This document shows positions 1 through 62,145 of a DNA stretch of 62,145 bases, piece after piece; position 1 is the first letter of the stretch; the number at the start of each line of letters is the position of its first letter. The position numbers and the translations under genes were made by a program. The notes under the pieces are model-generated. The model saw only the letters and a program-made list of their open reading frames with translations, did not search any database and had not been told where the DNA came from. This stretch comes from Victivallales bacterium (lineage in GTDB: Bacteria > Verrucomicrobiota > Lentisphaeria > Oligosphaerales > Oligosphaeraceae), in assembly GCA_017548425.1 (NCBI GenBank), contig JAFZAB010000164.1, positions 1 to 62,145 of the forward strand, given 5' to 3'.

Positions 1-195
1 CTCACGCCAGCCGACGTGTCGAGGGACCTCGGCGACGGGGTGTGGAAAGGCTTGGGGAATGGAGTGAAGCTGCGGCTTCTCGCCAGCCTCGTGAAGGAGG
101 CCGTCGTCCATGCGGACAGGATCGAGATAACGCTCAACACGGCGGGCTTCGCCCCGCTGATGCAGGAGGTGTGGAATGAATCAGCAAAGGATTGA
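1..195 (+). CDS. Serine site-specific recombinase, C-terminal fragment (partial)
   Basis: This reading frame is open from the first base and stops with TGA at 193-195. The roughly 64 visible residues contain a segment reading LLASLVKEAVVHADRIEITL. Large serine recombinases (resolvase/integrase family) commonly end with this type of strand, where a VxxVxxxxDRIEI-like motif follows the zinc-ribbon and coiled-coil region. The catalytic domain lies outside the window, so activity cannot be judged. The last 20 bases overlap the start of the next gene (ATG at 176), which indicates translational coupling. Family assignment rests on the C-terminal motif and on the downstream partner. It could also be another long-tailed element protein. 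Confidence 0.55.
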   Translation, partial: LTPADVSRDLGDGVWKGLGNGVKLRLLASLVKEAVVHADRIEITLNTAGFAPLMQEVWNESAKD

Positions 196-580
196 GACAT
201 TGCCGGACGGCAACATAAAAATCACGATACCATTCGTCATCACCAGGCGGGGCAGCGGAAGGCGCATCATCACTCCCGACGGGGACGAGCCGGTCGGCGA
301 CACCCAGCGCGAGGCAATGCTGCTTGCCTTCGCCAGGGCGCGTCGCTGGCAAAGACTCATCGACGAGGGAAAGGTGGCAAGCGCGAAGGCGTTGGCGCGG
401 CAGATCGGACGGGACCAGAGCCACGTCGCCAACATCATCGGGCTCTGCCAGCTTTCGCCGAAGATAATCCACGCCGTCATAACGGGGGATTATCCAAGCA
501 CCTTGACGCTGAACAGCCTCAAGAAGAAGCTCCCCGACCTGTGGAGCGAACAGGAGGCGATGCTGCTCGGAGAGAATTAG
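176..580 (+). CDS. Small ParB/KorB-like HTH protein of a recombinase module
   Basis: A 134-residue soluble protein. The N-terminus (LPDGNIKITIP, then a basic GSGRRI stretch) is followed by a helical region with a helix-turn-helix near residues 62-85 (AKALARQIGRDQSHVANII), resembling the DNA-binding helices of ParB/KorB proteins. Proteins of this size and pattern often sit directly downstream of large serine recombinases in integrated elements; that is recalled family knowledge, not a search result. Here the start overlaps the recombinase frame by 20 bp, and a strong hairpin terminator follows 22 bp after the stop, so it is the last gene of the operon. Its role, perhaps a DNA-binding accessory to recombination or a regulator, is inferred. 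Confidence 0.6.
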   Translation: MNQQRIETLPDGNIKITIPFVITRRGSGRRIITPDGDEPVGDTQREAMLLAFARARRWQRLIDEGKVASAKALARQIGRDQSHVANIIGLCQLSPKIIHAVITGDYPSTLTLNSLKKKLPDLWSEQEAMLLGEN

Positions 581-602
581 CGCATCATTGGAAAGAACAC
601 AA

Positions 603-635
603 GGTCGCCTGGCAGCAATGCCGGGCGGCCTTTTT
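603..635 (+). terminator. Rho-independent terminator of the recombinase module
   Basis: A 12-bp stem (603-614 with 619-630, containing G-U pairs) is closed by a GCAA tetraloop and followed by TTTTT at 631-635. It lies 22 bp after the stop of the 134-residue protein and ends the element's operon. Confidence 0.9.
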
Positions 636-1081
636 CGCGTCTGGAATGAAGTGCGTTTTCTCGAACATAGGAACAGGGTTCATAGCAATTCCACCAAGGT
701 ATAATTGGCTTTGACAAATAAACGGCGTTTTGCTCGCCCTATATCCAAGTGCCTTATCTACGGCATATTAAGTGCTGAAAGAGAAGATATTCGGGGCTTC
801 GCGGAACTGCGGCAGTAGGAACAGTGTTTCGTAATTCGGGAGACCACGAATCGGTTTTCCATAACTGTTCTTCCGAGAAACGGCTATTTCTCGCTTTTCG
901 CCTCCTTAAAGGGGTTGGAGTTCTGGTGTAGGGCTTGCCCTACATTCAGAGAATGTGGCGGGCTTCGGGCGAAAGATTCTCTCGAATATAGCCGAATTTG
1001 GCTTCTCTTGGGGGCGTGAAAACCGAAACAGAGAATCGCGCCTAAGTGGCTTGTTTACGGCTGGTTAGTGTAGAAACACGA
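636..1081. other. Non-coding stretch between mobile-element end and tRNA-Pro
   Basis: I see no convincing gene in these 446 bases. The only clear structure is a perfect inverted repeat at 927-944 (arms TGTAGGGC and GCCCTACA, two-base loop). If the recombinase inserted DNA here, an attachment site could lie in this stretch, but no duplicated core is visible within the window. Confidence 0.5.
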
Positions 1082-1113
1082 AGCCCTCAAGACCACGGTA
1101 GGACTTGAGGGCT
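1082..1113 (-). terminator. Hairpin downstream of tRNA-Pro
   Basis: AGCCCTCAAG at 1082-1091 pairs perfectly with CTTGAGGGCT at 1104-1113 around a 12-base loop. Read on the minus strand it lies just after the tRNA and is followed by a moderately T-rich run, consistent with a terminator for the tRNA transcript. Confidence 0.6.
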
Positions 1114-1126
1114 GATGGAAAATGGA

Positions 1127-1203
1127 TGGTCGGGGCGGTGAGATTTGAACTCGCGACCTACTGGTCCCAAACCAGTCGCGCTACCAAACTGCGCTACACC
1201 CCG
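1127..1203 (-). tRNA. tRNA-Pro (anticodon TGG)
   Basis: The minus strand folds as a complete 77-nt cloverleaf. The acceptor stem is CGGGGTG with CACCGCCCCG, the D arm carries AGCGCAGTTTGGTAGCGC, the anticodon stem is ACTGG/CCAGT with loop TTTGGGA giving anticodon TGG, and the T arm contains GTTCAAATC. The 3' CCA is encoded (TGG at 1127-1129 on the plus strand). It is intact. tRNA genes are common integration sites, and a recombinase module ends about 0.5 kb to its left, but no duplicated tRNA end is seen. Confidence 0.95.
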
Positions 1204-1299
1204 AGGTCGATACACTAATATAGGTGATGAAGGGAAAAAAACAATTCAAAAGAGCTGTTGTTTCTGAAAAAAGTCACCAGATGAGGCTGACAGATTGAA

Positions 1300-2415
1300 T
1301 CAGTTGTCGGCGAAGACGCGTTTGACGGCGTCCAGATAGCCGTAGCCATGGAGATCGTCGGGTTCGAGATAACTGGTCTCCGTCCATTCGTTCCAACTGT
1401 TGAGCGTGACAAGCGGTTGCTGCTGCGGATGGGCGATGACGAAATCCTTCGCCATGCGGAGAGCTTTTTCAAATTCTTCCGGCGGGTTGTTGCGGCAGAC
1501 GTATTCACGGAAGCGTTTGAAACGCGGGTTGTTGTCCCATCCGATCGAGACATGCGGAAAGTACGGGATGGGATAGTTGGTGTCGATTTTCTCCCATTCT
1601 TTTTGGACATCGACGAGAATATCCTTGTAATCGCGGTTCATGTTGGTGAAATGCACGAACTGGTAGTGGGTGATGCTGTCGAAGCCGAGCGCGTCGAATT
1701 GCGAACGGTTCAGACCGCCATGGGCGTCGACACCGCTGAGATTCGTGCCGTTTTTGCTCCATGCGGTGGCTTGCAGATGGAGGCCGGGGAAGCCTGCGCG
1801 GACGGTCTCTTCGCGGAACCAATCCAATGCTTTGCGGCATTCTTCGACGCCGCCGAGGCCATTGATGAGATTTTCAAGCTCGTAGATCATGAAGACAGGC
1901 TTGCCGTCGATGGTGTAGTAGTTCGACTGTGAAAAATACCGTTCGATGATGCGGTGGACGATGATTTCGAACTGCTTGCGCGGGACGGCGCCGCCCCAGA
2001 TGACGGTGTTGCCGAAATCGTCGGAGAGATTGATGTTCCAGACGTTGTTGGCATCGTGATTGGCCCACATGAGATAGAATTTCATGCGGTTGCGGTTGGC
2101 GGCCTGGAGGAAGCCGTTGTCGAGGCATTGTTCGAGGAAGGGGCGGTTGTCGAACCAATACCAGTCGTAGATGAAAACGTTGACGCCGTGGTCGGCGGCA
2201 GCATCGATTTCCATTTGCATGACATATGGATCGGCTTCGTTGACATAGCCCCAAAGGGGCTTGCGCGGCCAGTCGTGGAATGGGGCGCCTTTGACGGAGT
2301 TTTTGACAGATTGCCATTCGCCGATTCCCTCCGGCCAGAACATTCTGGACCGTGGCTCGTCTCCTGTGTAGGAGGGCCAGACGAAAGCAGCGACATCGAT
2401 TTGTTGTTTAGACAT
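1300..2415 (-). CDS. GH99-like/WbsX-type glycan-processing protein
   Basis: A 371-residue protein without a signal peptide, so probably cytoplasmic. The order of motifs fits the WbsX family (GH99-like TIM barrel). An N-terminal AAFVWPSYTGDEPRSRMFWPEG stretch comes first, then GVNVFIYDWYWFDNRPFLE, FYLMWANHD, and a C-terminal NSWNEWTETSYLEPD followed by GYGYLDAV. The last is the family's hallmark near the barrel's end. WbsX proteins occur in polysaccharide gene clusters and are related to endo-alpha-mannosidases; here no glycosyltransferases are adjacent, so a hydrolytic role on imported mannose-containing glycans is a reasonable guess. The gene stands alone, with a repeat-rich gap between it and the next minus-strand gene. 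Confidence 0.8.
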   Translation of the reverse strand: MSKQQIDVAAFVWPSYTGDEPRSRMFWPEGIGEWQSVKNSVKGAPFHDWPRKPLWGYVNEADPYVMQMEIDAAADHGVNVFIYDWYWFDNRPFLEQCLDNGFLQAANRNRMKFYLMWANHDANNVWNINLSDDFGNTVIWGGAVPRKQFEIIVHRIIERYFSQSNYYTIDGKPVFMIYELENLINGLGGVEECRKALDWFREETVRAGFPGLHLQATAWSKNGTNLSGVDAHGGLNRSQFDALGFDSITHYQFVHFTNMNRDYKDILVDVQKEWEKIDTNYPIPYFPHVSIGWDNNPRFKRFREYVCRNNPPEEFEKALRMAKDFVIAHPQQQPLVTLNSWNEWTETSYLEPDDLHGYGYLDAVKRVFADN

Positions 2416-2455
2416 GTTTTTCCCTAATGCTGAATGCTGAATTATTTATGAGAAC

Positions 2456-2482
2456 CACGAATGGACACGAATGGACACGAAT
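2456..2482. repeat. Tandem 10-bp repeat (CACGAATGGA, 2.7 copies)
   Basis: CACGAATGGA occurs at 2456-2465 and 2466-2475, followed by CACGAAT at 2476-2482. It is non-coding. Similar short tandem motifs recur between genes in environmental bacterial genomes; that statement is from memory. Confidence 0.85.
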
Positions 2483-2746
2483 TTTCTATGATTTGGAAAC
2501 CACAGATCACACGGATTACACGGAAATGCCTCGCGGACGTCGGCCATTTTTCTGATGAGTTTGTTGACAAATGTAAATTTTGCATGAGAAAGAATCTGGA
2601 GGGCCTCCGTCCGCTCGGCGGTTCGTCACGCTTCGCGCAAGTGGAAACAACATCATGTGAAAGCTTGAAGTCCATGGACCCTTGGCTCCGGCGGTTTACA
2701 TGCGCTTCGCACGGGGAGGCTTCACGAAGAGAAGATTGATGTGTTA

Positions 2747-2783
2747 GTATTTGCTTTAAGCTTTAGGCTTTAAGCTTTTAGCT
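2747..2783 (+). repeat. 37-nt GCTTTAAGC dispersed repeat, copy 1
   Basis: The unit begins GTATTTGCTTTAAGC and ends CTTTTAGCT, with internal GCTTTAGGC/GCTTTAAGC units. The reverse complement of 13128-13164 matches it over all 37 bases except for about three A/G exchanges, so this is a true dispersed repeat. Confidence 0.8.
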
Positions 2784-2797
2784 GTGCGGAAACACAC

Positions 2798-5700
2798 TTA
2801 TTTCCTTTCTTTGATCAATTGGAAGTAGCGGGCGTTCTTTTCGCGGCCGATGCCGGGCGCGAGTTCGAGATAGCCTTCGCGAGTGTCGCCATCGTTGTCA
2901 TTGACGATGAGATTGAAGAGGAAGCCGTCCTGCGCACGTTGCGGCGTGAGACCCAGATCGGCTCGCGGGATGGAGCAGACGTAGGTCGTGGTATGCGTGG
3001 CTTCATCGCGAATGGTCGTCAGATGGAGCTTCGGATGACGGTTGGGCGGGGCGATGTAGGTGGCAGTGTTGCTGGAGCCGTCTTGATTGCGCGCGATACC
3101 GAATTCGTAGTAGGGGGTGTCGCCGAGACAGAGCGCGAACTGGATGCTGTCGCCTTGCCACAGCTTGTCGTCGGTGAACGGCTGGGCATGGATGTCGTCG
3201 ATGACGACGGCCTTGAGGATGAAATCATCCTTTGTGAGTTCGAGCCAGACGTTGGCGGAGAGGTCATCCGGACCGCTCCATGTCAAATGTTGCAATTCAG
3301 GAGCTTCCGCCACGAGTTTGACGTATTGCATGCGATCATTGAGCGTGAATTGCGGTTGATTTCCGTCTGCAGGCAGCATGATGACAGGATTGGCCGTGAC
3401 GGTGAGCCGTCCTTTCCAAAGATTGCCGAATGTTGAGTTCGCGATGATCGGAACGGAGATTCCGTTGCTGCCGAAGTCCTTTGACGCCATGAACTTGAAT
3501 GTCATGTTCCGTTGACTGTTAGGGGAGATAGTGACAGATTGTTTCGGTTGCGGGCAACGGAGGCTTTCGGGCATGGCGAGTTCGACATCTGCCGTGATGT
3601 CATGGGCGGTTGGATTGCGGAAGATGAATGAAAGCGTGTTGTCCTGTCCGGGCAGGATGAAGAAGTCTTTTTGACGCTCAAGATATTCTTTACAATTACC
3701 GTTACCTTTCATGATAGGCTCATGGGCGGCGACGGTGAAGAAATGGCCGCCATTGACGGGAAGTTTTTCCTGCCCTTGGAGACGGAGCGTGGCGGGATTC
3801 CGTTCGATTTTGTAAACGATGGCGTTGTTTTCCGTCTCCAGCGGCGTTTCATTGCCGTAAAGATCGATGACGGAGGCTTTTCCGGTAATGCCGACGAGAA
3901 TGACCATTGTGTTTTCCTGTGCGCGGTTGAGATTCCAACTGGGGATGAGCAAATCGCCATTTTGCGCACGGAAGGCGAATGCATCGATTTGCGAACCGAA
4001 ATCCATGTCGGCAATATATGCAGCTTTTGTGTAGAGTGTGGCCAGCATATTGTAAGTGGCGTAGGCGCATTTGGGGTAGAAATCGCGGGTGACAAGACCG
4101 AAATTGTGTTCACCGTAAGTTGCGTCATAGCCGTCATTTCGCAAATCATACCAGTTATATCCGATGGCACCGCGCGCCCAACTGTAGAGGAATTTCTGGA
4201 AGAGGGTGACGGCCTGGAAATGCTCGCCACCGTCCGATGACGGCAGGGCGGTTTCATTGGCGTACCATGGGGCGGTGATGTTTTCTTCCTTGCGCAATTT
4301 GAACATGTTGTCGAGTTGCATACGGTAGCCGGCAAGGCGTCCATGCCCGTGGAAGGCATGGACGTCATACGATCCACGGCCGAGTGTAAGCGTCTTTTTC
4401 ATGTGATCCGGATCGATAAGCGAGGCATGTGACGACGGTGGCATGAGGGCGAATCCGCCTGTGAGAACGTAGGTATTCGGAGCGTATTTTTTGACTTCCT
4501 CATAGGCAATTTTCATCAATTGGATGTATTCTTCCGCCGAGTAGTTGGCGAAGCCGATGAGATCGGGCTCGTTCCAGACTTCGCCGTAGCGGATTGCGTC
4601 TTTGTAACGTTTGGAGAATTCGGCGATGAATGTCCGCCAGAGATCGTAGTCCGGTCTGGGAACGCCGCGTTTCGTGCTATCCAATGGTTTCCAGTCTTTT
4701 GCGGTCGCCCAGTGGGGGCAGTAGTCGTAGATGGCTTGAATTTCTACGCCTTGTTCACCGAAGAGATTGACAACGCGGTCGAATGGTTCGAAATTCCAGC
4801 GGTCTTTTGATGGTTGCATGAGATCCCAGCTGATGTCCTCACGGAGAATCTTGATGCCGATTTCCGAAGCCGCAAGTGCTTCCATTTTAATTGTTTCAGC
4901 CGAATTCCGCTGTGGATGCGAACAGACACCGAAGAGGAAACCTTCGGCGCGTCCGGAGGTCGCACCGACTGGCTTCATATAGGCGAAACTGGTCGTTTTT
5001 TCGGCTTGCGGAATACGTTTGTCATTGTCTTTCACGATTGTCTTGACGTGATAGACGCCGAACTGGGCGGGAGTTTTCACGGGGGCGGAAAATGTCGTTT
5101 TCGGCGAAATGTCCAACGGCAACGAGGCTTGGTTGATGACGGTTTGTTTATAGTCGGAGATCGTGTATTCGAGCGTGCCGCGGATGGTGCGGGGGGAATC
5201 GTTGTCGAGAATGATGCGCAGATTGTTTTCCTGCCCGGGAGGGAGAATATGGATGGGATGGCCTGTGTCAATAACGGCATAGCGCGGCATAAGTTCAACG
5301 ATGTCACCGATTTGGACGGATTCGAGAGTAAACCAATTGGTCATGCCGTTCGCCTTGTCGAGAATGTAGTCGATGCCCAGGCCATGGAAACGAACTGGGA
5401 AGTCCATTCTTTTATTTGGATTTCTGCCGCCGCCCCAGCAACCGGCCTTTTCACCGTTGCTGTTGATGGCATATTCGAGCGTATGCCATCCAGCGGGGAG
5501 CTTGGAGACATCACATGCATATTGGAAGATTTCGTTTTCGCTGTCACGAAGGCGCAAATTCAAATGGTGGACGGAATGTTTTTCCGGCAGGAATACGCGG
5601 AGTTTGCAACGGGCGGTCGTGAAGATGGGGAGTTTGGCGTGCGTGTTGGCGTAATGGGAAGGAAGGCAGAATTCCATGAACGGGCCGATGGATTGATTCC

Positions 5701-5899
5701 ATTGCACTCTGAATTGCAGCTGGTTGTCGATTTGAATGATTTTGGCGGATTGTTGCCGTTCTTCCGCCTTGTGAGTCTCGACTTCGACAGGCAGGGAGCG
5801 AAAATCAACAACGGTCGTGAAAGGATTTTCATCTGCATGGAGCCCATTCGATGCAACCATGCCGGAAATGGCTAGAAATGCGAGCAGTTGTTTCATCAT
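2798..5899 (-). CDS. Secreted clan-A-type glycoside hydrolase with C-terminal CBM9-like domain
   Basis: A 1033-residue protein with a signal peptide (MMKQLLAFLAISGMVASNGLHA). An N-terminal beta-rich region, with a carbohydrate-binding-like fold around residues 30-200, precedes a TIM-barrel region of about residues 320-700. A likely acid/base Glu lies in EVWNEPDL (about residue 443) and a likely nucleophile Glu in YANETALPS (about residue 549), the spacing expected of clan GH-A families such as GH39 or GH5. The last 180 residues (LNDRMQYVKL to the end) resemble a CBM9/DOMON-like domain. Substrate is not evident. It follows the ccsA gene by 27 bp and may be read from the same transcript. The catalytic residues are visible; the family number is inference. 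Confidence 0.7.
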   Translation of the reverse strand: MMKQLLAFLAISGMVASNGLHADENPFTTVVDFRSLPVEVETHKAEERQQSAKIIQIDNQLQFRVQWNQSIGPFMEFCLPSHYANTHAKLPIFTTARCKLRVFLPEKHSVHHLNLRLRDSENEIFQYACDVSKLPAGWHTLEYAINSNGEKAGCWGGGRNPNKRMDFPVRFHGLGIDYILDKANGMTNWFTLESVQIGDIVELMPRYAVIDTGHPIHILPPGQENNLRIILDNDSPRTIRGTLEYTISDYKQTVINQASLPLDISPKTTFSAPVKTPAQFGVYHVKTIVKDNDKRIPQAEKTTSFAYMKPVGATSGRAEGFLFGVCSHPQRNSAETIKMEALAASEIGIKILREDISWDLMQPSKDRWNFEPFDRVVNLFGEQGVEIQAIYDYCPHWATAKDWKPLDSTKRGVPRPDYDLWRTFIAEFSKRYKDAIRYGEVWNEPDLIGFANYSAEEYIQLMKIAYEEVKKYAPNTYVLTGGFALMPPSSHASLIDPDHMKKTLTLGRGSYDVHAFHGHGRLAGYRMQLDNMFKLRKEENITAPWYANETALPSSDGGEHFQAVTLFQKFLYSWARGAIGYNWYDLRNDGYDATYGEHNFGLVTRDFYPKCAYATYNMLATLYTKAAYIADMDFGSQIDAFAFRAQNGDLLIPSWNLNRAQENTMVILVGITGKASVIDLYGNETPLETENNAIVYKIERNPATLRLQGQEKLPVNGGHFFTVAAHEPIMKGNGNCKEYLERQKDFFILPGQDNTLSFIFRNPTAHDITADVELAMPESLRCPQPKQSVTISPNSQRNMTFKFMASKDFGSNGISVPIIANSTFGNLWKGRLTVTANPVIMLPADGNQPQFTLNDRMQYVKLVAEAPELQHLTWSGPDDLSANVWLELTKDDFILKAVVIDDIHAQPFTDDKLWQGDSIQFALCLGDTPYYEFGIARNQDGSSNTATYIAPPNRHPKLHLTTIRDEATHTTTYVCSIPRADLGLTPQRAQDGFLFNLIVNDNDGDTREGYLELAPGIGREKNARYFQLIKERK

Positions 5900-5926
5900 G
5901 ATCGTAATGTGGTTATGGATTATTTG

Positions 5927-6709
5927 TTATTTTGCGTAGCTATGAAGGGTATTGCCGAATTTAGGGAGGAGATTAACGACAAGGAACGTCGTGACAAGTG
6001 CGGCGAACGCCAAGAGATGCGTCCAGACGGCGCGTTTGCGGCCATCCGGACGATAATAGGCGTGGAGGGAGGCGAGATAGAGGCACCATGTGATGAGCGC
6101 CCATGTCTCCTTGGGGTCCCATGACCAGTAGATGCCCCACGCCTCTTCAGCCCAGAGGGCGCCGCTCCAAAGTCCGAACGTCATGAGCGGGAGGGCGATA
6201 CGGATGACGGAACGGGCAGCGTTGTGGCGTTTCAGCTTCAACTCTTCGTCGCGTGTGCAGAGACTGGTGAGCATCAGCAGGAAGGCGACGGCGGCCGTCG
6301 CGTAGGAAACCATGTAGGAAAGGACGTGCGGAACGAACCATGGCGACTGTAGGGCGGGAACGCGTTGCCACGCGAGATTGCGCTCCATGAAAAACGTACC
6401 GATGAGCGGGAAGAGGGAGGCAAAGGCGAAATGCGGCAATGTCCAATCCAATTTAAACCGTTTACGGATAACAAGATGGAGCGGAAGGAAGCAAAGCGAC
6501 AAGAAGACGAGCACATGGACCATGTTGCCGAATGGCGGATGGCCGCAGACGACGTAGTTGCCGATGATGGTCAACAAATTGAGAAGCCATGCGGCGATGA
6601 ACACGCCGATGGCGGGGCGTTGCTTTTGGGCGATGCCGAATAGGAAGGCGAGACCGTAGCCGAAGGCGGCGGTTGCGGCCAAAATGATGAAGGTTGTTTC
6701 GTTAAACAT
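5927..6709 (-). CDS. ccsA: Cytochrome c assembly protein CcsA/CcmC-like (system II)
   Basis: A 260-residue polytopic membrane protein with about eight hydrophobic segments. The haem-handling WWD-type motif is present as WGIYWSWDPKETWALI (about residues 195-210), and a conserved histidine lies in the C-terminal NTLHSYAK. Family members deliver haem across the membrane to apocytochrome c together with a ResB/CcsB partner. The start overlaps the stop region of the upstream ResB-like gene by 8 bp (6702-6709), as expected for a translationally coupled pair. CcmC proteins of system I share the motif, but the ResB neighbour argues for system II. No c-type cytochrome gene is in the window. Confidence 0.88.
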   Translation of the reverse strand: MFNETTFIILAATAAFGYGLAFLFGIAQKQRPAIGVFIAAWLLNLLTIIGNYVVCGHPPFGNMVHVLVFLSLCFLPLHLVIRKRFKLDWTLPHFAFASLFPLIGTFFMERNLAWQRVPALQSPWFVPHVLSYMVSYATAAVAFLLMLTSLCTRDEELKLKRHNAARSVIRIALPLMTFGLWSGALWAEEAWGIYWSWDPKETWALITWCLYLASLHAYYRPDGRKRAVWTHLLAFAALVTTFLVVNLLPKFGNTLHSYAK

Positions 6710-7556
6710 CTCGTGAGGCCTCCGTACGGGATTGTGAGAACCAGCAGAGGATGGCGACGCCGGCGATGATCATCCAAATGCCTGCGATGACGCAATATCG
6801 GCCTGGATCGCGGCGCGCCGTGATGACGATGTATTCGTTGTTCTGTGTGTCATGAGACATGAGATAGAAGCGCCAACCATGGAAATTGAGCGGGTGGTTG
6901 ACGCTAAATGCCTGTGGCGGAAGGGCGGTTCCGTCTGGAAGCGTAAGTTGCGCCGTTGCTTCGAAGAGCTTGGGCGTCGGGGCGGCTTTGTGGAGCAAGT
7001 AGTTGTTGTCGAGGAAGATTTGTGTTTTCCAATGTCCGTCTTCATCCGTCAGCGAGTCTTTGGAAATGGTGTCGCCGTGCTTGGGGAGAGTGATTGTTCC
7101 ATCCATGTTGGGCTTCAATGTCTTGACGAGCGTGAAATCGTCGCCTTCTTTCGCGGGCGGCGCGTAATAATGGTAGGAAGGCGGATAGTAATCGACTTTG
7201 AAATCGGTGACGGCGAGCGAGAAGTCGAGCGGATAGGTCGTGTTGGCGGGGCCAGGCAGTTCGTTGGCAGGTTGCGCGCCGATGTAGGCGGCGAACTGTG
7301 TCTTTTTACCGGCGAACAGGCCGATGGCCGCTCCAAGCAAGAGGAGGGCGACACCGCCGTGGGCAAGCAGGAAGCCAATGCCGCGTAATGATTTGAAGCG
7401 TTTTGGCTTGCAACAGGCGATGATGCACCAAACCGCGAGAATGGCGAGAAGCGACCAGAAGACGGGTGTTCTGAAAATGGCGAGTTCAAGGCCGCCGTGC
7501 AATGGAATGGCGCCGGCCAGAAGGAAAAGAACGATGAGAAGAATGAATTTGTCCAC
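6702..7556 (-). CDS. resB: ResB-like cytochrome c biogenesis protein
   Basis: A 284-residue membrane protein. Two or three N-terminal hydrophobic helices (to about residue 105) precede a periplasmic domain of about 150 residues containing YPLDFSLAVTDFKVDYYP and LNFHGWRFYLMSH. The latter is the typical ResB/CcsB stretch, where the histidine contributes to haem handling. A final transmembrane helix (CVIAGIWMIIAGVAILCWF) ends the protein. It is shorter than canonical ResB (about 400-500 residues), as is common for the compact form found in Bacteroidetes/PVC and delta-proteobacteria. It partners the overlapping ccsA gene. Confidence 0.82.
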   Translation of the reverse strand: MDKFILLIVLFLLAGAIPLHGGLELAIFRTPVFWSLLAILAVWCIIACCKPKRFKSLRGIGFLLAHGGVALLLLGAAIGLFAGKKTQFAAYIGAQPANELPGPANTTYPLDFSLAVTDFKVDYYPPSYHYYAPPAKEGDDFTLVKTLKPNMDGTITLPKHGDTISKDSLTDEDGHWKTQIFLDNNYLLHKAAPTPKLFEATAQLTLPDGTALPPQAFSVNHPLNFHGWRFYLMSHDTQNNEYIVITARRDPGRYCVIAGIWMIIAGVAILCWFSQSRTEASRDV

Positions 7557-7690
7557 GATTTTGGTAGTTTATGGCTTATGGCTGTTCGCCATAGCATTTT
7601 TTTTAAAAAATATGTGATTTTTAAGGAAAGAAAAATAATATATTGTGTTGATTATTCAAAAACAAGGAATAATATTATGAATATGAACCA

Positions 7691-7746
7691 AGGAGGCGGC
7701 TCGTTTCGCAGGAAAGGAAGCCGCCTTGACTGTTTTTTGACAGTCA
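7691..7746 (+). promoter_or_regulatory. Tandem hairpins in the leader of mgtC
   Basis: GGCGGCT (7695-7701) pairs with AGCCGCC (7719-7725). TGACTG (7727-7732) pairs with CAGTCA (7741-7746) across a T-rich loop. Both lie 47-100 bp ahead of the MgtC start and could form an attenuator or a metal-responsive leader. No known riboswitch consensus is recognised, and an intrinsic terminator is an alternative. Confidence 0.4.
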
Positions 7747-7792
7747 CATTTATGAACATCAATTTGAACGGAGTATAAAGGGTTTTCAGCCA

Positions 7793-8521
7793 ATGTACGA
7801 ATTGCAAGACTGGGGTTTGTATTTTGAGATATTGAAGCGGTTGTTATTCGCGGCGATCTGCGGAGTAATGATTGGCTGGGAACGAGACTTGCATGGCCGT
7901 TCGGCTGGCTTGCGGACGCACATGCTGGTGGCACTTGGCGCGGCGTTATTTACGCAGCTGTCGCTGATCACGGCTGCTTGTCCGTTGCCATTTGCGGGGC
8001 ATGAACGGTTGCATGGCGATGTCTGCCGTATTGCCGCGCAGATTGTATCCGGCATCGGTTTTCTTGGCGCGGGAACGATTGTGAAAGAAGGATTTACGAT
8101 CAAAGGTCTGACGACGGCGGCTTGCCTGTGGTTTTCCGCGGCAGTCGGCATGGCTTGCGGTGTGGACCAAATCATGATCGCCTTGACAATGACGGGAGGC
8201 GAATTGATTCTGGTTTTCATTGGCAAGTGGTATGAAAAGAAGATGAACCGCATCTTCCCTTTCCATTTGAAAGTCGAGGGTGAGAGCAGCGAAGACATGC
8301 ATGATATTTTCAAATTCATCAAAGGAGAGCATGATTATGCACGTTTTTCCATTGCTACCATGAATATAACCGTGAATTATGAGATGAATCTTGTGATAGG
8401 CGATTTCTATGTGGAAGGACGTTTTCATGAATCAAACGCAGAGCACGCCTTCAAGCTTATCAAAGACATAAACGAAAAATATCCGAAAATCAAATCGATA
8501 TCGTTCAAACGAAACGGCTGA
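7793..8521 (+). CDS. mgtC: MgtC/SapB-family membrane protein
   Basis: A 242-residue protein whose first 145 residues form the MgtC/SapB transmembrane domain. They carry the family's GVMIGWERDLHGRSAGLRTHMLV and GFLGAGTIVKEG motifs, including the conserved acidic and arginine residues. The remaining 100 residues are a soluble C-terminal domain, as in typical MgtC proteins. In pathogens MgtC helps survival at low magnesium and inhibits the F1Fo ATP synthase; in other bacteria it is linked to Mg homeostasis. A hairpin-containing leader lies upstream. The next gene starts 20 bp after the stop on the same strand, so co-transcription is possible, but a functional link is not evident. Confidence 0.9.
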   Translation: MYELQDWGLYFEILKRLLFAAICGVMIGWERDLHGRSAGLRTHMLVALGAALFTQLSLITAACPLPFAGHERLHGDVCRIAAQIVSGIGFLGAGTIVKEGFTIKGLTTAACLWFSAAVGMACGVDQIMIALTMTGGELILVFIGKWYEKKMNRIFPFHLKVEGESSEDMHDIFKFIKGEHDYARFSIATMNITVNYEMNLVIGDFYVEGRFHESNAEHAFKLIKDINEKYPKIKSISFKRNG

Positions 8522-8541
8522 GGATTTCGTAGGAGTATTCT

Positions 8542-11500
8542 ATGCGAAAATGGTTCATCGCGGCGGTGGCTGTCGTATTGTGTATCGGTATCCTGCGTGG
8601 ACAGGGGGGAATCTCATTTGAGGACGGAGAGAACTGGCAGAGCCATGTCCGGTCGGATGGTGCTGTTTTGGAAATCGTTAGTGAACATGCCGCGGATGGC
8701 GCGAAAAGTGCGAAGATTTTCTTTAAAGGCGCGGCAAAGGACACGTGGCCAGGCGTTTTCATCACGTTTTCGCCAGAAGAATACAAAGGGCAGTCTGTGC
8801 TGACGTTTTCCGTCTGGCATGAGGAAGAGGCGAATCTGGACATCAGTTACCGCATGGATTTTGCGGCGGGAACGCCGATTTACGGCGGCATGGGCGTGGA
8901 GCCTCGCCGTAAGTCGCCAGTCCAGTTGTTTTTGAACATGAAAGACGCGGACGGCAATCCGAAATATCCGACGAAAATTTTGCTGTATCGTCGGATGCCG
9001 CGGGAGGATTCGACGATCTGGCTGGACAATCTGTGCCTAAGTGACAAAGTTGGAACATTTAAGGAATATGCTTACATTCCCGCAGGAGATTATCGCGAAG
9101 CAACGGAGCAGGAAATGGCCGTGGGGGCGCAACTGTTCCGTTATCATTGGATGATCCATGTTTTTCCAAATATGAAGCCGAGCCGTTCCACGGTGGATGT
9201 TGTATTGGATGCAACAGCATGTCCAGGCGAGACGGAGCCGATGACGCTTTCCATCCATGCGTTGAAGGATTTGAATGCTGTAACGATTTCATTCCCAAAA
9301 GGTTTGGAAAGTGAGAACGGCGGGACGATTCCGGCGGACGCATTCTCCGTCAGCACCATCCATTGCATGAACAAACGACCGACGTATCAGTCGAAATCGT
9401 ATTACGCGAACATTCCGATGATTCTGGATGGCGAACAGACGCTGCAGATCAAAAAAGGGACGACGCGCTCCTTTTGGATTGATGTCGCCGTTCCGAAAGA
9501 CGCGAAGGCGGGATTATATAAAGGTATGGCGGTGTTGGATTTGGATGGCGTGAAGACGTCGATACCCGTGGAAATTCGTGTCCGCGGATTCGTCCTGCCA
9601 GATGAAAAGACACAGTTCTTTGGCGAATACTACACGCATCCAGGCAATATCGCGTTGATTGACAGTGACTTGGCGTATATGCGGAGTCTTGGCATGACAT
9701 CGCTTGGGCTGTGTATTTCGCCAAACGTCGATAACTGCCGTTATGAAAACGGAAAGGTCATTTTGGCATGGAAGGAAGACGATGCGTTTGTGGCGGCGAT
9801 GGAGGCGTACAAACGGCATGGCTATCCATGTCCGATCATTCTGTTGGCGGATCCAGGCGTGACATTCGCCCGAAAGCAAGGGCTGAAAATGACTCAGGAT
9901 GAGTTCTTTACGGTGCATCAAGCCTTTTGGAAGGCCATGCTGGAGGAAGTGAAAAATCGCGGCTGGGCGGAGTTGATCGTGCAACCTGTCGATGAACCAG
10001 CATGGCGCGGGAAGGCGGCGATGGACGAGAATGTCAGTCTGCTGAAATCGCTGAAACAGGTGCCTGGTTTGCGTACGGAACAGGATGGTCCGGGCGACGC
10101 CTATTTCCACAATGTGGCGGGACCATATGCGGATGTTTGGAACTACAACGGCGCCGTCGGAACGCCAGAAGTCATGGCGAAGTTGAAGAAGGAAGGCAAG
10201 CTGGCGATGCTTTACAACTGCGATGTGGAGAGCTATCGCCCTGTCACAAGTCGTTACGTAGCAGGATTTTTCCAAGTTCGAAGCGGTGCGGACGGCGTTT
10301 TCAACTGGGCATTCAGAAGCTTCCATGGAAGTCCGTTCAACGATTTTGATTCGCCATTGGGCGACACGACAAACTATTATCCGGGCGAAGGGAAAATCAA
10401 AGGTGGGCCTGGCATCGGATTGGTCAGTTCGCGGGAGGGTATTGACGATTATAAATACATTAAGTATTTGCGCCAGTTGATCAAAGAGCATCCGGGCGAG
10501 AAGGCGGATTACGCGGAAAGCGTTTTGAATGCGATATTGGAGAGCATCCAATACAGGCCTGCCGTGCGGAACGAGGCGAAATTCACACACATGGGGGATA
10601 AAGACGGCAAAGGTTTCATCGATGGTGTTCTGAATCTGAATACAGGCTGGGATCTTCTTGATTATGACAACGCGCGGGAAATCATTGCAGGGCAGATTGA
10701 AGAGTTGCTTGGGCTGTCTGAGAAGTCGCAAGGCGGCAAAACGGCCGTTTTAAGTTGCGAACTAAGTGCCCCGCCGGATATAGAATGGCTAAAAGCTAAT
10801 TCAACACCGAACAGCCATCAGGTGGTCGTGACGACTTGCGAAAAGAGCCCTGTTTTGGATGGCAAGTTTGACGATGAATGTTGGAAAACGGCGGGCGTTA
10901 TGGACAATTTCTCGTTGATCGACGGTGGCAAGCCGACGGCGGAAACGAAGGCATGGGTGACGACGGACGGTGTCAACCTGTATGTCGCCGTGGAATGCGA
11001 AGAGAAGTTCATGGGCAACATCATTACGAACGTGCGAGAGAATCAGGGGGCGGTCTATAGCGATGACTGCGTGGAGATTTTCATCGATTCAGAATATCGC
11101 GGCAGTGATTACTATCAGATCTGCGTCAATAGTTTAGGCTATTACTACACAGGCGGCTCGCAAGGAATGTGGAAGCCGTCGTTGAAGACTGCGGCGAACC
11201 GTGGAGATGACTGCTGGACGGTTGAAATGGCGATTCCGCTGGCGGATTTGAAAATCAAAGGACGGTTGTTTGGTTTCAATGTCTGCCGTGAGCGCCGTCC
11301 GTTGGAAGTGTTCGAACTGATCTGTTGGTCGCCTACAGGAGAACGTTTTGGTGAGCCGAGCCGTTTCGGCGAAGCAAGTTTCGAGCACACGTTGTTGGCG
11401 GAAGTCGATCTTGACAGCGTGAAGCCCGGAAACAGCAAAATGACAGTTTACCTTCGTGACGGAAAGCGTTATGAGGATTTATCGCTGTGCATTGATTACA

Positions 11501-12015
11501 AACTTGTTGCGAATGGACAGACGATTGAGCAAAGAACGGTCACCTATACGGGAATTGAACTGTCTGCAAAAAATGATTCAGATAAGCCGTCAATGGATTT
11601 GAAAGCCATTGTACAGGAGATTCAATTGAAACAAGGCGGTGAATTGCAGGTGCTTGCGCTGTTGAAAGATAAAAATGGCAAAGTGCTTGGAAAGCGAATG
11701 CAGCAGAAAACCGTTCCTGATGCCATGATTATAAGTGTGCTTGGGGGACTTTTTACTAAGGAACAGAACTGGCGTAGTTTTGGATTCATTCATTATGGGG
11801 CGGAGAAGGGACAGGAGCTGGAAATGACCGTCTGGGCGAAATCGAATCCCGACAGGAAGACGGTCGTTAAATTAAAGGAAAAAGATAATTTAGCGTTAAT
11901 AAAACTGGCGGAAGGTGCCTTTCTGCCATTGGACGAAATCTGCGCGGAACTGCGTGACGCGAAGACGAAACGCGTGTTAGGGAGTGCAGAGAAGAAGATA
12001 TTTACTATACGATAA
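8542..12015 (+). CDS. Secreted GH123/DUF4091-type glycosidase with CBM9-like domain
   Basis: A 1157-residue protein with a signal peptide (MRKWFIAAVAVVLCIGILRG). Residues 20-170 look like a carbohydrate-binding beta-sandwich. The middle region (about 200-680) fits the DUF4091/GH123-like catalytic fold: QPVDEPAWR near residue 480 carries adjacent Asp-Glu, as in GH123, and SSREGIDDYKYIKYLRQL is the family's C-terminal signature. A CBM9-like domain spans about residues 760-950 (PVLDGKFDDECW, DDCVEIFID). GH123 enzymes release N-acetylgalactosamine from glycosphingolipids by substrate-assisted catalysis; substrate here is inferred only by family. GGAG lies 7 bp before the ATG and a strong terminator follows the stop. 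Confidence 0.78.
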   Translation: MRKWFIAAVAVVLCIGILRGQGGISFEDGENWQSHVRSDGAVLEIVSEHAADGAKSAKIFFKGAAKDTWPGVFITFSPEEYKGQSVLTFSVWHEEEANLDISYRMDFAAGTPIYGGMGVEPRRKSPVQLFLNMKDADGNPKYPTKILLYRRMPREDSTIWLDNLCLSDKVGTFKEYAYIPAGDYREATEQEMAVGAQLFRYHWMIHVFPNMKPSRSTVDVVLDATACPGETEPMTLSIHALKDLNAVTISFPKGLESENGGTIPADAFSVSTIHCMNKRPTYQSKSYYANIPMILDGEQTLQIKKGTTRSFWIDVAVPKDAKAGLYKGMAVLDLDGVKTSIPVEIRVRGFVLPDEKTQFFGEYYTHPGNIALIDSDLAYMRSLGMTSLGLCISPNVDNCRYENGKVILAWKEDDAFVAAMEAYKRHGYPCPIILLADPGVTFARKQGLKMTQDEFFTVHQAFWKAMLEEVKNRGWAELIVQPVDEPAWRGKAAMDENVSLLKSLKQVPGLRTEQDGPGDAYFHNVAGPYADVWNYNGAVGTPEVMAKLKKEGKLAMLYNCDVESYRPVTSRYVAGFFQVRSGADGVFNWAFRSFHGSPFNDFDSPLGDTTNYYPGEGKIKGGPGIGLVSSREGIDDYKYIKYLRQLIKEHPGEKADYAESVLNAILESIQYRPAVRNEAKFTHMGDKDGKGFIDGVLNLNTGWDLLDYDNAREIIAGQIEELLGLSEKSQGGKTAVLSCELSAPPDIEWLKANSTPNSHQVVVTTCEKSPVLDGKFDDECWKTAGVMDNFSLIDGGKPTAETKAWVTTDGVNLYVAVECEEKFMGNIITNVRENQGAVYSDDCVEIFIDSEYRGSDYYQICVNSLGYYYTGGSQGMWKPSLKTAANRGDDCWTVEMAIPLADLKIKGRLFGFNVCRERRPLEVFELICWSPTGERFGEPSRFGEASFEHTLLAEVDLDSVKPGNSKMTVYLRDGKRYEDLSLCIDYKLVANGQTIEQRTVTYTGIELSAKNDSDKPSMDLKAIVQEIQLKQGGELQVLALLKDKNGKVLGKRMQQKTVPDAMIISVLGGLFTKEQNWRSFGFIHYGAEKGQELEMTVWAKSNPDRKTVVKLKEKDNLALIKLAEGAFLPLDEICAELRDAKTKRVLGSAEKKIFTIR

Positions 12016-12036
12016 AACGCTCCAGTGTGATTGATT

Positions 12037-12061
12037 GGACGCACGGAAGTGCGTCCTTTCT
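12037..12061 (+). terminator. Terminator after the GH123-like gene
   Basis: GGACGCAC (12037-12044) pairs with GTGCGTCC (12049-12056) around a GGAA loop, followed by TTTCT. There is no T-run on the other side, so it serves the plus-strand gene; the converging azlD gene ends at 12063. Confidence 0.85.
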
Positions 12062-12062
12062 A

Positions 12063-12401
12063 TCATGCAAAAACGAATTGCAGCATAATCATATAGATAA
12101 TTGTTGAAATGATGATGCTGAGGAGTGGATTGCGTTTCCAAAGATGCAGAGTTATACAGACGATGGTGGCGATCAGTTCGGGCAGGCCATGTGGATGCGA
12201 AAAGATTGTCGTGTTTCGGAAGCAATAGACGACCAGCATGCAAATGACGGCGGGGCTGATGACGGAGCCCAAATAGAGGATGACTTTCGGCGGTTTCTTG
12301 CTGCCGCCAAAGGCGGCGAAAACAAAGCCGCGGATGCTGTAAGTCACGAGAAACATGACGATTACCGCCGGCCAAACGTATGAAAGGGGAAGCTCAGGCA
12401 T
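12063..12401 (-). CDS. azlD: AzlD-family branched-chain amino acid exporter subunit
   Basis: A 112-residue membrane protein with about four hydrophobic helices, the usual length and topology of AzlD. Recognisable stretches are VTYSIRGFVFAAFGG and the Pro/Leu-rich end. AzlD is the small partner of AzlC, and together they export branched-chain amino acids or analogues. The start overlaps the end of azlC by 8 bp (12394-12401), so the two are translationally coupled. It is intact and convergent with the upstream GH gene. Confidence 0.85.
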   Translation of the reverse strand: MPELPLSYVWPAVIVMFLVTYSIRGFVFAAFGGSKKPPKVILYLGSVISPAVICMLVVYCFRNTTIFSHPHGLPELIATIVCITLHLWKRNPLLSIIISTIIYMIMLQFVFA

Positions 12402-13119
12402 GGTCGGCGTCTCCTGTCGTTGCGGCGGCCATGCTTTCCAAACGGCTACGCAGGGCCAGCAGGGCGATCAGACCGACGACGATGGACGGAATCAGCATGT
12501 TGGCAGGATAGACGATCAAGCCGACGATGGCGCTGCACAGGCCAATCAAGGCCGGAATGCGATTGGCCTTCGTTTGGAGCTGATCCAGCAGAATGACGAT
12601 GAACAACGCCGTCATGGCGAAGTCGATCCCCCTGGCGTTGAAGGAGATAAGCTGTCCGGCGACATTTCCTGCGACAACCCCGATAATCCAATAGAGATGG
12701 TCGAACATGGAGATGAGAAAGCAATAGGTCATGGAGTCTTCGCCGTCCGGATGGTTGTCTGCGACTTCCAAAGCGAACGTCTCGTCCGTCAGCGTGAGAA
12801 TCATGTAGAGTTTTAGCAGGATGGGAATATGCCGCCAACGATTGATGAGCGGCAAACCGTAGAGCGCATAGCGGATATTGATGCTCAGTGTAAGGATGGC
12901 GATCGTGAACAGCGCCGTGTGATTTTTGAGCATATCGACGAGGAGAAATTGCAACGTGCCCGAAACGGCGGTGGCGCTGGTGAAAAAGGCCCAAAAAGCG
13001 CCAAGACCGGTTTCTTTGGCCAGCAAAACGCCGCCCGCGAAGCCCATCACAAGATAGCCCAGCATGACGGGTATCGAGGCTTTCCAGGAAGCCAATGCGA
13101 CTGTTTTTGTGAATTTCAT
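12394..13119 (-). CDS. azlC: AzlC-family branched-chain amino acid permease
   Basis: A 241-residue polytopic membrane protein. The N-terminal SIPVMLGYLVMGFAGGVLLAKETGLGAFWA and the segment SGTLQFLLVDML are characteristic of AzlC/YgaZ (PF03591). It forms the large subunit of the exporter with the overlapping AzlD. Length matches the family. A dispersed AAGCCTAAAGC repeat lies just upstream of the start (13128-13164), within the probable promoter region. Confidence 0.9.
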   Translation of the reverse strand: MKFTKTVALASWKASIPVMLGYLVMGFAGGVLLAKETGLGAFWAFFTSATAVSGTLQFLLVDMLKNHTALFTIAILTLSINIRYALYGLPLINRWRHIPILLKLYMILTLTDETFALEVADNHPDGEDSMTYCFLISMFDHLYWIIGVVAGNVAGQLISFNARGIDFAMTALFIVILLDQLQTKANRIPALIGLCSAIVGLIVYPANMLIPSIVVGLIALLALRSRLESMAAATTGDADHA

Positions 13120-13127
13120 GTTTTTGT

Positions 13128-13164
13128 AGCTAAAAGCCTAAAGCTTAAAGCCTAAAGCAAATAC
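13128..13164 (-). repeat. 37-nt GCTTTAAGC dispersed repeat, copy 2 (inverted)
   Basis: The reverse complement of this segment matches 2747-2783 over its full length with about three exchanges between the internal GCTTTAAGC and GCTTTAGGC units. It sits 8 bp upstream of azlC. Confidence 0.8.
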
Positions 13165-13230
13165 AAATATTGTTTTAGATTCAAGGATTTGAAAAGAAAC
13201 GGACGAGAGTTGCAGAAAAATAGTTTTCGC

Positions 13231-13262
13231 TTTTAGCTTTTGGCTTTCAGCTTTAAGCTTTT
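13231..13262 (+). repeat. Degenerate copy 3 of the GCTTTAAGC repeat
   Basis: TTTTAGCTTTTGGCTTTCAG followed by CTTTAAGCTTTT shares the AGCTTT/GGCTTT period of the other two copies but is less conserved. It runs into the 3' end of the serine hydrolase gene and supplies its stop codon (13253-13255), so the repeat may have reshaped the gene's C-terminus. Confidence 0.55.
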
Positions 13263-14311
13263 TTCGGCCAATCACGGTCAACAAAATCGATGGCTTTGTA
13301 AAAAGCGTCCAATGAGGCATTTGGATTGGCGAAAACGTTGCGTGTGAAGCCGATGGCATAGTGGCGTTTGCGGTCGAGAAGGCCCTGCGAGCCGCTCCAA
13401 CCGCTATGGCCGATGATGCGGCTGACGTCATCGACAGGGCCGGATAGCATGTAGCCGAGACCGAAAAGCGCCCAGTTGCCTTGCACCATTTCAAATGGAT
13501 CGTCAGGGCTGCGCAACGGTTTAGCGGCGTTGGCGATGGTGTCGTGATGGAGAAGGAGGCCTGTGTCCAATGCCGCGTAGTGGCGGGCGATGGAAAGCGC
13601 GTTGGACATCGCGCAAGAGGCGGGATTGCAGCAACGGCGGAAGAGCGGCTTGTTCATCCATTCGAGACCCATCTTGTCATAGCTGCTGCCATCCTTCGCG
13701 GCGACCAGATACGCCGCATTGTTGGCTTCTTCGTCGCCCGCGCCGTAATAGTAGCGATTCATGTTGGCGGGCGATGCGACAAGTTCACGGAAAATCTGCG
13801 GAAAGTTCTTGCGCCCAAGCAGATGGCATATCATGCCGCCGACCAGCCAACCGTAGGTGACGGGATGGTATTGCTGCTTCGTGCCGATGGCGTAGGCGGG
13901 ACGCGCCTCCGCCATTTTCTCCGTCATCGTCCAGAAATCCGCCTGTTCCTCTTCTGTGGATGTCGGAACGATGTAAAGTCCACAACGATAGGACAGTATG
14001 TGCCAGACTTGCATATCCTCTTTGCCGTTGCAGGCGAATTCCGGCCAGAAATCGCGAACATAGGTGTCGTAATTGACGATGCCGCGTTCGACGAGGCGAT
14101 GAAAAGCCGTGGAGCAGGGGGCTTTTCCGGCGGAGTAGATTGGAAAAATCGTGTTTTCATCGACCTTTTTCGTGCGGGACCAATCGGTCCAGCCAGAGAA
14201 TGCGCTGACTTCCAACTTGCTGTCGATGAAAAGCGCAGCTTGGCAACCGCATTCAAGTTCCTGTTCGACGATGGCGTCTAGGGCGTTTTGGACTTTTTCT
14301 TGAAGAGACAT
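13253..14311 (-). CDS. Serine hydrolase, beta-lactamase/esterase class C family
   Basis: A protein of about 352 residues of the PF00144 fold. The nucleophile motif SxxK appears as YSAGKAP (about residue 58), a YHP stretch occupies the usual Tyr-x-Asn region, and HSGWSG (about residue 300) matches the HxG/KTG-equivalent motif. There is no signal peptide, so it is probably a cytoplasmic esterase or amidohydrolase and not a resistance beta-lactamase. I start it at MSLQEKV (14311). An in-frame ATG at 14368 would add 19 residues of unlikely sequence overlapping the upstream terminator hairpin. Neither start has a clear ribosome binding site. The stop lies in a dispersed repeat. Confidence 0.8.
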   Translation of the reverse strand: MSLQEKVQNALDAIVEQELECGCQAALFIDSKLEVSAFSGWTDWSRTKKVDENTIFPIYSAGKAPCSTAFHRLVERGIVNYDTYVRDFWPEFACNGKEDMQVWHILSYRCGLYIVPTSTEEEQADFWTMTEKMAEARPAYAIGTKQQYHPVTYGWLVGGMICHLLGRKNFPQIFRELVASPANMNRYYYGAGDEEANNAAYLVAAKDGSSYDKMGLEWMNKPLFRRCCNPASCAMSNALSIARHYAALDTGLLLHHDTIANAAKPLRSPDDPFEMVQGNWALFGLGYMLSGPVDDVSRIIGHSGWSGSQGLLDRKRHYAIGFTRNVFANPNASLDAFYKAIDFVDRDWPKKA

Positions 14312-14370
14312 AGTAAGTATTTGGAAGACTGGATATTCTGGATGAAAAATAATGGAAAGGAAAACCATTG

Positions 14371-14408
14371 AAAAAGGCGCACGACATTCGTAAATGCCGT
14401 GCGCCTTT
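14371..14408 (-). terminator. Terminator after the outer-membrane protein gene
   Basis: A near-perfect 16-bp stem (14373-14388 with 14393-14408) has a four-base loop. The single mismatch on the plus strand becomes a G-U pair on the minus strand, and a five-T run follows in the minus direction. It terminates the barrel gene that ends at 14437. Confidence 0.88.
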
Positions 14409-14436
14409 GATGATTTAGCAATCTTTCAGATTCAGA

Positions 14437-15321
14437 TTAGAAGCTGATGGAGAGCTGGACGCCCCACAGATTGTTCATGCCGCTCTTGTGGTTCGGGCTG
14501 GTGGAGGATTTCCAGACTTCACGATAGTCGTGGTCGAGAACCCAAGCCAATTTGGCGAAGGGGCCGAAGGAGATGTAATCGTTGATGGCGTAGGAGAGGT
14601 CAGCGGACCAGACGAGGGTGGAGAAGCCATTCTTGTAGCTGTCGAGGAGACCAGCTCTCTTGGCATGGTTCACGCCGTCATAGCCGCCGCAGCGCCAACG
14701 ACCATTGTTCCAGAAGAGGTCGAGACCGTTGTTGAAGGACAGCTTGTCGCTGATCTTGTAGGAGGACTTGACATACAGTTTGGCCTGCCATTCGTCGTTC
14801 TCATGGTCCCAGCCGATGTAGAAGCCAGGATGCCACGTGAAGTCTTCCGTGATGGCGAAGTCGCCGGTGGAGATGTCAAGCACGACCTTGCGTTCGGTTT
14901 CGCCGCGGGCCGGCCACTGGGTGCGTTTCGGGTAATCCCAGTAGGTGTAAGACAGGTCAAACGTCAAGCTTTCGACGAAGGGGACGTCATTCAGCGTGTA
15001 GTAGTAGCCAACCCAGTAGTCCCATTCTTCCGGTTCGTAGTCAATGCGGGAATCTTTGTTGTAGTCGTTCCAATCATTGGCAACCCAGCAGCCGAGGTAG
15101 ATGCCACCGAATTCCTTGAGGTCCCACGTCAGGTTGATGTCAGCGAAGAGCATGCTTTCGGGGTTGACAACCCAACCATCGGAGATGTAGCGGGAGCTGT
15201 AGGACATAGAAATGTCAACAGACGGCTGCCAGACGGGTTTTTCATTGGTGGCGTCCTGCGCCATTGCCTGCACGCCAATCAGCATCATGGCGGCGAAGAG
15301 ACTAAACATCAGTTTTTTCAT
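14437..15321 (-). CDS. Outer-membrane beta-barrel protein
   Basis: A 294-residue protein beginning MKKLMFSLFAAMMLIGVQAMAQ, a clear signal peptide cut after AMA. The mature part is rich in alternating aromatic and polar strands (SVDISMSYSSRYISDGW, DYWVGYYYTLND, FDLSYTYWDYP, NLWGVQLSISF) and ends in a terminal phenylalanine, the beta-barrel assembly signal. The N-terminal SSRY.SDG strand resembles porin-like TorF/putative OMP families seen in PVC bacteria. The start is fixed by GGAGGA about 7 bp upstream of ATG at 15321; an ATG 33 bp earlier lacks this. A strong terminator follows. Function is likely passive uptake, but substrate is unknown. Confidence 0.85.
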   Translation of the reverse strand: MKKLMFSLFAAMMLIGVQAMAQDATNEKPVWQPSVDISMSYSSRYISDGWVVNPESMLFADINLTWDLKEFGGIYLGCWVANDWNDYNKDSRIDYEPEEWDYWVGYYYTLNDVPFVESLTFDLSYTYWDYPKRTQWPARGETERKVVLDISTGDFAITEDFTWHPGFYIGWDHENDEWQAKLYVKSSYKISDKLSFNNGLDLFWNNGRWRCGGYDGVNHAKRAGLLDSYKNGFSTLVWSADLSYAINDYISFGPFAKLAWVLDHDYREVWKSSTSPNHKSGMNNLWGVQLSISF

Positions 15322-15430
15322 GGTTTTTAATCCTCCATTAATGGTTTGAATCAATCCGGCAGTTTGCCGGTAGATTTATTCAATCTAGTCTTTCAATAGA
15401 CAAATGCAAATGTCAAAAGGCGAAAAAAAG

Positions 15431-15479
15431 CTGAAAGACGGCAAAAAGACGGGATTTTTCCGTCTTTTTGCCGATTTTT
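15431..15479. terminator. Bidirectional-looking terminator near putP end
   Basis: CGGCAAAAAGACGG (15439-15452) pairs with CCGTCTTTTTGCCG (15460-15473). The plus side ends in ATTTTT, and the minus side in TCTTTCAGCTTTTTTT. It lies 12 bp after the putP stop and is best read as the putP terminator. Confidence 0.85.
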
Positions 15480-15484
15480 AAAGG

Positions 15485-16939
15485 TCAGTCATTGTATTTA
15501 ACGGCGTCGTCGAAGAGTTTGTTGAGCTCTTCGGACGGGGCGGGAGTGACCAGTGCGACGACGATGGCGGCGATCAAACCACCGAAGAAGCCGGGGACGA
15601 GTTCATAGATGCCCGTGCCCGAGCAGAAGGCGAGATAGAGGCAATCGACAAGGGCGCCGGCGACGATACCGATGATCGCTCCCGCGAAGTTGAAGCGCTT
15701 CCAGAAAAGGCTGAGCAGGATGACGGGGCCGAAGGCCGCGCCAAAGACGCCCCATGCGTTGGAGACGAGGCCCATGATGGAGCCGGCGTCAGGGTTGGTG
15801 GCGATGATGAGGGCGACGGCCGCCACGACGAGAACGATGAGACGTCCGTTCCAGAGAAGTTCGGGAGCGGATGAGTCGTTCTTGCGGATGATCGGCTTAT
15901 AGACGTCGTTCGTGAACGCGGAGGAAGCGGCGAGGAGCTGGCTGTCCGCCGTGCTCATGGCGGCGGCGAGGACGGCTGAGAGAAGGAGGCCGGAGATGAT
16001 GGCCGGGAAGATGATGCGGACCATGTTGACGAAGACGAGTTCGTTGTTGACGATGTCTTCATGCAGGCCGAGGTGCGTCCGTCCGATGATACCGATCAAC
16101 GCGGCGAAGGCCAGGATGATGACCGTCCAGGTGATGCCGATGACGGAGGACTTCTTCAGATCCTTCTGCGACTTGATGGACATGAACCGGATGATGATGT
16201 GCGGCATGCCGAAGTATCCAAGACCCCAGCCGAGGCCGGAGACGATGGACTTCCAACTGGAGGTCATGCTCCAGAAGTGTTCGGGGAGGGCGGCCTGTTC
16301 GGCACCGACTTCGGGAATCATGAAGACGGCGAAGATCGGGGCGAGCAACATGGCGCCGAGCATCAGCATGCCTTGGAAGAAGTCCGTCCAGCAGACGGCG
16401 GAGAAGCCGCCCAGGAAGGTGTAGCTGACGATGATGATGGCGGCGAGATACATGGCGGTCAACGTGTCGATGCCGATGACCTTGTGGAAGAGGATGCCGC
16501 AGGCCTTGATGGAGGAGGCGGCGTAGATGGTGTAGGCGATGAGGAAGACGACGGCGCAGATGACCTGCAAGGAGTAGGACTTGCTGCGGAAGCGGTTGGT
16601 CAGATACTGCGGGATGGTGATGGAATCGCCTGCGACAATGGAGAACTGGCGGAGGCGCGGGGCTTCGAATATCCAGCTGATGGCGTATCCAAGGCCGAGA
16701 CCGATGGCGATCCAGACTTCCGAGAGGCCTTTGTTGTAGATGGCGGTCGGCAAGCCCATGAGAACCCATGCGCTCATATCCGAGGCGCCGGCCGACAGGG
16801 CGGCTACCCATGCGCCCATCTTGCGGTTGCCGAGAAAGTAGGTCTTTTCGCTGCCGTCTTTATCTTTGAAGAAGAAGACGATACCGATGCAGACCATGCA
16901 AATTAGGTAGATGATGAAAACAATCAATTCAAGATTCAT
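15485..16939 (-). CDS. putP: Sodium/proline symporter (SSS family)
   Basis: A 484-residue polytopic membrane protein matching PutP in length and motifs. It has YFLGNRKMGAWVAALSAGASDMSAWVLMGLP in the first helices (Na+ and proline site), GLGLGYAISW, and the conserved TADSQLLAASSAF helix near residue 325. It would import proline with sodium. It is transcribed leftwards behind an XRE regulator on the same strand. The 130 bp between them holds an unusual AT-rich palindrome and a good ribosome binding site (CAGGAGTCACC before ATG). A terminator follows the stop. Related SSS carriers take up other solutes, but the proline assignment is well supported by motifs. Confidence 0.9.
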   Translation of the reverse strand: MNLELIVFIIYLICMVCIGIVFFFKDKDGSEKTYFLGNRKMGAWVAALSAGASDMSAWVLMGLPTAIYNKGLSEVWIAIGLGLGYAISWIFEAPRLRQFSIVAGDSITIPQYLTNRFRSKSYSLQVICAVVFLIAYTIYAASSIKACGILFHKVIGIDTLTAMYLAAIIIVSYTFLGGFSAVCWTDFFQGMLMLGAMLLAPIFAVFMIPEVGAEQAALPEHFWSMTSSWKSIVSGLGWGLGYFGMPHIIIRFMSIKSQKDLKKSSVIGITWTVIILAFAALIGIIGRTHLGLHEDIVNNELVFVNMVRIIFPAIISGLLLSAVLAAAMSTADSQLLAASSAFTNDVYKPIIRKNDSSAPELLWNGRLIVLVVAAVALIIATNPDAGSIMGLVSNAWGVFGAAFGPVILLSLFWKRFNFAGAIIGIVAGALVDCLYLAFCSGTGIYELVPGFFGGLIAAIVVALVTPAPSEELNKLFDDAVKYND

Positions 16940-16985
16940 GGTGACTCCTGAAGCCGCGCATCATGCCCATGAAGAGTCGCCGTTT

Positions 16986-17020
16986 GGACAATACCTATAT
17001 ATTAATATATATCACTGTCC
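16986..17020. promoter_or_regulatory. Concentric palindrome upstream of putP (candidate operator)
   Basis: A perfect 16-bp palindrome, TATATATTAATATATA (16996-17011), is nested inside GGACA (16986-16990) and TGTCC (17016-17020), all sharing nearly one centre at about 17003. It lies 47 to 81 bp before the putP start. It could be a regulator binding site or overlap the promoter; a weak terminator for the XRE gene is less likely. Confidence 0.45.
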
Positions 17021-17069
17021 GTCTGGGCGAATCCGTCATGGGCGTGGTGGAAGGCTGTTCCTGATTTTT

Positions 17070-17597
17070 TTATTTTTCGGTTGTCTCTTCAGCGGCTTCT
17101 GCTTTGTTCGCCTTGGCTTTGGAGGCGAGTTTGGCACGGCGCTTCGCGATTTTTTCACCGAGGCGTTCAAGAATGAGGGCCTTCAGTTCACGCTTGCCCA
17201 TGTCACGGAGTTCGACGATGCGCTGTTTCTGGGCTTCACGCGGTTCGGTTTTTCCAGATTCCCAATGGTTGACGGACAAGTGGCTGACGCCGAGAAGTTT
17301 GGCGAACTGAGTCTGGGAGACACCGATTTTCTTGCGCCATTTGATGATACGGTCTGGAGAGACGCGGACAGCTTTCATGTCTTCCGGAGCAATTTCGTCT
17401 TTAGGTTCTTCCGGCGGCAGAACGAGGGAGGCTGTCTTGTTGGTGAGCTTGGAGAGTTCTTTGAGGAGCTTGCCCTGCTCGGAGACGGTCTTCTTCAGCG
17501 TGGCGATCTGTTCTTTCAGATCTTCGATGGCGGCTCTGGCCTCTTTTTTGGCCAAGCGGCGGATTTCTTCTCCCAAAACTTGTTGTACGTTCGGCAT
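17070..17597 (-). CDS. XRE-family HTH regulator with N-terminal coiled coil
   Basis: A 175-residue protein. An N-terminal alpha-helical region with heptad character (EIRRLAKKEARAAIEDLKEQIATLKKTV, about residues 10-45) precedes a helix-turn-helix at about residues 95-140 (GVSQTQFAKLLGVSHLSVNHWESGKTEPR). The tail is Lys/Ala-rich. The protein would dimerise and bind DNA. I start at ATG 17597 because AAAGGA lies 7 bp upstream; earlier in-frame starts give a hydrophobic stretch with no family support. It is encoded upstream of putP on the same strand, so it could regulate that gene through the palindrome between them (inference). A similar Xre/MqsA-type architecture is common in PVC and gut bacteria. 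Confidence 0.85.
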   Translation of the reverse strand: MPNVQQVLGEEIRRLAKKEARAAIEDLKEQIATLKKTVSEQGKLLKELSKLTNKTASLVLPPEEPKDEIAPEDMKAVRVSPDRIIKWRKKIGVSQTQFAKLLGVSHLSVNHWESGKTEPREAQKQRIVELRDMGKRELKALILERLGEKIAKRRAKLASKAKANKAEAAEETTEK

Positions 17598-17853
17598 GAT
17601 AGTCCTTTTGTTTTGTGTGAAATTATGGGTCAATAATAACGAAAACGCTCTATAAACATAATACATCATGAACAAGTTACAAATAAAACCGATGAACAAA
17701 ATGCGAAACAACATTATATATCCATGTTTTTTGAAACAAAGTATTCATGTTGAAGGTGCATTTTCGCGAAGTCAGGCTATCTTATGACTTTGGATAAACC
17801 TACTAACGTGGGTTGCTTTGAGATATACATTAGGTATTTGGTTGGATTGCACC

Positions 17854-19695
17854 ATGGATTTACTATTAATCACGCCGCCGCTTCTTCAGCTCAATTCGCC
17901 GTATCCGGCCACGCCTGTGTTGTTGAATATGTTGCGGAAACGTGGTTTTGACGTGATGCAACGGGACATGTCTTTGGAGTTCGCGTTGCGTGTTTTCACG
18001 CCGGAAATCATCACGCAAGCGGCTGATGTGGCGCGAAAACGGCGGAATTTGAGCGAACAGATGGTGTTCTTTCTCGATAGCGCGGAGGATTATGCACGAA
18101 CCATCCTGGACGTAGTGGCGTTTTTGCAAGGCAATCGCGCTGAACTGGCGTGGCGCATAGCGGCCCGCACATTCCTGCCGGAGGGGCCGTTTTTCAGCCA
18201 GCTGGACAGCGATGATGAAGAAACGGATTTGCAGGCTTATTTTGGATTGATGGGAACGCATGATCGTGCCAAGTTCCTTGCGTCGTTATACATGGATGAT
18301 GTGTCATCATTTCTGAACGAAGCATTGGATGATAAATTTGTCTTTGGAAAGTATGGTGAAAGTCTCTCGATGTCGTTGCCTGTTTTTGATTCTCTTGCGT
18401 CGGAATTGACGAAAAAGCGAACGACTTTGTTGGAAAATTTACTGGATGAGATGACGGAAGATGTTCTGAGTGAATCACATCCGAAGTATGTCGGTTTTAG
18501 TGTGCCTTTTCCGGGAACGTTGTATGGAGCGTTCCGCATGGCGAAGAAAATCCGTGAGAAATCGCCGGATACGAAAATCATTCTAGGCGGCGGATATGTC
18601 AATTCCGAACTGCGTGATTTGGAGGACAAGCGTGTTTTCGATTATGTGGATTACATCAGCTATGATGAAGGATTGCAACCACTTCTGGCGATATTGAAAA
18701 ACGAACTCGTGCCATCAGCGGAATCGGAAACGGAAGGGTGTCCGCATCTTGGACATAGGCGTGTGCTGACGAAAGACGGTTGGCAGTCGTTGCCGCATTG
18801 CGAAGCGTCGCCCGCGATGCTCGTGCCGGATTATGATGGTTTGGATTTGTCCAAGTATTTGTCAATCGTGGAGATGCCGAATCCATTGCATCGAATTTGG
18901 ACGGATGGCGTATGGCTGAAAATGCAACTTGCGCAAGGGTGCTATTGGCACAAATGCGCATTCTGCGATTTGGCGTTGGATTATATCGGGCGGTATGAGC
19001 CGGGAAAGGCAACGGAAATCGTCGACGAGATGGAAAAATTGATGGAGACGACAGGGCGGCGCGGCTTCCATTTTGTCGATGAAGCGGTGGCGCCATCACT
19101 TTTACGAACTGTTAGCGAAGAGATACTGAAACGGAATTTGTCGCCAGTCTGGTGGGGCAACATCCGTTTTGACAAGAACTTCACGCCGGAACTTGCGGAT
19201 TTGATGGCCAGTGCGGGCTGCATTGCCGTGACAGGCGGTTTGGAATGCGCGGATGACCGTCTATTAAAGCTTATGAACAAAGGAATTACGCTTGCGACGG
19301 CGCGGGCGGCATTCGAAGCGTTTGCCTCCGCGGGAATCATGGTGCACGCCTATCTGATGTATGGTTTCCCGACGGAGACACGAGAAGAGGCGATAGGGGC
19401 GTTGGAGTTTGTACGCCAATGCTTTGCGGATGGAATTTTGCAATCGGCCTTCTGGCATCGGTTTGCGTTGACAGCGCACAGCGGCATTGCACGGGAACCG
19501 GAGAAGTTTGGAATTGTGATTGATAAAATGAAAATATCAGGGCCGCGTTTTGCGTTAAATGAAATAGCGTATCATGAGATGAAAGCGCCAGATTGGGATG
19601 CCATAGGACAGATTTTGAAGACCGCCTTGTACAATTACATGCTTGGACGCGGGCTGGACACGCCTGCGAGGCAATGGTTCAAACATGGTAGATGA
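17854..19695 (+). CDS. B12-binding-domain radical SAM enzyme
   Basis: A protein of about 613 residues starting MDLLLITPPLLQLNSPYP, the opening strand of an N-terminal cobalamin-binding-like domain. GFSVPFPGTLYGAFRMAKKI and ILGGGYVNSE continue that Rossmann-type domain (to about residue 300). The radical SAM core follows with the cluster motif QGCYWHKCAFCDL near residue 365. This is CX4CX2C, not the usual CX3CX2C, with HFVDEAV and GGLECADDRLLKLMNKG downstream. Such enzymes perform methyl transfers or rearrangements, often in natural-product or lipid pathways; the substrate is unknown. I start at ATG 17854, since the upstream alternative is a TTG. A GH5-like gene begins 24 bp after the stop, which suggests an operon. 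Confidence 0.83.
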   Translation: MDLLLITPPLLQLNSPYPATPVLLNMLRKRGFDVMQRDMSLEFALRVFTPEIITQAADVARKRRNLSEQMVFFLDSAEDYARTILDVVAFLQGNRAELAWRIAARTFLPEGPFFSQLDSDDEETDLQAYFGLMGTHDRAKFLASLYMDDVSSFLNEALDDKFVFGKYGESLSMSLPVFDSLASELTKKRTTLLENLLDEMTEDVLSESHPKYVGFSVPFPGTLYGAFRMAKKIREKSPDTKIILGGGYVNSELRDLEDKRVFDYVDYISYDEGLQPLLAILKNELVPSAESETEGCPHLGHRRVLTKDGWQSLPHCEASPAMLVPDYDGLDLSKYLSIVEMPNPLHRIWTDGVWLKMQLAQGCYWHKCAFCDLALDYIGRYEPGKATEIVDEMEKLMETTGRRGFHFVDEAVAPSLLRTVSEEILKRNLSPVWWGNIRFDKNFTPELADLMASAGCIAVTGGLECADDRLLKLMNKGITLATARAAFEAFASAGIMVHAYLMYGFPTETREEAIGALEFVRQCFADGILQSAFWHRFALTAHSGIAREPEKFGIVIDKMKISGPRFALNEIAYHEMKAPDWDAIGQILKTALYNYMLGRGLDTPARQWFKHGR

Positions 19696-19719
19696 CGACA
19701 TTATATAAGGAAAAGAAAC

Positions 19720-21609
19720 ATGGATATGGCGATATTTAAAGACGGAAGCCGATTTTTTGTCGGCTGCAACTATTGGGCGAGCCACGCGGGAACGAACATG
19801 TGGCGCGACTGGTCGGCGGAATCCGTGGAGGCCGATTTCAAGGCGTTGTCGGAGAACGGTGTGCAAGTTTTGCGTGTTTTTCCACGATGGGATGATTTCC
19901 AGCCGTTGACGCCGCATCTGGGCGGCGGCAGTACGTTGGTGGAATTGCGTATGGGCGAAAATCCGCTGCCGGACACGGAATTTGGCCGTGCGGGAATTGA
20001 TGAAACGATGATGGAACGTTTCCGTATCTTCTTGCAATTGGCGGAGAAATACAATCTGAAATTGCTGGTCGGAATCATCACGGGGTGGATGTCCGGCCGC
20101 ATGTTGAAGCCGCAAGCATTTGAACGCGTGAATGTTCTGGCGGATCCGTTCGCGATTCGCTGGGAAGTTCGCTTTACACGGCTGTTCGTCAAGACGTTCA
20201 AGGATTCGCCGACGATTGTCGGATGGGACTTGGGCAATGAATGCAACTGCATGGCTGGCAGTGATATCCATCAATTTTGGGCATGGACGAACGCGATTGC
20301 GGGGGCGATTCGGATGGAGGATTCGACGCGGCCCGTCGTGTCCGGCATGCATGGTCTGAAGACGGATCCGAACCAGCATGTGCCGATTGTCGATCAAGCG
20401 GAACTGACGGATGTCCTTTGTACGCATCCGTATCCTGTGTTCACGCCGCATTCTAAAGTTGATCGTGTCAACACAATCCGTAATGCATTCCATGCGGCGG
20501 CAGAAACGCGGCTGTATGCGGAAATCGGCGGCAAGCCCGCATTCGTGGAGGAAGCGGGCAGCCTTGGACCAGGGGCGTCATCGGAAACTGTTGCGGCGCA
20601 TTATCTTGAGAACATGTTGTGGAATTCGTTCGCGCATGGTTGCAAGGGGCTGTTGTGGTGGTGCGGCCATGACCAGACGGCGTTGACGCATACGCCATAT
20701 GATTGGGTGGGCATGGAACGGCATTTGGGGCTGTTGCGGCCGGACCGTTCTCCGAAGGATGTCATGAAGGTTTTAGGCGCTTTCGGACGAATGGCGGAAA
20801 ACGTCCGTCTGCCAAAACATCGTCAAGACGCCGTCTGCCTGCTGACGGAGGAGCAAGACCAATGGGGCGTCGCCTACATGACATTCATTTTGGCGAAACA
20901 GGCTGGATTCGACATCGAATTCCAGTATGCGAATGAACCGCTGAAAGCGGCGGACGTCTATCTGATACCGTCCATTCGAGGCTATAGAATCCTGCGAAGC
21001 TATCGTTGGCGGCATCTATTGGAAGCGGTGGCGAACGGCGCGAAATTGTATGTCTCAAGCGAAGACGCGACGTTGGATCCGTTCTTTGATGAAACAGCGG
21101 GCATTCGTTTGGAAACGAGTGCGAAAGCCGCTGCGCCCCAACAGATTAACTGCGACCGTTTCAAAATACAAATCCATGGCGCGTATGAATTGAAGCTCTC
21201 GTCCATTGGCGCGGAAGTCTTGGCGACGGATGCGGATGGCGATCCTGCCTTGACTTGTAATCAATATGGTAAAGGAAAGATTGTCTTCTGCAACGCGCCA
21301 GTGGAAAGTTCGCTGACGGAACAACCACACGCTTTCGACGGCAATCTGCATCTGTTCTATCGCTATCTGATGGAACTGCTTGGAATCAAACGCGATGTGA
21401 TGCGAGAAAATCCCATGTTGACGTTGACGGAACATCCTATGGTGGACGGCAGTCTGCTCGTCTGCGCCGTCAACAACACGCCATCGCCGATAACGGACAC
21501 GCTGTTGGCTCCAAACAGAACATTTGTGGAGACGGTCTGCGGAGCGCCGCAAACATCTTTGAAAATTACCTTGCCTGGCAATACGGGAACCGTAATCCGC
21601 TTGAAATAA
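19720..21609 (+). CDS. GH5-like (cellulase/mannanase fold) intracellular glycosidase
   Basis: A 629-residue protein without a signal peptide. The TIM barrel starts at GSRFFVGCNYWASHAGTNMW. The likely acid/base lies in VGWDLGNECNC (Glu about residue 173) and the nucleophile in AFVEEAGSLG (Glu about residue 277), the clan GH-A arrangement. THPYPVF and GLLWWCGHDQ complete the active-site strands. The last 220 residues resemble the beta-galactosidase trimerisation/Rossmann-like and small beta domains found in related mannanase-like proteins. It sits in an apparent operon with the radical SAM gene and the following phosphoesterase. AAGG lies 9 bp before ATG. Substrate is uncertain; beta-mannosides or beta-glucosides are plausible. 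Confidence 0.75.
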   Translation: MDMAIFKDGSRFFVGCNYWASHAGTNMWRDWSAESVEADFKALSENGVQVLRVFPRWDDFQPLTPHLGGGSTLVELRMGENPLPDTEFGRAGIDETMMERFRIFLQLAEKYNLKLLVGIITGWMSGRMLKPQAFERVNVLADPFAIRWEVRFTRLFVKTFKDSPTIVGWDLGNECNCMAGSDIHQFWAWTNAIAGAIRMEDSTRPVVSGMHGLKTDPNQHVPIVDQAELTDVLCTHPYPVFTPHSKVDRVNTIRNAFHAAAETRLYAEIGGKPAFVEEAGSLGPGASSETVAAHYLENMLWNSFAHGCKGLLWWCGHDQTALTHTPYDWVGMERHLGLLRPDRSPKDVMKVLGAFGRMAENVRLPKHRQDAVCLLTEEQDQWGVAYMTFILAKQAGFDIEFQYANEPLKAADVYLIPSIRGYRILRSYRWRHLLEAVANGAKLYVSSEDATLDPFFDETAGIRLETSAKAAAPQQINCDRFKIQIHGAYELKLSSIGAEVLATDADGDPALTCNQYGKGKIVFCNAPVESSLTEQPHAFDGNLHLFYRYLMELLGIKRDVMRENPMLTLTEHPMVDGSLLVCAVNNTPSPITDTLLAPNRTFVETVCGAPQTSLKITLPGNTGTVIRLK

Positions 21610-21640
21610 GAGTATAAGAAGCTAACAAAGGAAACAACAC

Positions 21641-22741
21641 ATGAAGAAAATGTTATGGACGATGATCGTCGTATGGGCGGTTGTCTCAACGGCGCAAGAA
21701 GCGGAACAGGCGGTGAAGGCAGAAACGGCGGATAAGGCCTACAATGTCATCATGTTCGGTGATTTGCATTACGACAACATGGATTGTCACGATGAGAAGA
21801 AGAAAGAAGAGCGCAAGAGCGAATTTACGCGCAACGTGAACCATTGGAATCCTGAGAAGGGGCTTGCGCGGAAAATCATCAAAGCGGCGGCGAGCAAAGT
21901 AAATGACGAGACGGCGTTTGCGTTGCAAGTCGGCGATGTCACGCAGGGCGACGGAAAGACTTTAGAAGCCGCGATGCAGCTGTTCAAGGAAGTCATCGCA
22001 GAACTAACGAAGCCTTTCGGCAAGACGCCTGTCTATATTGTAAAAGGGAACCACGACTACCGCTCGCCGGGCGGCCGCAAGGCGTTTGCGGAAGCCGTCG
22101 TGCCGTATCTGAAGACGATTCTCCCTGAAGGCGCGGAGATCAAGAACAGCAACTACGCCGTCGAACATGGTCCTGATCTGTTTCTGTTTCTTGACCTCCA
22201 AGTGCCGGATTTCGAATTCGCCAAAAAGACATTGGAGGCGCATCCAAACGTCCGTCATCTGTTTGTCATCAACCACTTGCCGTTCATTCCGAATCCGGGC
22301 GGACGGCCTTCTTGGACGTTGTTCCATACACGTCAGCAGCCGGAAGTGACGGAGAAGCAACTGGAATTCCGCAAGATGGTCGCTAAACGAAACGGCATCA
22401 TGCTGGCGGGGCATATCCACGCCAACTCGCTGACCGACTACAAGCGAGAAGGCGAAGGGCGTATCACGCAGATCACCGTCAGCAGCATGGGCTCCAGCAA
22501 GAAGCGGACGGAATTTCCGAAGCCAACGACGGAATATTCATCCGCCGTGCTGAAGGCGTTGATGGTGACAAATCCGAAAGTCGCGAAATACATGGAGGAA
22601 TTTACGCCGTATGTCGTGAAGCATGAACGCTTTGGCGATTCCGGCTACGGCATCATCAAAATCAACGGCGAACATGTGACGTTCGAACTTTATCGTGCCG
22701 ACACAACGGAAAAGCCCGGCGTGGTGTGGGAATTGCGGTAG
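21641..22741 (+). CDS. Secreted calcineurin-like metallophosphoesterase
   Basis: A 366-residue protein with a short signal peptide (MKKMLWTMIVVWAVVSTAQ). Metal-binding motifs appear in the standard order: GDLHYDN (Asp-x-His), QVGDVTQGD, VKGNHDYRS (GNHD), INHLPF, and GHIHANS (GHxH). This is the PF00149 superfamily of phosphodiesterases and phosphomonoesterases. It lies 31 bp after the GH5-like gene, with a good AAAGGA site, and probably belongs to the same operon. Secretion points to cleavage of phosphate esters outside the cytoplasm, but the substrate cannot be read from sequence. Confidence 0.85.
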   Translation: MKKMLWTMIVVWAVVSTAQEAEQAVKAETADKAYNVIMFGDLHYDNMDCHDEKKKEERKSEFTRNVNHWNPEKGLARKIIKAAASKVNDETAFALQVGDVTQGDGKTLEAAMQLFKEVIAELTKPFGKTPVYIVKGNHDYRSPGGRKAFAEAVVPYLKTILPEGAEIKNSNYAVEHGPDLFLFLDLQVPDFEFAKKTLEAHPNVRHLFVINHLPFIPNPGGRPSWTLFHTRQQPEVTEKQLEFRKMVAKRNGIMLAGHIHANSLTDYKREGEGRITQITVSSMGSSKKRTEFPKPTTEYSSAVLKALMVTNPKVAKYMEEFTPYVVKHERFGDSGYGIIKINGEHVTFELYRADTTEKPGVVWELR

Positions 22742-22811
22742 CAAGCTGCTTTGTTTCTGCCTCACGAAGCTGAAGACTTTAGTATTGTTTTCATAAAATG
22801 ATTGTCTTGTC

Positions 22812-22862
22812 TTGAAAAACATCCATCTGGTGTTAACTTATAGTTAACACCAAACAAGGAGG
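22812..22862 (+). promoter_or_regulatory. Promoter and palindromic operator of the MNT/HEPN module
   Basis: A perfect 10-bp inverted repeat (TGGTGTTAAC at 22828-22837 and GTTAACACCA at 22843-22852, spacer TTATA) overlaps a plausible -10 (TAACTT at 22834, 16 bp after TTGAAA at 22812). AAGGAGG follows at 22856-22862, 4 bp before the ATG. The layout fits autorepression by the toxin-antitoxin complex or by the antitoxin's winged helix. Confidence 0.7.
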
Positions 22863-22866
22863 CAAC

Positions 22867-23448
22867 ATGCTGGAGAAACTGATTAATTCACAGGCCAAGA
22901 CCGTCATTCTGACAAGGCTTTTCACGCCGGACACACCGAGATTCCATCTACGGCAATTGGCGCGCGATGGTGGTCTCTCCGCGCCTGGATTATTAAAGGA
23001 ACTGACACATTTCCATGAACTTAAACTTGTTTGTAAGGAAGACGTTAATGGTCGTACAGATTATTATGCTGACAGTCATTCAGTTTTGTTCCCAGTGCTT
23101 TGCGAACTAGTGGACAAGGCAGAGGGACTTCATGGAAAAATCAGACGGATGCTTTCTCCATTGAAGACCACATGCATTTTCATTTATGGTTCTGAAGCGA
23201 ATGGAACGGCACGTCCAGACAGCGACATCGACCTTTTTGTCATTGGTGATTGCACGCTTATGGACATCAGCCGTGCACTGTTGCCAGCGGCCGACCTTAC
23301 TGATCGTGAAATCAATCCATATCTTTTGACACCAGCGGACTTTCGAAGTAAATGTCAGAAAAAAGACCATTTTGTGCAATGTGTCCTGCAATCTCCGATA
23401 CTCTTTTTGAAAGGAGGGAAGCATGAGCTTGAAAGACTGGCTGGATAA
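22867..23448 (+). CDS. MNT-type nucleotidyltransferase antitoxin with winged-HTH domain
   Basis: A 193-residue protein. Residues 1-80 form a winged helix-turn-helix (RFHLRQLARDGGLSAPGLLKEL), and residues 95-180 form a minimal nucleotidyltransferase with the signature GSEANGTARPDSDIDLFV. The catalytic Asp pair sits in DSDID. MNT proteins antagonise HEPN toxins, in studied cases by adenylylating the toxin. The next gene encodes a HEPN-like protein and overlaps this one by 26 bp. The winged helix and the palindrome directly upstream suggest that it represses its own promoter. Confidence 0.85.
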   Translation: MLEKLINSQAKTVILTRLFTPDTPRFHLRQLARDGGLSAPGLLKELTHFHELKLVCKEDVNGRTDYYADSHSVLFPVLCELVDKAEGLHGKIRRMLSPLKTTCIFIYGSEANGTARPDSDIDLFVIGDCTLMDISRALLPAADLTDREINPYLLTPADFRSKCQKKDHFVQCVLQSPILFLKGGKHELERLAG

Positions 23449-23863
23449 TGGCTGGCTGAAGCCACATCAAACAGACCGACAAGAAATAACCAATCTTCTT
23501 GGAATCGTCGAGAGGGATTTGACGGATGCCATGCTGGAGGGGCTGTCAGCTGATTGGAAATTCGGTATTGCTTACAACGCCGCGTTGAAATTATGCACAA
23601 TCATGTTGTACACGCAAGGGTATCGTCCGGAGAATGCTCTTGCACATTATCGTACCATTATGGCGTTGAAGGAAATTGGTGATGGCAATTGGGAAGGGCA
23701 TGCCATCTACTTGAATGCCTGCCGTATGCAGCGAAACATCATGGAATATGACAAGTCGAATGTCATTACAGCGGACGAAGCCATCAAAATCATTGAATTT
23801 TCAAGAAGCTTTCATGTTGAAGTAAAACACTATATTCAACAAAAATATCCGCATTTGTTGTAG
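23423..23863 (+). CDS. HEPN-domain toxin-like protein
   Basis: A 146-residue all-helical protein following, and overlapping by 26 bp, the nucleotidyltransferase. The fold and RMQRNIMEYD near residue 110 fit a HEPN domain of the RN...EYD kind. The classical HEPN RNase motif is Rx4-6H; here the histidine position is replaced by the EYD sequence, while Tyr is retained. It may therefore be a variant or a weaker nuclease. A bidirectional-looking terminator lies 48 bp downstream. The pair is a small mobile toxin-antitoxin module inserted between metabolic genes. Confidence 0.8.
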   Translation: MSLKDWLDNGWLKPHQTDRQEITNLLGIVERDLTDAMLEGLSADWKFGIAYNAALKLCTIMLYTQGYRPENALAHYRTIMALKEIGDGNWEGHAIYLNACRMQRNIMEYDKSNVITADEAIKIIEFSRSFHVEVKHYIQQKYPHLL

Positions 23864-23910
23864 CAAGGGGATTTGCATCTGTTTCAAACGAACTGGAGTC
23901 CCATGAATCA

Positions 23911-23945
23911 AAACGGCCCGCCTTCCGAAGTGGAGGGCGGGCCGT
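23911..23945. terminator. Bidirectional terminator between HEPN and PFOR genes
   Basis: AAACGGCCCGCC (23911-23922) pairs with GGCGGGCCGTTT (23934-23945) and extends further into the loop. T-rich runs follow on both strands (TTTGATTT on plus, TTTTGATT on minus), so it can stop both converging transcripts. Confidence 0.88.
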
Positions 23946-23964
23946 TTGATTTAAGCGATGATGA

Positions 23965-26900
23965 TTACATCATCTTGCCGACCTGCTGGATGAAGTCCAT
24001 GCGTTTGGCGGCGTCGGATTCGGCCTGCTTGAAGAGCTCTTCCGCGTGGGCGGGGTTGGCCTTCATGAGCAGCTTGTAACGGCCTTCGGACTGGATGAAG
24101 TCCTGGAAGCCGCCGTTCGCGGGGGCCTTGACATCCCATGAGAAGCGGGCGGCAGGATCCGCGGCCGCAGGGTTGAAGCGGTAAACAGGATAGTAACCGG
24201 CTTCGACGGCGCGCTTCTGCTCGGTCTGCGTCTTGCTCATGTCGATGGTATGGGCGATACACGGAGCGTAGGCGAAGATGATGGACGGGCCATTGTACGC
24301 TTCGGCTTCCTGGAAGGCCTTCAACGTCTGCTGGCGGTCATAGCCGAGGGCGACGGACGCGACATAGACGTAGCCGTAGCTCATGCACATGAAGCCCATG
24401 TTCTTCTTGTAGGTCCGCTTGCCGCCGGCGGCGAATTTCGCGACAGCCGCGGTCGGGGTGGACTTGGAGGCCTGTCCGCCGGTGTTGGAATAGACTTCCG
24501 TGTCGAGGACGAGGATGTTGACGTTGCGGTTCATGGCGACGACATGGTCGATACCGCCGTAACCGATGTCGTTGGCCCAACCGTCACCACCGATGATCCA
24601 GACGGACTTGTCGGTGAAGAAGTCGGCCAGTTCGTTGACCTTCGCGACAACGGGGCAGCCGCAGCCGACGTACTTGGCGAGGACGGCCTTGGCGGCTTCC
24701 TGCGCGGCGACGGCTTCGGCGGATTTGGAGTTGTCCCAGAACTTGAGGGCGTTGCTGACGGCGTCCTTCAGGTCGGCGGGCGTCTTGTCGTTTTCAAGCA
24801 GCTTGCCGCAGAAGTTCTTCAACGTTTCGCGGTTGGAGTCGATGGCGAGGCGCATACCGAAACCGAATTCGGCGTTGTCTTCGAAGAGGGAGTTCGCCCA
24901 AGCGGGGCCGCGGCCGTTCTTGGCCTTGGCGTACGGGATGGTCGGGAACGTACCGGAGTAGATGGAGGAGCAACCGGTGGCGTTGGCGACGACCATGTTT
25001 TCACCGAACAACTGGGAGACGAGTTTGACATACGGTGTTTCACCGCAGCCAGCGCAGGCGCCGGAGAACTCGAACAACGGCTGGCGGAGCATGGCGCCCT
25101 TGAGGGACGTCGGGCTGGCCTTGCCGAGGATGTTGTCTTCGGTGGATTCGAAGAACTTCTCGTTGGCGTTTTCGCCGGCGGCACGTTCGGCTTCGAGCGT
25201 GGACCAGACGAGAGCCTGCTTGCCTTCCTTGGCGGACATCGGGCACTGGTCGAGGCAGACACCGCAGCCCATGCAGTCTTCGACATAGACCTGAACTTTG
25301 AACTTGAGGCCTTCCGCCTTCGGCAGCGGGTCTTTCGTCGTGAAGGTTGCGGGAGCGTTGGCAAGATCATCGACCTTGAAGAGTTTCGTGCGGATGGCGG
25401 CGTGCGGGCAGGAACTCGCGCAGAAACCGCACTGGATGCAGTTCGCGGCGATCCATTTCGGAACCTGCGGGGCGAAACCGCGCTTTTCGAGGGCGGCGGT
25501 GCCGATGGGCAGCGTGCCGTCGATGGACATCGCGGAAACGGGGATGGAGTCGCCTTCATTGCGCATGGACGGTTCGATGATCTTCTTGGCGAAGTCGTCG
25601 GCGTCGTCCGGGATGAGCTTCAGCACGTCGGCATGCGGAACGCCGTCGAGGGAGGCGGGAACCTTCACCTTGACGCAGGCGTCGGCAGCGGCATCCACGA
25701 GTTCGTTGTTCATGTCGATGACGGCCTGGCCTTTCTTCGCGAAGGTCTTGGCGTTGAGCATCTTCATTTCCTTGGCGGCATCTTCGAACGGGACGATGCC
25801 GGAGACTTTGAAGTAAGCGACCATCATGACGGTGTTGGCGCCTTTGCCGCGGAGGCCGGGCTTCGTCTTCACGATGGCTTCGGCGTTGACGTTGTAGAAC
25901 TGGATGTCGTTCTTGATGATGTATTCCTGCATGTCGCGGGTCAGATGCGCGAACACTTCGTCATTGCTGTAATGGCTGTTGAGCAGGAAGGTACCGCCTT
26001 TCTTGAGGCCTTTGAGGAGGTCGTAGCGGCCGATGTAGGCGGCGCAGGAGCAGGAGACCAGATCCGGGCTCGTGATGAGGTAGGTGGATTTGATCGGGCT
26101 GTCCGAGAAACGGAGGTGGGAGCAGGTGAGGCCGAAGGACTTCTTGGAGTCGTAGGCGAAATAGGCCTGCGCGTCTTTGTTGGTCAGATGGCCGATGACC
26201 TTGATGGTGGTCTTGTTCGCGCCGACGGTACCGTCGCCGCCGAGGCCGTAGAACATGCAGGCGGTCGTGCCGGCAGGTTCCGTGGTGATGTGTTCATCAA
26301 CCTTCAGGGAGAGGTTCGTGACATCGTCTTCGATACCGACGGTGAAGCCGTGGAAGCCGCCCTTTTCGAGGTGCTTATAGACGGCGAGGATCATGGACGG
26401 CGTGAAGTCCTTGGAGGAGAGGCCATAGCGGCCGCCGATGATTGTGATGGCGGGGTTGTTGATGGCGACTTTGACGTCCATGTACAGCGGTTCGCCGATG
26501 GCGCCGGGCTCTTTCGTGCGGTCGAGAACGGCGATGCGTTTGACGGTCTTCGGCAGGGCGGCGAGGAACTTATCCGCATAGAACGGACGATACAGGCGGA
26601 CTTTGACAAGACCGTACTTCGTGCCGCGGTTGGCGTTCAGATAGTCGATGGTTTCTTCGATGGCTTCGCAGCCGGAACCCATGGCGACGATGACATCCGT
26701 CGCGTCGGGGGCGCCGACATAGTCGAACAGATGATACTGACGGCCGGTCACTTTCGCGAGTTGGTCCATCTTGGCCTGGACGATGTCGCCGACGGCCATA
26801 TAATATTTGTTAACGGTTTCGCGGCCCTGGAAATAGACGTCGCCGTTCTGGGCACCGACCTTGGTGATCGGTTTTTCGGGGCGCATGCCGCGGGAGCGGA

Positions 26901-27507
26901 ATTCTTCAATGGCCTTCTTGTCAACCATCTCGGCGATGGTCTCATAGGGGATTTCCTCATACTTGTGGACTTCGTGGGAAGTACGGAATCCGTCAAAGAA
27001 CTGGAGGAACGGGACTTTGGAAGGATAGGTGGAGAGGTGGGCGACGAGGGCCATGTCCAGTTCTTCCTGGACGGAGTTGGCGGCCAGCATCGCGAAACCT
27101 GTGTTACGGCAGGCCATGACGTCCGAGTGGTCGCCGAAGATGGCGAGGGACTGGCAGGCGAGTGAACGGGCGGTCACGTGGAAGACGGTCGGGAGAAGTT
27201 CGCCGGCGATCTTGTACATATTCGGAATCATCAGGAGGAGGCCCTGGGAGGCCGTGTAGGTGGTAGTCAGCGAGCCAGCGGCCAGCATGCCGTGGACGGC
27301 GCCGGCGGCACCTGCTTCGGACTGCATTTCGACGACTGAGACTTGCTTGCCCCAGATGTTCCGTTTGTCTTCGGCTGCCCACTGGTCAACCCATTCGCCC
27401 ATGGTGGAGGACGGGGTGATCGGGTAGATGGCGGCGGTTTCGCTCAGAGCGTAGGCAACATATGCGGCTGCATAGTTGCCGTCTTGGGTGTTGATGTTTC
27501 CCGACAT
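23965..27507 (-). CDS. nifJ: Pyruvate:ferredoxin (flavodoxin) oxidoreductase
   Basis: A 1180-residue single-chain PFOR of normal length. It oxidises pyruvate to acetyl-CoA and CO2 and reduces ferredoxin. Domains run in order. The N-terminal pyrimidine-binding region has YAAAYVAYALSETAAIYPITPSS. The gamma domain comes next. Two 4Fe-4S clusters follow: CIQCGFCASSCPHAA near residue 690 and CMGCGVCLDQCPMSA near residue 750. The TPP domain carries GCAGCGETPY and GGDGWANDIGYGGIDH. The start is fixed by AAGGAGT 9 bp upstream of ATG. It is a stand-alone gene in an anaerobic type of metabolism. A very long antisense frame overlaps it and is not coding. Confidence 0.97.
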   Translation of the reverse strand: MSGNINTQDGNYAAAYVAYALSETAAIYPITPSSTMGEWVDQWAAEDKRNIWGKQVSVVEMQSEAGAAGAVHGMLAAGSLTTTYTASQGLLLMIPNMYKIAGELLPTVFHVTARSLACQSLAIFGDHSDVMACRNTGFAMLAANSVQEELDMALVAHLSTYPSKVPFLQFFDGFRTSHEVHKYEEIPYETIAEMVDKKAIEEFRSRGMRPEKPITKVGAQNGDVYFQGRETVNKYYMAVGDIVQAKMDQLAKVTGRQYHLFDYVGAPDATDVIVAMGSGCEAIEETIDYLNANRGTKYGLVKVRLYRPFYADKFLAALPKTVKRIAVLDRTKEPGAIGEPLYMDVKVAINNPAITIIGGRYGLSSKDFTPSMILAVYKHLEKGGFHGFTVGIEDDVTNLSLKVDEHITTEPAGTTACMFYGLGGDGTVGANKTTIKVIGHLTNKDAQAYFAYDSKKSFGLTCSHLRFSDSPIKSTYLITSPDLVSCSCAAYIGRYDLLKGLKKGGTFLLNSHYSNDEVFAHLTRDMQEYIIKNDIQFYNVNAEAIVKTKPGLRGKGANTVMMVAYFKVSGIVPFEDAAKEMKMLNAKTFAKKGQAVIDMNNELVDAAADACVKVKVPASLDGVPHADVLKLIPDDADDFAKKIIEPSMRNEGDSIPVSAMSIDGTLPIGTAALEKRGFAPQVPKWIAANCIQCGFCASSCPHAAIRTKLFKVDDLANAPATFTTKDPLPKAEGLKFKVQVYVEDCMGCGVCLDQCPMSAKEGKQALVWSTLEAERAAGENANEKFFESTEDNILGKASPTSLKGAMLRQPLFEFSGACAGCGETPYVKLVSQLFGENMVVANATGCSSIYSGTFPTIPYAKAKNGRGPAWANSLFEDNAEFGFGMRLAIDSNRETLKNFCGKLLENDKTPADLKDAVSNALKFWDNSKSAEAVAAQEAAKAVLAKYVGCGCPVVAKVNELADFFTDKSVWIIGGDGWANDIGYGGIDHVVAMNRNVNILVLDTEVYSNTGGQASKSTPTAAVAKFAAGGKRTYKKNMGFMCMSYGYVYVASVALGYDRQQTLKAFQEAEAYNGPSIIFAYAPCIAHTIDMSKTQTEQKRAVEAGYYPVYRFNPAAADPAARFSWDVKAPANGGFQDFIQSEGRYKLLMKANPAHAEELFKQAESDAAKRMDFIQQVGKMM

Positions 27508-27639
27508 TCTTGTTTTACTCCTTGATAGATTTAGTACGTATCGCCAGATGATGGCAAAAAAAACGAAAAAACTTTTCTATAACATAAAACCTGAAGGCGT
27601 TTTTTCAATAAAGAAGCGGCTTCGCGGCGGCGCCGCGCA

Positions 27640-28119
27640 TCACGGCTTGCCGATGATGTTTTTGCCGCGGCAGGGGAAGCTGGACGCGTATTCCGGATGC
27701 TCTTCAAAGAAGGCCGCCCATGGGACGTCCGTCTGGCGGGTGCGGACGAGTTTCCATTGCTCCGGCGTCAGATAATATGGTTTGAAAATATAGGGGATGG
27801 ATTTCCAGAGGGCGGGCGTCAACAATGGCCAGACGTCTTCAGGGCAGGCGGGCAGGTAGTCTGGATTGTTCCAAAGGATTTCCGCCCAGTCGGTTGCGGA
27901 AAGCTTTGATTTATCGGCGTTTTCGTCGAAATCCTGCGATGTGATGGCGCGGCAGGCGAACAGTTCGACAAGCTGTTCGTTGGAGAATATCTTCAGATTT
28001 TTGCAGAGTTTGGAGACGAAGCCGACAGGTCTGTGGAAGGGATCGATGTCATGGACGGCCTTCAGCCAGTCGGCGGCGTTCATTTTTTCCGGTTTCAGTT
28101 GTGCAAGTTGTTCTGTCAT
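27640..28119 (-). CDS. Small tryptophan-rich hypothetical protein
   Basis: A protein of about 159 residues starting MTEQLAQLKPEKM, with AAGGAG 6-7 bp upstream of ATG 28119; an earlier ATG at 28155 lacks a site. It has no signal peptide or membrane segment. It shows a loose repeat of a W..L....P spacing (DWAEILWNNPDYLPAC, WPLLTPALWKSIPYIF, QWKLVRTRQ, AFFEEHPEYA). I recall tryptophan-bearing short repeats of this kind in hypothetical proteins of Lentisphaerota and relatives, but no known domain is recognised. It lies between nifJ and recD on the same strand, with a GC-rich palindrome (GCGGCGCCGC) downstream. Function is unknown. Confidence 0.6.
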   Translation of the reverse strand: MTEQLAQLKPEKMNAADWLKAVHDIDPFHRPVGFVSKLCKNLKIFSNEQLVELFACRAITSQDFDENADKSKLSATDWAEILWNNPDYLPACPEDVWPLLTPALWKSIPYIFKPYYLTPEQWKLVRTRQTDVPWAAFFEEHPEYASSFPCRGKNIIGKP

Positions 28120-28230
28120 GATGAGCTCCTTGGGTCTGATAAAAGACAAAATCAATAAAGATAATCACAAAATGACAGAAAGACAAATGAAAGGGCCAGA
28201 TTTGTTGACGTGCGACGTCAAAACAGACGG

Positions 28231-30006
28231 CTACAGGAGATATTTGAGGCCGGACCACCGCTGCGTTTTGCGGAGAATGGCTGTTTTTAGAATTGTGTCG
28301 TCTGGTTCCGCGATGAGAAAGAAGGCCTTTTTCGTGCGGGTGATACCCGTATAGACAAGCTCGCGTGTCATAATCGGATTGTCATGTGACGGCAGGACCA
28401 TCAGAACGACGGGATAGTCAGAGCCTTGGGATTTGTGGATGGTCATGGCGAAGGCATCTTCATGCGGCGGCAATTGGACAGGAGCGAAATCTCGGAACGG
28501 CTTCGGGCCGTCCGCGACGGGAAAATGGACTTTGCCTTGGAAACAGATGCCGACATCGCCGTTGCGCAGGCCCGTCACGGGATCGTTTTGAGTGACAAGT
28601 AGCGGAAGTCCATCCGGATAAGGGCCTTCCATATTGAGCAAGTCACGCATGAGGCTGTTGATTGTCAAGATGCCGTAGTCGCCTTCGCGGACGGCGCAGA
28701 GGATTTTGAATTGGAGGGAATACGCGAACGCGTCTTCAACGGATTTCGGGGCGTTCCAACGGTGGAAATCAATGGATTCCGTTGAAATGGTTTCCAGAAG
28801 GTCTTTCAAGGCGAGCTTCAACGCCTCGTGGCGTTTTTGATCATGGCGCAGGCGGATGGTCTGGAACTGATTGCCGTCCTGTGAGTTATAAAGATCCTGA
28901 ACCATGCCTTCCATTGTCTCGGACAATTGATCTTGATTCTCCAAAATCATTTGGTTGACGAAATCGCACAACGGCTTGTTTGTTTTGGAACGGTGGTTTT
29001 CAGTGAGACGGCAGACATGTGGACGAAGCGACGGGCAGTCGCAAAGTTCCGCGAAAACGACTCCGGACTCGACGGAGGCGAGTTGGTTTTGGTCGCCTAG
29101 CAGAATCAGGCGGGCTGTGGGCGGCAGAGCCTCCAGAAGCTGATGAACAAGTTCCAAGGAGGACATGGAGCATTCATCGATGACGACCAATTCTGTTTCA
29201 AGCAGATTTTGACGATTGCGGTAAGCGATTCCCGTTTCGGGAGATATGCCGAGAACGGCATGCAACGTCTGCGGCGTGAGAGCGGCAAGAGACTGCCTGA
29301 TGGCGTCATTGGTGATGGCCAATGAGCCGTCCATCGCGAGTTCGCGGGCGATGGATTCCTTCATGCGTGCGGCGGCTTTGCCAGTCGGTGCGCAGAGCGT
29401 GATTTGACATTGCGGATTACGTTGCAATTCAAGGGCCAGGATAACGGTCAGAACAGTCGTTTTGCCTGTTCCAGGGCCTCCTGTGATGATTGTGAAATCG
29501 GACGTGACGGCGGTCGCAACCGCCTGTTGTTGAAGGTCTTCTTCAAACGGCTTGGTGAAATATCGGCAGGTGAAACGGACGTGATCGATGAGTTGTTGCG
29601 AAAAAGATTCGTTGGATTTTGAAGAAGCGATTCGCGAGCGAATCGCGTTGGCGATGCTCTCTTCATAACGGCGGTATCGGTTGAGATAGAGCAACTTATG
29701 TTTAGCATCCAGAATCAGTGGTGTTGAAGACGAGGCATCTTGCGAAATGGCGGACGGGTGGCGTTTCGCAACCGTCAGCCAGTCTTCTGGCAAGAGAGGA
29801 GAGGGAAGATAGTCTTCGGAATCCGTTGGGCGAGAAGACCATGCGGCGAGATCCAGACAGCTGTGGCTGTTACGGATTGCGCAAAGGGCCATGGCGGCAA
29901 GAAGCCGCAGATCGTCGTCGTCGTCGCAACGGCGGACGACCATGTCCGCGAATTGCCAGTCCAGTGGGATGAATTCGTTGCTGGATTTGTAGCTTTTGTA
30001 TTTCAT
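28231..30006 (-). CDS. recD: Exodeoxyribonuclease V alpha subunit (RecD helicase)
   Basis: A 591-residue SF1B helicase, close to the usual RecD length of about 600. Motif I is GGPGTGKTTVL (about residue 180), motif II is VVIDECSMSSLELV, motif III is ILLGDQNQL, and the C-terminal motifs are MTIHKSQGSDYPVV and VYTGITRTKKAFFL. It moves 5'-3' as part of RecBCD, unwinding double-strand ends for repair and foreign-DNA degradation. It is the last gene of recC-recB-recD, 19 bp after recB. It is more compact than Gram-positive RecD2. Confidence 0.93.
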   Translation of the reverse strand: MKYKSYKSSNEFIPLDWQFADMVVRRCDDDDDLRLLAAMALCAIRNSHSCLDLAAWSSRPTDSEDYLPSPLLPEDWLTVAKRHPSAISQDASSSTPLILDAKHKLLYLNRYRRYEESIANAIRSRIASSKSNESFSQQLIDHVRFTCRYFTKPFEEDLQQQAVATAVTSDFTIITGGPGTGKTTVLTVILALELQRNPQCQITLCAPTGKAAARMKESIARELAMDGSLAITNDAIRQSLAALTPQTLHAVLGISPETGIAYRNRQNLLETELVVIDECSMSSLELVHQLLEALPPTARLILLGDQNQLASVESGVVFAELCDCPSLRPHVCRLTENHRSKTNKPLCDFVNQMILENQDQLSETMEGMVQDLYNSQDGNQFQTIRLRHDQKRHEALKLALKDLLETISTESIDFHRWNAPKSVEDAFAYSLQFKILCAVREGDYGILTINSLMRDLLNMEGPYPDGLPLLVTQNDPVTGLRNGDVGICFQGKVHFPVADGPKPFRDFAPVQLPPHEDAFAMTIHKSQGSDYPVVLMVLPSHDNPIMTRELVYTGITRTKKAFFLIAEPDDTILKTAILRKTQRWSGLKYLL

Positions 30007-30025
30007 AAGTAATTGTGGCTAAGGA

Positions 30026-33000
30026 TTATGCAAGGCAGAGCATGGAATAGAGCGGTAGAATGTCCTGGAAGGGCGGTTTGGCGAAAAAGACGCCGCGGCG
30101 GTCATGGTTTTGGCGTTCGTGTTTTTCCGAAACGCCGCGGAGGAAAACGTACAGGACGCCGCCGAAGAGTTTGTTGTATTCTGTTTCATTCCATTGGAAC
30201 GTGTCTGGTTGCAACGACTTGTAGAAGTTCATGAAAGCGACGATATAGATTAGGTATTGCAACGTATAGGAATTACGAGCTATTTCGGCTTGGAGTCCGT
30301 CAAGATGGAAGTTTTCCATGTTGGCACCAATGATATTCGTTTTCCAGTCAAGGATGAAAAACTGGCCGTTGTGGCGAAACAGGAGGTCGATGGCTCCTGT
30401 CATGATCCAATCCAAACCTTTGCAGGAAGGCGACCAATCATTGGGCAGGGCGCAGCCTGCGTTCACGAAGGCTGCGCGTAAGGCATTGGAAGCGAAGCCG
30501 TCGCGAAGACGATAGGAGAATCGCAGTTCATGGAGGCGGTCTTGTGGCGGAATGTCGGCCAATGTGAAATCAAGCGTCGGAAGCGGATTGAGGAGAACGC
30601 CGCGCGTCATGTCAAGGAAGGCGTCCAGCATCTGCCGTCTGTCTTCTTCCGACTCGCCGCCCGCCACATAGAGTTTCAGATGATTTTGAGCGGAAGCCAG
30701 AAGTGATTCGTCATCAGACACTTGAAAATCAAGCTTTTCAAAGAAGGCATGCCAGCAGATGCCTGCTTCCGCTCCGGCGGCGAAACGGAAAATCGGGGCG
30801 CGTTCACGCCATGGGACGGTGGCCTGCGTGTCGTCGCTGTCCAAATCGCGATTGGCGTCATCATCTTTTTCCGTTGTCGTGTTGTGATGAACGGTCAGCG
30901 CCGTGTAACTGCACGTTTTCCAGCCGCGTTCCAGTTCGGTCGTATGGAAGACTTCCGTGACAGGAGTTTCCGTGACAGGTTGGGAGATGTCCGATGGAAC
31001 ATAATCGTCTGGTGTGAATGACGGGCAGAATGACATGAGATCGCGCGAGTCTCGCGGCTTCAACATGAAGCGGCAGAGATACTTGGCGCGGGTGATGGCG
31101 ACGTAGAGAAGGCGTTTGTTTTCGTCGTTTTCCTCCATGTCGCAGAGTTTCTGTTCGACTGATAGCGTGTTGTTTTTGAGCAGGACATGGCGTGATTTGT
31201 CATCCGCATGGTAGATTTTGGATGACGCGCGGTTTGCACTGTCGAGAACGGGCACGAAGACGATGGGAAATTCAAGACCTTTGCTTTTATGGATGGTCAT
31301 GATTTTGACGGCGGCATCCTGCGTGGCGACACGGAGAGCGTAGCGGTCCGGATCATCCTCCTGTCGATCCGCCGCGTCAGCGGAATTGAATTCGCTTTCG
31401 AATGGATTGGGGCCAAACGATTTCTGCGTCGCTTTGCTGATGCTTCTGGCGAGAAAATCCTTCAAACCGGACAAGCCGAGAGAGCGTTCGATGGCGGTTT
31501 GGTGGAGGATGTCGCCAAGCTGGCGGTAGATGGCGACGGAACGCCGCCCGTCCTGCCGTGCGGCGATATGGACGACGAGCCGTTGTGTGATGTCCAGACT
31601 TGCATTCTCCTGCGGCCACGTTGGAAACATCTCCTGCAACGCCGTTTGCATCAGTGTATTGAACATCGAAAGGAAGGAGGTTTGCTGCCAATGTGCCGCG
31701 AGAGACGAGAGAAAGAGTTGGAAGTCCGGCAGGCAGATTTGACGAATGGTTTCCAGTTGCTCCGCCGTCAGACCGAACAGGCCGTCCGCCAGACAGGCGA
31801 TGGCGAGCGGCTGATTGCCTGGATTGGCGAGCGCTTCGAAAAGCGAAAGGAGCGTAGCGGCTTCAGGCGTGGAGAAGATGTTCGTGCCGCCATTCCAGAT
31901 ACATGGGATGCCGAAATTCCGCAGGGCTTTTTCCACTTCCGCGCCAGTCGCCTTGCTTCGAACGAGCACGGCAATATCGCCGTAGTTGACTGGGGTGGAA
32001 GTGTTTTCGTTGTTTGTGATGACACAACCAGACTGGTTGACAAGCCAATGGATTTCACGTGCTATGGAGAGAGGGGCCATCCCTTTCGCCTTCGCATCTT
32101 CAGTGGCATATGACAGGAGCGGAAGCGGTTTTTCGGGAGGATATGTGAAAGCATTCTTATTCTCTTCTGGAGTTTGTATGGGAACGTTGCCGTAATCCAG
32201 TTTCTTGGCGTCTGGATTATTGAAGAAGTCGTTGCCGTCCACATCTTTAAAGAAGTCGTTCATGATGGCGATATAGGCGTCTGAAGAACGGTGGTTGACG
32301 GAAAGCGTGTGGCGGTTATTCTCCGGAATGGCGTCTTTGGCTTTCAAATAGGTGAAAATGTCCCCGCCGCGGAATTTATAGATGGCTTGTTTGGGATCGC
32401 CAATCATGAAGAAGAAATGATTGGGCGATTGCATGAACAGCGTATTGAAAATGTTATATTGTGTCTGATCTGTGTCTTGGAATTCATCGACGATCGCACC
32501 TTGGAATTTCTGGCGGATTGTATCCGCTAGAGCAGTGCCAGTCAATGGATTATGGAGCCGCGTGTCCAATTCGGACAGCATATCATCAAATGTGATGAAA
32601 GCATCCTGCGATTTATAGTTGCGGATTCGCTCCAATACGAAATCATAGGCAAGTTTTTTGATAATCTGCCCGTATTCATCAAAGACAGCTTTGAATTTTG
32701 CGACGGCTTCCATGACTGGTTGCGCCATGATGATGGTCAATGCCTGATCGGCGATTTTCTTTTTGAACCATCTTTCTTTTTTATTTGTCATTCTGTCATA
32801 GGCTCTTGCGGTTTCAGTGGCGGCTTTTGGATGACGAATGCGGAAAAGTTCGGAAAGGATGACGAGATTGTCTCCTCCGAAGAATTCGCGGCCCTCCTGA
32901 TTTAAAACATCGCCAGTGACACATGCCGTAAGACTCTTGATCTCAATTAATTGGTCAAACAATGATGGAAATTTTGCTTCCAGCTCGGCGCGGCGTTTGC

Positions 33001-33697
33001 TAATAGTATCTGTTGATGTGTTTTGATTACACCATTCATAATCGCCCCAGTTGGGAATGGCGTTTCCGCCTGACAGCAGGGGACTTAACGCTGATTGCAA
33101 CATGTCTGGACGACAACCGACGGCTTCCTGCATAGCGCGAATGGCGTTGGATTTGTCCGTCGTGTCGCCTTTTGGCAGATAACATTCTTGACGGCAGAAG
33201 TCGTTCAATGCCTTGAAGATAAGATCAGATACATCCGTCCGAGGCTTCATGCCGTAGCGGAGGCCGCTTTCGAACGCGTTCTCGTTGAGCATTCTGGAGC
33301 AGAAGCCATGGATGGTGGAGACTGGCGCGTCGTCGAAAGACTGCTGCGCGGCTTTCAGGCGTTTCAAAATATCTTCAACATTGTTTTCCGTAATCGCTTC
33401 CGGGCAACGTGTACCATCAAAAAAAGGAAGAATTTGCTTATTACTTTCCGGAAGCGAACCATCCGTAGCAAATTGCAAACAGGCGTTTAGTGTTTCTGAG
33501 AGGATTCTGCGCAGGCGGTCACGGAGTTCGGCGGTGGCCAATTCCGTAAACGTGACGACCAGAATTTCCGTGATGGGAATGCCTTGCAGAAGCAATCGCA
33601 TAAAGAGAATCTGGATATTGTAAGTCTTGCCGGTTCCGGCTCCCGCTTCGACGAGATGGTTGCCGCTGAGCGGACATTTATATGACTCAAGTTCCAT
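30026..33697 (-). CDS. recB: Exodeoxyribonuclease V beta subunit (RecB helicase-nuclease)
   Basis: A 1223-residue UvrD-type SF1A helicase with a C-terminal nuclease. Motif I is VEAGAGTGKTYNIQ near the N-terminus, motif II is IVDEFQDTDQTQY, motif III is IGDPKQAIYKFRGGD, motif V is TIHKSKGLEFPIV, and motif VI is LLYVAITRAKYLC. The nuclease carries GICWHAFFEKLDF, GAIDLLFRH and FILDWKTNIIG, followed by YTLQYLIYIVAF, the H-D-DxK-QxxxY set of the RecB nuclease. The nuclease is therefore intact by sequence. AGAGGAG lies 4 bp before the ATG. Neighbours are recC (15 bp upstream) and recD. Confidence 0.95.
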   Translation of the reverse strand: MELESYKCPLSGNHLVEAGAGTGKTYNIQILFMRLLLQGIPITEILVVTFTELATAELRDRLRRILSETLNACLQFATDGSLPESNKQILPFFDGTRCPEAITENNVEDILKRLKAAQQSFDDAPVSTIHGFCSRMLNENAFESGLRYGMKPRTDVSDLIFKALNDFCRQECYLPKGDTTDKSNAIRAMQEAVGCRPDMLQSALSPLLSGGNAIPNWGDYEWCNQNTSTDTISKRRAELEAKFPSLFDQLIEIKSLTACVTGDVLNQEGREFFGGDNLVILSELFRIRHPKAATETARAYDRMTNKKERWFKKKIADQALTIIMAQPVMEAVAKFKAVFDEYGQIIKKLAYDFVLERIRNYKSQDAFITFDDMLSELDTRLHNPLTGTALADTIRQKFQGAIVDEFQDTDQTQYNIFNTLFMQSPNHFFFMIGDPKQAIYKFRGGDIFTYLKAKDAIPENNRHTLSVNHRSSDAYIAIMNDFFKDVDGNDFFNNPDAKKLDYGNVPIQTPEENKNAFTYPPEKPLPLLSYATEDAKAKGMAPLSIAREIHWLVNQSGCVITNNENTSTPVNYGDIAVLVRSKATGAEVEKALRNFGIPCIWNGGTNIFSTPEAATLLSLFEALANPGNQPLAIACLADGLFGLTAEQLETIRQICLPDFQLFLSSLAAHWQQTSFLSMFNTLMQTALQEMFPTWPQENASLDITQRLVVHIAARQDGRRSVAIYRQLGDILHQTAIERSLGLSGLKDFLARSISKATQKSFGPNPFESEFNSADAADRQEDDPDRYALRVATQDAAVKIMTIHKSKGLEFPIVFVPVLDSANRASSKIYHADDKSRHVLLKNNTLSVEQKLCDMEENDENKRLLYVAITRAKYLCRFMLKPRDSRDLMSFCPSFTPDDYVPSDISQPVTETPVTEVFHTTELERGWKTCSYTALTVHHNTTTEKDDDANRDLDSDDTQATVPWRERAPIFRFAAGAEAGICWHAFFEKLDFQVSDDESLLASAQNHLKLYVAGGESEEDRRQMLDAFLDMTRGVLLNPLPTLDFTLADIPPQDRLHELRFSYRLRDGFASNALRAAFVNAGCALPNDWSPSCKGLDWIMTGAIDLLFRHNGQFFILDWKTNIIGANMENFHLDGLQAEIARNSYTLQYLIYIVAFMNFYKSLQPDTFQWNETEYNKLFGGVLYVFLRGVSEKHERQNHDRRGVFFAKPPFQDILPLYSMLCLA

Positions 33698-33712
33698 GCT
33701 GCTCCTCTCCCC

Positions 33713-36700
33713 CTAGTTTAAATTCTCAAGCGGTGAAAACGCGTATTTGGCAAATTCTTCGCAGGCCGCGAGCCATGCCTGATCATTTTGTAGACTTTCA
33801 AAGTCTTTGAAAATCAATTGGAAGCAACGGTCTGGCGAACAATAAGTAAGTTTTTGGGGTTGTGGCGAATAATCTTGGAATAATGGCAACGGAATGAGAT
33901 GGCCAACCATATACAATGTGACAAGTTTGGTTAATTCGTCTTGTGGATTTTCTATTTCGTCGCTTTCCAAACTTCTTGTCTTTTCTTTGAAACAGATGGT
34001 CATCGGGTCTGGATGGTCGAATGTAGAGCACACAAGAAGATAGCGTATATATGGTTCTATCAAGTGCTTGGCGTTTTCGGATGACAGCACCGGCGAGACG
34101 ATGCCACCTTCTGGCGTGACAGGAAAACGTTCTGTGATACGGACTTTTTCCATCGGAAGCAGTTTGGTTTGGACAGAGTAGCCGACGGCTGAAGACAGAA
34201 CGGCTTGTAATATCTCTGGCAAGTCCATCAGAACGTTGTCCAAGACGATTTCGAAATCTTTTTCCTGCATGGAATTCAAGGCGTTACGTATTGTCTCGTC
34301 GTCAATCCAGGCGGCGATTTGCTCGAAGAGGAAAGCGTTGCGGGCCAGTGGTTGGACAGGCAGTCGTGACGTCGCTTTCCAATTGTCGAAAAGCGGTTGG
34401 AAGGCGGTCGCGACATCGGACGTTGAATCTGATGATGGAAACAGTTCCGTCGGCGAGGCCAAACCAGCCTGAAGACGACTGAGCTGCCGTTTTTGAACGG
34501 CCTGTTCAATGTAATCTTGCATAAATGGTTCGTAATCCGTGAAATCCGGAGTGTCCCACAAAAATCGTGGAAAACCAAGCCGTGCGATGAGAAAACGCTG
34601 AAGCGGATTTTTGTAGAAGCGGATTAGATCCTCCAGACGGATATGCAGTTCGCCGCCAACGGTTTGGAACGGCAACGGAGATGGTAATGGAAGTTGGAAA
34701 AGGCCTTTGCCAAGATCGGTAAGCGGAGACGGTTGCGCAATGGCCTGTGGTTGCATGACGATATCCGCGTTGGTTTCGTCATATGAGAAGGCCGAGCGGA
34801 GCCAGCCGGTGGAAGAAGAGATGGATTGCTGACGGAAGTTCTTGGCGTCAAATGCGTTGAGACGATGCTCCATGACGATGGCGTTTTTCTTGGAATTGCC
34901 GTCTGGAGACAGATTTCTCAATCGCGCGGCGTAATCCAGAAGTTCCGCGACGGGGGCGGCGGGCAGGAGTTTGTCCAATGATTTGTCGTCTTTTCCACGA
35001 TAGAAAATCATCAGATAATCCCGTGCCGCAAGTATCGCTTCCAGAAAGGTATAACGGTCTTCCATGGAGCGTGAATGGCTGTAGCCGGAAATCAGATTGG
35101 CGTTCCGCATGAGATTGAAGCCGAGCTTTTCGTCATTACGCGGGAATTTTGCTTCATCCATGCCGAGCATGGCGATGACTTTGCAGGGAATGCCGCGCAT
35201 GGGCAGAAGCGAGCAGAATGTGATTTTGCCGTTGAGGAACGCCTCGCCCGGGGCGGGGCGTTCCAATGTGGCGGCGAGCAGGGCGCGAACGACTGGATAA
35301 GGAATTGGAAGTTCTTGGCATCCAGCCGTTTCCACGGAATCTTTGAAGGCTTGGAAAGCTTGTCCGAGAGCGGCGTAGTCGGCGGCGGAATCCTTGTCCG
35401 GCAGGAAGAAATCGGAACGCATGGCGATGAGCAGTTCCTGCCATTCGGCGGCTGTGCGTCCTTGCGGACGAATGGTTGTGAATTCATCCGCATAATGGGA
35501 AAGGGATTCAAAGAATTTCAGAAGTGATTCCAATGCATGGAGATGCTCTTCTGAAGACGCAAACGGTATGGGTACCAAACCATTGAAAATGCTCGTCTTA
35601 TCATCGTCTGGGGATGTGTTTGCCGCAGGATCGATCGCCAGATTGAGCAAAAGACTGTCCAACCCATGCCGCCAGGAGAATTCATCAAAGGCGAAGCCGC
35701 ATTTTGCAAGGCGGTCTTTTGCATCTTTTCCCCAACGGATGTTGCTGGTCAGAAGCCATTGGCGGATGGTGGCCGTGTCGTCTTCCGTGAGGCCGAATCG
35801 ATGTTGCAAAGGCGTGGAGTCCAACAATCTGCTGATTTGCGAGACTTCGAAATCCGTCTGGCAAAGGGAGAAGATGGAGAGGAATGAGGCGGCGATGAGA
35901 TTGGCGTTTTTTATGGAGCGATCCGTCACGGCGTAATGGCCTTTCAGCGGGCCGTTGTCGAAAACCGCCTGAATGGCGGGGGCGAATTCGGCGATGTCCG
36001 GAGCCATGACGATGATGTCGTTCATGGCGTAGTGATGTGTGTCAATTAGGTGCAGGAGAGCATCTTGCAACGTTTCCAGTTCGCGCGTGGCGTTGAAGCA
36101 ACTGTGGATGGTGAGCGAATCATCCCAATCCGGCAGCGGAAGCTGTTCGTCTTCATCCGGATTGGAACGGCTGATGACACGTTGTTGGATTTCCGACAGA
36201 AGCGACGGCACAGCTTCCGTTTGCAAGGCGAAGGAAGGCGGCGCGCTGTTCCATGAACGGTCGTATTCGATTGGAATGTCCTGTATGTCCAAATCCAAAA
36301 CGGCTTTGAAGAATTCACGTCCCTGAATGCCGAAATTGCCGAGCAATGTATTGTCGAAGAGATTGTCAAAGTCTTCTGGTTCCGCGACTTGCTGATTGGA
36401 CACCTCCCATTTTGACCGTTGGTCCGCCCAATATTCGTCGCATGGATTGTGGTAGAAGAAATTGACATCGACGGCGCAGGACAATTTCTTGAGAATCTTG
36501 AGGAACATGGGCGGCATGGCGCTGATGCCGAAGAACGTAACGGGCGGCAACGGTTGTGAAAAGTTTTTGACGGCGGCGCGGATGGCGGCGTCTGGCATTT
36601 CCAGAAAACGGATGACGGCTTCGGCGGGGGAGAGGAGCGGTTGTCCGTTGATGACGCACAGCCTGTCCCACAAATCCAGCTGCCAGTGGAGATTCTGTGG

Positions 36701-37312
36701 CACAAGTGCCCTTGCCTGTGGAAGATGCAACTTGTCGGGAAGGAACGACTGGTAGTCGAAAAGGAGGCTGGCGAGCTTGGTGGACAACTGGAATCGGCGT
36801 AGCTCGATGCATTGGTCCGGATTGACGGCAGGGTTGAAATATTGCTTCAAAACAGGAAAGTCATTGAGGGTGTCATGCGTGAGAAAATCGTATAGCCGCC
36901 ATGTAAGAACCTGCTCGGTGAAGAGTTCGGGGCGGTAGTTTGGCTCGTTTGCGAAGAAGGCCGACAGGATATGGTCGATTGTGTCCCGCACGAACGGGAA
37001 TTTGATGTTGGCGGCGACGCGGCCATGTCGGACGAGATATTGTTCGAGCCAGATTCCCATGCCGCGTGTGGCGACGGTGATGCTTTCCGGTATGAAGATG
37101 TCATCCAGAATACGGAATTGTCCAGGCTTGTCCTGCCAAGCGTCACAATACGCCTGGGCAAGGCATTCAAGACTGTTGTGTGTATAGAGGTTGAAACGCG
37201 GCATAGATGGATGTTGATTGGGTGGAAGTTCAACTGTTGATGATAAATATATACGAAAAAGATCATTTTCAAGATATTGAAGTTGCTTTTTGATGTGGGA
37301 TATTTCATCCAT
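33713..37312 (-). CDS. recC: Exodeoxyribonuclease V gamma subunit (RecC)
   Basis: A 1199-residue RecC, somewhat longer than the E. coli protein (1122). Diagnostic stretches are MGIWLEQYLVRHGRVAANIKFPF near the start, FFGISAMPPMFLKIL, DIIVMAPDIAEFAPAIQAVF, and the C-terminal FRSLESDEIENP-like inactive nuclease region. RecC recognises Chi and holds RecB and RecD. Comparison with known RecC starts (LxxxNSLE...) suggests that M38 (nucleotide 37201) might be the true start. A good promoter (TTGACA, 17 bp, ACATAT) lies just upstream of 37312, however, and favours the longer version. It is the first gene of the recCBD operon and is divergent from the ATPase gene. Confidence 0.92.
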   Translation of the reverse strand: MDEISHIKKQLQYLENDLFRIYLSSTVELPPNQHPSMPRFNLYTHNSLECLAQAYCDAWQDKPGQFRILDDIFIPESITVATRGMGIWLEQYLVRHGRVAANIKFPFVRDTIDHILSAFFANEPNYRPELFTEQVLTWRLYDFLTHDTLNDFPVLKQYFNPAVNPDQCIELRRFQLSTKLASLLFDYQSFLPDKLHLPQARALVPQNLHWQLDLWDRLCVINGQPLLSPAEAVIRFLEMPDAAIRAAVKNFSQPLPPVTFFGISAMPPMFLKILKKLSCAVDVNFFYHNPCDEYWADQRSKWEVSNQQVAEPEDFDNLFDNTLLGNFGIQGREFFKAVLDLDIQDIPIEYDRSWNSAPPSFALQTEAVPSLLSEIQQRVISRSNPDEDEQLPLPDWDDSLTIHSCFNATRELETLQDALLHLIDTHHYAMNDIIVMAPDIAEFAPAIQAVFDNGPLKGHYAVTDRSIKNANLIAASFLSIFSLCQTDFEVSQISRLLDSTPLQHRFGLTEDDTATIRQWLLTSNIRWGKDAKDRLAKCGFAFDEFSWRHGLDSLLLNLAIDPAANTSPDDDKTSIFNGLVPIPFASSEEHLHALESLLKFFESLSHYADEFTTIRPQGRTAAEWQELLIAMRSDFFLPDKDSAADYAALGQAFQAFKDSVETAGCQELPIPYPVVRALLAATLERPAPGEAFLNGKITFCSLLPMRGIPCKVIAMLGMDEAKFPRNDEKLGFNLMRNANLISGYSHSRSMEDRYTFLEAILAARDYLMIFYRGKDDKSLDKLLPAAPVAELLDYAARLRNLSPDGNSKKNAIVMEHRLNAFDAKNFRQQSISSSTGWLRSAFSYDETNADIVMQPQAIAQPSPLTDLGKGLFQLPLPSPLPFQTVGGELHIRLEDLIRFYKNPLQRFLIARLGFPRFLWDTPDFTDYEPFMQDYIEQAVQKRQLSRLQAGLASPTELFPSSDSTSDVATAFQPLFDNWKATSRLPVQPLARNAFLFEQIAAWIDDETIRNALNSMQEKDFEIVLDNVLMDLPEILQAVLSSAVGYSVQTKLLPMEKVRITERFPVTPEGGIVSPVLSSENAKHLIEPYIRYLLVCSTFDHPDPMTICFKEKTRSLESDEIENPQDELTKLVTLYMVGHLIPLPLFQDYSPQPQKLTYCSPDRCFQLIFKDFESLQNDQAWLAACEEFAKYAFSPLENLN

Positions 37313-37344
37313 TTATGTGGATTTTTTCAGCAATACTTTGGAGG

Positions 37345-37373
37345 ATATGTGTTGTCATGCTTGAAAATGTCAA
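37345..37373 (-). promoter_or_regulatory. Putative recC promoter
   Basis: On the minus strand TTGACA (37373-37368) is followed after 17 bp by ACATAT (37350-37345). Transcription would begin roughly 20-25 bp before the first in-frame ATG of recC. Confidence 0.5.
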
Positions 37374-37388
37374 AAGATATGTGATATT
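37361..37388 (+). promoter_or_regulatory. Putative promoter of the ATPase/HNH pair
   Basis: TTGAAA (37361-37366) and GATATT (37383-37388), spaced 16 bp, face the ATPase gene. They overlap the divergent recC promoter, so both operons share about 90 bp of control region. Confidence 0.4.
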
Positions 37389-37434
37389 GTAACCATAATG
37401 AATGTTCAAGACAGTTAATTCCAGTAGAAATACC

Positions 37435-38625
37435 ATGTTTGAATACTACATCAAGAAAATCCATATCGGGCAGGTAAGGCATCTGAAGGATGTTGATATC
37501 CCAATCTGTGAAGACGAATGCCGCCATCTGATCCTGACGGGGCGAAACGGCTCTGGCAAGACTAGCCTGCTGGAGGCGATGCGGGATTATTTTGATAATT
37601 TTATTATATTGCAGAACGGAATATTTCCTTCCACTAATGACAATTTTGATGACTATATTAATAGAATTGAAATAGTAGAAAGTAAGAAAGAGTTAATAAT
37701 ACAACCAAGTTTCAATGTTGATTTTAGGGGGATGTTAGAAGCACTCTTCAAATCAAAATTTATTATTGCTTACTTTGAAGATGAACGAAAATTTTCAGCA
37801 AATCTAGCAAAAAAAATAGAGAAGGTGGAACTAAAGGACAGCTATTCGCTAGAAGACAAGCCTAGTGAGTTGTTCATCAAATACCTTCTAGATCTGAAAA
37901 TGACGGAGGCCTTGTCCAAAAACAACGGTCATAAGGACAAAGCATTGCAGATAAACGAGTGGTTTGGCAAGTTGGAAAAACTGCTCCAAAGGCTTTTCGA
38001 AGACAAGGAACTCAAGTTGCTTTTTGATGAAGACACCTTTGAATTCAAAATTCAGGAGCCAGATGGCAAACTGTTCGATTTCAATACGATGTCTGCCGGA
38101 TATGCCGCAGCGTTTGACATTATTGTTGATCTCATGATGCGCATGGAGAAAAACTCGAACAGGAGTTTCCGCTATGATTTGCCAGGCATTGTGCTGATTG
38201 ATGAAATCGAGACACATTTGCATCTGGAATTGCAAAAGCTTATCCTTCCGATGCTGACAGAGTTGTTTCCGAATATCCAGTTCATTGTCAGTACGCATTC
38301 ACCGTTTGTCATCAATAGCATAGAAAATGCGACCATCTTCGATTTAGAGAAGAAGACGCTTGTTTCCAATGGTTTGGGGAATATCCCGTATGAAGGCGTC
38401 ATTGACGGATATTTTGAAATTGATCGTCTCTCTGAGACATTAAGAAACAAGTTTGAGGAATACAAAAAGCTGTGCCAGAAGAAAAAGAAGACGGATTTGG
38501 ATTATGCAAAAGCGGCGGAGCTTGAAGCGTATCTTGATGAAGTTCCCGATTATCTGGCAATTGATTTTGCATCCGAATATTCCCGCAGGAAATTAGAATT
38601 CCATAAACAGAGAGGAGGAGAGTAA
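37435..38625 (+). CDS. ptuA: AAA ATPase, PtuA-like (Septu-type defence)
   Basis: A protein of about 396 residues of the AAA15/21 (SMC/RloC-like) class. Walker A is LTGRNGSGKTSLLEAM near residue 35, the ABC-type signature appears as TMSAGYAAAFDIIVD, and Walker B is GIVLIDEIETHLHLELQ, followed by IVSTHSPFVI. The middle contains an AT-rich, helical insertion likely to form the coiled coil. The first ATG (37402) adds 11 residues; MFEYYIKKIHIGQ at 37435 looks like a natural start, as the conserved strand begins there. It overlaps the HNH gene by one base (TAATG). The pairing matches PtuA/PtuB of the Septu anti-phage system or retron accessory PtuAB. The ATPase alone could also belong to another OLD-like defence system. 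Confidence 0.75.
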   Translation: MFEYYIKKIHIGQVRHLKDVDIPICEDECRHLILTGRNGSGKTSLLEAMRDYFDNFIILQNGIFPSTNDNFDDYINRIEIVESKKELIIQPSFNVDFRGMLEALFKSKFIIAYFEDERKFSANLAKKIEKVELKDSYSLEDKPSELFIKYLLDLKMTEALSKNNGHKDKALQINEWFGKLEKLLQRLFEDKELKLLFDEDTFEFKIQEPDGKLFDFNTMSAGYAAAFDIIVDLMMRMEKNSNRSFRYDLPGIVLIDEIETHLHLELQKLILPMLTELFPNIQFIVSTHSPFVINSIENATIFDLEKKTLVSNGLGNIPYEGVIDGYFEIDRLSETLRNKFEEYKKLCQKKKKTDLDYAKAAELEAYLDEVPDYLAIDFASEYSRRKLEFHKQRGGE

Positions 38626-39260
38626 TGATCAAGGTGAATCGGTCTTACGTTGCTCCTCTGTCACTTGCCAAGGGGACATATCAGGCAAAGGATGTCCAGG
38701 AGCAGTTGTTGTTGGATTTCGGTGGAAAATGTTATCTTTGTGAATGTCATGATTTACAGAGCCTTGTGACAGAACATCTTGTGGCGCATCATGGAGACAA
38801 AGTCCTTATGTTGGACTGGAATAATTTGTTCCTAAGTTGTTCGCATTGTAACTCTGTAAAGAATCAGAGAAAGTATGAGCATGACATTATAGATTGCTGT
38901 CATGAGGAGCCTGAAAAATTATTGAATCAGACGGTTGATGAGACAACGGGAGAACCGCTCGTTGAGCCGATAGGAGATTCACTTATGGCCGTCAATACGG
39001 CGAATCTGTTGAATGATTGTTTTGGCAAGAACAATACCCCTTATCGTAAAGCGGAGGCGGCGGCAAAAGTGAAAGCATTCAAGGCTGTCATGAACGAACT
39101 TTACAAGAAACTTCTGACATTTCGTCATGAAAATGATGATTATCGTGCCGTCAGGGGAATGTTGGACAGGCGGCATCCGTTTGCCGGTTTTACACGTGGA
39201 TATGTCCGAAATCACCTTGGGGATTATCCTGAATTGGAAGATGATGTGAAAATTAGATAA
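38625..39260 (+). CDS. ptuB: HNH endonuclease, PtuB-like
   Basis: A 211-residue protein. The HNH/ββα-metal fold shows CYLCEC (CxxC), then LVTEHLVAHHGD, DWNNLFLSCSHCNSVKN (the second CxxC-type pair and the HNH Asn/His region), and later RHPFAGFTRG. This arrangement (CxxC, EH, WNNL, CxxCN) is typical of the nuclease partner of AAA ATPases in Septu and related systems. Its first codon shares the A of the ATPase stop, so it is translationally coupled. No reverse transcriptase or retron ncRNA was seen nearby, so a stand-alone Septu-type pair is favoured. Confidence 0.8.
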   Translation: MIKVNRSYVAPLSLAKGTYQAKDVQEQLLLDFGGKCYLCECHDLQSLVTEHLVAHHGDKVLMLDWNNLFLSCSHCNSVKNQRKYEHDIIDCCHEEPEKLLNQTVDETTGEPLVEPIGDSLMAVNTANLLNDCFGKNNTPYRKAEAAAKVKAFKAVMNELYKKLLTFRHENDDYRAVRGMLDRRHPFAGFTRGYVRNHLGDYPELEDDVKIR

Positions 39261-39285
39261 TAACATAAATATTTGGAGAATGATC

Positions 39286-40953
39286 ATGAAAATGAAATGG
39301 ATGGCATTGGCATTGATGTTTGCTGGTTTACTTTTTGCGGAGCAGTACGAAGACCGCTGGTTCTATGTATCGCGAATGCTGAACAATGACAAGGAACTTG
39401 TGGATGTGGAGGAACTTGTGCGGACGGCTGGAAAAGTGAAGCTGAACGGCATGCTTTTCTCTTGCGGTGTCGAAGGTTATGATACATGGATTCCCGAAAG
39501 AAAGGCGCGTCTTGCGCAGTTGAAAAAGACATGCGATGAAAATGGCGTGGAAATCATTCCGATCATCTGGTCCATCGGCTACGGCACGATGCTCGCGCAC
39601 AATCCGAACTATGTGGAAGGGCTTCCATGCATTGTCTCGTATGTCGCCAAGGGAAACAAGGCGGTCGTGATGCAGGAGGCGGGCCTGGCCGTTGAAAACG
39701 GCGATTTTGAAAAGCATGACGGCGACAAATTCCCGTTGAATGGCTGGATTGACGCGGCTGGGCAGCGGTCGTTCGCTGACACGGAAATCAAGCATGGCGG
39801 TGAATGCTCCGTTCGTCTGGAGAATTTCGCGGCGGACAAGCATGGTCATAGCCGCATCTGCCTGCAAGTGCCGCTGAAGCCGCATCGCCGCTACCGCATG
39901 ACGGTTTGGGCGAAATCCGAAGGGCTTGAGCCGAACACAGGTAAATTCATGCTGCAGTTCTACCGCATGAACGGCGCGCAGGTGGCCAGCATCCAGCCGC
40001 AGATCGCTCCGACACAGGACTGGAAGGAGTACAGCCTTGTGTTTTCTAGTGGCGACGAGACGGAAGGGCGCATCTACACGGGAATGTGGGGCGGCGAGCA
40101 GGGCAAGCTGTGGATCGACGACATCACGTTGGTGGCGGACGGCGTTTCGGACGTCATCCGCCGTCCGGGCACGCCGTTCATCGTAAAGAACGCGAAGACA
40201 GGGCAGGTTTATGAAGAAGGAAAGGACTATGGAAAGGTCGAAGGACTGAAGAGGCTGTCGAGCGCGCCGAAGGAAAGCATCGTGCTGGAACTGCCTGATG
40301 GCTCCGCCATCAAAGATGGCGATGAATTACTTGTCAGCTTCTACCAGCCTGCGCGGGCCGGGGCGTGGCAGTATTCAACGTGTATGTCCGAACCTGTTCT
40401 CTACGATGAATTTCGGACTTCTGCAAAAGCCATTATGGAAGCGTTGAATCCGCGCAAATGGTTCCTCAGCATGGATGAAGTCCGTGCGGGCGGCACATGT
40501 GCCGCCTGCGAGGCTCGCCATACGGACATGGCGCATATTCTCGGCGACTGCATCACGAAGCAGTATCAGATCATCAAGGAAGTCCGTCCGGACGCGGATG
40601 TCTATATTTGGTCGGACATGCTGGATCCGAACCACAACGCCCATGATAACTACTACAACTGCAAAGGGACGTTCGCGGAGTCATGGAAGTACATCCCGAA
40701 AGATTTGATCATCTCCTGCTGGTATCATGAACGCCGCAATCTGAGCATGCCGTTCTTTGAAGGATTGGGCTTCCGGACACAGGGCGCGGCGTATTACGAC
40801 ACCGACAATCTGGACAGTTGCCGCAATTGGATGGAAACGTGCAACAACACGAAGAACTGCACGGGCATCATGTACACATCTTGGCGTCGTAAATACGCTT
40901 TGCTGGCTGATTTCGGTGAAATGGTGCAGAAAGAGAGCAACCCGAAAAAATAA
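39286..40953 (+). CDS. Secreted GH20-like/CBM-containing protein
   Basis: A protein of about 555 residues with a signal peptide (MKMKWMALALMFAGLLFAEQ). The start is chosen at 39286 because GGAG lies about 8 bp upstream. An N-terminal half-barrel (RWFYVSRMLNN..., NGMLFSCGVEGYDTW) is interrupted by a CBM4/9-like beta-sandwich (about residues 140-290: VENGDFE, RYRMTVWAKSEG, KLWIDDITLV). The C-terminal part then carries FLSMDEVRAGG with an Asp-Glu pair, as in GH20-type hexosaminidases, plus DVYIWSDMLDPNH. A CBM inserted inside a catalytic domain is unusual. Probably a glycan-processing enzyme; substrate is unknown. It is followed by a peptidase gene 11 bp downstream. Confidence 0.65.
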   Translation: MKMKWMALALMFAGLLFAEQYEDRWFYVSRMLNNDKELVDVEELVRTAGKVKLNGMLFSCGVEGYDTWIPERKARLAQLKKTCDENGVEIIPIIWSIGYGTMLAHNPNYVEGLPCIVSYVAKGNKAVVMQEAGLAVENGDFEKHDGDKFPLNGWIDAAGQRSFADTEIKHGGECSVRLENFAADKHGHSRICLQVPLKPHRRYRMTVWAKSEGLEPNTGKFMLQFYRMNGAQVASIQPQIAPTQDWKEYSLVFSSGDETEGRIYTGMWGGEQGKLWIDDITLVADGVSDVIRRPGTPFIVKNAKTGQVYEEGKDYGKVEGLKRLSSAPKESIVLELPDGSAIKDGDELLVSFYQPARAGAWQYSTCMSEPVLYDEFRTSAKAIMEALNPRKWFLSMDEVRAGGTCAACEARHTDMAHILGDCITKQYQIIKEVRPDADVYIWSDMLDPNHNAHDNYYNCKGTFAESWKYIPKDLIISCWYHERRNLSMPFFEGLGFRTQGAAYYDTDNLDSCRNWMETCNNTKNCTGIMYTSWRRKYALLADFGEMVQKESNPKK

Positions 40954-40964
40954 CGGATGGATTC

Positions 40965-42092
40965 ATGCGAAACATCTTTCTTTTGTCATTATTATGCTGT
41001 GTGGAGGTGCTGATGGCTGCTGAACGTTGGAGCGGAAAAGGCATGCGGATGGACCGCGACGGCAAGATTCCCGTCGTTTTCCTCGCTGGATCGCCGGAGG
41101 AGATCGGACGGCAGCATGGCGAATTGATGAAAGAGGAGATCATTTCGCTCAACGCCTTCTTGCAAATGGCGTCCGTCCAGCAGATGATGACGGAAAAGAA
41201 GAACCTTTTTATGGGGCTGGACGACCTTTGGAAAAAGGCGGTTCCGTATATTCCGCAACGGTTTGTGACGGAATTGGACGCCATGGGCGACGTGGCGGGA
41301 ATCAGCCGCGAAAACAGCCATCGTATCGCCAGTTTTCCGGAATTCTTCCATTGTTCGGGCATCGCGGCACGTGGAAAAGCGACGACGCATGGGCAGGTGG
41401 TCCATGTCCGCGTTCTGGATTATATGCGCGACTACAATCTGCAGAAATTGGCGGCCATCCAGATTTTCATGCCCGACGGAATGATTCCATGGATTTCCGT
41501 GGGATTCGGTGGTTTGAACGGGACAATCACCGCCATGAACGCCAAAGGTCTGGCCATCGGTGAAATCGGCGGACGTGGCGAAGGCAATTGGGACGGCATC
41601 CCCATGAGCTTTCTCATGCGGCGCATCGTGGAGGAATGCTCCACCGTCGCAGAAGCGTTGGAGCTTCTCAAAAAAGCGAAATTGACGTGCGAGTTTTTCT
41701 ATGTCCTGTCGGACAAGAATGGAAATTTGGCGTCGGTCTGGGCGGAATACGGCAAACCTCCACACATCGCGATGGTCGGCGAGAAGGGCGATTTCCTGCC
41801 GGAGGCGTTTGAAGACGTCGCATGGTACACACGGCCGCAACGGCAGGATGCCTTGCGCGCACGGTTGCATGAATTTTATGGAAAAATCGATGCCGAAACG
41901 ATGAAACAGCTCATCAAGCCGCCTGTCGCCATGGATTCCAATCTACAGGATGTGATCTTCCTGCCGCAGACGCTGGAACTGCATGTCGCTTACGCCGGCG
42001 TCTCGACTCTGGCTTGTGACGAGCCATATGAACATGTCGATTTCGGAAAGCTTCTTGAACACTACAAGGGGGCGCTGAAGAGCCGTCCGTGA
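40965..42092 (+). CDS. C45-family Ntn-hydrolase (secreted)
   Basis: A 375-residue protein with a short signal-like N-terminus (MRNIFLLSLLCCVEVLMAAE). The C45 / acyl-CoA:6-aminopenicillanate acyltransferase fold is indicated by GSPEEIGRQHGELMKEEI, and by FHCSGIAARGKATTHGQVVHVRVLDY. In the latter the Cys of HCSG (about residue 129) should be the autocatalytic N-terminal nucleophile after processing. NAKGLAIGEIGG and WAEYGKPP fit the beta-lactam acyltransferase/ceramidase-like core. These enzymes hydrolyse amide bonds, such as N-acyl amino acids or bile-salt-like conjugates; the substrate is open. The gene follows the GH20-like one by 11 bp, so the two probably form an operon. Confidence 0.82.
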   Translation: MRNIFLLSLLCCVEVLMAAERWSGKGMRMDRDGKIPVVFLAGSPEEIGRQHGELMKEEIISLNAFLQMASVQQMMTEKKNLFMGLDDLWKKAVPYIPQRFVTELDAMGDVAGISRENSHRIASFPEFFHCSGIAARGKATTHGQVVHVRVLDYMRDYNLQKLAAIQIFMPDGMIPWISVGFGGLNGTITAMNAKGLAIGEIGGRGEGNWDGIPMSFLMRRIVEECSTVAEALELLKKAKLTCEFFYVLSDKNGNLASVWAEYGKPPHIAMVGEKGDFLPEAFEDVAWYTRPQRQDALRARLHEFYGKIDAETMKQLIKPPVAMDSNLQDVIFLPQTLELHVAYAGVSTLACDEPYEHVDFGKLLEHYKGALKSRP

Positions 42093-42264
42093 TTGCAAGG
42101 TGTTAAAAAATCGGCTTTTGGCTTAAAAAATTAGAATTTTGGGAACGATTCCACTATTGGTTTATTAGAATGGGCGGAGAGAGGGCGTTTATTTGAAAAA
42201 TCCAGACCAGACATTACTATATATTAAATACCAAACCATTCATAATTTCAAAACGGAGAGTACC

Positions 42265-43203
42265 ATGAACATCGGAAAACATCTGATATTGACATCGTTG
42301 ATTTTCTCCTGCGGCATGCACGGGCTGTTTGCGCAGGAAACCGTCAAGACGGAGGAGACCACGACGACCACCACCACGAAAACGGTCATCACGGAGACTG
42401 TCGTGAAAGAGAAGCCCGCCTGGCAGAAGATGAAAGTCTGCGTGATGGATTTCACGACGATCGACATCGAAGGCCAGAAGCGTTTTCTGGACGCCAACAA
42501 CAAGCCGATCATCGTTCCCGCGCAGAACACGCTGAACGATGAAGACCACAAGACGATCAACGGCGTCATGCAGGGCTTCGTCCGCATGATCGACGCATGG
42601 GACAGCACGCGGACGAACAAGGCGAATCGCGAAGGCCAGATGGCCGACAATGCGTTCACACGCGACAAGGCGTTGAGCATCTACACGAAAATTGTGGAAG
42701 GTGAGCCGCGTCCCGTCGTAATCGGCGCGGACTATCTGACGGCGTATCTCGGCCGCTACAACGATACGTTTGTCTGTCTGAGCAAAGATCTTCTGGGCGC
42801 GGCGATGATGAAAATCCGCCAGCAGCCGGACTTCCCGCAGGATTTCATGCTGAAAGTCGCGAAGGCGACTGGCGCGACGCATCTGATCTACGGTACGCTG
42901 TCGGACATTCGCACGCGTGAAAACCACTTCAAGGGATATGGCATCGAGACGCATACCATCAATTACGATTTGGATGTCATCATCAAAGTCGTGGATCTGG
43001 TCGCGCAGCACACGGTGTTCAGCAACGTCTATACGAGCAGCTACAACGAACGCCGTCCTGTCAGCAACGCGCAGTTCGACAAGGCGATCTACCAGAATCT
43101 TATGACATCCGCATTGCAGCAGGCCGCTGAAGAGCTCTACGAACTCTGCAAGCCCGGCGAGGAAAACAAAATCCGTCCGACTCCGCTTCCGGAGAACAAC
43201 TGA
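42265..43203 (+). CDS. CsgG/LpoB-like exported protein 1
   Basis: A protein of about 312 residues starting MNIGKHL, fixed by CGGAGAG about 7 bp upstream; an upstream frame extends 24 codons without a signal. Signal peptide cleaved near LFA|QE. After a Thr-rich linker (EETTTTTTTK) comes a CsgG-type alpha/beta domain: MKVCVMDF, ATGATHLIYGTLSDIRT, YDLDVIIKVVDLV, and FDKAIYQNLMTSALQQAAEEL. Family members form outer-membrane secretion channels (CsgG) or activate PBPs (LpoB). The protein lacks a clear lipobox. It opens a five-gene same-strand set ending in a recognisable LpoB. Assigning it to CsgG/LpoB is moderately secure; its role is not. Confidence 0.7.
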   Translation: MNIGKHLILTSLIFSCGMHGLFAQETVKTEETTTTTTTKTVITETVVKEKPAWQKMKVCVMDFTTIDIEGQKRFLDANNKPIIVPAQNTLNDEDHKTINGVMQGFVRMIDAWDSTRTNKANREGQMADNAFTRDKALSIYTKIVEGEPRPVVIGADYLTAYLGRYNDTFVCLSKDLLGAAMMKIRQQPDFPQDFMLKVAKATGATHLIYGTLSDIRTRENHFKGYGIETHTINYDLDVIIKVVDLVAQHTVFSNVYTSSYNERRPVSNAQFDKAIYQNLMTSALQQAAEELYELCKPGEENKIRPTPLPENN

Positions 43204-43260
43204 AGCATAGGCGCTGTCAACCAAATTGAAATCTAAACCATTTGAATAGAGGATACAACG

Positions 43261-44277
43261 ATGAAAAAACAGATTCTGAGCATCTTGCTGGTTGCGATGA
43301 CTTTGCCTGTAATGGTGTTCGGCGCGGACAAGCTTGCCGTCGCGGAGCCCATCAGCAAAGGGGCTTTGAAGGCGGAGGAAGTCGGCATGCTGTGGAGCAT
43401 GCTGGAATCGTCCATCCAGTCGGAAAAATACACGGTGATCACGCGTTCCTCATTGCAGCAGATGATGACGGAAATCGGCCTGACGACGAGTTCCGACCTG
43501 CTCAACATGAATACGAATCAAAAGGCGAAACTGGGCATGATCGAAGGCGTGAAATACCTTCTGGTCTCGGAAGTCGGCACGTTCGGCACGCGCATCAACT
43601 GCACGCTGCGCGTCATCGATTCCTCCACTGGCGAAGTGATTCCGCTGCGCACGGCCAATATCCGTGTGAAAGATCTGGATGCGTTGGCCGACCAGCTCGA
43701 ACCTGCCTTGGAGAAACTTTTCTCCGACAACAAGCAGCTCCGCCGCTCCGCGCTGCTGACGCCGATTGTGAAGGCCGAAAACGCTCCCGCGAATTTCGCC
43801 GATGATTTGACGGTGAACATGGAAAACTGCCTGATTCAGGCTGGACTTCAGATCCAGAATCTGAAATCCGTCACGAAGATTCTGGCGGACAACGGCATCG
43901 GCGGCCTGGCGGAAGTCGAGCCGAAAACCTATTCGAAGATCGGCAAGCTGTTGGAAGTGGAGCTGTTGCTTCAGCCGACGATTACGAAATTCGAACTGCA
44001 GGCTTTCCCGTTCGTCGTGACGGAGACTGGTTTCCAGGGCGTGAATTATGTCGGTGCAATCGACGGTTATATGCGCGTCATCTCCGCGCAGACGGGCATG
44101 GTCGTCGCCAGCATTCCGGTTGACATGAAAGTTTATTTCCAGAATCTCGATCGCCAGATCACGATGAACTGGACGACTGCGGACTACCAGAAATACATGT
44201 TGAAAACGGCCATCGCGCAGCAGATCCTTCCCGAACTGTTCAAATCGTTGCAAGCTCCTGCCCCCGTGCAGGAATAA
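43261..44277 (+). CDS. CsgG-like exported protein 2
   Basis: A 338-residue protein with a signal peptide (MKKQILSILLVAMTLPVMVFG). Two CsgG-like halves are visible. The first is residues 20-150 (KLAVAEPISKG, YTVITRSSLQQMMTEIGL, GVKYLLVSEVGTFGTRINCTLRVID), and the second is residues 155-330 (ENCLIQAGLQIQNLKSVTKILAD, TYSKIGKLLEVELLLQPTITKFE). The tandem layout is unusual. GAGGATACAACG precedes the ATG. It lies 57 bp after the first CsgG-like gene and 24 bp before the lipoprotein. Likely periplasmic, in complex with neighbours (inference). Confidence 0.72.
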   Translation: MKKQILSILLVAMTLPVMVFGADKLAVAEPISKGALKAEEVGMLWSMLESSIQSEKYTVITRSSLQQMMTEIGLTTSSDLLNMNTNQKAKLGMIEGVKYLLVSEVGTFGTRINCTLRVIDSSTGEVIPLRTANIRVKDLDALADQLEPALEKLFSDNKQLRRSALLTPIVKAENAPANFADDLTVNMENCLIQAGLQIQNLKSVTKILADNGIGGLAEVEPKTYSKIGKLLEVELLLQPTITKFELQAFPFVVTETGFQGVNYVGAIDGYMRVISAQTGMVVASIPVDMKVYFQNLDRQITMNWTTADYQKYMLKTAIAQQILPELFKSLQAPAPVQE

Positions 44278-44301
44278 TGAATTAACCAGAGGGTTTCCGA
44301 C

Positions 44302-45813
44302 ATGCGGAATCATATCTTCAGCTTCTTGACATTCGTTGTCGTCGTGGGCTTTTTGACCGGCTGTTCCACGATTAAGAATTGCCATAGCCAAAAAGAGCCG
44401 ATGATGACCGCCTACATGATGGGCGACAATGCGCAGACGTTGTCGCTCGTCAACAAGAGGCTGAAGGAGCCCGCATGGTACAATTCGTCCGTCGTGAACA
44501 CGGGGGACGAAGTGGCCTGGCGGCTGGAGGCGGGCAGCCTCAATTTCAATCTCGGAAATTACCAGACGGCGATCGACCAATTTAAACAGGTCGAGCAGCT
44601 AATAGAAGATTACGATGACCGCGCGATGATCAGCCTCCGTGATTTGAGCACGGAGGCCGCGACAGCCGTCATGAATCTTAACGCGTTGCCGTATCGTGGC
44701 TTGTGCCGCGACCGCATCGCGTTGTCGATTTATAAGTCACTTGCCTATCTGGGCAATGGCAACGAAGATGCTTTCCGCGCACAATTGAATCGTCTCCGCA
44801 ACGAACAGAAACGCGTCAAGGATGACTATGACAAATATTTCGAAGCGGACAAGAAGCAGATGGACGAGACGCTGAAAAGCCATAAGGATGTGGCCAAGAA
44901 GGTGAAAGAAAGCGCCACGCCCGATGCGATGGCGGAAAGCGACCAGAATCCGCAGTTCGCCGTCGGCTGGAATGAAGCGAAGGCCATTGGCGACAAAGGT
45001 TACGGCGATTTCATGAATCCCGCCGCGATTTTCCTGTCCGGCCTGGGCTCCGTGCGAGATGGGAATTTCGACAATGCGCGGATTGATTTTGAACGCCTCT
45101 GCAAGGCGATGCCGAACAATCCGCTCTTCAAACGGTATTATGTGACGAGCCTTGTGAAAGCGGGGCGGGAGATTCCATCCCAATATGCGGGCGTCAAGCC
45201 GTTTGAATATCCGCTGGACCATGATTGCGTCTATGTGATTGTCGCGCATGGCCGGTCGGCGGCTTTCAGGCAGATCGCCATTTACTTCCCGATCATGTTC
45301 GCTTTCCCTGTCTGCGAATATTATCCTTCGCCGTTCAGTTTGATCACGGTCGGGGCGGACGGGCAGGCCCATCAGGCAGTTCCGTTGGCGGATATGGATG
45401 CCATCCATTCGCAGGAATTCACGACGCGTCTTCCCGCGTTGATCATCCGTACCATTACGAGCACGCTTATCAAGGAAGCGGCGTATTTTGCTGCCAAAGA
45501 ATCGCTTAGCAATTCAGACCTGCCGCCGGAACGGAAGCATGCGGCGGAATTGGCTATGACGGTTGGCGGAACAGCCTATCGTATCGCCATGAACACGGCG
45601 GACACGCGATCGTGGGAAATCCTGCCGAAAGAATTCCTGCTGACGCAGTTCCCGATGCCGCAGAATCGTACGCTGACCATTCAGTTGACAGGGCAGGTCC
45701 AGCAGAATCTGACTGTCGATATTCCCGCTGACAGCCGTAGCGCGATTCTCTACATCAACGCGCCTAGTCCGTATAATGTTTCCTGCCAAGTACTTCCCAT
45801 CAAATCGAAATAA
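44302..45813 (+). CDS. COG3014-type lipoprotein with TPR-like repeats
   Basis: A 503-residue lipoprotein with a clear lipobox (FLTGC at Cys 21). The N-terminal half is helical with TPR-like spacing (LEAGSLNFNLGNYQTAIDQF, GRLxxALSIYKSLAYLGNGNED, DNARIDFERLC). The C-terminal half has beta strands with VAHGRSAAF, FEYYPSPFSLI-like stretches, PALIIRTITSTLIKEA and the STRSWEILP region. It resembles the uncharacterised COG3014 family, which in Vibrio and related genomes is encoded next to YcfL and LpoB; that is recalled knowledge. The two downstream genes here are YcfL and LpoB, so the neighbourhood supports the call. Function is unknown but probably concerns the outer-membrane/peptidoglycan interface. 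Confidence 0.75.
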   Translation: MRNHIFSFLTFVVVVGFLTGCSTIKNCHSQKEPMMTAYMMGDNAQTLSLVNKRLKEPAWYNSSVVNTGDEVAWRLEAGSLNFNLGNYQTAIDQFKQVEQLIEDYDDRAMISLRDLSTEAATAVMNLNALPYRGLCRDRIALSIYKSLAYLGNGNEDAFRAQLNRLRNEQKRVKDDYDKYFEADKKQMDETLKSHKDVAKKVKESATPDAMAESDQNPQFAVGWNEAKAIGDKGYGDFMNPAAIFLSGLGSVRDGNFDNARIDFERLCKAMPNNPLFKRYYVTSLVKAGREIPSQYAGVKPFEYPLDHDCVYVIVAHGRSAAFRQIAIYFPIMFAFPVCEYYPSPFSLITVGADGQAHQAVPLADMDAIHSQEFTTRLPALIIRTITSTLIKEAAYFAAKESLSNSDLPPERKHAAELAMTVGGTAYRIAMNTADTRSWEILPKEFLLTQFPMPQNRTLTIQLTGQVQQNLTVDIPADSRSAILYINAPSPYNVSCQVLPIKSK

Positions 45814-45825
45814 GGAGTGGATGAA

Positions 45826-46242
45826 ATGAAAAAGTTGTCGTTGTTTGTTTTATGCGCCTTGGTCGGCCTTCTGGCCGGTTGCCGCCATAGCATGAATTCC
45901 ATTGAAAACGCGGAGAAGGCGGGCGTTGTCCATCCGATAACGGACATGCGTTTTGTCATGGACGAAACGCTGGCGAAGCATGTGGCGTTGTTGCAGGTCG
46001 ATACGGCCCGCAACGCCAACAATCTGCTGGAAGTACAGTTGGAGGCCGCCAACTACATCCATAAAGCCGCTAAAATCAAATACCAGTTCACATGGTTCAA
46101 CGCGCAGGGCATGCAGGTCAAAACAGTCACGTCCGATTGGGAGAAAGCGACGTTGCTGCCCGGCCAGAAGCTGTTCATCCGCCGCGTCGCGCCGCAACCG
46201 GATTGCGCGGACTTCAAGATCAATTTGATTTACGACAAATAA
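45826..46242 (+). CDS. ycfL: YcfL/DUF1425-family lipoprotein
   Basis: A protein of about 138 residues with lipobox LLAGC (Cys 19). The mature part fits YcfL: MRFVMDETLAKHVALLQVDTARNANNLLEVQLEAANYIHKAAKIKYQFTWFNAQG is the DUF1425 beta-sandwich. The start is ATG 45826, as GGAG lies 8 bp upstream; an upstream GTG is in frame but badly placed. The stop precedes the lpoB start by 33 bp. YcfL is encoded beside lpoB in enterobacteria, which supports the assignment. Confidence 0.85.
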   Translation: MKKLSLFVLCALVGLLAGCRHSMNSIENAEKAGVVHPITDMRFVMDETLAKHVALLQVDTARNANNLLEVQLEAANYIHKAAKIKYQFTWFNAQGMQVKTVTSDWEKATLLPGQKLFIRRVAPQPDCADFKINLIYDK

Positions 46243-46275
46243 TTCATACCATAAATGAAAACACGGAGAAAAATC

Positions 46276-46917
46276 ATGAAGAAAGCGCTTCTTTTTGCAG
46301 GCATCGCCGCGATTGTTTTGCTGAGCGGCTGCACGACCACCACGACCACCATCTATGATCCCGCCACGCAGCAGACGAATTTGCGGCAGCGCGGCAACGT
46401 CTCCGCTGAAGAGTTCCGCCTCGTCGCCAAGGAGGCGATCAACGGCGCGTTGACGAATCCGAAATTCATGAATTTCCTGGCGGCGTACAAAGCGGAAATG
46501 CAGAATCCGAACGCGATTCCCGTCATGAAACTGACGAAAGTCAAAAACGATACGGATGATCCGGATCTGAAGATCGGCGAACTGACGGATCTGCTCAGCG
46601 AAGCATTGCTGAATTCTGGCATCGTTGATGTGACCATTGCCGAAGGCGCGGATTTGCAGACGGCCATCGCCGCCTCCCGCAACATGGAAATGGATCCGAA
46701 TTTCAATCAGGCGACCGTCGCCAAGCGCGGCACGTTGACCGCCGCCCGCATCGTCCTTTGCCCGAAGGTCATTTCCAGCGAAGTGCAGGATGGCCGCACA
46801 CGGGCCGTCGTCCGCACGTTTGTTTTGGAAATGGGCGACATCAAGACTGGCCTGCTGATGTGGAAGTTCACGAAGCAGCTCGGCTTCATGAAAAAGCACG
46901 GCGTGATTGGATATTGA
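46276..46917 (+). CDS. lpoB: Penicillin-binding protein activator LpoB
   Basis: A protein of about 213 residues with lipobox LLSGC (Cys 19), followed by a Thr/Asn-rich linker (TTTTTTIYDPATQQTN). The C-terminal LpoB/CsgG-like alpha/beta domain has NPNAIPVMKLTKVKNDT, LKIGELTDLLSEALLNSG, ARIVLCPKVISSEVQDGR and GLLMWKFTKQLGF. LpoB is an outer-membrane lipoprotein that reaches through the periplasm and stimulates PBP1b. The start is ATG 46276, 7 bp after GGAG; an ATG at 46255 lies before that site. A strong terminator follows, which ends the operon. Confidence 0.85.
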   Translation: MKKALLFAGIAAIVLLSGCTTTTTTIYDPATQQTNLRQRGNVSAEEFRLVAKEAINGALTNPKFMNFLAAYKAEMQNPNAIPVMKLTKVKNDTDDPDLKIGELTDLLSEALLNSGIVDVTIAEGADLQTAIAASRNMEMDPNFNQATVAKRGTLTAARIVLCPKVISSEVQDGRTRAVVRTFVLEMGDIKTGLLMWKFTKQLGFMKKHGVIGY

Positions 46918-46946
46918 TTGAATTGACGTAACTTGTGATTTTTAGG

Positions 46947-46990
46947 AAAAGGCTGTTGCAAAACCTGAAATGGTATGCAACAGCCTTTTT
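46947..46990 (+). terminator. Terminator after lpoB
   Basis: AAAAGGCTGTTGCA (46947-46960) pairs with TGCAACAGCCTTTT (46976-46989), with a 15-base loop and a T-run. It closes the CsgG/LpoB operon just before the first composite repeat. Confidence 0.9.
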
Positions 46991-46993
46991 GGG

Positions 46994-47111
46994 GCTTATG
47001 GCCTATGGCTTATGGCTTATGGTCTTCTGGAAGCTCTAGAAGCTCTGGAAGTTCTAGAAAGCAAAAGCCTTAAGCCATTGGCCATGAGCCATTAGCGCCG
47101 CCGAAGGCGGC
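46994..47111 (+). repeat. Composite palindromic repeat, copy 1
   Basis: The order is GCTTATGGCCTATGGC and CTTATGG units, four 9-bp units of the form TCTRGAAGN (TCTGGAAGC, TCTAGAAGC and so on), an AAAGCCTTAAGCCATTGGCCAT segment complementary to the start, and a terminal GCCGCC-GAA-GGCGGC hairpin (47097-47111). The second copy at 49354-49474 has the same order and orientation. Confidence 0.88.
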
Positions 47112-47137
47112 TCAGCGGCGGGACACACACTTCTGCA

Positions 47138-48121
47138 TCAAGCATGTTTGCCATTGATTGATGCCTCAAGACTTTTTAGGTCTGCAAGTATTTTATTCCA
47201 TGCAGGATAGACACCATAAATCATTTCTTGCATGCTGTCATAATCATTCAGAAGAGGCATACGGCTATGTTCCGCAGGCATCAGTTGGATTGTGCCTGGT
47301 GATGCCAAATCATATCGCGCCCATGCACGCGGATAGAATTTTCGCTTGAAATCCACAACTTGACGCAAAAGTTCCGTATTTTCCAAGGCCTGTTGACACA
47401 TGGAAGAGCAGGACATCATGAAGAGGTCGTAATAATGACGGGAGAAACGGGATGGCACTGAGAGATTTTCTGGGCGAAAATGTTCTTGATGTAGAATCGT
47501 AACTTTTTCCCAGAACGTACGTTCTGCAAGAATAGTCGGGACGCCGAATGACTGGATACCCAATTGAGGAAAAGCCTCACCAACATATGGGATGATGGGA
47601 AAGACATCGTGTGGAACCCATGATGCCAAAGGCCCGATTTCAAGCTTCACGCGTGGCAGGATGTAACCAGTTGCTTTTTCATGCGGATATTCAATCCAGA
47701 TGATATGTCCATCATCTTTATCTGCCGTTACTTGGCATTCTCCGTCAAAGACCATGGCAATCTGCTCTTTCAGTTGATGGCTGATGTAGTCCGCAGACTC
47801 CTCTTGAATACGTTTGTTGAATTTGTCCTGCTGTGCGTTTGATCGGCTTTGCATCGGATCTTCCTGCGTGACCAGCCGCCAGTCCAAAATCAAATCAACG
47901 TCTTCCGAGAAGCGTTCAATCAGATGAAACGCCTTGGAAAGGGATGTCCCGCCTTTGAAGCGCAGAATCCTGTACAATTGTGGATTCCCAAAGATTCGCG
48001 ATAACGACCAGCATACCCAGAAGTCCTTTTCGATTATATCGAATGGTATGTTTTTCAATCGGGAACACCGAATGAATAAAGTCATTCTCTCTTCAGCGTT
48101 GCTTTCAATAAGTCTTCTCAT
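47138..48121 (-). CDS. abiEii: AbiEii-type nucleotidyltransferase toxin
   Basis: A protein of about 327 residues of the PF08843 family. Marker stretches are FDIIEKDFWVCWSLSRIF, the nucleotidyltransferase core FKGGTSLSKAFHLIERFSEDVDLILDW (G-G-T-S and the D-x-D pair), and LPRVKLEIGPLASW. The toxin of type IV AbiE systems transfers nucleotides to tRNA or similar acceptors. The ATG overlaps the stop of the antitoxin gene (ATGA), and GGGAG sits 6 bp upstream; an ATG 21 bp earlier lacks a site. It lies inside an island bounded by two composite repeats. Confidence 0.9.
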   Translation of the reverse strand: MRRLIESNAEERMTLFIRCSRLKNIPFDIIEKDFWVCWSLSRIFGNPQLYRILRFKGGTSLSKAFHLIERFSEDVDLILDWRLVTQEDPMQSRSNAQQDKFNKRIQEESADYISHQLKEQIAMVFDGECQVTADKDDGHIIWIEYPHEKATGYILPRVKLEIGPLASWVPHDVFPIIPYVGEAFPQLGIQSFGVPTILAERTFWEKVTILHQEHFRPENLSVPSRFSRHYYDLFMMSCSSMCQQALENTELLRQVVDFKRKFYPRAWARYDLASPGTIQLMPAEHSRMPLLNDYDSMQEMIYGVYPAWNKILADLKSLEASINGKHA

Positions 48122-48732
48122 ATTGATCTCCCTTGTGTGCAAATATTTCGCACTTTCTCCACTATCCAGATCGGTGCTGCGGAAATATCTTCAAATATCT
48201 TTTCCCACGTTTCTAGTGGAAATCTCTTAGCGAGGCGGGCGGTATTTTTATCCGTCATTTGCCTTTCTCCAAAAGCCATTAGGCCTTGCACCACTATCAG
48301 ACTTTCCTCATGCTTGAATGTCATCCAACGCTTGCTGGTATGTCGGAATTGCAGTTCACAGTTTTCCACATTGTATTTACGATTGGGCCCGTCGGAAATA
48401 TAAATGGTTCTTCCGGGAATCTGCGTGGACAGGCCTAGATTGTTCAATGCGGCTTCACCGCTCGGACAAATTTTCCATTGGAATTTTCTGGCAATCGCAT
48501 AAGCCAATGAATCCAAATCAGTAGCAACTTCACATTGTAGAAGTTCACTGTATCTCGGATATTCATAAATGCCTGGGATGACACGTCGAATGAAGCCTTC
48601 CACTGTTAGCCGGACAAAGCTCTCATCTATTTCATGCCGATGAAAATAGACAAGAAAATCATTGGCGCACCATAGTTTGCCGCGTCCGCCTTGTTCGATT
48701 CTGTCTTGAATTTTCTTCTTTGTGGAAATCAT
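48118..48732 (-). CDS. abiEi: AbiEi-like antitoxin (DUF6088-type)
   Basis: A 204-residue protein. An N-terminal winged-helix region (KIQDRIEQGGRGKLWCANDF, FVRLTVEGFIRRVIPGIYEYP) is typical of the AbiEi antitoxin DNA-binding part, which represses the promoter. The remainder matches DUF6088 (ICPSGEAALNNLGLSTQIP, RHTSKRWM). It is the upstream gene of the pair, with a 4-base ATGA overlap with the toxin. The gene and its leader are AT-rich compared with the surroundings. It neutralises the AbiEii toxin without direct toxin modification in known systems. Confidence 0.85.
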   Translation of the reverse strand: MISTKKKIQDRIEQGGRGKLWCANDFLVYFHRHEIDESFVRLTVEGFIRRVIPGIYEYPRYSELLQCEVATDLDSLAYAIARKFQWKICPSGEAALNNLGLSTQIPGRTIYISDGPNRKYNVENCELQFRHTSKRWMTFKHEESLIVVQGLMAFGERQMTDKNTARLAKRFPLETWEKIFEDISAAPIWIVEKVRNICTQGRSI

Positions 48733-49079
48733 TTTGCCATGCTCCTCTTAATAATGATAGAAAAATATAGCCTAATTTCTATCAAAATCAAATTCCAAAT
48801 AGAAAATATGGAGCTTTTAGAACAAAAAAAATCAATAAGTAATATACAATATCTATATTGAAAAGAAAATAAAATAAGTCTTTTTCAAGAAAGTGGCGGC
48901 GGCTGGTGTGGCTGAAGCGTCTCGCTTTCGCATGGTATGCCGCTGGCACACCCTCGCAGGCATTCGCCCGCGTGCGACGGCGGGGCGCCGCCGCCACACT
49001 CCACACGCAGGCGGGACGCACCGCGGGACCTCCACAAAAATCCTTTTTTCTGTTTGCAATCCTTGAAACGGCCATCGCC
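48733..49079. other. AT-rich leader followed by a GC-rich inverted-repeat element
   Basis: The first 150 bp, the probable abiE promoter region, are very AT-rich and hold no gene. They are followed abruptly by a GC-rich segment described separately at 48893-48997, and then by a short remnant joining the surface-protein fragment. No intact gene is supported here. Confidence 0.5.
48893..48997. repeat. 105-bp GC-rich element with perfect 11-bp terminal inverted repeats
   Basis: GTGGCGGCGGC (48893-48903) is the exact reverse complement of GCCGCCGCCAC (48987-48997). The interior is GC-rich and frame-open in several frames without matching a protein family. It could be a small palindromic repeat or MITE-like unit. 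Confidence 0.5.
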
Positions 49080-49337
49080 GTAAGGGTGACGGCGACGTAC
49101 AAGGCCAAGGCACCGCAGGAATTCACGGTGACGGTCGAGAACGGCGTCGCCGACAAGGCGACGGCCGCCAAGGGCGAGACTGTCACGATCACGGCGGCGG
49201 AGCCGCCTGCGAAGAAGCAGTTCTACAAGTGGACGTGCATCGGCCTCACGTTTGAAGACGCGAACGTCGTGCAGACGACGTTCGTCATGCCGAAGAAGTC
49301 CGTCTGGGTGAAGGCGAATTACACGGCTGCGCCGTAA
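49080..49337 (+). pseudogene. C-terminal remnant of an InlB B-repeat-type surface protein
   Basis: About 85 residues end in a stop. VRVTATYKAK closes one repeat, and a second beta repeat follows (TVTVENGVADKATAAKGETVTITA, FYKWTCIGLTF, TFVMPKKSVWVKANYT). This pattern (VxVxxG, GxxVTIxA, FxxW, FxMP...VxANY) is the divergent InlB B-repeat of bacterial surface adhesins. No start, signal peptide or upstream repeats exist, and the upstream DNA belongs to the GC-rich element, so this is the broken end of a once larger gene. Its GC-rich codon use differs from the neighbouring abiE genes. Confidence 0.65.
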
Positions 49338-49353
49338 ATCACGATCCGCGTGA

Positions 49354-49474
49354 TGCTTATGGCTTATGGCTTATGGTTTTCTGGAAGCTCTAGAAGATCT
49401 AGAAGATCTAGAAGATCTAGAAAGCGAAAGCCTTAAGCCATTGGCCATAGGCCATAAGCGCCGCCGCAGGCGGC
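49354..49474 (+). repeat. Composite palindromic repeat, copy 2
   Basis: Same order as 46994-47111: three GCTTATGG-type units, five TCTRGAAGN 9-mers (from about 49380 to 49424, so one more than copy 1), a palindromic GCCATTGGCCATAGGCCATAAGC segment, and GCCGCC-GCA-GGCGGC (49460-49474). It ends at the stop codon of the next gene. The two copies are direct repeats 2.36 kb apart. Confidence 0.88.
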
Positions 49475-52152
49475 TACAATCTCCACTCCAGCACGCCTTT
49501 GCCTTGGATGTTGGCGATGAAGGCGTTGTGTTCGGGGAGCCAGTTGATTGAAATGGCTTTGCCCTGCCAGAGGACTTCGGACGGCTTGGCGGAAACTCCT
49601 GTTATCAGCACATCCGTCGGTTTGGCGGGCCATAAATCCAACGTCGCGGAAGAATCGGAAGTGGCTTTGATATCGCCCAATGCGTGAATGAAACGGCCTA
49701 TTTTCAACATCTTGACGTTGATGATCGGCGTTTCGTTGTAGGCCTGCGGCATGAACAGCTGGATCGTGCCCGGATTGATGGACGGACCGCCTTTCATGGC
49801 TGCTTTAAGGATGTAGGAATCAGGGAGAAGGCCAATCAGTTCGGGGCTGTCGCCGTCGCGTTGCTGATAGGTGAACTGCAGGCCGGTCATCGTGATGCCG
49901 GCGGCGATTCTGTCCCAGATGGTGCGTTTGGCGGAATCGTCAAGAATGTCCATGTATTCGTAAAGGGCGTTACGATAGACGGCTCCGCACCACTGGACGG
50001 GAAGGCCGATCCAGTTGGCCGCCGTCCAGAACGTCGCTCCGAGCACGGCGATCGTGCTGTACAAGCCTTTGGGATTCAAATGTTCAACGGGATTGACGAG
50101 ATAGACGAACGGAACGCCTGTCAGCGCCCAATATTCGGCCTCTTTCAGATATTTGGCGTCGCCTGAAATCTTGTAGGCGTTGACGGCGAGGACGAGCATG
50201 TAGGCGGATCCGAGAATGTCGGGAGTATGCAACGGAATCTCCCACGTCTGGGCACCACGCGGAACATCGTTGCGATAGCAGGAGAAGATACGGTCGATTG
50301 TTTTCAGATATTTTTCACGAATCGACGGATTGGCGGAGGCGAGCACGAATTTGGCGGAACCCATGACGCTAGTGGCCGTCAGGCCATTGGCGTGGTCCGC
50401 CCAATGCGTCGTGCCGTAGTTTAATTTGATGTCCGATGGTGCGGGACGGAAGGGATAGCTGCCGTCCCAACGAAGCCTGTCGAGATTATGATTGGCGTGG
50501 ACGACGACGGCCTTCAGCCAGTCTTCGCAGACGCCTTGATAGAGGAAGCTGAAGAGATTGTGGTAGTTATGGGAGATGCTGCTGCCGAAGTCTTTGGGCT
50601 GAAGAGTCGGAAGCGTCTGAGCAATGCAATCTTGAAGACGTTTCGCAAGTTCTTTGTCAGTCGTCTTTTGCGCGATATAATCCATGAGGACGATTGGATC
50701 GAAGGCTTGTCTAGGCGGGTGGTGATCGCTCTTGGTGTGGGCATGCCGCCATTGGTTTCCTTCGCGGACGACGGAATCCAGCCAACCATGAGCAAGCATG
50801 GACAAAGCGCCTTGGAAACCGTCTTCATAGACGGGCGGCGGCGGAAGCGGATTGCGCTCCATGTAGTCCGTGATGGCGGAGGCTACGGTGTCGTCATTGT
50901 CGCCGACGGCAATCGTCGCTTCCAGTTTCATGGGAATGTTTTTATCTATAGGAATGGCGTGATAAACGCGGAAATCATTTTCAATTCTTTCCTGCCGCGG
51001 GCCGGGCGACCAGAGGGCGAATAGATGCGCGTTGGTGTGGAACTGACGGTCGGGAGAATCGAAAATGGTCGTGGGAAACTTGTCGTATTCCCATGAAAGC
51101 GAGAGCCAATGCTTTTTGTGGGAGATCGCCATGAGCGGAAAACAGAGTTTATAGTCATCGACCATACGGCGGTTTGCTTTCTGGGGGGCGAAATCCTTGG
51201 TGTCTGACGACGGTTCATCGACAAGATATTCGACGCCCGCCAACAGGCCCTGCGTCTTATGCGAACCGAATGATCCAAGCCCCGGAAATAGCGTGATCCA
51301 AGGCATTTGGACGATTTGGCGGTCTTCCGTCACACGAATGGACGTCGTGATATTGACAGCATTACCGTAGGCGGCCATGAATGTGCGGACGGCCGTCCAT
51401 TCCGCACCGCCGCTGTCTTTGAAAATGGCGGTGGCGGTCATGGAGGAAGCGGTTCGGGAGATGGTCGTGACGGCGTCTTCGGCGAGATTGAAGATTTCCG
51501 TTTTGCCGTTGACGATACATGCGAACAGCGGTCGATCATGGGCGGAGGCAAATGGAACACGATTGTTTTCAATGACATAGGCATCCCATTTGTCTGGAGC
51601 GTGGCGGATGGTCAGCTTGCCGGAAGACAGGACGGCGGCATCATCGCCGACGACAATCGGGGAGGGCGTGATGTCGAATTGCGGCTTGAAAAGCGTCGGC
51701 ATGGGGATCGCCTTGATGGTGGCGACGGTGATTTCGCCGTCGTACATGCATGGATCGATACGTAGGCGAGAATCATCGGTAAGTCGCGGGATGATAACGC
51801 GTTTGGTGACCCATTCATTGCGGCCGTCATTGGTGAATCCCGTCTGGCGGACAGGCGTGAAACTGGGGCCGTAGAAGATTGAGATGCTCTTGCCAGTTCC
51901 TTTGAAACGGAATTCAAGGATGAGTTGCTCATAGTCGCCGTCGGGCAGTTTGGGAATGACCGGGCCTTCAATCCACGGGTCTTCACGGCTGGAACTGACG
52001 GCGTGGAGGCCTTCATCCGTTGGCGTGACGGAGGCGATGTCATGGTTGCCAAACCATCCGCAAGTGTTTTTGTTGCGGAAATCGAAGAGCATGGTTTCCT
52101 GCGCATGGATGAAAACGGCAAGGAGGATGAAAGTCGCGGCCAGTTGTCTCAT
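49474..52152 (-). CDS. Secreted large protein, likely (alpha/alpha)-toroid glycan-active enzyme
   Basis: An 892-residue protein with a signal peptide (MRQLAATFILLAVFIHA). Residues 20-150 resemble a carbohydrate-binding sandwich (MLFDFRNKNTCGWFGNH). Residues 170-420 are beta-rich (hydrolase-like N-domain). The remaining 450 residues are helical, with histidine/aspartate-bearing stretches (SHNYHNLFSFLYQGV, THWADHANGLTATSVMG, PLHTPDILGSAYMLVLAVNAYK) suggestive of an alpha/alpha-barrel enzyme. I do not recognise the exact GH or lyase family. The gene's stop coincides with the end of the repeat. It is followed by the Trk genes on the same strand. Confidence 0.6.
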   Translation of the reverse strand: MRQLAATFILLAVFIHAQETMLFDFRNKNTCGWFGNHDIASVTPTDEGLHAVSSSREDPWIEGPVIPKLPDGDYEQLILEFRFKGTGKSISIFYGPSFTPVRQTGFTNDGRNEWVTKRVIIPRLTDDSRLRIDPCMYDGEITVATIKAIPMPTLFKPQFDITPSPIVVGDDAAVLSSGKLTIRHAPDKWDAYVIENNRVPFASAHDRPLFACIVNGKTEIFNLAEDAVTTISRTASSMTATAIFKDSGGAEWTAVRTFMAAYGNAVNITTSIRVTEDRQIVQMPWITLFPGLGSFGSHKTQGLLAGVEYLVDEPSSDTKDFAPQKANRRMVDDYKLCFPLMAISHKKHWLSLSWEYDKFPTTIFDSPDRQFHTNAHLFALWSPGPRQERIENDFRVYHAIPIDKNIPMKLEATIAVGDNDDTVASAITDYMERNPLPPPPVYEDGFQGALSMLAHGWLDSVVREGNQWRHAHTKSDHHPPRQAFDPIVLMDYIAQKTTDKELAKRLQDCIAQTLPTLQPKDFGSSISHNYHNLFSFLYQGVCEDWLKAVVVHANHNLDRLRWDGSYPFRPAPSDIKLNYGTTHWADHANGLTATSVMGSAKFVLASANPSIREKYLKTIDRIFSCYRNDVPRGAQTWEIPLHTPDILGSAYMLVLAVNAYKISGDAKYLKEAEYWALTGVPFVYLVNPVEHLNPKGLYSTIAVLGATFWTAANWIGLPVQWCGAVYRNALYEYMDILDDSAKRTIWDRIAAGITMTGLQFTYQQRDGDSPELIGLLPDSYILKAAMKGGPSINPGTIQLFMPQAYNETPIINVKMLKIGRFIHALGDIKATSDSSATLDLWPAKPTDVLITGVSAKPSEVLWQGKAISINWLPEHNAFIANIQGKGVLEWRL

Positions 52153-52186
52153 GTTGCATTCTCCTTTATGATAAGGATTTGCTCAA

Positions 52187-53902
52187 TTATTTCCGCCAGA
52201 ACGACGGGAGGAAGAGGACGAGAATTGTATAAAGTTCCAGACGGCCCGTGATCATCGTGATGGCCAGAAGAATTTTGGATATTGGGCGGAACCAATGGTA
52301 GTCTCCAGACGGGCCGACATGGCCGAAACCAGGGCCGATGTTGCTCAAAGCGGCGATGGAGGCCCCGAAGGCGGTTTTGACGTCGATAGTGGTTCCATAT
52401 GGCTTCGGTGTCGGTGCTGTCGAATCCGTCGATGTGATATCCCGTTGCGTTTGTTCAAGATCTGTATCCGCTTGCACGAGATTGGGTTCCGTCAATTGCC
52501 GATAGTGGGCGTTCGGACGGTATTCCGTGATGGTCAGCATGAGCGCGACGGCGATGAAAATGGCGATATAGCACAGGACGAAGGCGAGCGTCTTGGCGAC
52601 AAGCGGGTCGTCGATTCGTTCGCCGCTGAGGCGGACGGAGGCGATTGTGCGCGGATAGACGCAATGTTTGATTTCATTAATCAGATGCTTGCCGACAACG
52701 ATGAGCCGTGAGCATTTCATGCCGCCGGCCGTGCTGCCGCCGCAACCGCAGGGGAACATGAGCGCGCAGATGATGAGAATGGCGACGGGGCAGTTCCAAA
52801 GTTCGTAGTCGGACGTGCAAAAGCCTGTCGTCGAAGCGATTGTGAGGACTTGGAAGGCCACTATTCGCAGGTAGTTGGAAACGGTTCGCGGCAGGAAGGC
52901 GGGATCGCCTGTCACACTGATGACTTCTGGAGAGGAAAAATAGACAAGCGGCGTGATGATCAGAATGGAAATGACGACCATGCCTGTGAAGAAACGAAAC
53001 TCTTCGTCCGCGAAATAGGGAAATTTGCCTGTGAAGACGACTTTCAGCACAAGTGAGAAATTGCATGCGGCGACGAACATGATGGCGATGACGCTCCACT
53101 GGATGCCAGGGGATGAATAGTAGCCGATGCTGGCGGTCTTGTTTGAAAAACCGCCCGTGGCGATGGTGGAGAGCGCATGGCAGACAGAGTCGAACATGCC
53201 CATGCCGAAATAATGGTAGAGAACGCCGCCGAGAACGGTGAAGAAAAGATAGACTAGGGTTACGTAGAGGATGGAGCTACCGAGGCGTGGCGTGAGTTGG
53301 CCTCCATCTGTCTTCAAACCAGGCACTTCAGCATTGTACAACTGCGTGCCGCGACCGACGTTGAGCAACGGCAGGACGAGCAGGACGAAGAAGACGATTC
53401 CGACGCCGCCGAGCCAGTTGAGCAGGCAACGCCAGAAAAGGAGTCCTGCCGGAAGCGGGAGGTTGGCCGGATCGTGGTAGGGGAGTGATTCGACAATTTT
53501 CCCAAGCGGCGTGCCGTCGCTCGTGAGAAGGTCGTTGTTGATGACGGAGGCGCCTGTCGTCGTCAGGCCGGAGGCCGTCTCGAAGAAGGCGTCGTAGGTT
53601 GTAAGATTCGCGCATGTGATGAACGGAAGGGAGCCGAAGATCACGGCGACGAGCCATGCGAGGGCGACGGTCACGAAACCGTCCCGCGTGGAGCTTCCGA
53701 AATCCAGTTCGCCGCGTTTGCGTTCCGTCAGTTTACAGAGGATGTAGCCGATGACGAACGTCCAGACGGCGCATCCCGTGAAGCGATAGACCAATACGTC
53801 CGGATCGTCCATGATGAAGGCGACGGCGGATGACACACCCATTCCGAAGGAAAGGAATATCAGCAGCAGGGAAATGACATATAGGATGGCGCGATATTTC
53901 AT
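52187..53902 (-). CDS. trkH: Trk potassium transporter membrane subunit TrkH
   Basis: A 571-residue polytopic membrane protein with about ten or more helices and four P-loop-like repeats. Markers are FETASGLTTTGASV (first selectivity loop), FSNKTASIGYYSS and PCGCGGSTAGGMKCSRL, with Gly residues at each filter. TrkH conducts K+ into the cell under control of TrkA. The trkA gene lies 15 bp upstream on the same strand. It carries a loop with SNIGPGFGHVGPSGDYHW near the end, the fourth pore segment. Length is slightly above the usual 480-500 because of an insertion around residues 445-495. Confidence 0.93.
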   Translation of the reverse strand: MKYRAILYVISLLLIFLSFGMGVSSAVAFIMDDPDVLVYRFTGCAVWTFVIGYILCKLTERKRGELDFGSSTRDGFVTVALAWLVAVIFGSLPFITCANLTTYDAFFETASGLTTTGASVINNDLLTSDGTPLGKIVESLPYHDPANLPLPAGLLFWRCLLNWLGGVGIVFFVLLVLPLLNVGRGTQLYNAEVPGLKTDGGQLTPRLGSSILYVTLVYLFFTVLGGVLYHYFGMGMFDSVCHALSTIATGGFSNKTASIGYYSSPGIQWSVIAIMFVAACNFSLVLKVVFTGKFPYFADEEFRFFTGMVVISILIITPLVYFSSPEVISVTGDPAFLPRTVSNYLRIVAFQVLTIASTTGFCTSDYELWNCPVAILIICALMFPCGCGGSTAGGMKCSRLIVVGKHLINEIKHCVYPRTIASVRLSGERIDDPLVAKTLAFVLCYIAIFIAVALMLTITEYRPNAHYRQLTEPNLVQADTDLEQTQRDITSTDSTAPTPKPYGTTIDVKTAFGASIAALSNIGPGFGHVGPSGDYHWFRPISKILLAITMITGRLELYTILVLFLPSFWRK

Positions 53903-53917
53903 GACGGTGAGTGGAGG

Positions 53918-55279
53918 TTAGCCGAAATAAGGCTTGATTTGCTCTTCGGAGGCGGGCGTGACGATGGCCGCGACGACATCGCCCTCCTTTAATTCCGTGT
54001 CGCCGTTGGGGGTGATGACGTCGTTGCCGCGGAAGATCATGGCCAAAACGGCGGAGCTGGGGAGCGTGCTGTTGCGGAAATCCCGTAACGTCTTGCCGAT
54101 AAGCGTTGAAGACGGTTTGATGGTGAACTCCTTGAGGAAGGCCTGGAAGGCGAGCAGTCGGGAGTCGATGCGGACGGAGCTTTCCCCTATGAGCCTGAAA
54201 ATGGCATTGAGGGAGACAAGCGTCGTATTGAAGCCGCAGTCAATGACGTCCATGGCCGGCAGGATGGAGATGTATTCGGGCTTGTGGGTGACGGCGACGA
54301 CCTTTCGCGCGCCAAGTCGTTTGGCCAGAATGCAGCTGAGGATGTTCTTCTCGTCTTCTTCCTCAATGCCGATGAACGTGTCGCATTTGGCGATACCGGC
54401 CTCTTTGAGCACTTCTTCATCCGTGATGTCGCCATGCACGATCATGACGTCGTCCGGCATGTTGTTGAGAAGGTCTTCGCCCAACTGGTGGGAATCCTCC
54501 ACGAAACGGACCTCCGTTCCGTCTTCAAGTAGCTTGGAGGCAATGATTTCGCTGAGCCTGTTGGCACCCGCGATGATGACAAGCCGACGTTTTCGGTCCG
54601 GCTGTCCTTCCAGATAGTCCAAGAACTGTTCGACGTATTCCTTGTGGCCGGCGATGTAGAGTTTGTCGCCTTGGTAGATCATGGTGTCTGCGCGCGGAAC
54701 CATCAACTGGCGGTCTCGTACAATCGCGGCGATGCGAATTTCGCTGAGAAGCTGAGTGTTCGGTATGTCTTGAAGATGAACACCTTGCAGAGGAGAGGCG
54801 GATGTGACGACCGCCGTGATAAGCGTCGCGTCATGGTTGGAGAACTGGATGGTTTCCAAAATGACATGGCGTTTGAGAGATTCAAGGATGCTGTTGGCGC
54901 ATTCCGCCGGCGAGGAGAAGGCCTTGTCGATGCCGTAGAACTCTGGTTTGATGTTCAAATCGGCGTCGAAGGCCTCCATGGAATACAGGCGGCAGATGGT
55001 TTTCCGCACGCCCAGATGCTTGGCGATCATACACGCCAGAATGTTGGAGGCTTGGTCGCCGGAAACGGCGAGCAACATGCCCGCCTTCTGGATGCCTGCT
55101 TCTTCCATGATTTTGACGTTCGTGGCGTCTCCTGCAAGAGTCATGACATCCAATTTTTCATGGATGCGGGCAAAACCCTCCTTGGAGACGTCAATGATCG
55201 TGACGTCGTTTCGTGCGATGCTGAGTCGTTCCGCCAGCAACTGTCCAAGCTCGCCTGCGCCTATGATGATGATTTTCAT
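53918..55279 (-). CDS. trkA: Trk system regulatory subunit TrkA (two RCK domains)
   Basis: A 453-residue cytoplasmic protein. Two RCK repeats are visible, each with a Rossmann fold: MKIIIIGAGELGQLLAERLS at the N-terminus and LVIIAGANRLSEIIASKLLED near residue 230. The first half ends in an RCK-C subdomain (LMVPRADTMIYQGDKLYIAG) and the second in a similar one (GNDVITPNGDTELKEGDVVAAIV). The true start is MKIIII at 55279; a longer upstream frame reaches 56200 but runs antisense through aroD and is not coding. It sits 15 bp before trkH and binds NAD(H) or nucleotides to gate it. Confidence 0.94.
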   Translation of the reverse strand: MKIIIIGAGELGQLLAERLSIARNDVTIIDVSKEGFARIHEKLDVMTLAGDATNVKIMEEAGIQKAGMLLAVSGDQASNILACMIAKHLGVRKTICRLYSMEAFDADLNIKPEFYGIDKAFSSPAECANSILESLKRHVILETIQFSNHDATLITAVVTSASPLQGVHLQDIPNTQLLSEIRIAAIVRDRQLMVPRADTMIYQGDKLYIAGHKEYVEQFLDYLEGQPDRKRRLVIIAGANRLSEIIASKLLEDGTEVRFVEDSHQLGEDLLNNMPDDVMIVHGDITDEEVLKEAGIAKCDTFIGIEEEDEKNILSCILAKRLGARKVVAVTHKPEYISILPAMDVIDCGFNTTLVSLNAIFRLIGESSVRIDSRLLAFQAFLKEFTIKPSSTLIGKTLRDFRNSTLPSSAVLAMIFRGNDVITPNGDTELKEGDVVAAIVTPASEEQIKPYFG

Positions 55280-55441
55280 ATCTTCATGCCTTTTGGTCAA
55301 ATATCGTGTTATGGTTATAAAATTTAATATAGGAAAGAGATTTGACAAGAAAATCGCGGAATCAGTTGACTTTGTTCGTCCGTGGTTTACGTTTTCCATG
55401 TGGTTTTTCTTTTGTCTATTCATCGAAAAAGAGGCGATATT

Positions 55442-56224
55442 ATGCAGAGGACTTTCTCTCCAAAACGGAAAGGGCCGATGATTACGGCCATTATGACAGG
55501 CGAAACGCCCGAAGAGCTGATCGCTCAGATTCGCGGCGCGGAATTCGACGGCGCGGACGGCATCGGCATCGATTTGTCCCATCTGAAGCCTGAATTTCGG
55601 GAAGTGAAGGCATTGGAGCGGATCATCGGAACGGCATGCCTTCCGTTCATGTTCTTCTTCTACCGCAACGACTGCTGGAAGGCTTGCCCGACGGACGAAT
55701 CCCGCCAGGAGGTGTTGCTGAAGGCGGCCGAGGCGGGGGCGGCGTGCATCGATGTCATGGGCGATTTGTACAACCCGTCGCCGCGTGAACGCACATATGA
55801 CGAAAACGCTATCGCCAAGCAGAAAGAACTGATTGCGAAAGTCCATGAACGCGGCGCGGAAGTCGTCATGTCGTCGCATATGAGTGAGCCATTGACATCG
55901 TCGGAAGTGTTGGACCAGTTGCAGGAGTTCGAACGGCGCGGCGCGGACATCGTCAAAATCGTGACGACGGTGAACACGGAGGCGGAATTGCAGGAAGCCA
56001 TCAAGACGACCATGCTGCTCCACCATGAACTGAAGAAGCCGTTCATCCATCTGGTGAACGGGAAGTATTCGCGCTTCCATCGTTTCATGGGGCCTGTTCT
56101 GGGCGTGAACGTCTGCTTCGCCGTCCATCGCTATGATTTGCGTTGGCCGATGACGCAACCGACGGTCAAGGCGTTGCGTACCGTTGTCGATACCATGCAT
56201 TTCCAGCTAAGTGATTTTGACTGA
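55442..56224 (+). CDS. aroD: Type I 3-dehydroquinate dehydratase
   Basis: A 260-residue protein of the class I aldolase-type shikimate enzyme, which converts 3-dehydroquinate to 3-dehydroshikimate. The Schiff-base lysine is in ADIVKIVTT (Lys 172), and the catalytic histidine is in VVMSSHMSE (His 146). GADGIGIDLSHL forms the first substrate strand. Length fits the family (about 225-260). AGAGG is placed upstream of ATG 55442; an upstream extension to 55382 has no support. It is divergent from trkA and lies 24 bp before a membrane protein gene, with which it may be co-transcribed. Confidence 0.9.
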   Translation: MQRTFSPKRKGPMITAIMTGETPEELIAQIRGAEFDGADGIGIDLSHLKPEFREVKALERIIGTACLPFMFFFYRNDCWKACPTDESRQEVLLKAAEAGAACIDVMGDLYNPSPRERTYDENAIAKQKELIAKVHERGAEVVMSSHMSEPLTSSEVLDQLQEFERRGADIVKIVTTVNTEAELQEAIKTTMLLHHELKKPFIHLVNGKYSRFHRFMGPVLGVNVCFAVHRYDLRWPMTQPTVKALRTVVDTMHFQLSDFD

Positions 56225-56248
56225 GCGGAAAACAACGCGGAGAGTGTG

Positions 56249-56797
56249 ATGACGCATGTTTGCCAATACAAAATGACATCGACCGAGCTCAGGCGGGCGG
56301 TGTGCGCACGCCACAAGCAGGTTTATGCGTGGCATTGGCGGTTTGCGCATGTCTTCATCGGCCTGTTGCTTGTCGTCGGCTGCGGAATATCAATGGTTCG
56401 TGTGATGGAAGTTGGCTATGCTGAAGGGGCGACGCCGATGTTCCTTTCCATGTACGGTTTGTTTTTCCTGCTTGGGGTGATACTGCTTTGCTACAAGCAT
56501 GTTGCCGTCGTCGTGCAGTTGATGAACGCGAAAAAGAGCGGGCTGTTTGAAAAGGAATTCAAATACGAGACGTCGATGGATGGCATTGCCAGCGAGGCAT
56601 TTGGAACGGATGTCACGCTGGCGTGGCGAACATTCAGGCAGAATGGCGTCGAACGCGACGGCATCATTTTGATTCTGCCAGGCGGCGCGTTCCATTGGTT
56701 GCCGAAAGGCGGTTTTGAAAATGAAGCCGCATGGAATGAGACGGTTGAGATTGCTCGAAAACGACTCCCGAAGAATGACGTGGATTTAATCAATTGA
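56249..56797 (+). CDS. YcxB-like membrane protein
   Basis: A protein of about 182 residues with two hydrophobic helices (about residues 35-55 and 70-90) and a soluble C-terminal region. KYETSMDGIASE, LAWRTFRQNGVERDGIILILPGGAFHWLPKGGFENE is reminiscent of the YcxB C-terminal domain (a PH-like fold). ATG 56249 is preferred over GTG 56246 because GGAG is placed 5-6 bp away. It follows aroD by 24 bp, and the next gene starts 15 bp downstream. Function is unknown. Confidence 0.7.
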   Translation: MTHVCQYKMTSTELRRAVCARHKQVYAWHWRFAHVFIGLLLVVGCGISMVRVMEVGYAEGATPMFLSMYGLFFLLGVILLCYKHVAVVVQLMNAKKSGLFEKEFKYETSMDGIASEAFGTDVTLAWRTFRQNGVERDGIILILPGGAFHWLPKGGFENEAAWNETVEIARKRLPKNDVDLIN

Positions 56798-56811
56798 AAA
56801 GGAAGGTGCGT

Positions 56812-57864
56812 ATGTTGAACTGGTGCAGATGGTTGCTTGGGGGAATGGCGCTGTTGTGTGGAACGGTCAGCGCGATTGATTTTCTGAATTCGGACTCGAT
56901 TTGGGAGTTCACAGGGGAGAACACGGCGGGCGGAAGCGTCCGCTGTGAAATGGTTGACGCTCCCGAAAAGCCTGGTCTTAAGACATTGAAGCTGACGTTC
57001 CGCAAGAAAGAGCACAAGCAGGACTGGCTGGACGTCCAGTACAAGCCGCTTCCGACGCTTGACTGGAGCGCGGAAGATTTTGTGGTGCTCCCTTATTTTG
57101 CGGAGAAACCGAATATTCCGCTGTATGTCAAGATCATGGGCGACAACGCAACGAATCCGAATAGGGCGGTGATCGAACATCCATTGCCTGAAAAAGGAGC
57201 GGAACCACCGTCGGCCGGTCAATGGCACATGCTGAAGCTTCCTCTGCCAAAGGACACGAACATAAAGAAAGGCGTGAATACGATCAGCGTGTATTGTCCG
57301 ATGTTGGAGCAGAACGCGCTTCCATTGAACGAAGATGTGGTCTTCTACGTCGGTCTGGCCAAATACAAGATGAAGCCACGCGTTCCATGGCCGCCCGTGA
57401 AGGAAAAAGTGGCAAAGAAGTATCACGTTATATGGGACAGTCCTGTGACGGATGGTTCCCCATGGTTAAAAGTTAAAGACAGCAACAATCAGAATGATCA
57501 TGCGGCGGAATTCAAAGATGGTGCCATTTGTTTTGTTTCAACGGCGAATGGTTGGAACGAATTTACATGGTCGGATTTCACACGGCTGAAGCTGAAGCCG
57601 GAAACATTGTATCGCCTTGATTTTGATTATGATGTGACGGTTGATTTGAGCGGGCCTAACTGCATATTCTACAGTCTTATCCGTTGTGGAGAGCCTATCA
57701 CCAAGGATGTCGGTTGGCAACAATGGCTGGGCGGCGAAGGCCAGTCCGGCCATCGTTCGAATTTCTTCACGACAAAGGAAAATCTTGACTACAGAGTGAT
57801 TTTCGGCGTTCGTGACATGGGTGGCATTCGCATCCGCAATATTCGGATTGTGGAAATTCAATAA
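56812..57864 (+). CDS. Secreted hypothetical protein, carbohydrate-binding-like
   Basis: A protein of about 350 residues with a signal peptide (MLNWCRWLLGGMALLCGTVSA). The mature protein has two beta-sandwich-like regions: residues 25-190 (WEFTGENTAGGSVRCE, LKTLKLTFRKKEHKQDWLDV) and residues 205-350 (WDSPVTDGSPWLKVKD to the end, VRDMGGIRIRNIRIVEIQ). The second resembles CBM4/9-type modules. AGGAAGG precedes ATG 56812; a TTG 18 bp earlier is not preferred. The following GH42 gene starts 15 bp later, so it may act as an accessory binding protein (inference). Confidence 0.65.
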   Translation: MLNWCRWLLGGMALLCGTVSAIDFLNSDSIWEFTGENTAGGSVRCEMVDAPEKPGLKTLKLTFRKKEHKQDWLDVQYKPLPTLDWSAEDFVVLPYFAEKPNIPLYVKIMGDNATNPNRAVIEHPLPEKGAEPPSAGQWHMLKLPLPKDTNIKKGVNTISVYCPMLEQNALPLNEDVVFYVGLAKYKMKPRVPWPPVKEKVAKKYHVIWDSPVTDGSPWLKVKDSNNQNDHAAEFKDGAICFVSTANGWNEFTWSDFTRLKLKPETLYRLDFDYDVTVDLSGPNCIFYSLIRCGEPITKDVGWQQWLGGEGQSGHRSNFFTTKENLDYRVIFGVRDMGGIRIRNIRIVEIQ

Positions 57865-57879
57865 ATGGAGGCAAGGGAT

Positions 57880-60800
57880 ATGAATAGAATATGGTTGCTG
57901 ATGATTGTTTGCTGCGGCTGCCTGTTTGGGCAGGCCGTTGAAAAGGATGTGTATCTCACGGGCGGCTGGGGATGTGGCGGTTCCAAGGAAGTGCTGGAAC
58001 AATATGAGAAAGCGGGATTTACGTTGGCTCCGCATGGCTCGCTTCCGTGGCTGAAACGGAAGGATTTTCAATCAATCCATTGCGTTACGGGCCGTCCTCC
58101 CGCCGATGCGACGAAGCCGTTTGAGACAGCAGATGGAAAGCTGCTGAATTCCGTCGGGCTGTTCACCCACGTCAATTTCAACGCGCCGAGCGTGGAGAAA
58201 TGGTGGGAGGAATACGTGCCGCGCGTCGCGAAGGAGACACGCAATGCTGATCAAATCGCGTATTGGAAAGTCCATAATGAATTTGGTTTCCACAGCGGGG
58301 AGTTGTTTGACTACAGTGAAGGCTCCATTGCCAAATATCGTGCATGGCTGAAGAACCGCTATGGCTCCATTGAAAAATTGAACGACGGCTGGAAGACAAC
58401 ATGGGCCTCTTTTGACGTTGTCGAACCGCCGCGTAAGAATTTGGCGGACAATCTTGCGAATTGGCTGGAATGGCGTCGTTTCACATCATGGAATTTCGCG
58501 CGTTATTTCCGCGAGACGGGAGATATGTTGCGCAAAATCCTCCCGAATGCGAAAGTTTCCGACAATTTCTACATCACGCCTGGCCTCGACGGATGGGATT
58601 TGTTTGAATTGGCAAAACAGACCGACTACATGGCCATGGACATCTATGCCATTGGACGTTGGGACAATCTGATGAACAACATGGATATCGCGCGTTCGGC
58701 CGCATACGCATGGAAGAAAGATTTTCTCATGATGGAATACCACGCAGGGCCGAACAACTGGATTACGAAAGTCTATGATTGGCAATTATATACGGAAGCG
58801 CTTCTGGCGTGGGCGCGTGAATCGCGCGCATTGCAATGGTATATGTGGAATTCTGGCAAGAGCGGTCGCGAAGAGGGCATCCATGGTATTTTGGATTTGG
58901 AAGGCCGTCCGACAGAGCGCATGACGGCTGTCACGCGGATTTCTGCATTTGCGCAACGGTTTGCACCGTTGCTTAAGAGGGCGCATGTCATGCCCAAAGT
59001 CGCCGTCATCATCTCACAAGACAGTCAATATTATCAACGTGCTGTCGGAAAAGGCGTCTGGGATTACATGAACATGAACAACAGGCTTGGCCGCATGTTG
59101 GATTTGGCTGGCATTCCATATGTTTTCATAGATGCGGAGCAGATGAAAGAACAGAATCTGAATGAATACGACGTGCTGATTCTTGGTGCTGTTCCCGTCG
59201 TTTCCGATGCGGCCATGGCACGTTTGGACGAATTTGCGGAATCTGGCAAGGCTGTCGTCTTCCATTCGTTGGCGGCGACCATGAATGAATTCGGACAGAA
59301 ACGCGTTGGCAAGCAATATTTCCAAGAAGAATTGCTCAAGGCGGAGGACGGCAGGCTGTTCGCCTCCTATCCGCTGTTGGATGGAAACGGTGATTACATT
59401 GTTGAGACCATTGGCAACGGAAAGAAAGCATATTGCAGTTGGAGCTTGACAGGCATTGATACAAAGGATCGTGACGCGTTCCAAAAATTGGCGGACGCTT
59501 ACGCGGATATGCTGTTGAAGACAACTGGTTTGAAACCGTCCATCCATGTCGCATCCGATGGTCTGAGCCCAGCCTCAATCGACGTCCGTTTGCTTCGCGA
59601 CAAGAAGTTGAATATGTTGTATATTACGAAGACAGAACGTGTTCCGGCAAACGTGACGCTGACATTGAATGACTTCCATGAACCCACAACGGGATGGTTC
59701 TATGCTCCCGATACAACGGCTGTCAAGAAAATCGAGGGACAATTGGTGGACGGCAAGCTCCAGTTCAAGCTGGATTTGGCGGACAACGCAGGCAATGGCG
59801 GCATTCTGCTGTTTGGCGAATGGCAGCCGATTGTTGACATCGCTTCCGCTTCCGGACAGGATACATTCCGTCCGGGCGAAGAGACGGAACTGCTTGTCGG
59901 CGTGGTGAATATGGCTCCAGTTGCCGTTTCGGGTACGGTGCAGTTGACTCTTCCTGAAGGTTGGAAGGCTGTTCCCGTCAATGCCACAGCGGGAGGGGCA
60001 CGCTCCAGCGTGACCGCTATTGAAGCGGGACAGCGCGGACAAGTTGCGTTCAAGCTATCTGTTCCGCAAGATGCAAAATTGGATTTCTTCGCGTTTGAAA
60101 ATCCGATTACTGCAGAAGTGACGTTTACGGAAGGAGTTAACGGGACGCTTTCCGCCAAAATGCAGCCGTTCGTGAAACCGACGCTGGACATCCGCGTCGT
60201 GTATCATGACCAGATTCTGAATCCGTGGCAGGAACTGACGCCGCCGATCCTTCGTTGGGGATGGGATTCGGAAGTTCAGACACCGCCTCCGCCACCTATG
60301 GCCGTGCGCGGTGAAGTGGCTGCCATTCTTGAAATGGACGCGCGCGCGGATTTGATCGGTAAACCGTTGGAATTGTCGGTTGCCCATGAGGATGGGGCAA
60401 AGGGGAAAGTGTGGTTTGATGGAATGCAAGGTCAAGATCCTGTACGACCGTTGGAAAACGTCATGAAGGTGTTTTTCTTTCTGCCGAAACCTGGCAAATA
60501 CATTTTGACTGGGAAGGTAGGTGGCTTTGTCGAAAAGGCGGAATTTGAAGCCGCCGCTGGCACGGAGACAGCGCAGGGTGCGGTTTTCAGTCAGTGGAGT
60601 TTACATCTCCCGACGAAGGGGATGACAAGGATAGGGCTGGCTTCTCAGAAGGTATCGAAAGGTACGCCCGTGAAGGTTGAACTGTCTGACGAAGCCATGA
60701 AGGGCTGTAATCAGTTGTTGAAAATTGAACCGATGCGGACTGTGGAGATTCCGCATTCCCGAACCGCTGGCGGAATTGTGTTTAATGCAGATGCTCACGA

Positions 60801-61656
60801 AGACGGGACGGGCATCTATGTGTTCCAAATTAAACCTGAGAAGGGAGAGTCTGCGAATCTGGCACGCGCCATACCGCGTGTCTTCTGCGAGCAGCCGGAT
60901 GCCGACCACATGGTTGTCACAGGCGATTCATACAAGATAATCTTCAATACGGCGTTTGGCTGGATTGAGAAAATGCAGCTCAAGACGGCGGATGGATGGA
61001 GCGATTTTCTTGTCGAACGGACAGGGCCCGTGCTGACAACGATGGACGGAAAAATCGCAGGTCCCGAAACAAGTTCAGGAACGACATCGCTGACCTATAC
61101 GTTTTCTCCAGTTTCCGGCTATCTGGAATTCCAGCGTCCGTTGGATGACGACCATGTGTCCATTCGGGAACGCTGGACATTCGAGCCGAACCATATGAAA
61201 GTGGATATCCGCATGTTCAACCTCACGCGCGCGCCCGTGCGTTACCGTTCTCTTGTCTATGAAATCGGCACCAACGATAAGACGGCTCCTGTCTGGAAGA
61301 TATTCGACGATGACGAGAAGAATATTGATTCGGGACGTGTTGATAGCGGACGGATGGGACAGACGACAAAAGGCCAGACCATGATTTTGGATACGGATAA
61401 AGGGCCGTCTATGGCGGTGACGTTGCGTCGCTGTGCGCAAAATATGGCATGGGCCGCCATCAATAATACGGTGCAGCATGGGGCGGCTTTGACGAAGATT
61501 GATTTAGTCCGTAGTATTTCCGTCGATCCAGGCGATTTTATTCTGGCTGAATTCGACTGGTGGCCTTCGACGGATGGCAAGCCTGCGGTCGGTGATCCGC
61601 ATGTATTCGTCTATGCCATAGATTTCTTTGCCAAGAAAAAAGCAGAGAGTAAATAA
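57880..61656 (+). CDS. Secreted GH42-type beta-galactosidase-like enzyme
   Basis: A protein of about 1258 residues with a signal peptide (MNRIWLLMIVCCGCLFGQ). GH42 barrel: YWKVHNEFGFHSG carries the acid/base Glu (about residue 136), LDGWDLFELAKQTDYMAMDIY follows, and FLMMEYHAGPNNW has the nucleophile Glu (about residue 286). A Rossmann-like subdomain follows (YDVLILGAVPVVSDAA), then long beta-rich domains to the C-terminus. GH42 enzymes remove terminal beta-galactose, usually inside cells; secretion and the 500-residue C-terminal extension are unusual. GGAGGCAAGGG sits directly upstream of ATG 57880, so the earlier ATG at 57865 overlaps the site and is rejected. A terminator follows. Confidence 0.82.
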   Translation: MNRIWLLMIVCCGCLFGQAVEKDVYLTGGWGCGGSKEVLEQYEKAGFTLAPHGSLPWLKRKDFQSIHCVTGRPPADATKPFETADGKLLNSVGLFTHVNFNAPSVEKWWEEYVPRVAKETRNADQIAYWKVHNEFGFHSGELFDYSEGSIAKYRAWLKNRYGSIEKLNDGWKTTWASFDVVEPPRKNLADNLANWLEWRRFTSWNFARYFRETGDMLRKILPNAKVSDNFYITPGLDGWDLFELAKQTDYMAMDIYAIGRWDNLMNNMDIARSAAYAWKKDFLMMEYHAGPNNWITKVYDWQLYTEALLAWARESRALQWYMWNSGKSGREEGIHGILDLEGRPTERMTAVTRISAFAQRFAPLLKRAHVMPKVAVIISQDSQYYQRAVGKGVWDYMNMNNRLGRMLDLAGIPYVFIDAEQMKEQNLNEYDVLILGAVPVVSDAAMARLDEFAESGKAVVFHSLAATMNEFGQKRVGKQYFQEELLKAEDGRLFASYPLLDGNGDYIVETIGNGKKAYCSWSLTGIDTKDRDAFQKLADAYADMLLKTTGLKPSIHVASDGLSPASIDVRLLRDKKLNMLYITKTERVPANVTLTLNDFHEPTTGWFYAPDTTAVKKIEGQLVDGKLQFKLDLADNAGNGGILLFGEWQPIVDIASASGQDTFRPGEETELLVGVVNMAPVAVSGTVQLTLPEGWKAVPVNATAGGARSSVTAIEAGQRGQVAFKLSVPQDAKLDFFAFENPITAEVTFTEGVNGTLSAKMQPFVKPTLDIRVVYHDQILNPWQELTPPILRWGWDSEVQTPPPPPMAVRGEVAAILEMDARADLIGKPLELSVAHEDGAKGKVWFDGMQGQDPVRPLENVMKVFFFLPKPGKYILTGKVGGFVEKAEFEAAAGTETAQGAVFSQWSLHLPTKGMTRIGLASQKVSKGTPVKVELSDEAMKGCNQLLKIEPMRTVEIPHSRTAGGIVFNADAHEDGTGIYVFQIKPEKGESANLARAIPRVFCEQPDADHMVVTGDSYKIIFNTAFGWIEKMQLKTADGWSDFLVERTGPVLTTMDGKIAGPETSSGTTSLTYTFSPVSGYLEFQRPLDDDHVSIRERWTFEPNHMKVDIRMFNLTRAPVRYRSLVYEIGTNDKTAPVWKIFDDDEKNIDSGRVDSGRMGQTTKGQTMILDTDKGPSMAVTLRRCAQNMAWAAINNTVQHGAALTKIDLVRSISVDPGDFILAEFDWWPSTDGKPAVGDPHVFVYAIDFFAKKKAESK

Positions 61657-61670
61657 TCTTGCTTGGAACG

Positions 61671-61730
61671 CCATGTCTGGAGCTTGTAGAGTCATTTGAA
61701 GCTCCATGACATGGCAGAAAGTAGTTTTTT
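61671..61730 (+). terminator. Terminator after the GH42 gene
   Basis: CCATGTCTGGAGCTT (61671-61685) pairs with AAGCTCCATGACATGG (61699-61714) with one bulge. A TTTTTT run follows after 10 bases. It separates the GH42 gene from the structured region downstream. Confidence 0.7.
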
Positions 61731-61762
61731 GATGAAAAAATCAAAAAAATCGTCAAGATGAT

Positions 61763-61790
61763 TTGACATCGCCGAAAGCGGATGTAATTT
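61763..61790 (+). promoter_or_regulatory. Strong promoter P1 of a putative rRNA leader
   Basis: TTGACA (61763-61768) and TAATTT (61785-61790) are spaced 16 bp. The spacer contains GAAAGCGGATG, which recurs in P2 as GAAAGCGGTG. Confidence 0.55.
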
Positions 61791-61960
61791 AATCATCCGT
61801 CACCACTCGAGGGATGGGCAACCATCTGCAAGAGGGGGCATTTCAGATGCATTCACGGACGTTTTCCCGCAAGGGAAACAAAATGAGTTCATTATGAAAG
61901 CCGCGGGCCTCGCGGGAGGCTCCCGGCGTTGCCCTTTCTGAAAAAATCGCCTTTCCCGGC

Positions 61961-61988
61961 TTGCAAAAGCGGGAAAGCGGTGTAAAGT
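61961..61988 (+). promoter_or_regulatory. Strong promoter P2 of a putative rRNA leader
   Basis: TTGCAA (61961-61966) and TAAAGT (61983-61988) are spaced 16 bp. The shared GAAAGCGG/TGTAA block with P1 shows that the two promoters are related. Tandem promoters are common for rRNA operons. Confidence 0.5.
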
Positions 61989-62008
61989 AAGTGTCGTGAC
62001 GAAAAATC

Positions 62009-62037
62009 GGCGGAAAAGTCCGCCGGCTCTTTGGAAA
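62009..62037 (+). promoter_or_regulatory. boxB-like hairpin and boxA-like antitermination motif
   Basis: GGCGGA (62009-62014) pairs with TCCGCC (62019-62024) around AAAG. GCTCTTTGGAAA (62026-62037) resembles the boxA consensus (TGCTCTTTAACA). The boxB-then-boxA order matches rRNA leaders. A GAG-loop hairpin (62085-62103) follows. The window ends before any 16S start. Confidence 0.45.
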
Positions 62038-62145
62038 CCGAGCAGCGCAATATGAGCGAACATGATTTTTGAAATGGAAGGGTTCCCCATGCGAGGCATG
62101 GGGCTCCTCCCCGATAAAATCCTTTAATTAATTATTTATTGAATC

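Follow-up and report, generated by a model that had tools for sequence, protein, structure and literature searches.

The two composite repeats that bracket an AbiE gene pair on this contig probably represent a lineage-specific, REP/BIME-like mosaic of gene 3' ends with 7- and 9-bp VNTRs, located in an insertion hotspot, and not the carrier of AbiE. The AbiE interval itself is an accessory island in a convergent-gene hotspot of gene turnover. The window (the whole stretch of DNA analysed, 62,145 nucleotides) is contig C151 of a 4.9-Mb, 248-contig rumen Victivallales MAG; the features of the hotspot are compiled in Table 1.

Table 1. Features of the AbiE hotspot and its flanks (positions in the window).
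Feature	Position	Strand	Evidence
LpoB-like lipoprotein gene (PF13036), left flank of hotspot	46255..46917	+	profile match
Intrinsic-terminator-like hairpin of LpoB, 14-bp perfect stem + T run, directly left of composite A	46947..46989	+	
Composite A, left heptamer arm, 4 units GCTTATG/GCCTATG	46994..47022	+	
Composite A, 9-bp array, about 4 units TCTAGAAGC/TCTGGAAGC	47023..47060	+	
Composite A, right heptamer arm, complementary to left arm	47061..47096	+	
Composite A, triloop hairpin GCCGCC-GAA-GGCGGC, 26 bp from abiEii stop codon	47097..47111	-	
abiEii, AbiEii toxin-like nucleotidyltransferase	47138..48142	-	PF08843 E=5e-30; PADLOC AbiEii E=3e-95
AbiEi antitoxin-like gene	48118..48732	-	PF19570 (DUF6088) E=4e-29; PADLOC AbiEi E=4e-53
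GC-rich dispersed repeat, 44 local matches in genome	~48890..49045	.	
3' end of InlB-B-repeat protein gene (PF18998), 5' side truncated	49062..49337	+	
Composite B, left hairpin ATCACG-ATCCG-CGTGAT, immediately after InlB stop codon	49338..49354	+	
Composite B, left heptamer arm, 3 units	49355..49376	+	
Composite B, 9-bp array, about 5 units TCTAGAAGA	49377..49423	+	
Composite B, right heptamer arm	49424..49459	+	
Composite B, triloop hairpin GCCGCC-GCA-GGCGGC, last base within TAG stop of 892-aa gene	49460..49474	-	
892-aa protein gene, right flank of hotspot	49474..52152	-	

From the LpoB-like gene to the 892-aa gene, the order of elements is terminator hairpin, composite A, abiEii, abiEi-like gene, GC-rich repeat, InlB 3' end and composite B. 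Both flank genes are kept in the two congeners G004 and G002 (LpoB-like orthologues: 93% and 91% identity; 892-aa gene: 95% and 87%), and an assembly chimera at the AbiE locus was considered unlikely because their synteny holds in both genomes. The 892-aa protein had no match in the Pfam or NCBIfam profiles, and a tRNA was the sole match in the Rfam scan of the window. Further heptamer arrays (GCTTTAA / AAAGCCT) are present in the window at 2744-2783, 13128-13167 and 13224-13262; the first two are 90% complementary over 40 nt at a distance of 10 kb.

The first-pass annotation, made from the letters of the sequence, had placed an AbiE module, a GC-rich inverted-repeat element and a broken adhesin end between the composites. 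Pfam and PADLOC profiles confirmed the pair at 47138-48732 as an AbiEii toxin-like gene with an adjoining AbiEi-type partner, a predicted AbiE toxin-antitoxin system; against the NCBIfam AbiEi equivalog, the AbiEi-like protein reached 27 of 150 bits, far under the cut-off. The adhesin end was likewise recovered as the last InlB-B repeat of a protein whose intact paralogue is encoded on C113 (84% protein identity to part of that gene); the donor locus was not found, the nearest paralogue (C113) being without a composite downstream. The GC-rich element is a dispersed repeat, but its folding is only weakly better than that of shuffled sequences (z=-1.8).

The composites (A: 46994-47112; B: 49338-49475; 112-121 bp) contain their parts in identical order, and repeat finding, alignment and folding all agreed with the initial description of TATGGC units, 9-bp array, arm and GCCGCC-GNA-GGCGGC hairpin: TRF delimited 7-bp arrays at 46993-47022 and 49355-49376 as well as 9-bp arrays of 3.8 (A) and 4.8 (B) units; A and B were 84% identical over 121 bp in a gapped alignment (E=3e-33) and, ungapped, 89% identical over 87 bp and 92% over 59 bp; compared with dinucleotide shuffles, folding reached z = -9.8 for A (adjacent terminator included) and z = -6.6 for B. 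In each composite, a heptamer arm, the 9-bp array and the complementary second arm together form a long imperfect palindrome, after which comes the GC triloop hairpin. Three features go beyond that description, i.e. the LpoB terminator before A, the overlap of the B hairpin with the stop codon of the 892-aa gene, and the left hairpin of B, which resembles GTCACGCTKTGCGTGAC found beside other composites. The complementarity of left and right arms within a copy was not above that between copies (permutation p=0.75); arm pairing is therefore not individually maintained.

For the genome-wide survey, the module was defined as the CCGCC-NNN-GGCGG hairpin plus heptamer tail (GCTTATG) and searched as an exact pattern. 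It was present in 31 copies in this genome, 25 in G004 and 2 in G002 and was absent from 38 further genomes of the order, two congeneric ones among them, and the reversed control pattern gave zero matches in every genome searched; since all genomes are fragmented MAGs with contig ends often near repeats, these counts are lower bounds. This distribution points to a recently spread repeat family particular to one Victivallales clade. With composite B as query, 85 local matches were obtained in the genome, of which only five were near-full composites (two in the window, one on C124 and two in tandem on C160); the remaining matches are largely to the 9-bp array or to the half made up of heptamers and hairpin. 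The building blocks thus occur at more than 30 places, at gene 3' ends and whether an island is present or not, so that the relation to islands expected in the first-pass annotation was not borne out. The 9-bp arrays are more widespread than the module and reach several genera of the family. The C124 composite is common to G004 at the orthologous site, and some copies therefore predate the split of these two species.

Orthologous gaps of the three species are often wholly replaced by different repeat vocabularies at approximately 90% flank identity, with heptamers CCACTAA or GCTTAAT, 9-mers, 22-bp and 36-bp arrays and several hairpin families as stand-ins. At L112, L079, L090 and other orthologous gaps of G002 and G004, 36-bp units holding CCACCGATCCCGCAGGAGCGGGA, 22-bp units CGAGACGCCCTCGTTACTTTTG and GCTTAAT heptamers were noted; the differing arrays at the L112, L079 and L090 gene pairs amount to a very fast turnover of intergenic DNA. 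Exact unit indels were directly observed in orthologous arrays, i.e. 18 bp (two 9-mers) at L007/L077 and 7 bp (one heptamer) at L005/L118. No convincing target-site duplications were detected, the 4-bp matches around copies being at chance level; because the orthologous gaps differ along their whole length, insertion ends are unreadable. The opposite ends of most composites bear unrelated hairpins. At L025, L027 and L029 (around 1390-1500), where no gene end was called, the hairpin comes after a longer segment (GAATGCCTCGCAGACGTCGGCC..TAGCCGCC) that recurs at all three loci.

The position of the module relative to genes, which were placed with a simple codon-usage ORF caller and are approximate calls, was strongly asymmetric: the hairpin side lay at most 9 bp from the stop codon at 26 of the 41 sites facing a gene 3' end, mostly at 0-3 bp, in contrast to the heptamer side, which did so at none of 31 such sites and never came closer than 18 bp (Fisher p=2e-9). 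Gene contexts of the module were convergent in 21, tandem in 24 and divergent in 3 cases (best-match sites: 17, 12 and 3, respectively). Typical junctions read TAG-CCGCC, TAA-GCCGCC and TGA-GCCGCC; the triplet before the hairpin (n=58) was most often TAG (18), AAG (14) or GAG (8), with GTAG in 4 cases. Exceptions to this rule include composite A itself, with its hairpin 26 bp and not 0-3 bp from the abiEii stop codon, 15 of the 41 hairpins facing a 3' end at a distance of more than 20 bp, and 12 hairpins that face a 5' end, five of them within 10 bp, which may be errors of the ORF caller. Where comparable, relatives without the element have the stop codon at an identical or almost identical place (e.g. 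the 892-aa gene and L016); the element therefore abuts native gene ends and does not truncate genes. At L018, a hairpin of another kind immediately follows this stop codon in the relatives. Each window copy occupies a gap between convergent genes and turns its hairpin toward the minus-strand gene (A 26 bp off, B overlapping the stop codon), and the two form direct repeats because the genes faced, abiEii and the 892-aa gene, are both encoded on the minus strand.

This explanation of the direct orientation by gene strand removes one argument for the view that the AbiE interval was brought in or excised by recombination between direct composites, or that a composite was duplicated and cargo then captured, a view that we consider unlikely. 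It could also draw on the presence of two of the only five near-full composites of the genome at this site, on the two copies that lie side by side in direct orientation on C160 (unit of 127 bp, 17 bp of it flank) and on contig C1 of G004, where three near-identical direct composites surround a 346-aa ORF. However, A and B are 88.7% identical, compared with 89.3% for A and copy C160a, and are thus not sister copies; unlike the G004 C1 copies compared, which are 97% identical with flank sequence included, they therefore do not resemble the two ends of one recent insertion. Neither of the two marks of a composite transposon, flanking copies that are mutually closest or a target-site duplication, was found. 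The G004 locus (L069 4673-6626), in which the second and third composite bracket the AT-rich ORF with weak Rpn-family matches, fits the idea of a repeat-bracketed cassette better than the window does, and owing to this local duplication around an accessory ORF the recombination model is retained as a minority view.

The same site in the relatives also speaks against recombination between the composites. In G004, the LpoB-like and the 892-aa gene are separated by a GC-rich filler of approximately 80 bp, which has a hairpin immediately after the 892-aa stop codon and lacks both AbiE and composites; in G002, the gap is occupied by 7.2 kb of other genes (PLD-like, DUF6088/AbiEi-like, ADP-ribosylglycohydrolase, split Schlafen/AlbA-type and DUF6259-type), again without composites. 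The G002 DUF6088/AbiEi-like gene has no AbiEii partner and its product shares 44% identity with the AbiEi-like protein of the window. An empty site holding a single composite was not found. The interval, which G004 lacks and in place of which G002 has unrelated cargo, is hence not carried by all relatives, in agreement with its initial designation as an island. The closest AbiEii relatives (72% identity in G009 and G022, both of other genera of the family; 53% in G021) are encoded at loci with neither heptamers nor the GC hairpin. As the G004 and G002 gaps differ and the loci of the AbiEii relatives are without the repeats, AbiE counts as accessory at this site, and the repeats do not move along with it. 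Within the G002 version of the hotspot, the Schlafen/AlbA_2 plus HATPase_c_4 gene (L066 7819-9199) is split into two overlapping frames and ends in several copies of a 21-bp in-frame repeat (ENAPQKT).

Mobilisation of the elements as REPIN/REP by a resident RAYT (Y1 transposase) would be in keeping with their REP-like size, their extragenic 3'-end position, the up to 31 copies with burst-like copy number within the genus, and four PF01797 matches in the genome, two of them strong; we nevertheless judge it very unlikely. The module was present within about 1.5 kb at none of nine inspected RAYT loci, Y1 transposases occur in 23 of 25 relatives, module-free ones included, a conserved GTAG or CGTC tag is absent (GTAG in 4 of 58), and the module is not an inverted REP doublet; neither a RAYT flanked by the element nor an inverted doublet, as expected of RAYT-mobilised REPINs, was encountered. 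The RAYT on C38 has a different element at its flanks: here (L032 1270-1391 and 1878-1998), a Y1/RAYT-type gene lies between 122-bp inverted copies (86%) of a dispersed GC-rich element, an arrangement that resembles the 'TIRtrons' (PMC3733652). Further copies of this element are located at L030 1130-1262 and inside the G002 version of the hotspot (L066 7463-7585). No partner enzyme for the spread of the repeats was found. The initial proposal that recombination or a repeat-mobilising enzyme could have imported the cassette is not supported in view of the non-sister copies, the repeat-free loci of the AbiEii relatives and RAYTs that are present in the genome yet unlinked to the repeats.

As imperfect palindromes of approximately 120 bp close behind stop codons, in direct orientation around an ORF pair, the composites could further be taken for attC-like sites 3' of integron-type cassette ORFs. 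This is extremely improbable: the GTTRRRY/RYYYAAC core occurs on neither strand, the genome contains weak Xer-like matches but no integrase above cut-off, although relatives within the order do possess true integrases, and the modules cap core genes. Integron integrases above the TIGR02249 cut-off were present in six order-level relatives (G025, G027, G028, G030, G032, G033) and in none of the genomes of this family searched.

In the favored reading of the composites as a REP/BIME-like mosaic of gene ends, the module in gene direction would comprise the stop codon (0-3 nt), the AG-CCGCC-NNN-GGCGG(C) hairpin and the heptamer tail (GCTTATG). Between convergent genes, one hairpin-plus-heptamer unit per side and a middle 9-bp VNTR or other filler would form the long imperfect palindrome, and slippage, as the presumed cause of the indels, would change the number of units. 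The AbiE pair would be an accessory insert, the composites being neither its companions nor a duplicated pair resulting from its insertion. By analogy with REPs, the elements probably give transcripts a structured 3' end, which would protect the mRNA or influence termination and ribosome release. Less plausibly, they might be mobile repeats of a new class, with oriented insertion precisely at the stop codon, genus-level bursts of spread without RAYT, exchange for other hairpin families at identical gene ends and, through local duplication, a capacity to bracket accessory genes; we give this possibility little weight. The favored reading replaces an apparent mobile cassette by a statement on gene ends that can be tested: close species of these rumen bacteria exchange whole intergenic gaps, but a hairpin behind the stop codon persists in several cases, with a different family each time, so that conserved position becomes separable from conserved sequence. 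The system offers a natural experiment on the effect of 3'-end hairpins and on the spread of REP-like repeats without a recognisable transposase.

Defence hotspots are well documented (e.g. PMC10121019), and the accessory pair of AbiEii and AbiEi-like partner corresponds to AbiE type IV systems in chromosomal hotspots; unlike other AbiE hotspots, the site is a convergent intergenic gap at which no integrase or tRNA gene was seen. The heptamer arrays are comparable to the cyanobacterial STRR and the Xanthomonas/Nostoc GGGNATC repeats, which are 7-bp, intergenic and variable in unit number between close relatives (PMC4692102), but they consist of a different unit and are fused in one orientation to a hairpin at stop codons. 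With REPINs they share long hairpins from inverted parts and tandem clusters including flank, as on C160 and G004 C1 (PMC3116915), whereas the inverted parts here are heptamer arrays, and the terminal hairpins usually differ and form no REP doublet. The literature search revealed no description of such repeats in Lentisphaerota/Victivallales, and the family and its heptamer tail look undescribed within the literature searched; the broader initial claim that a composite repeat with a variable core is not a listed element type was overstated, since mosaics of palindromes and short motifs are of the known REP/BIME kind. REP/BIME elements are extragenic palindrome mosaics that lie mainly in convergent or co-directional gaps near 3' ends and sometimes supply the TAG stop (PMC3733652), and in E. 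coli, ribosomes can be stalled by REPs that lie no more than 15 nt from a stop codon (PMC12306157). The present elements differ from these in the tetranucleotide at the palindrome foot, which is not conserved as in the GTAG/CGTC class, in the lack of a detectable RAYT association, in the fixed heptamer tail on one side and in the 9-bp VNTR cores. They agree with them, however, in being dispersed extragenic palindromes of many copies (31) that are situated in convergent and co-directional gaps downstream of genes, at or overlapping the stop codons.
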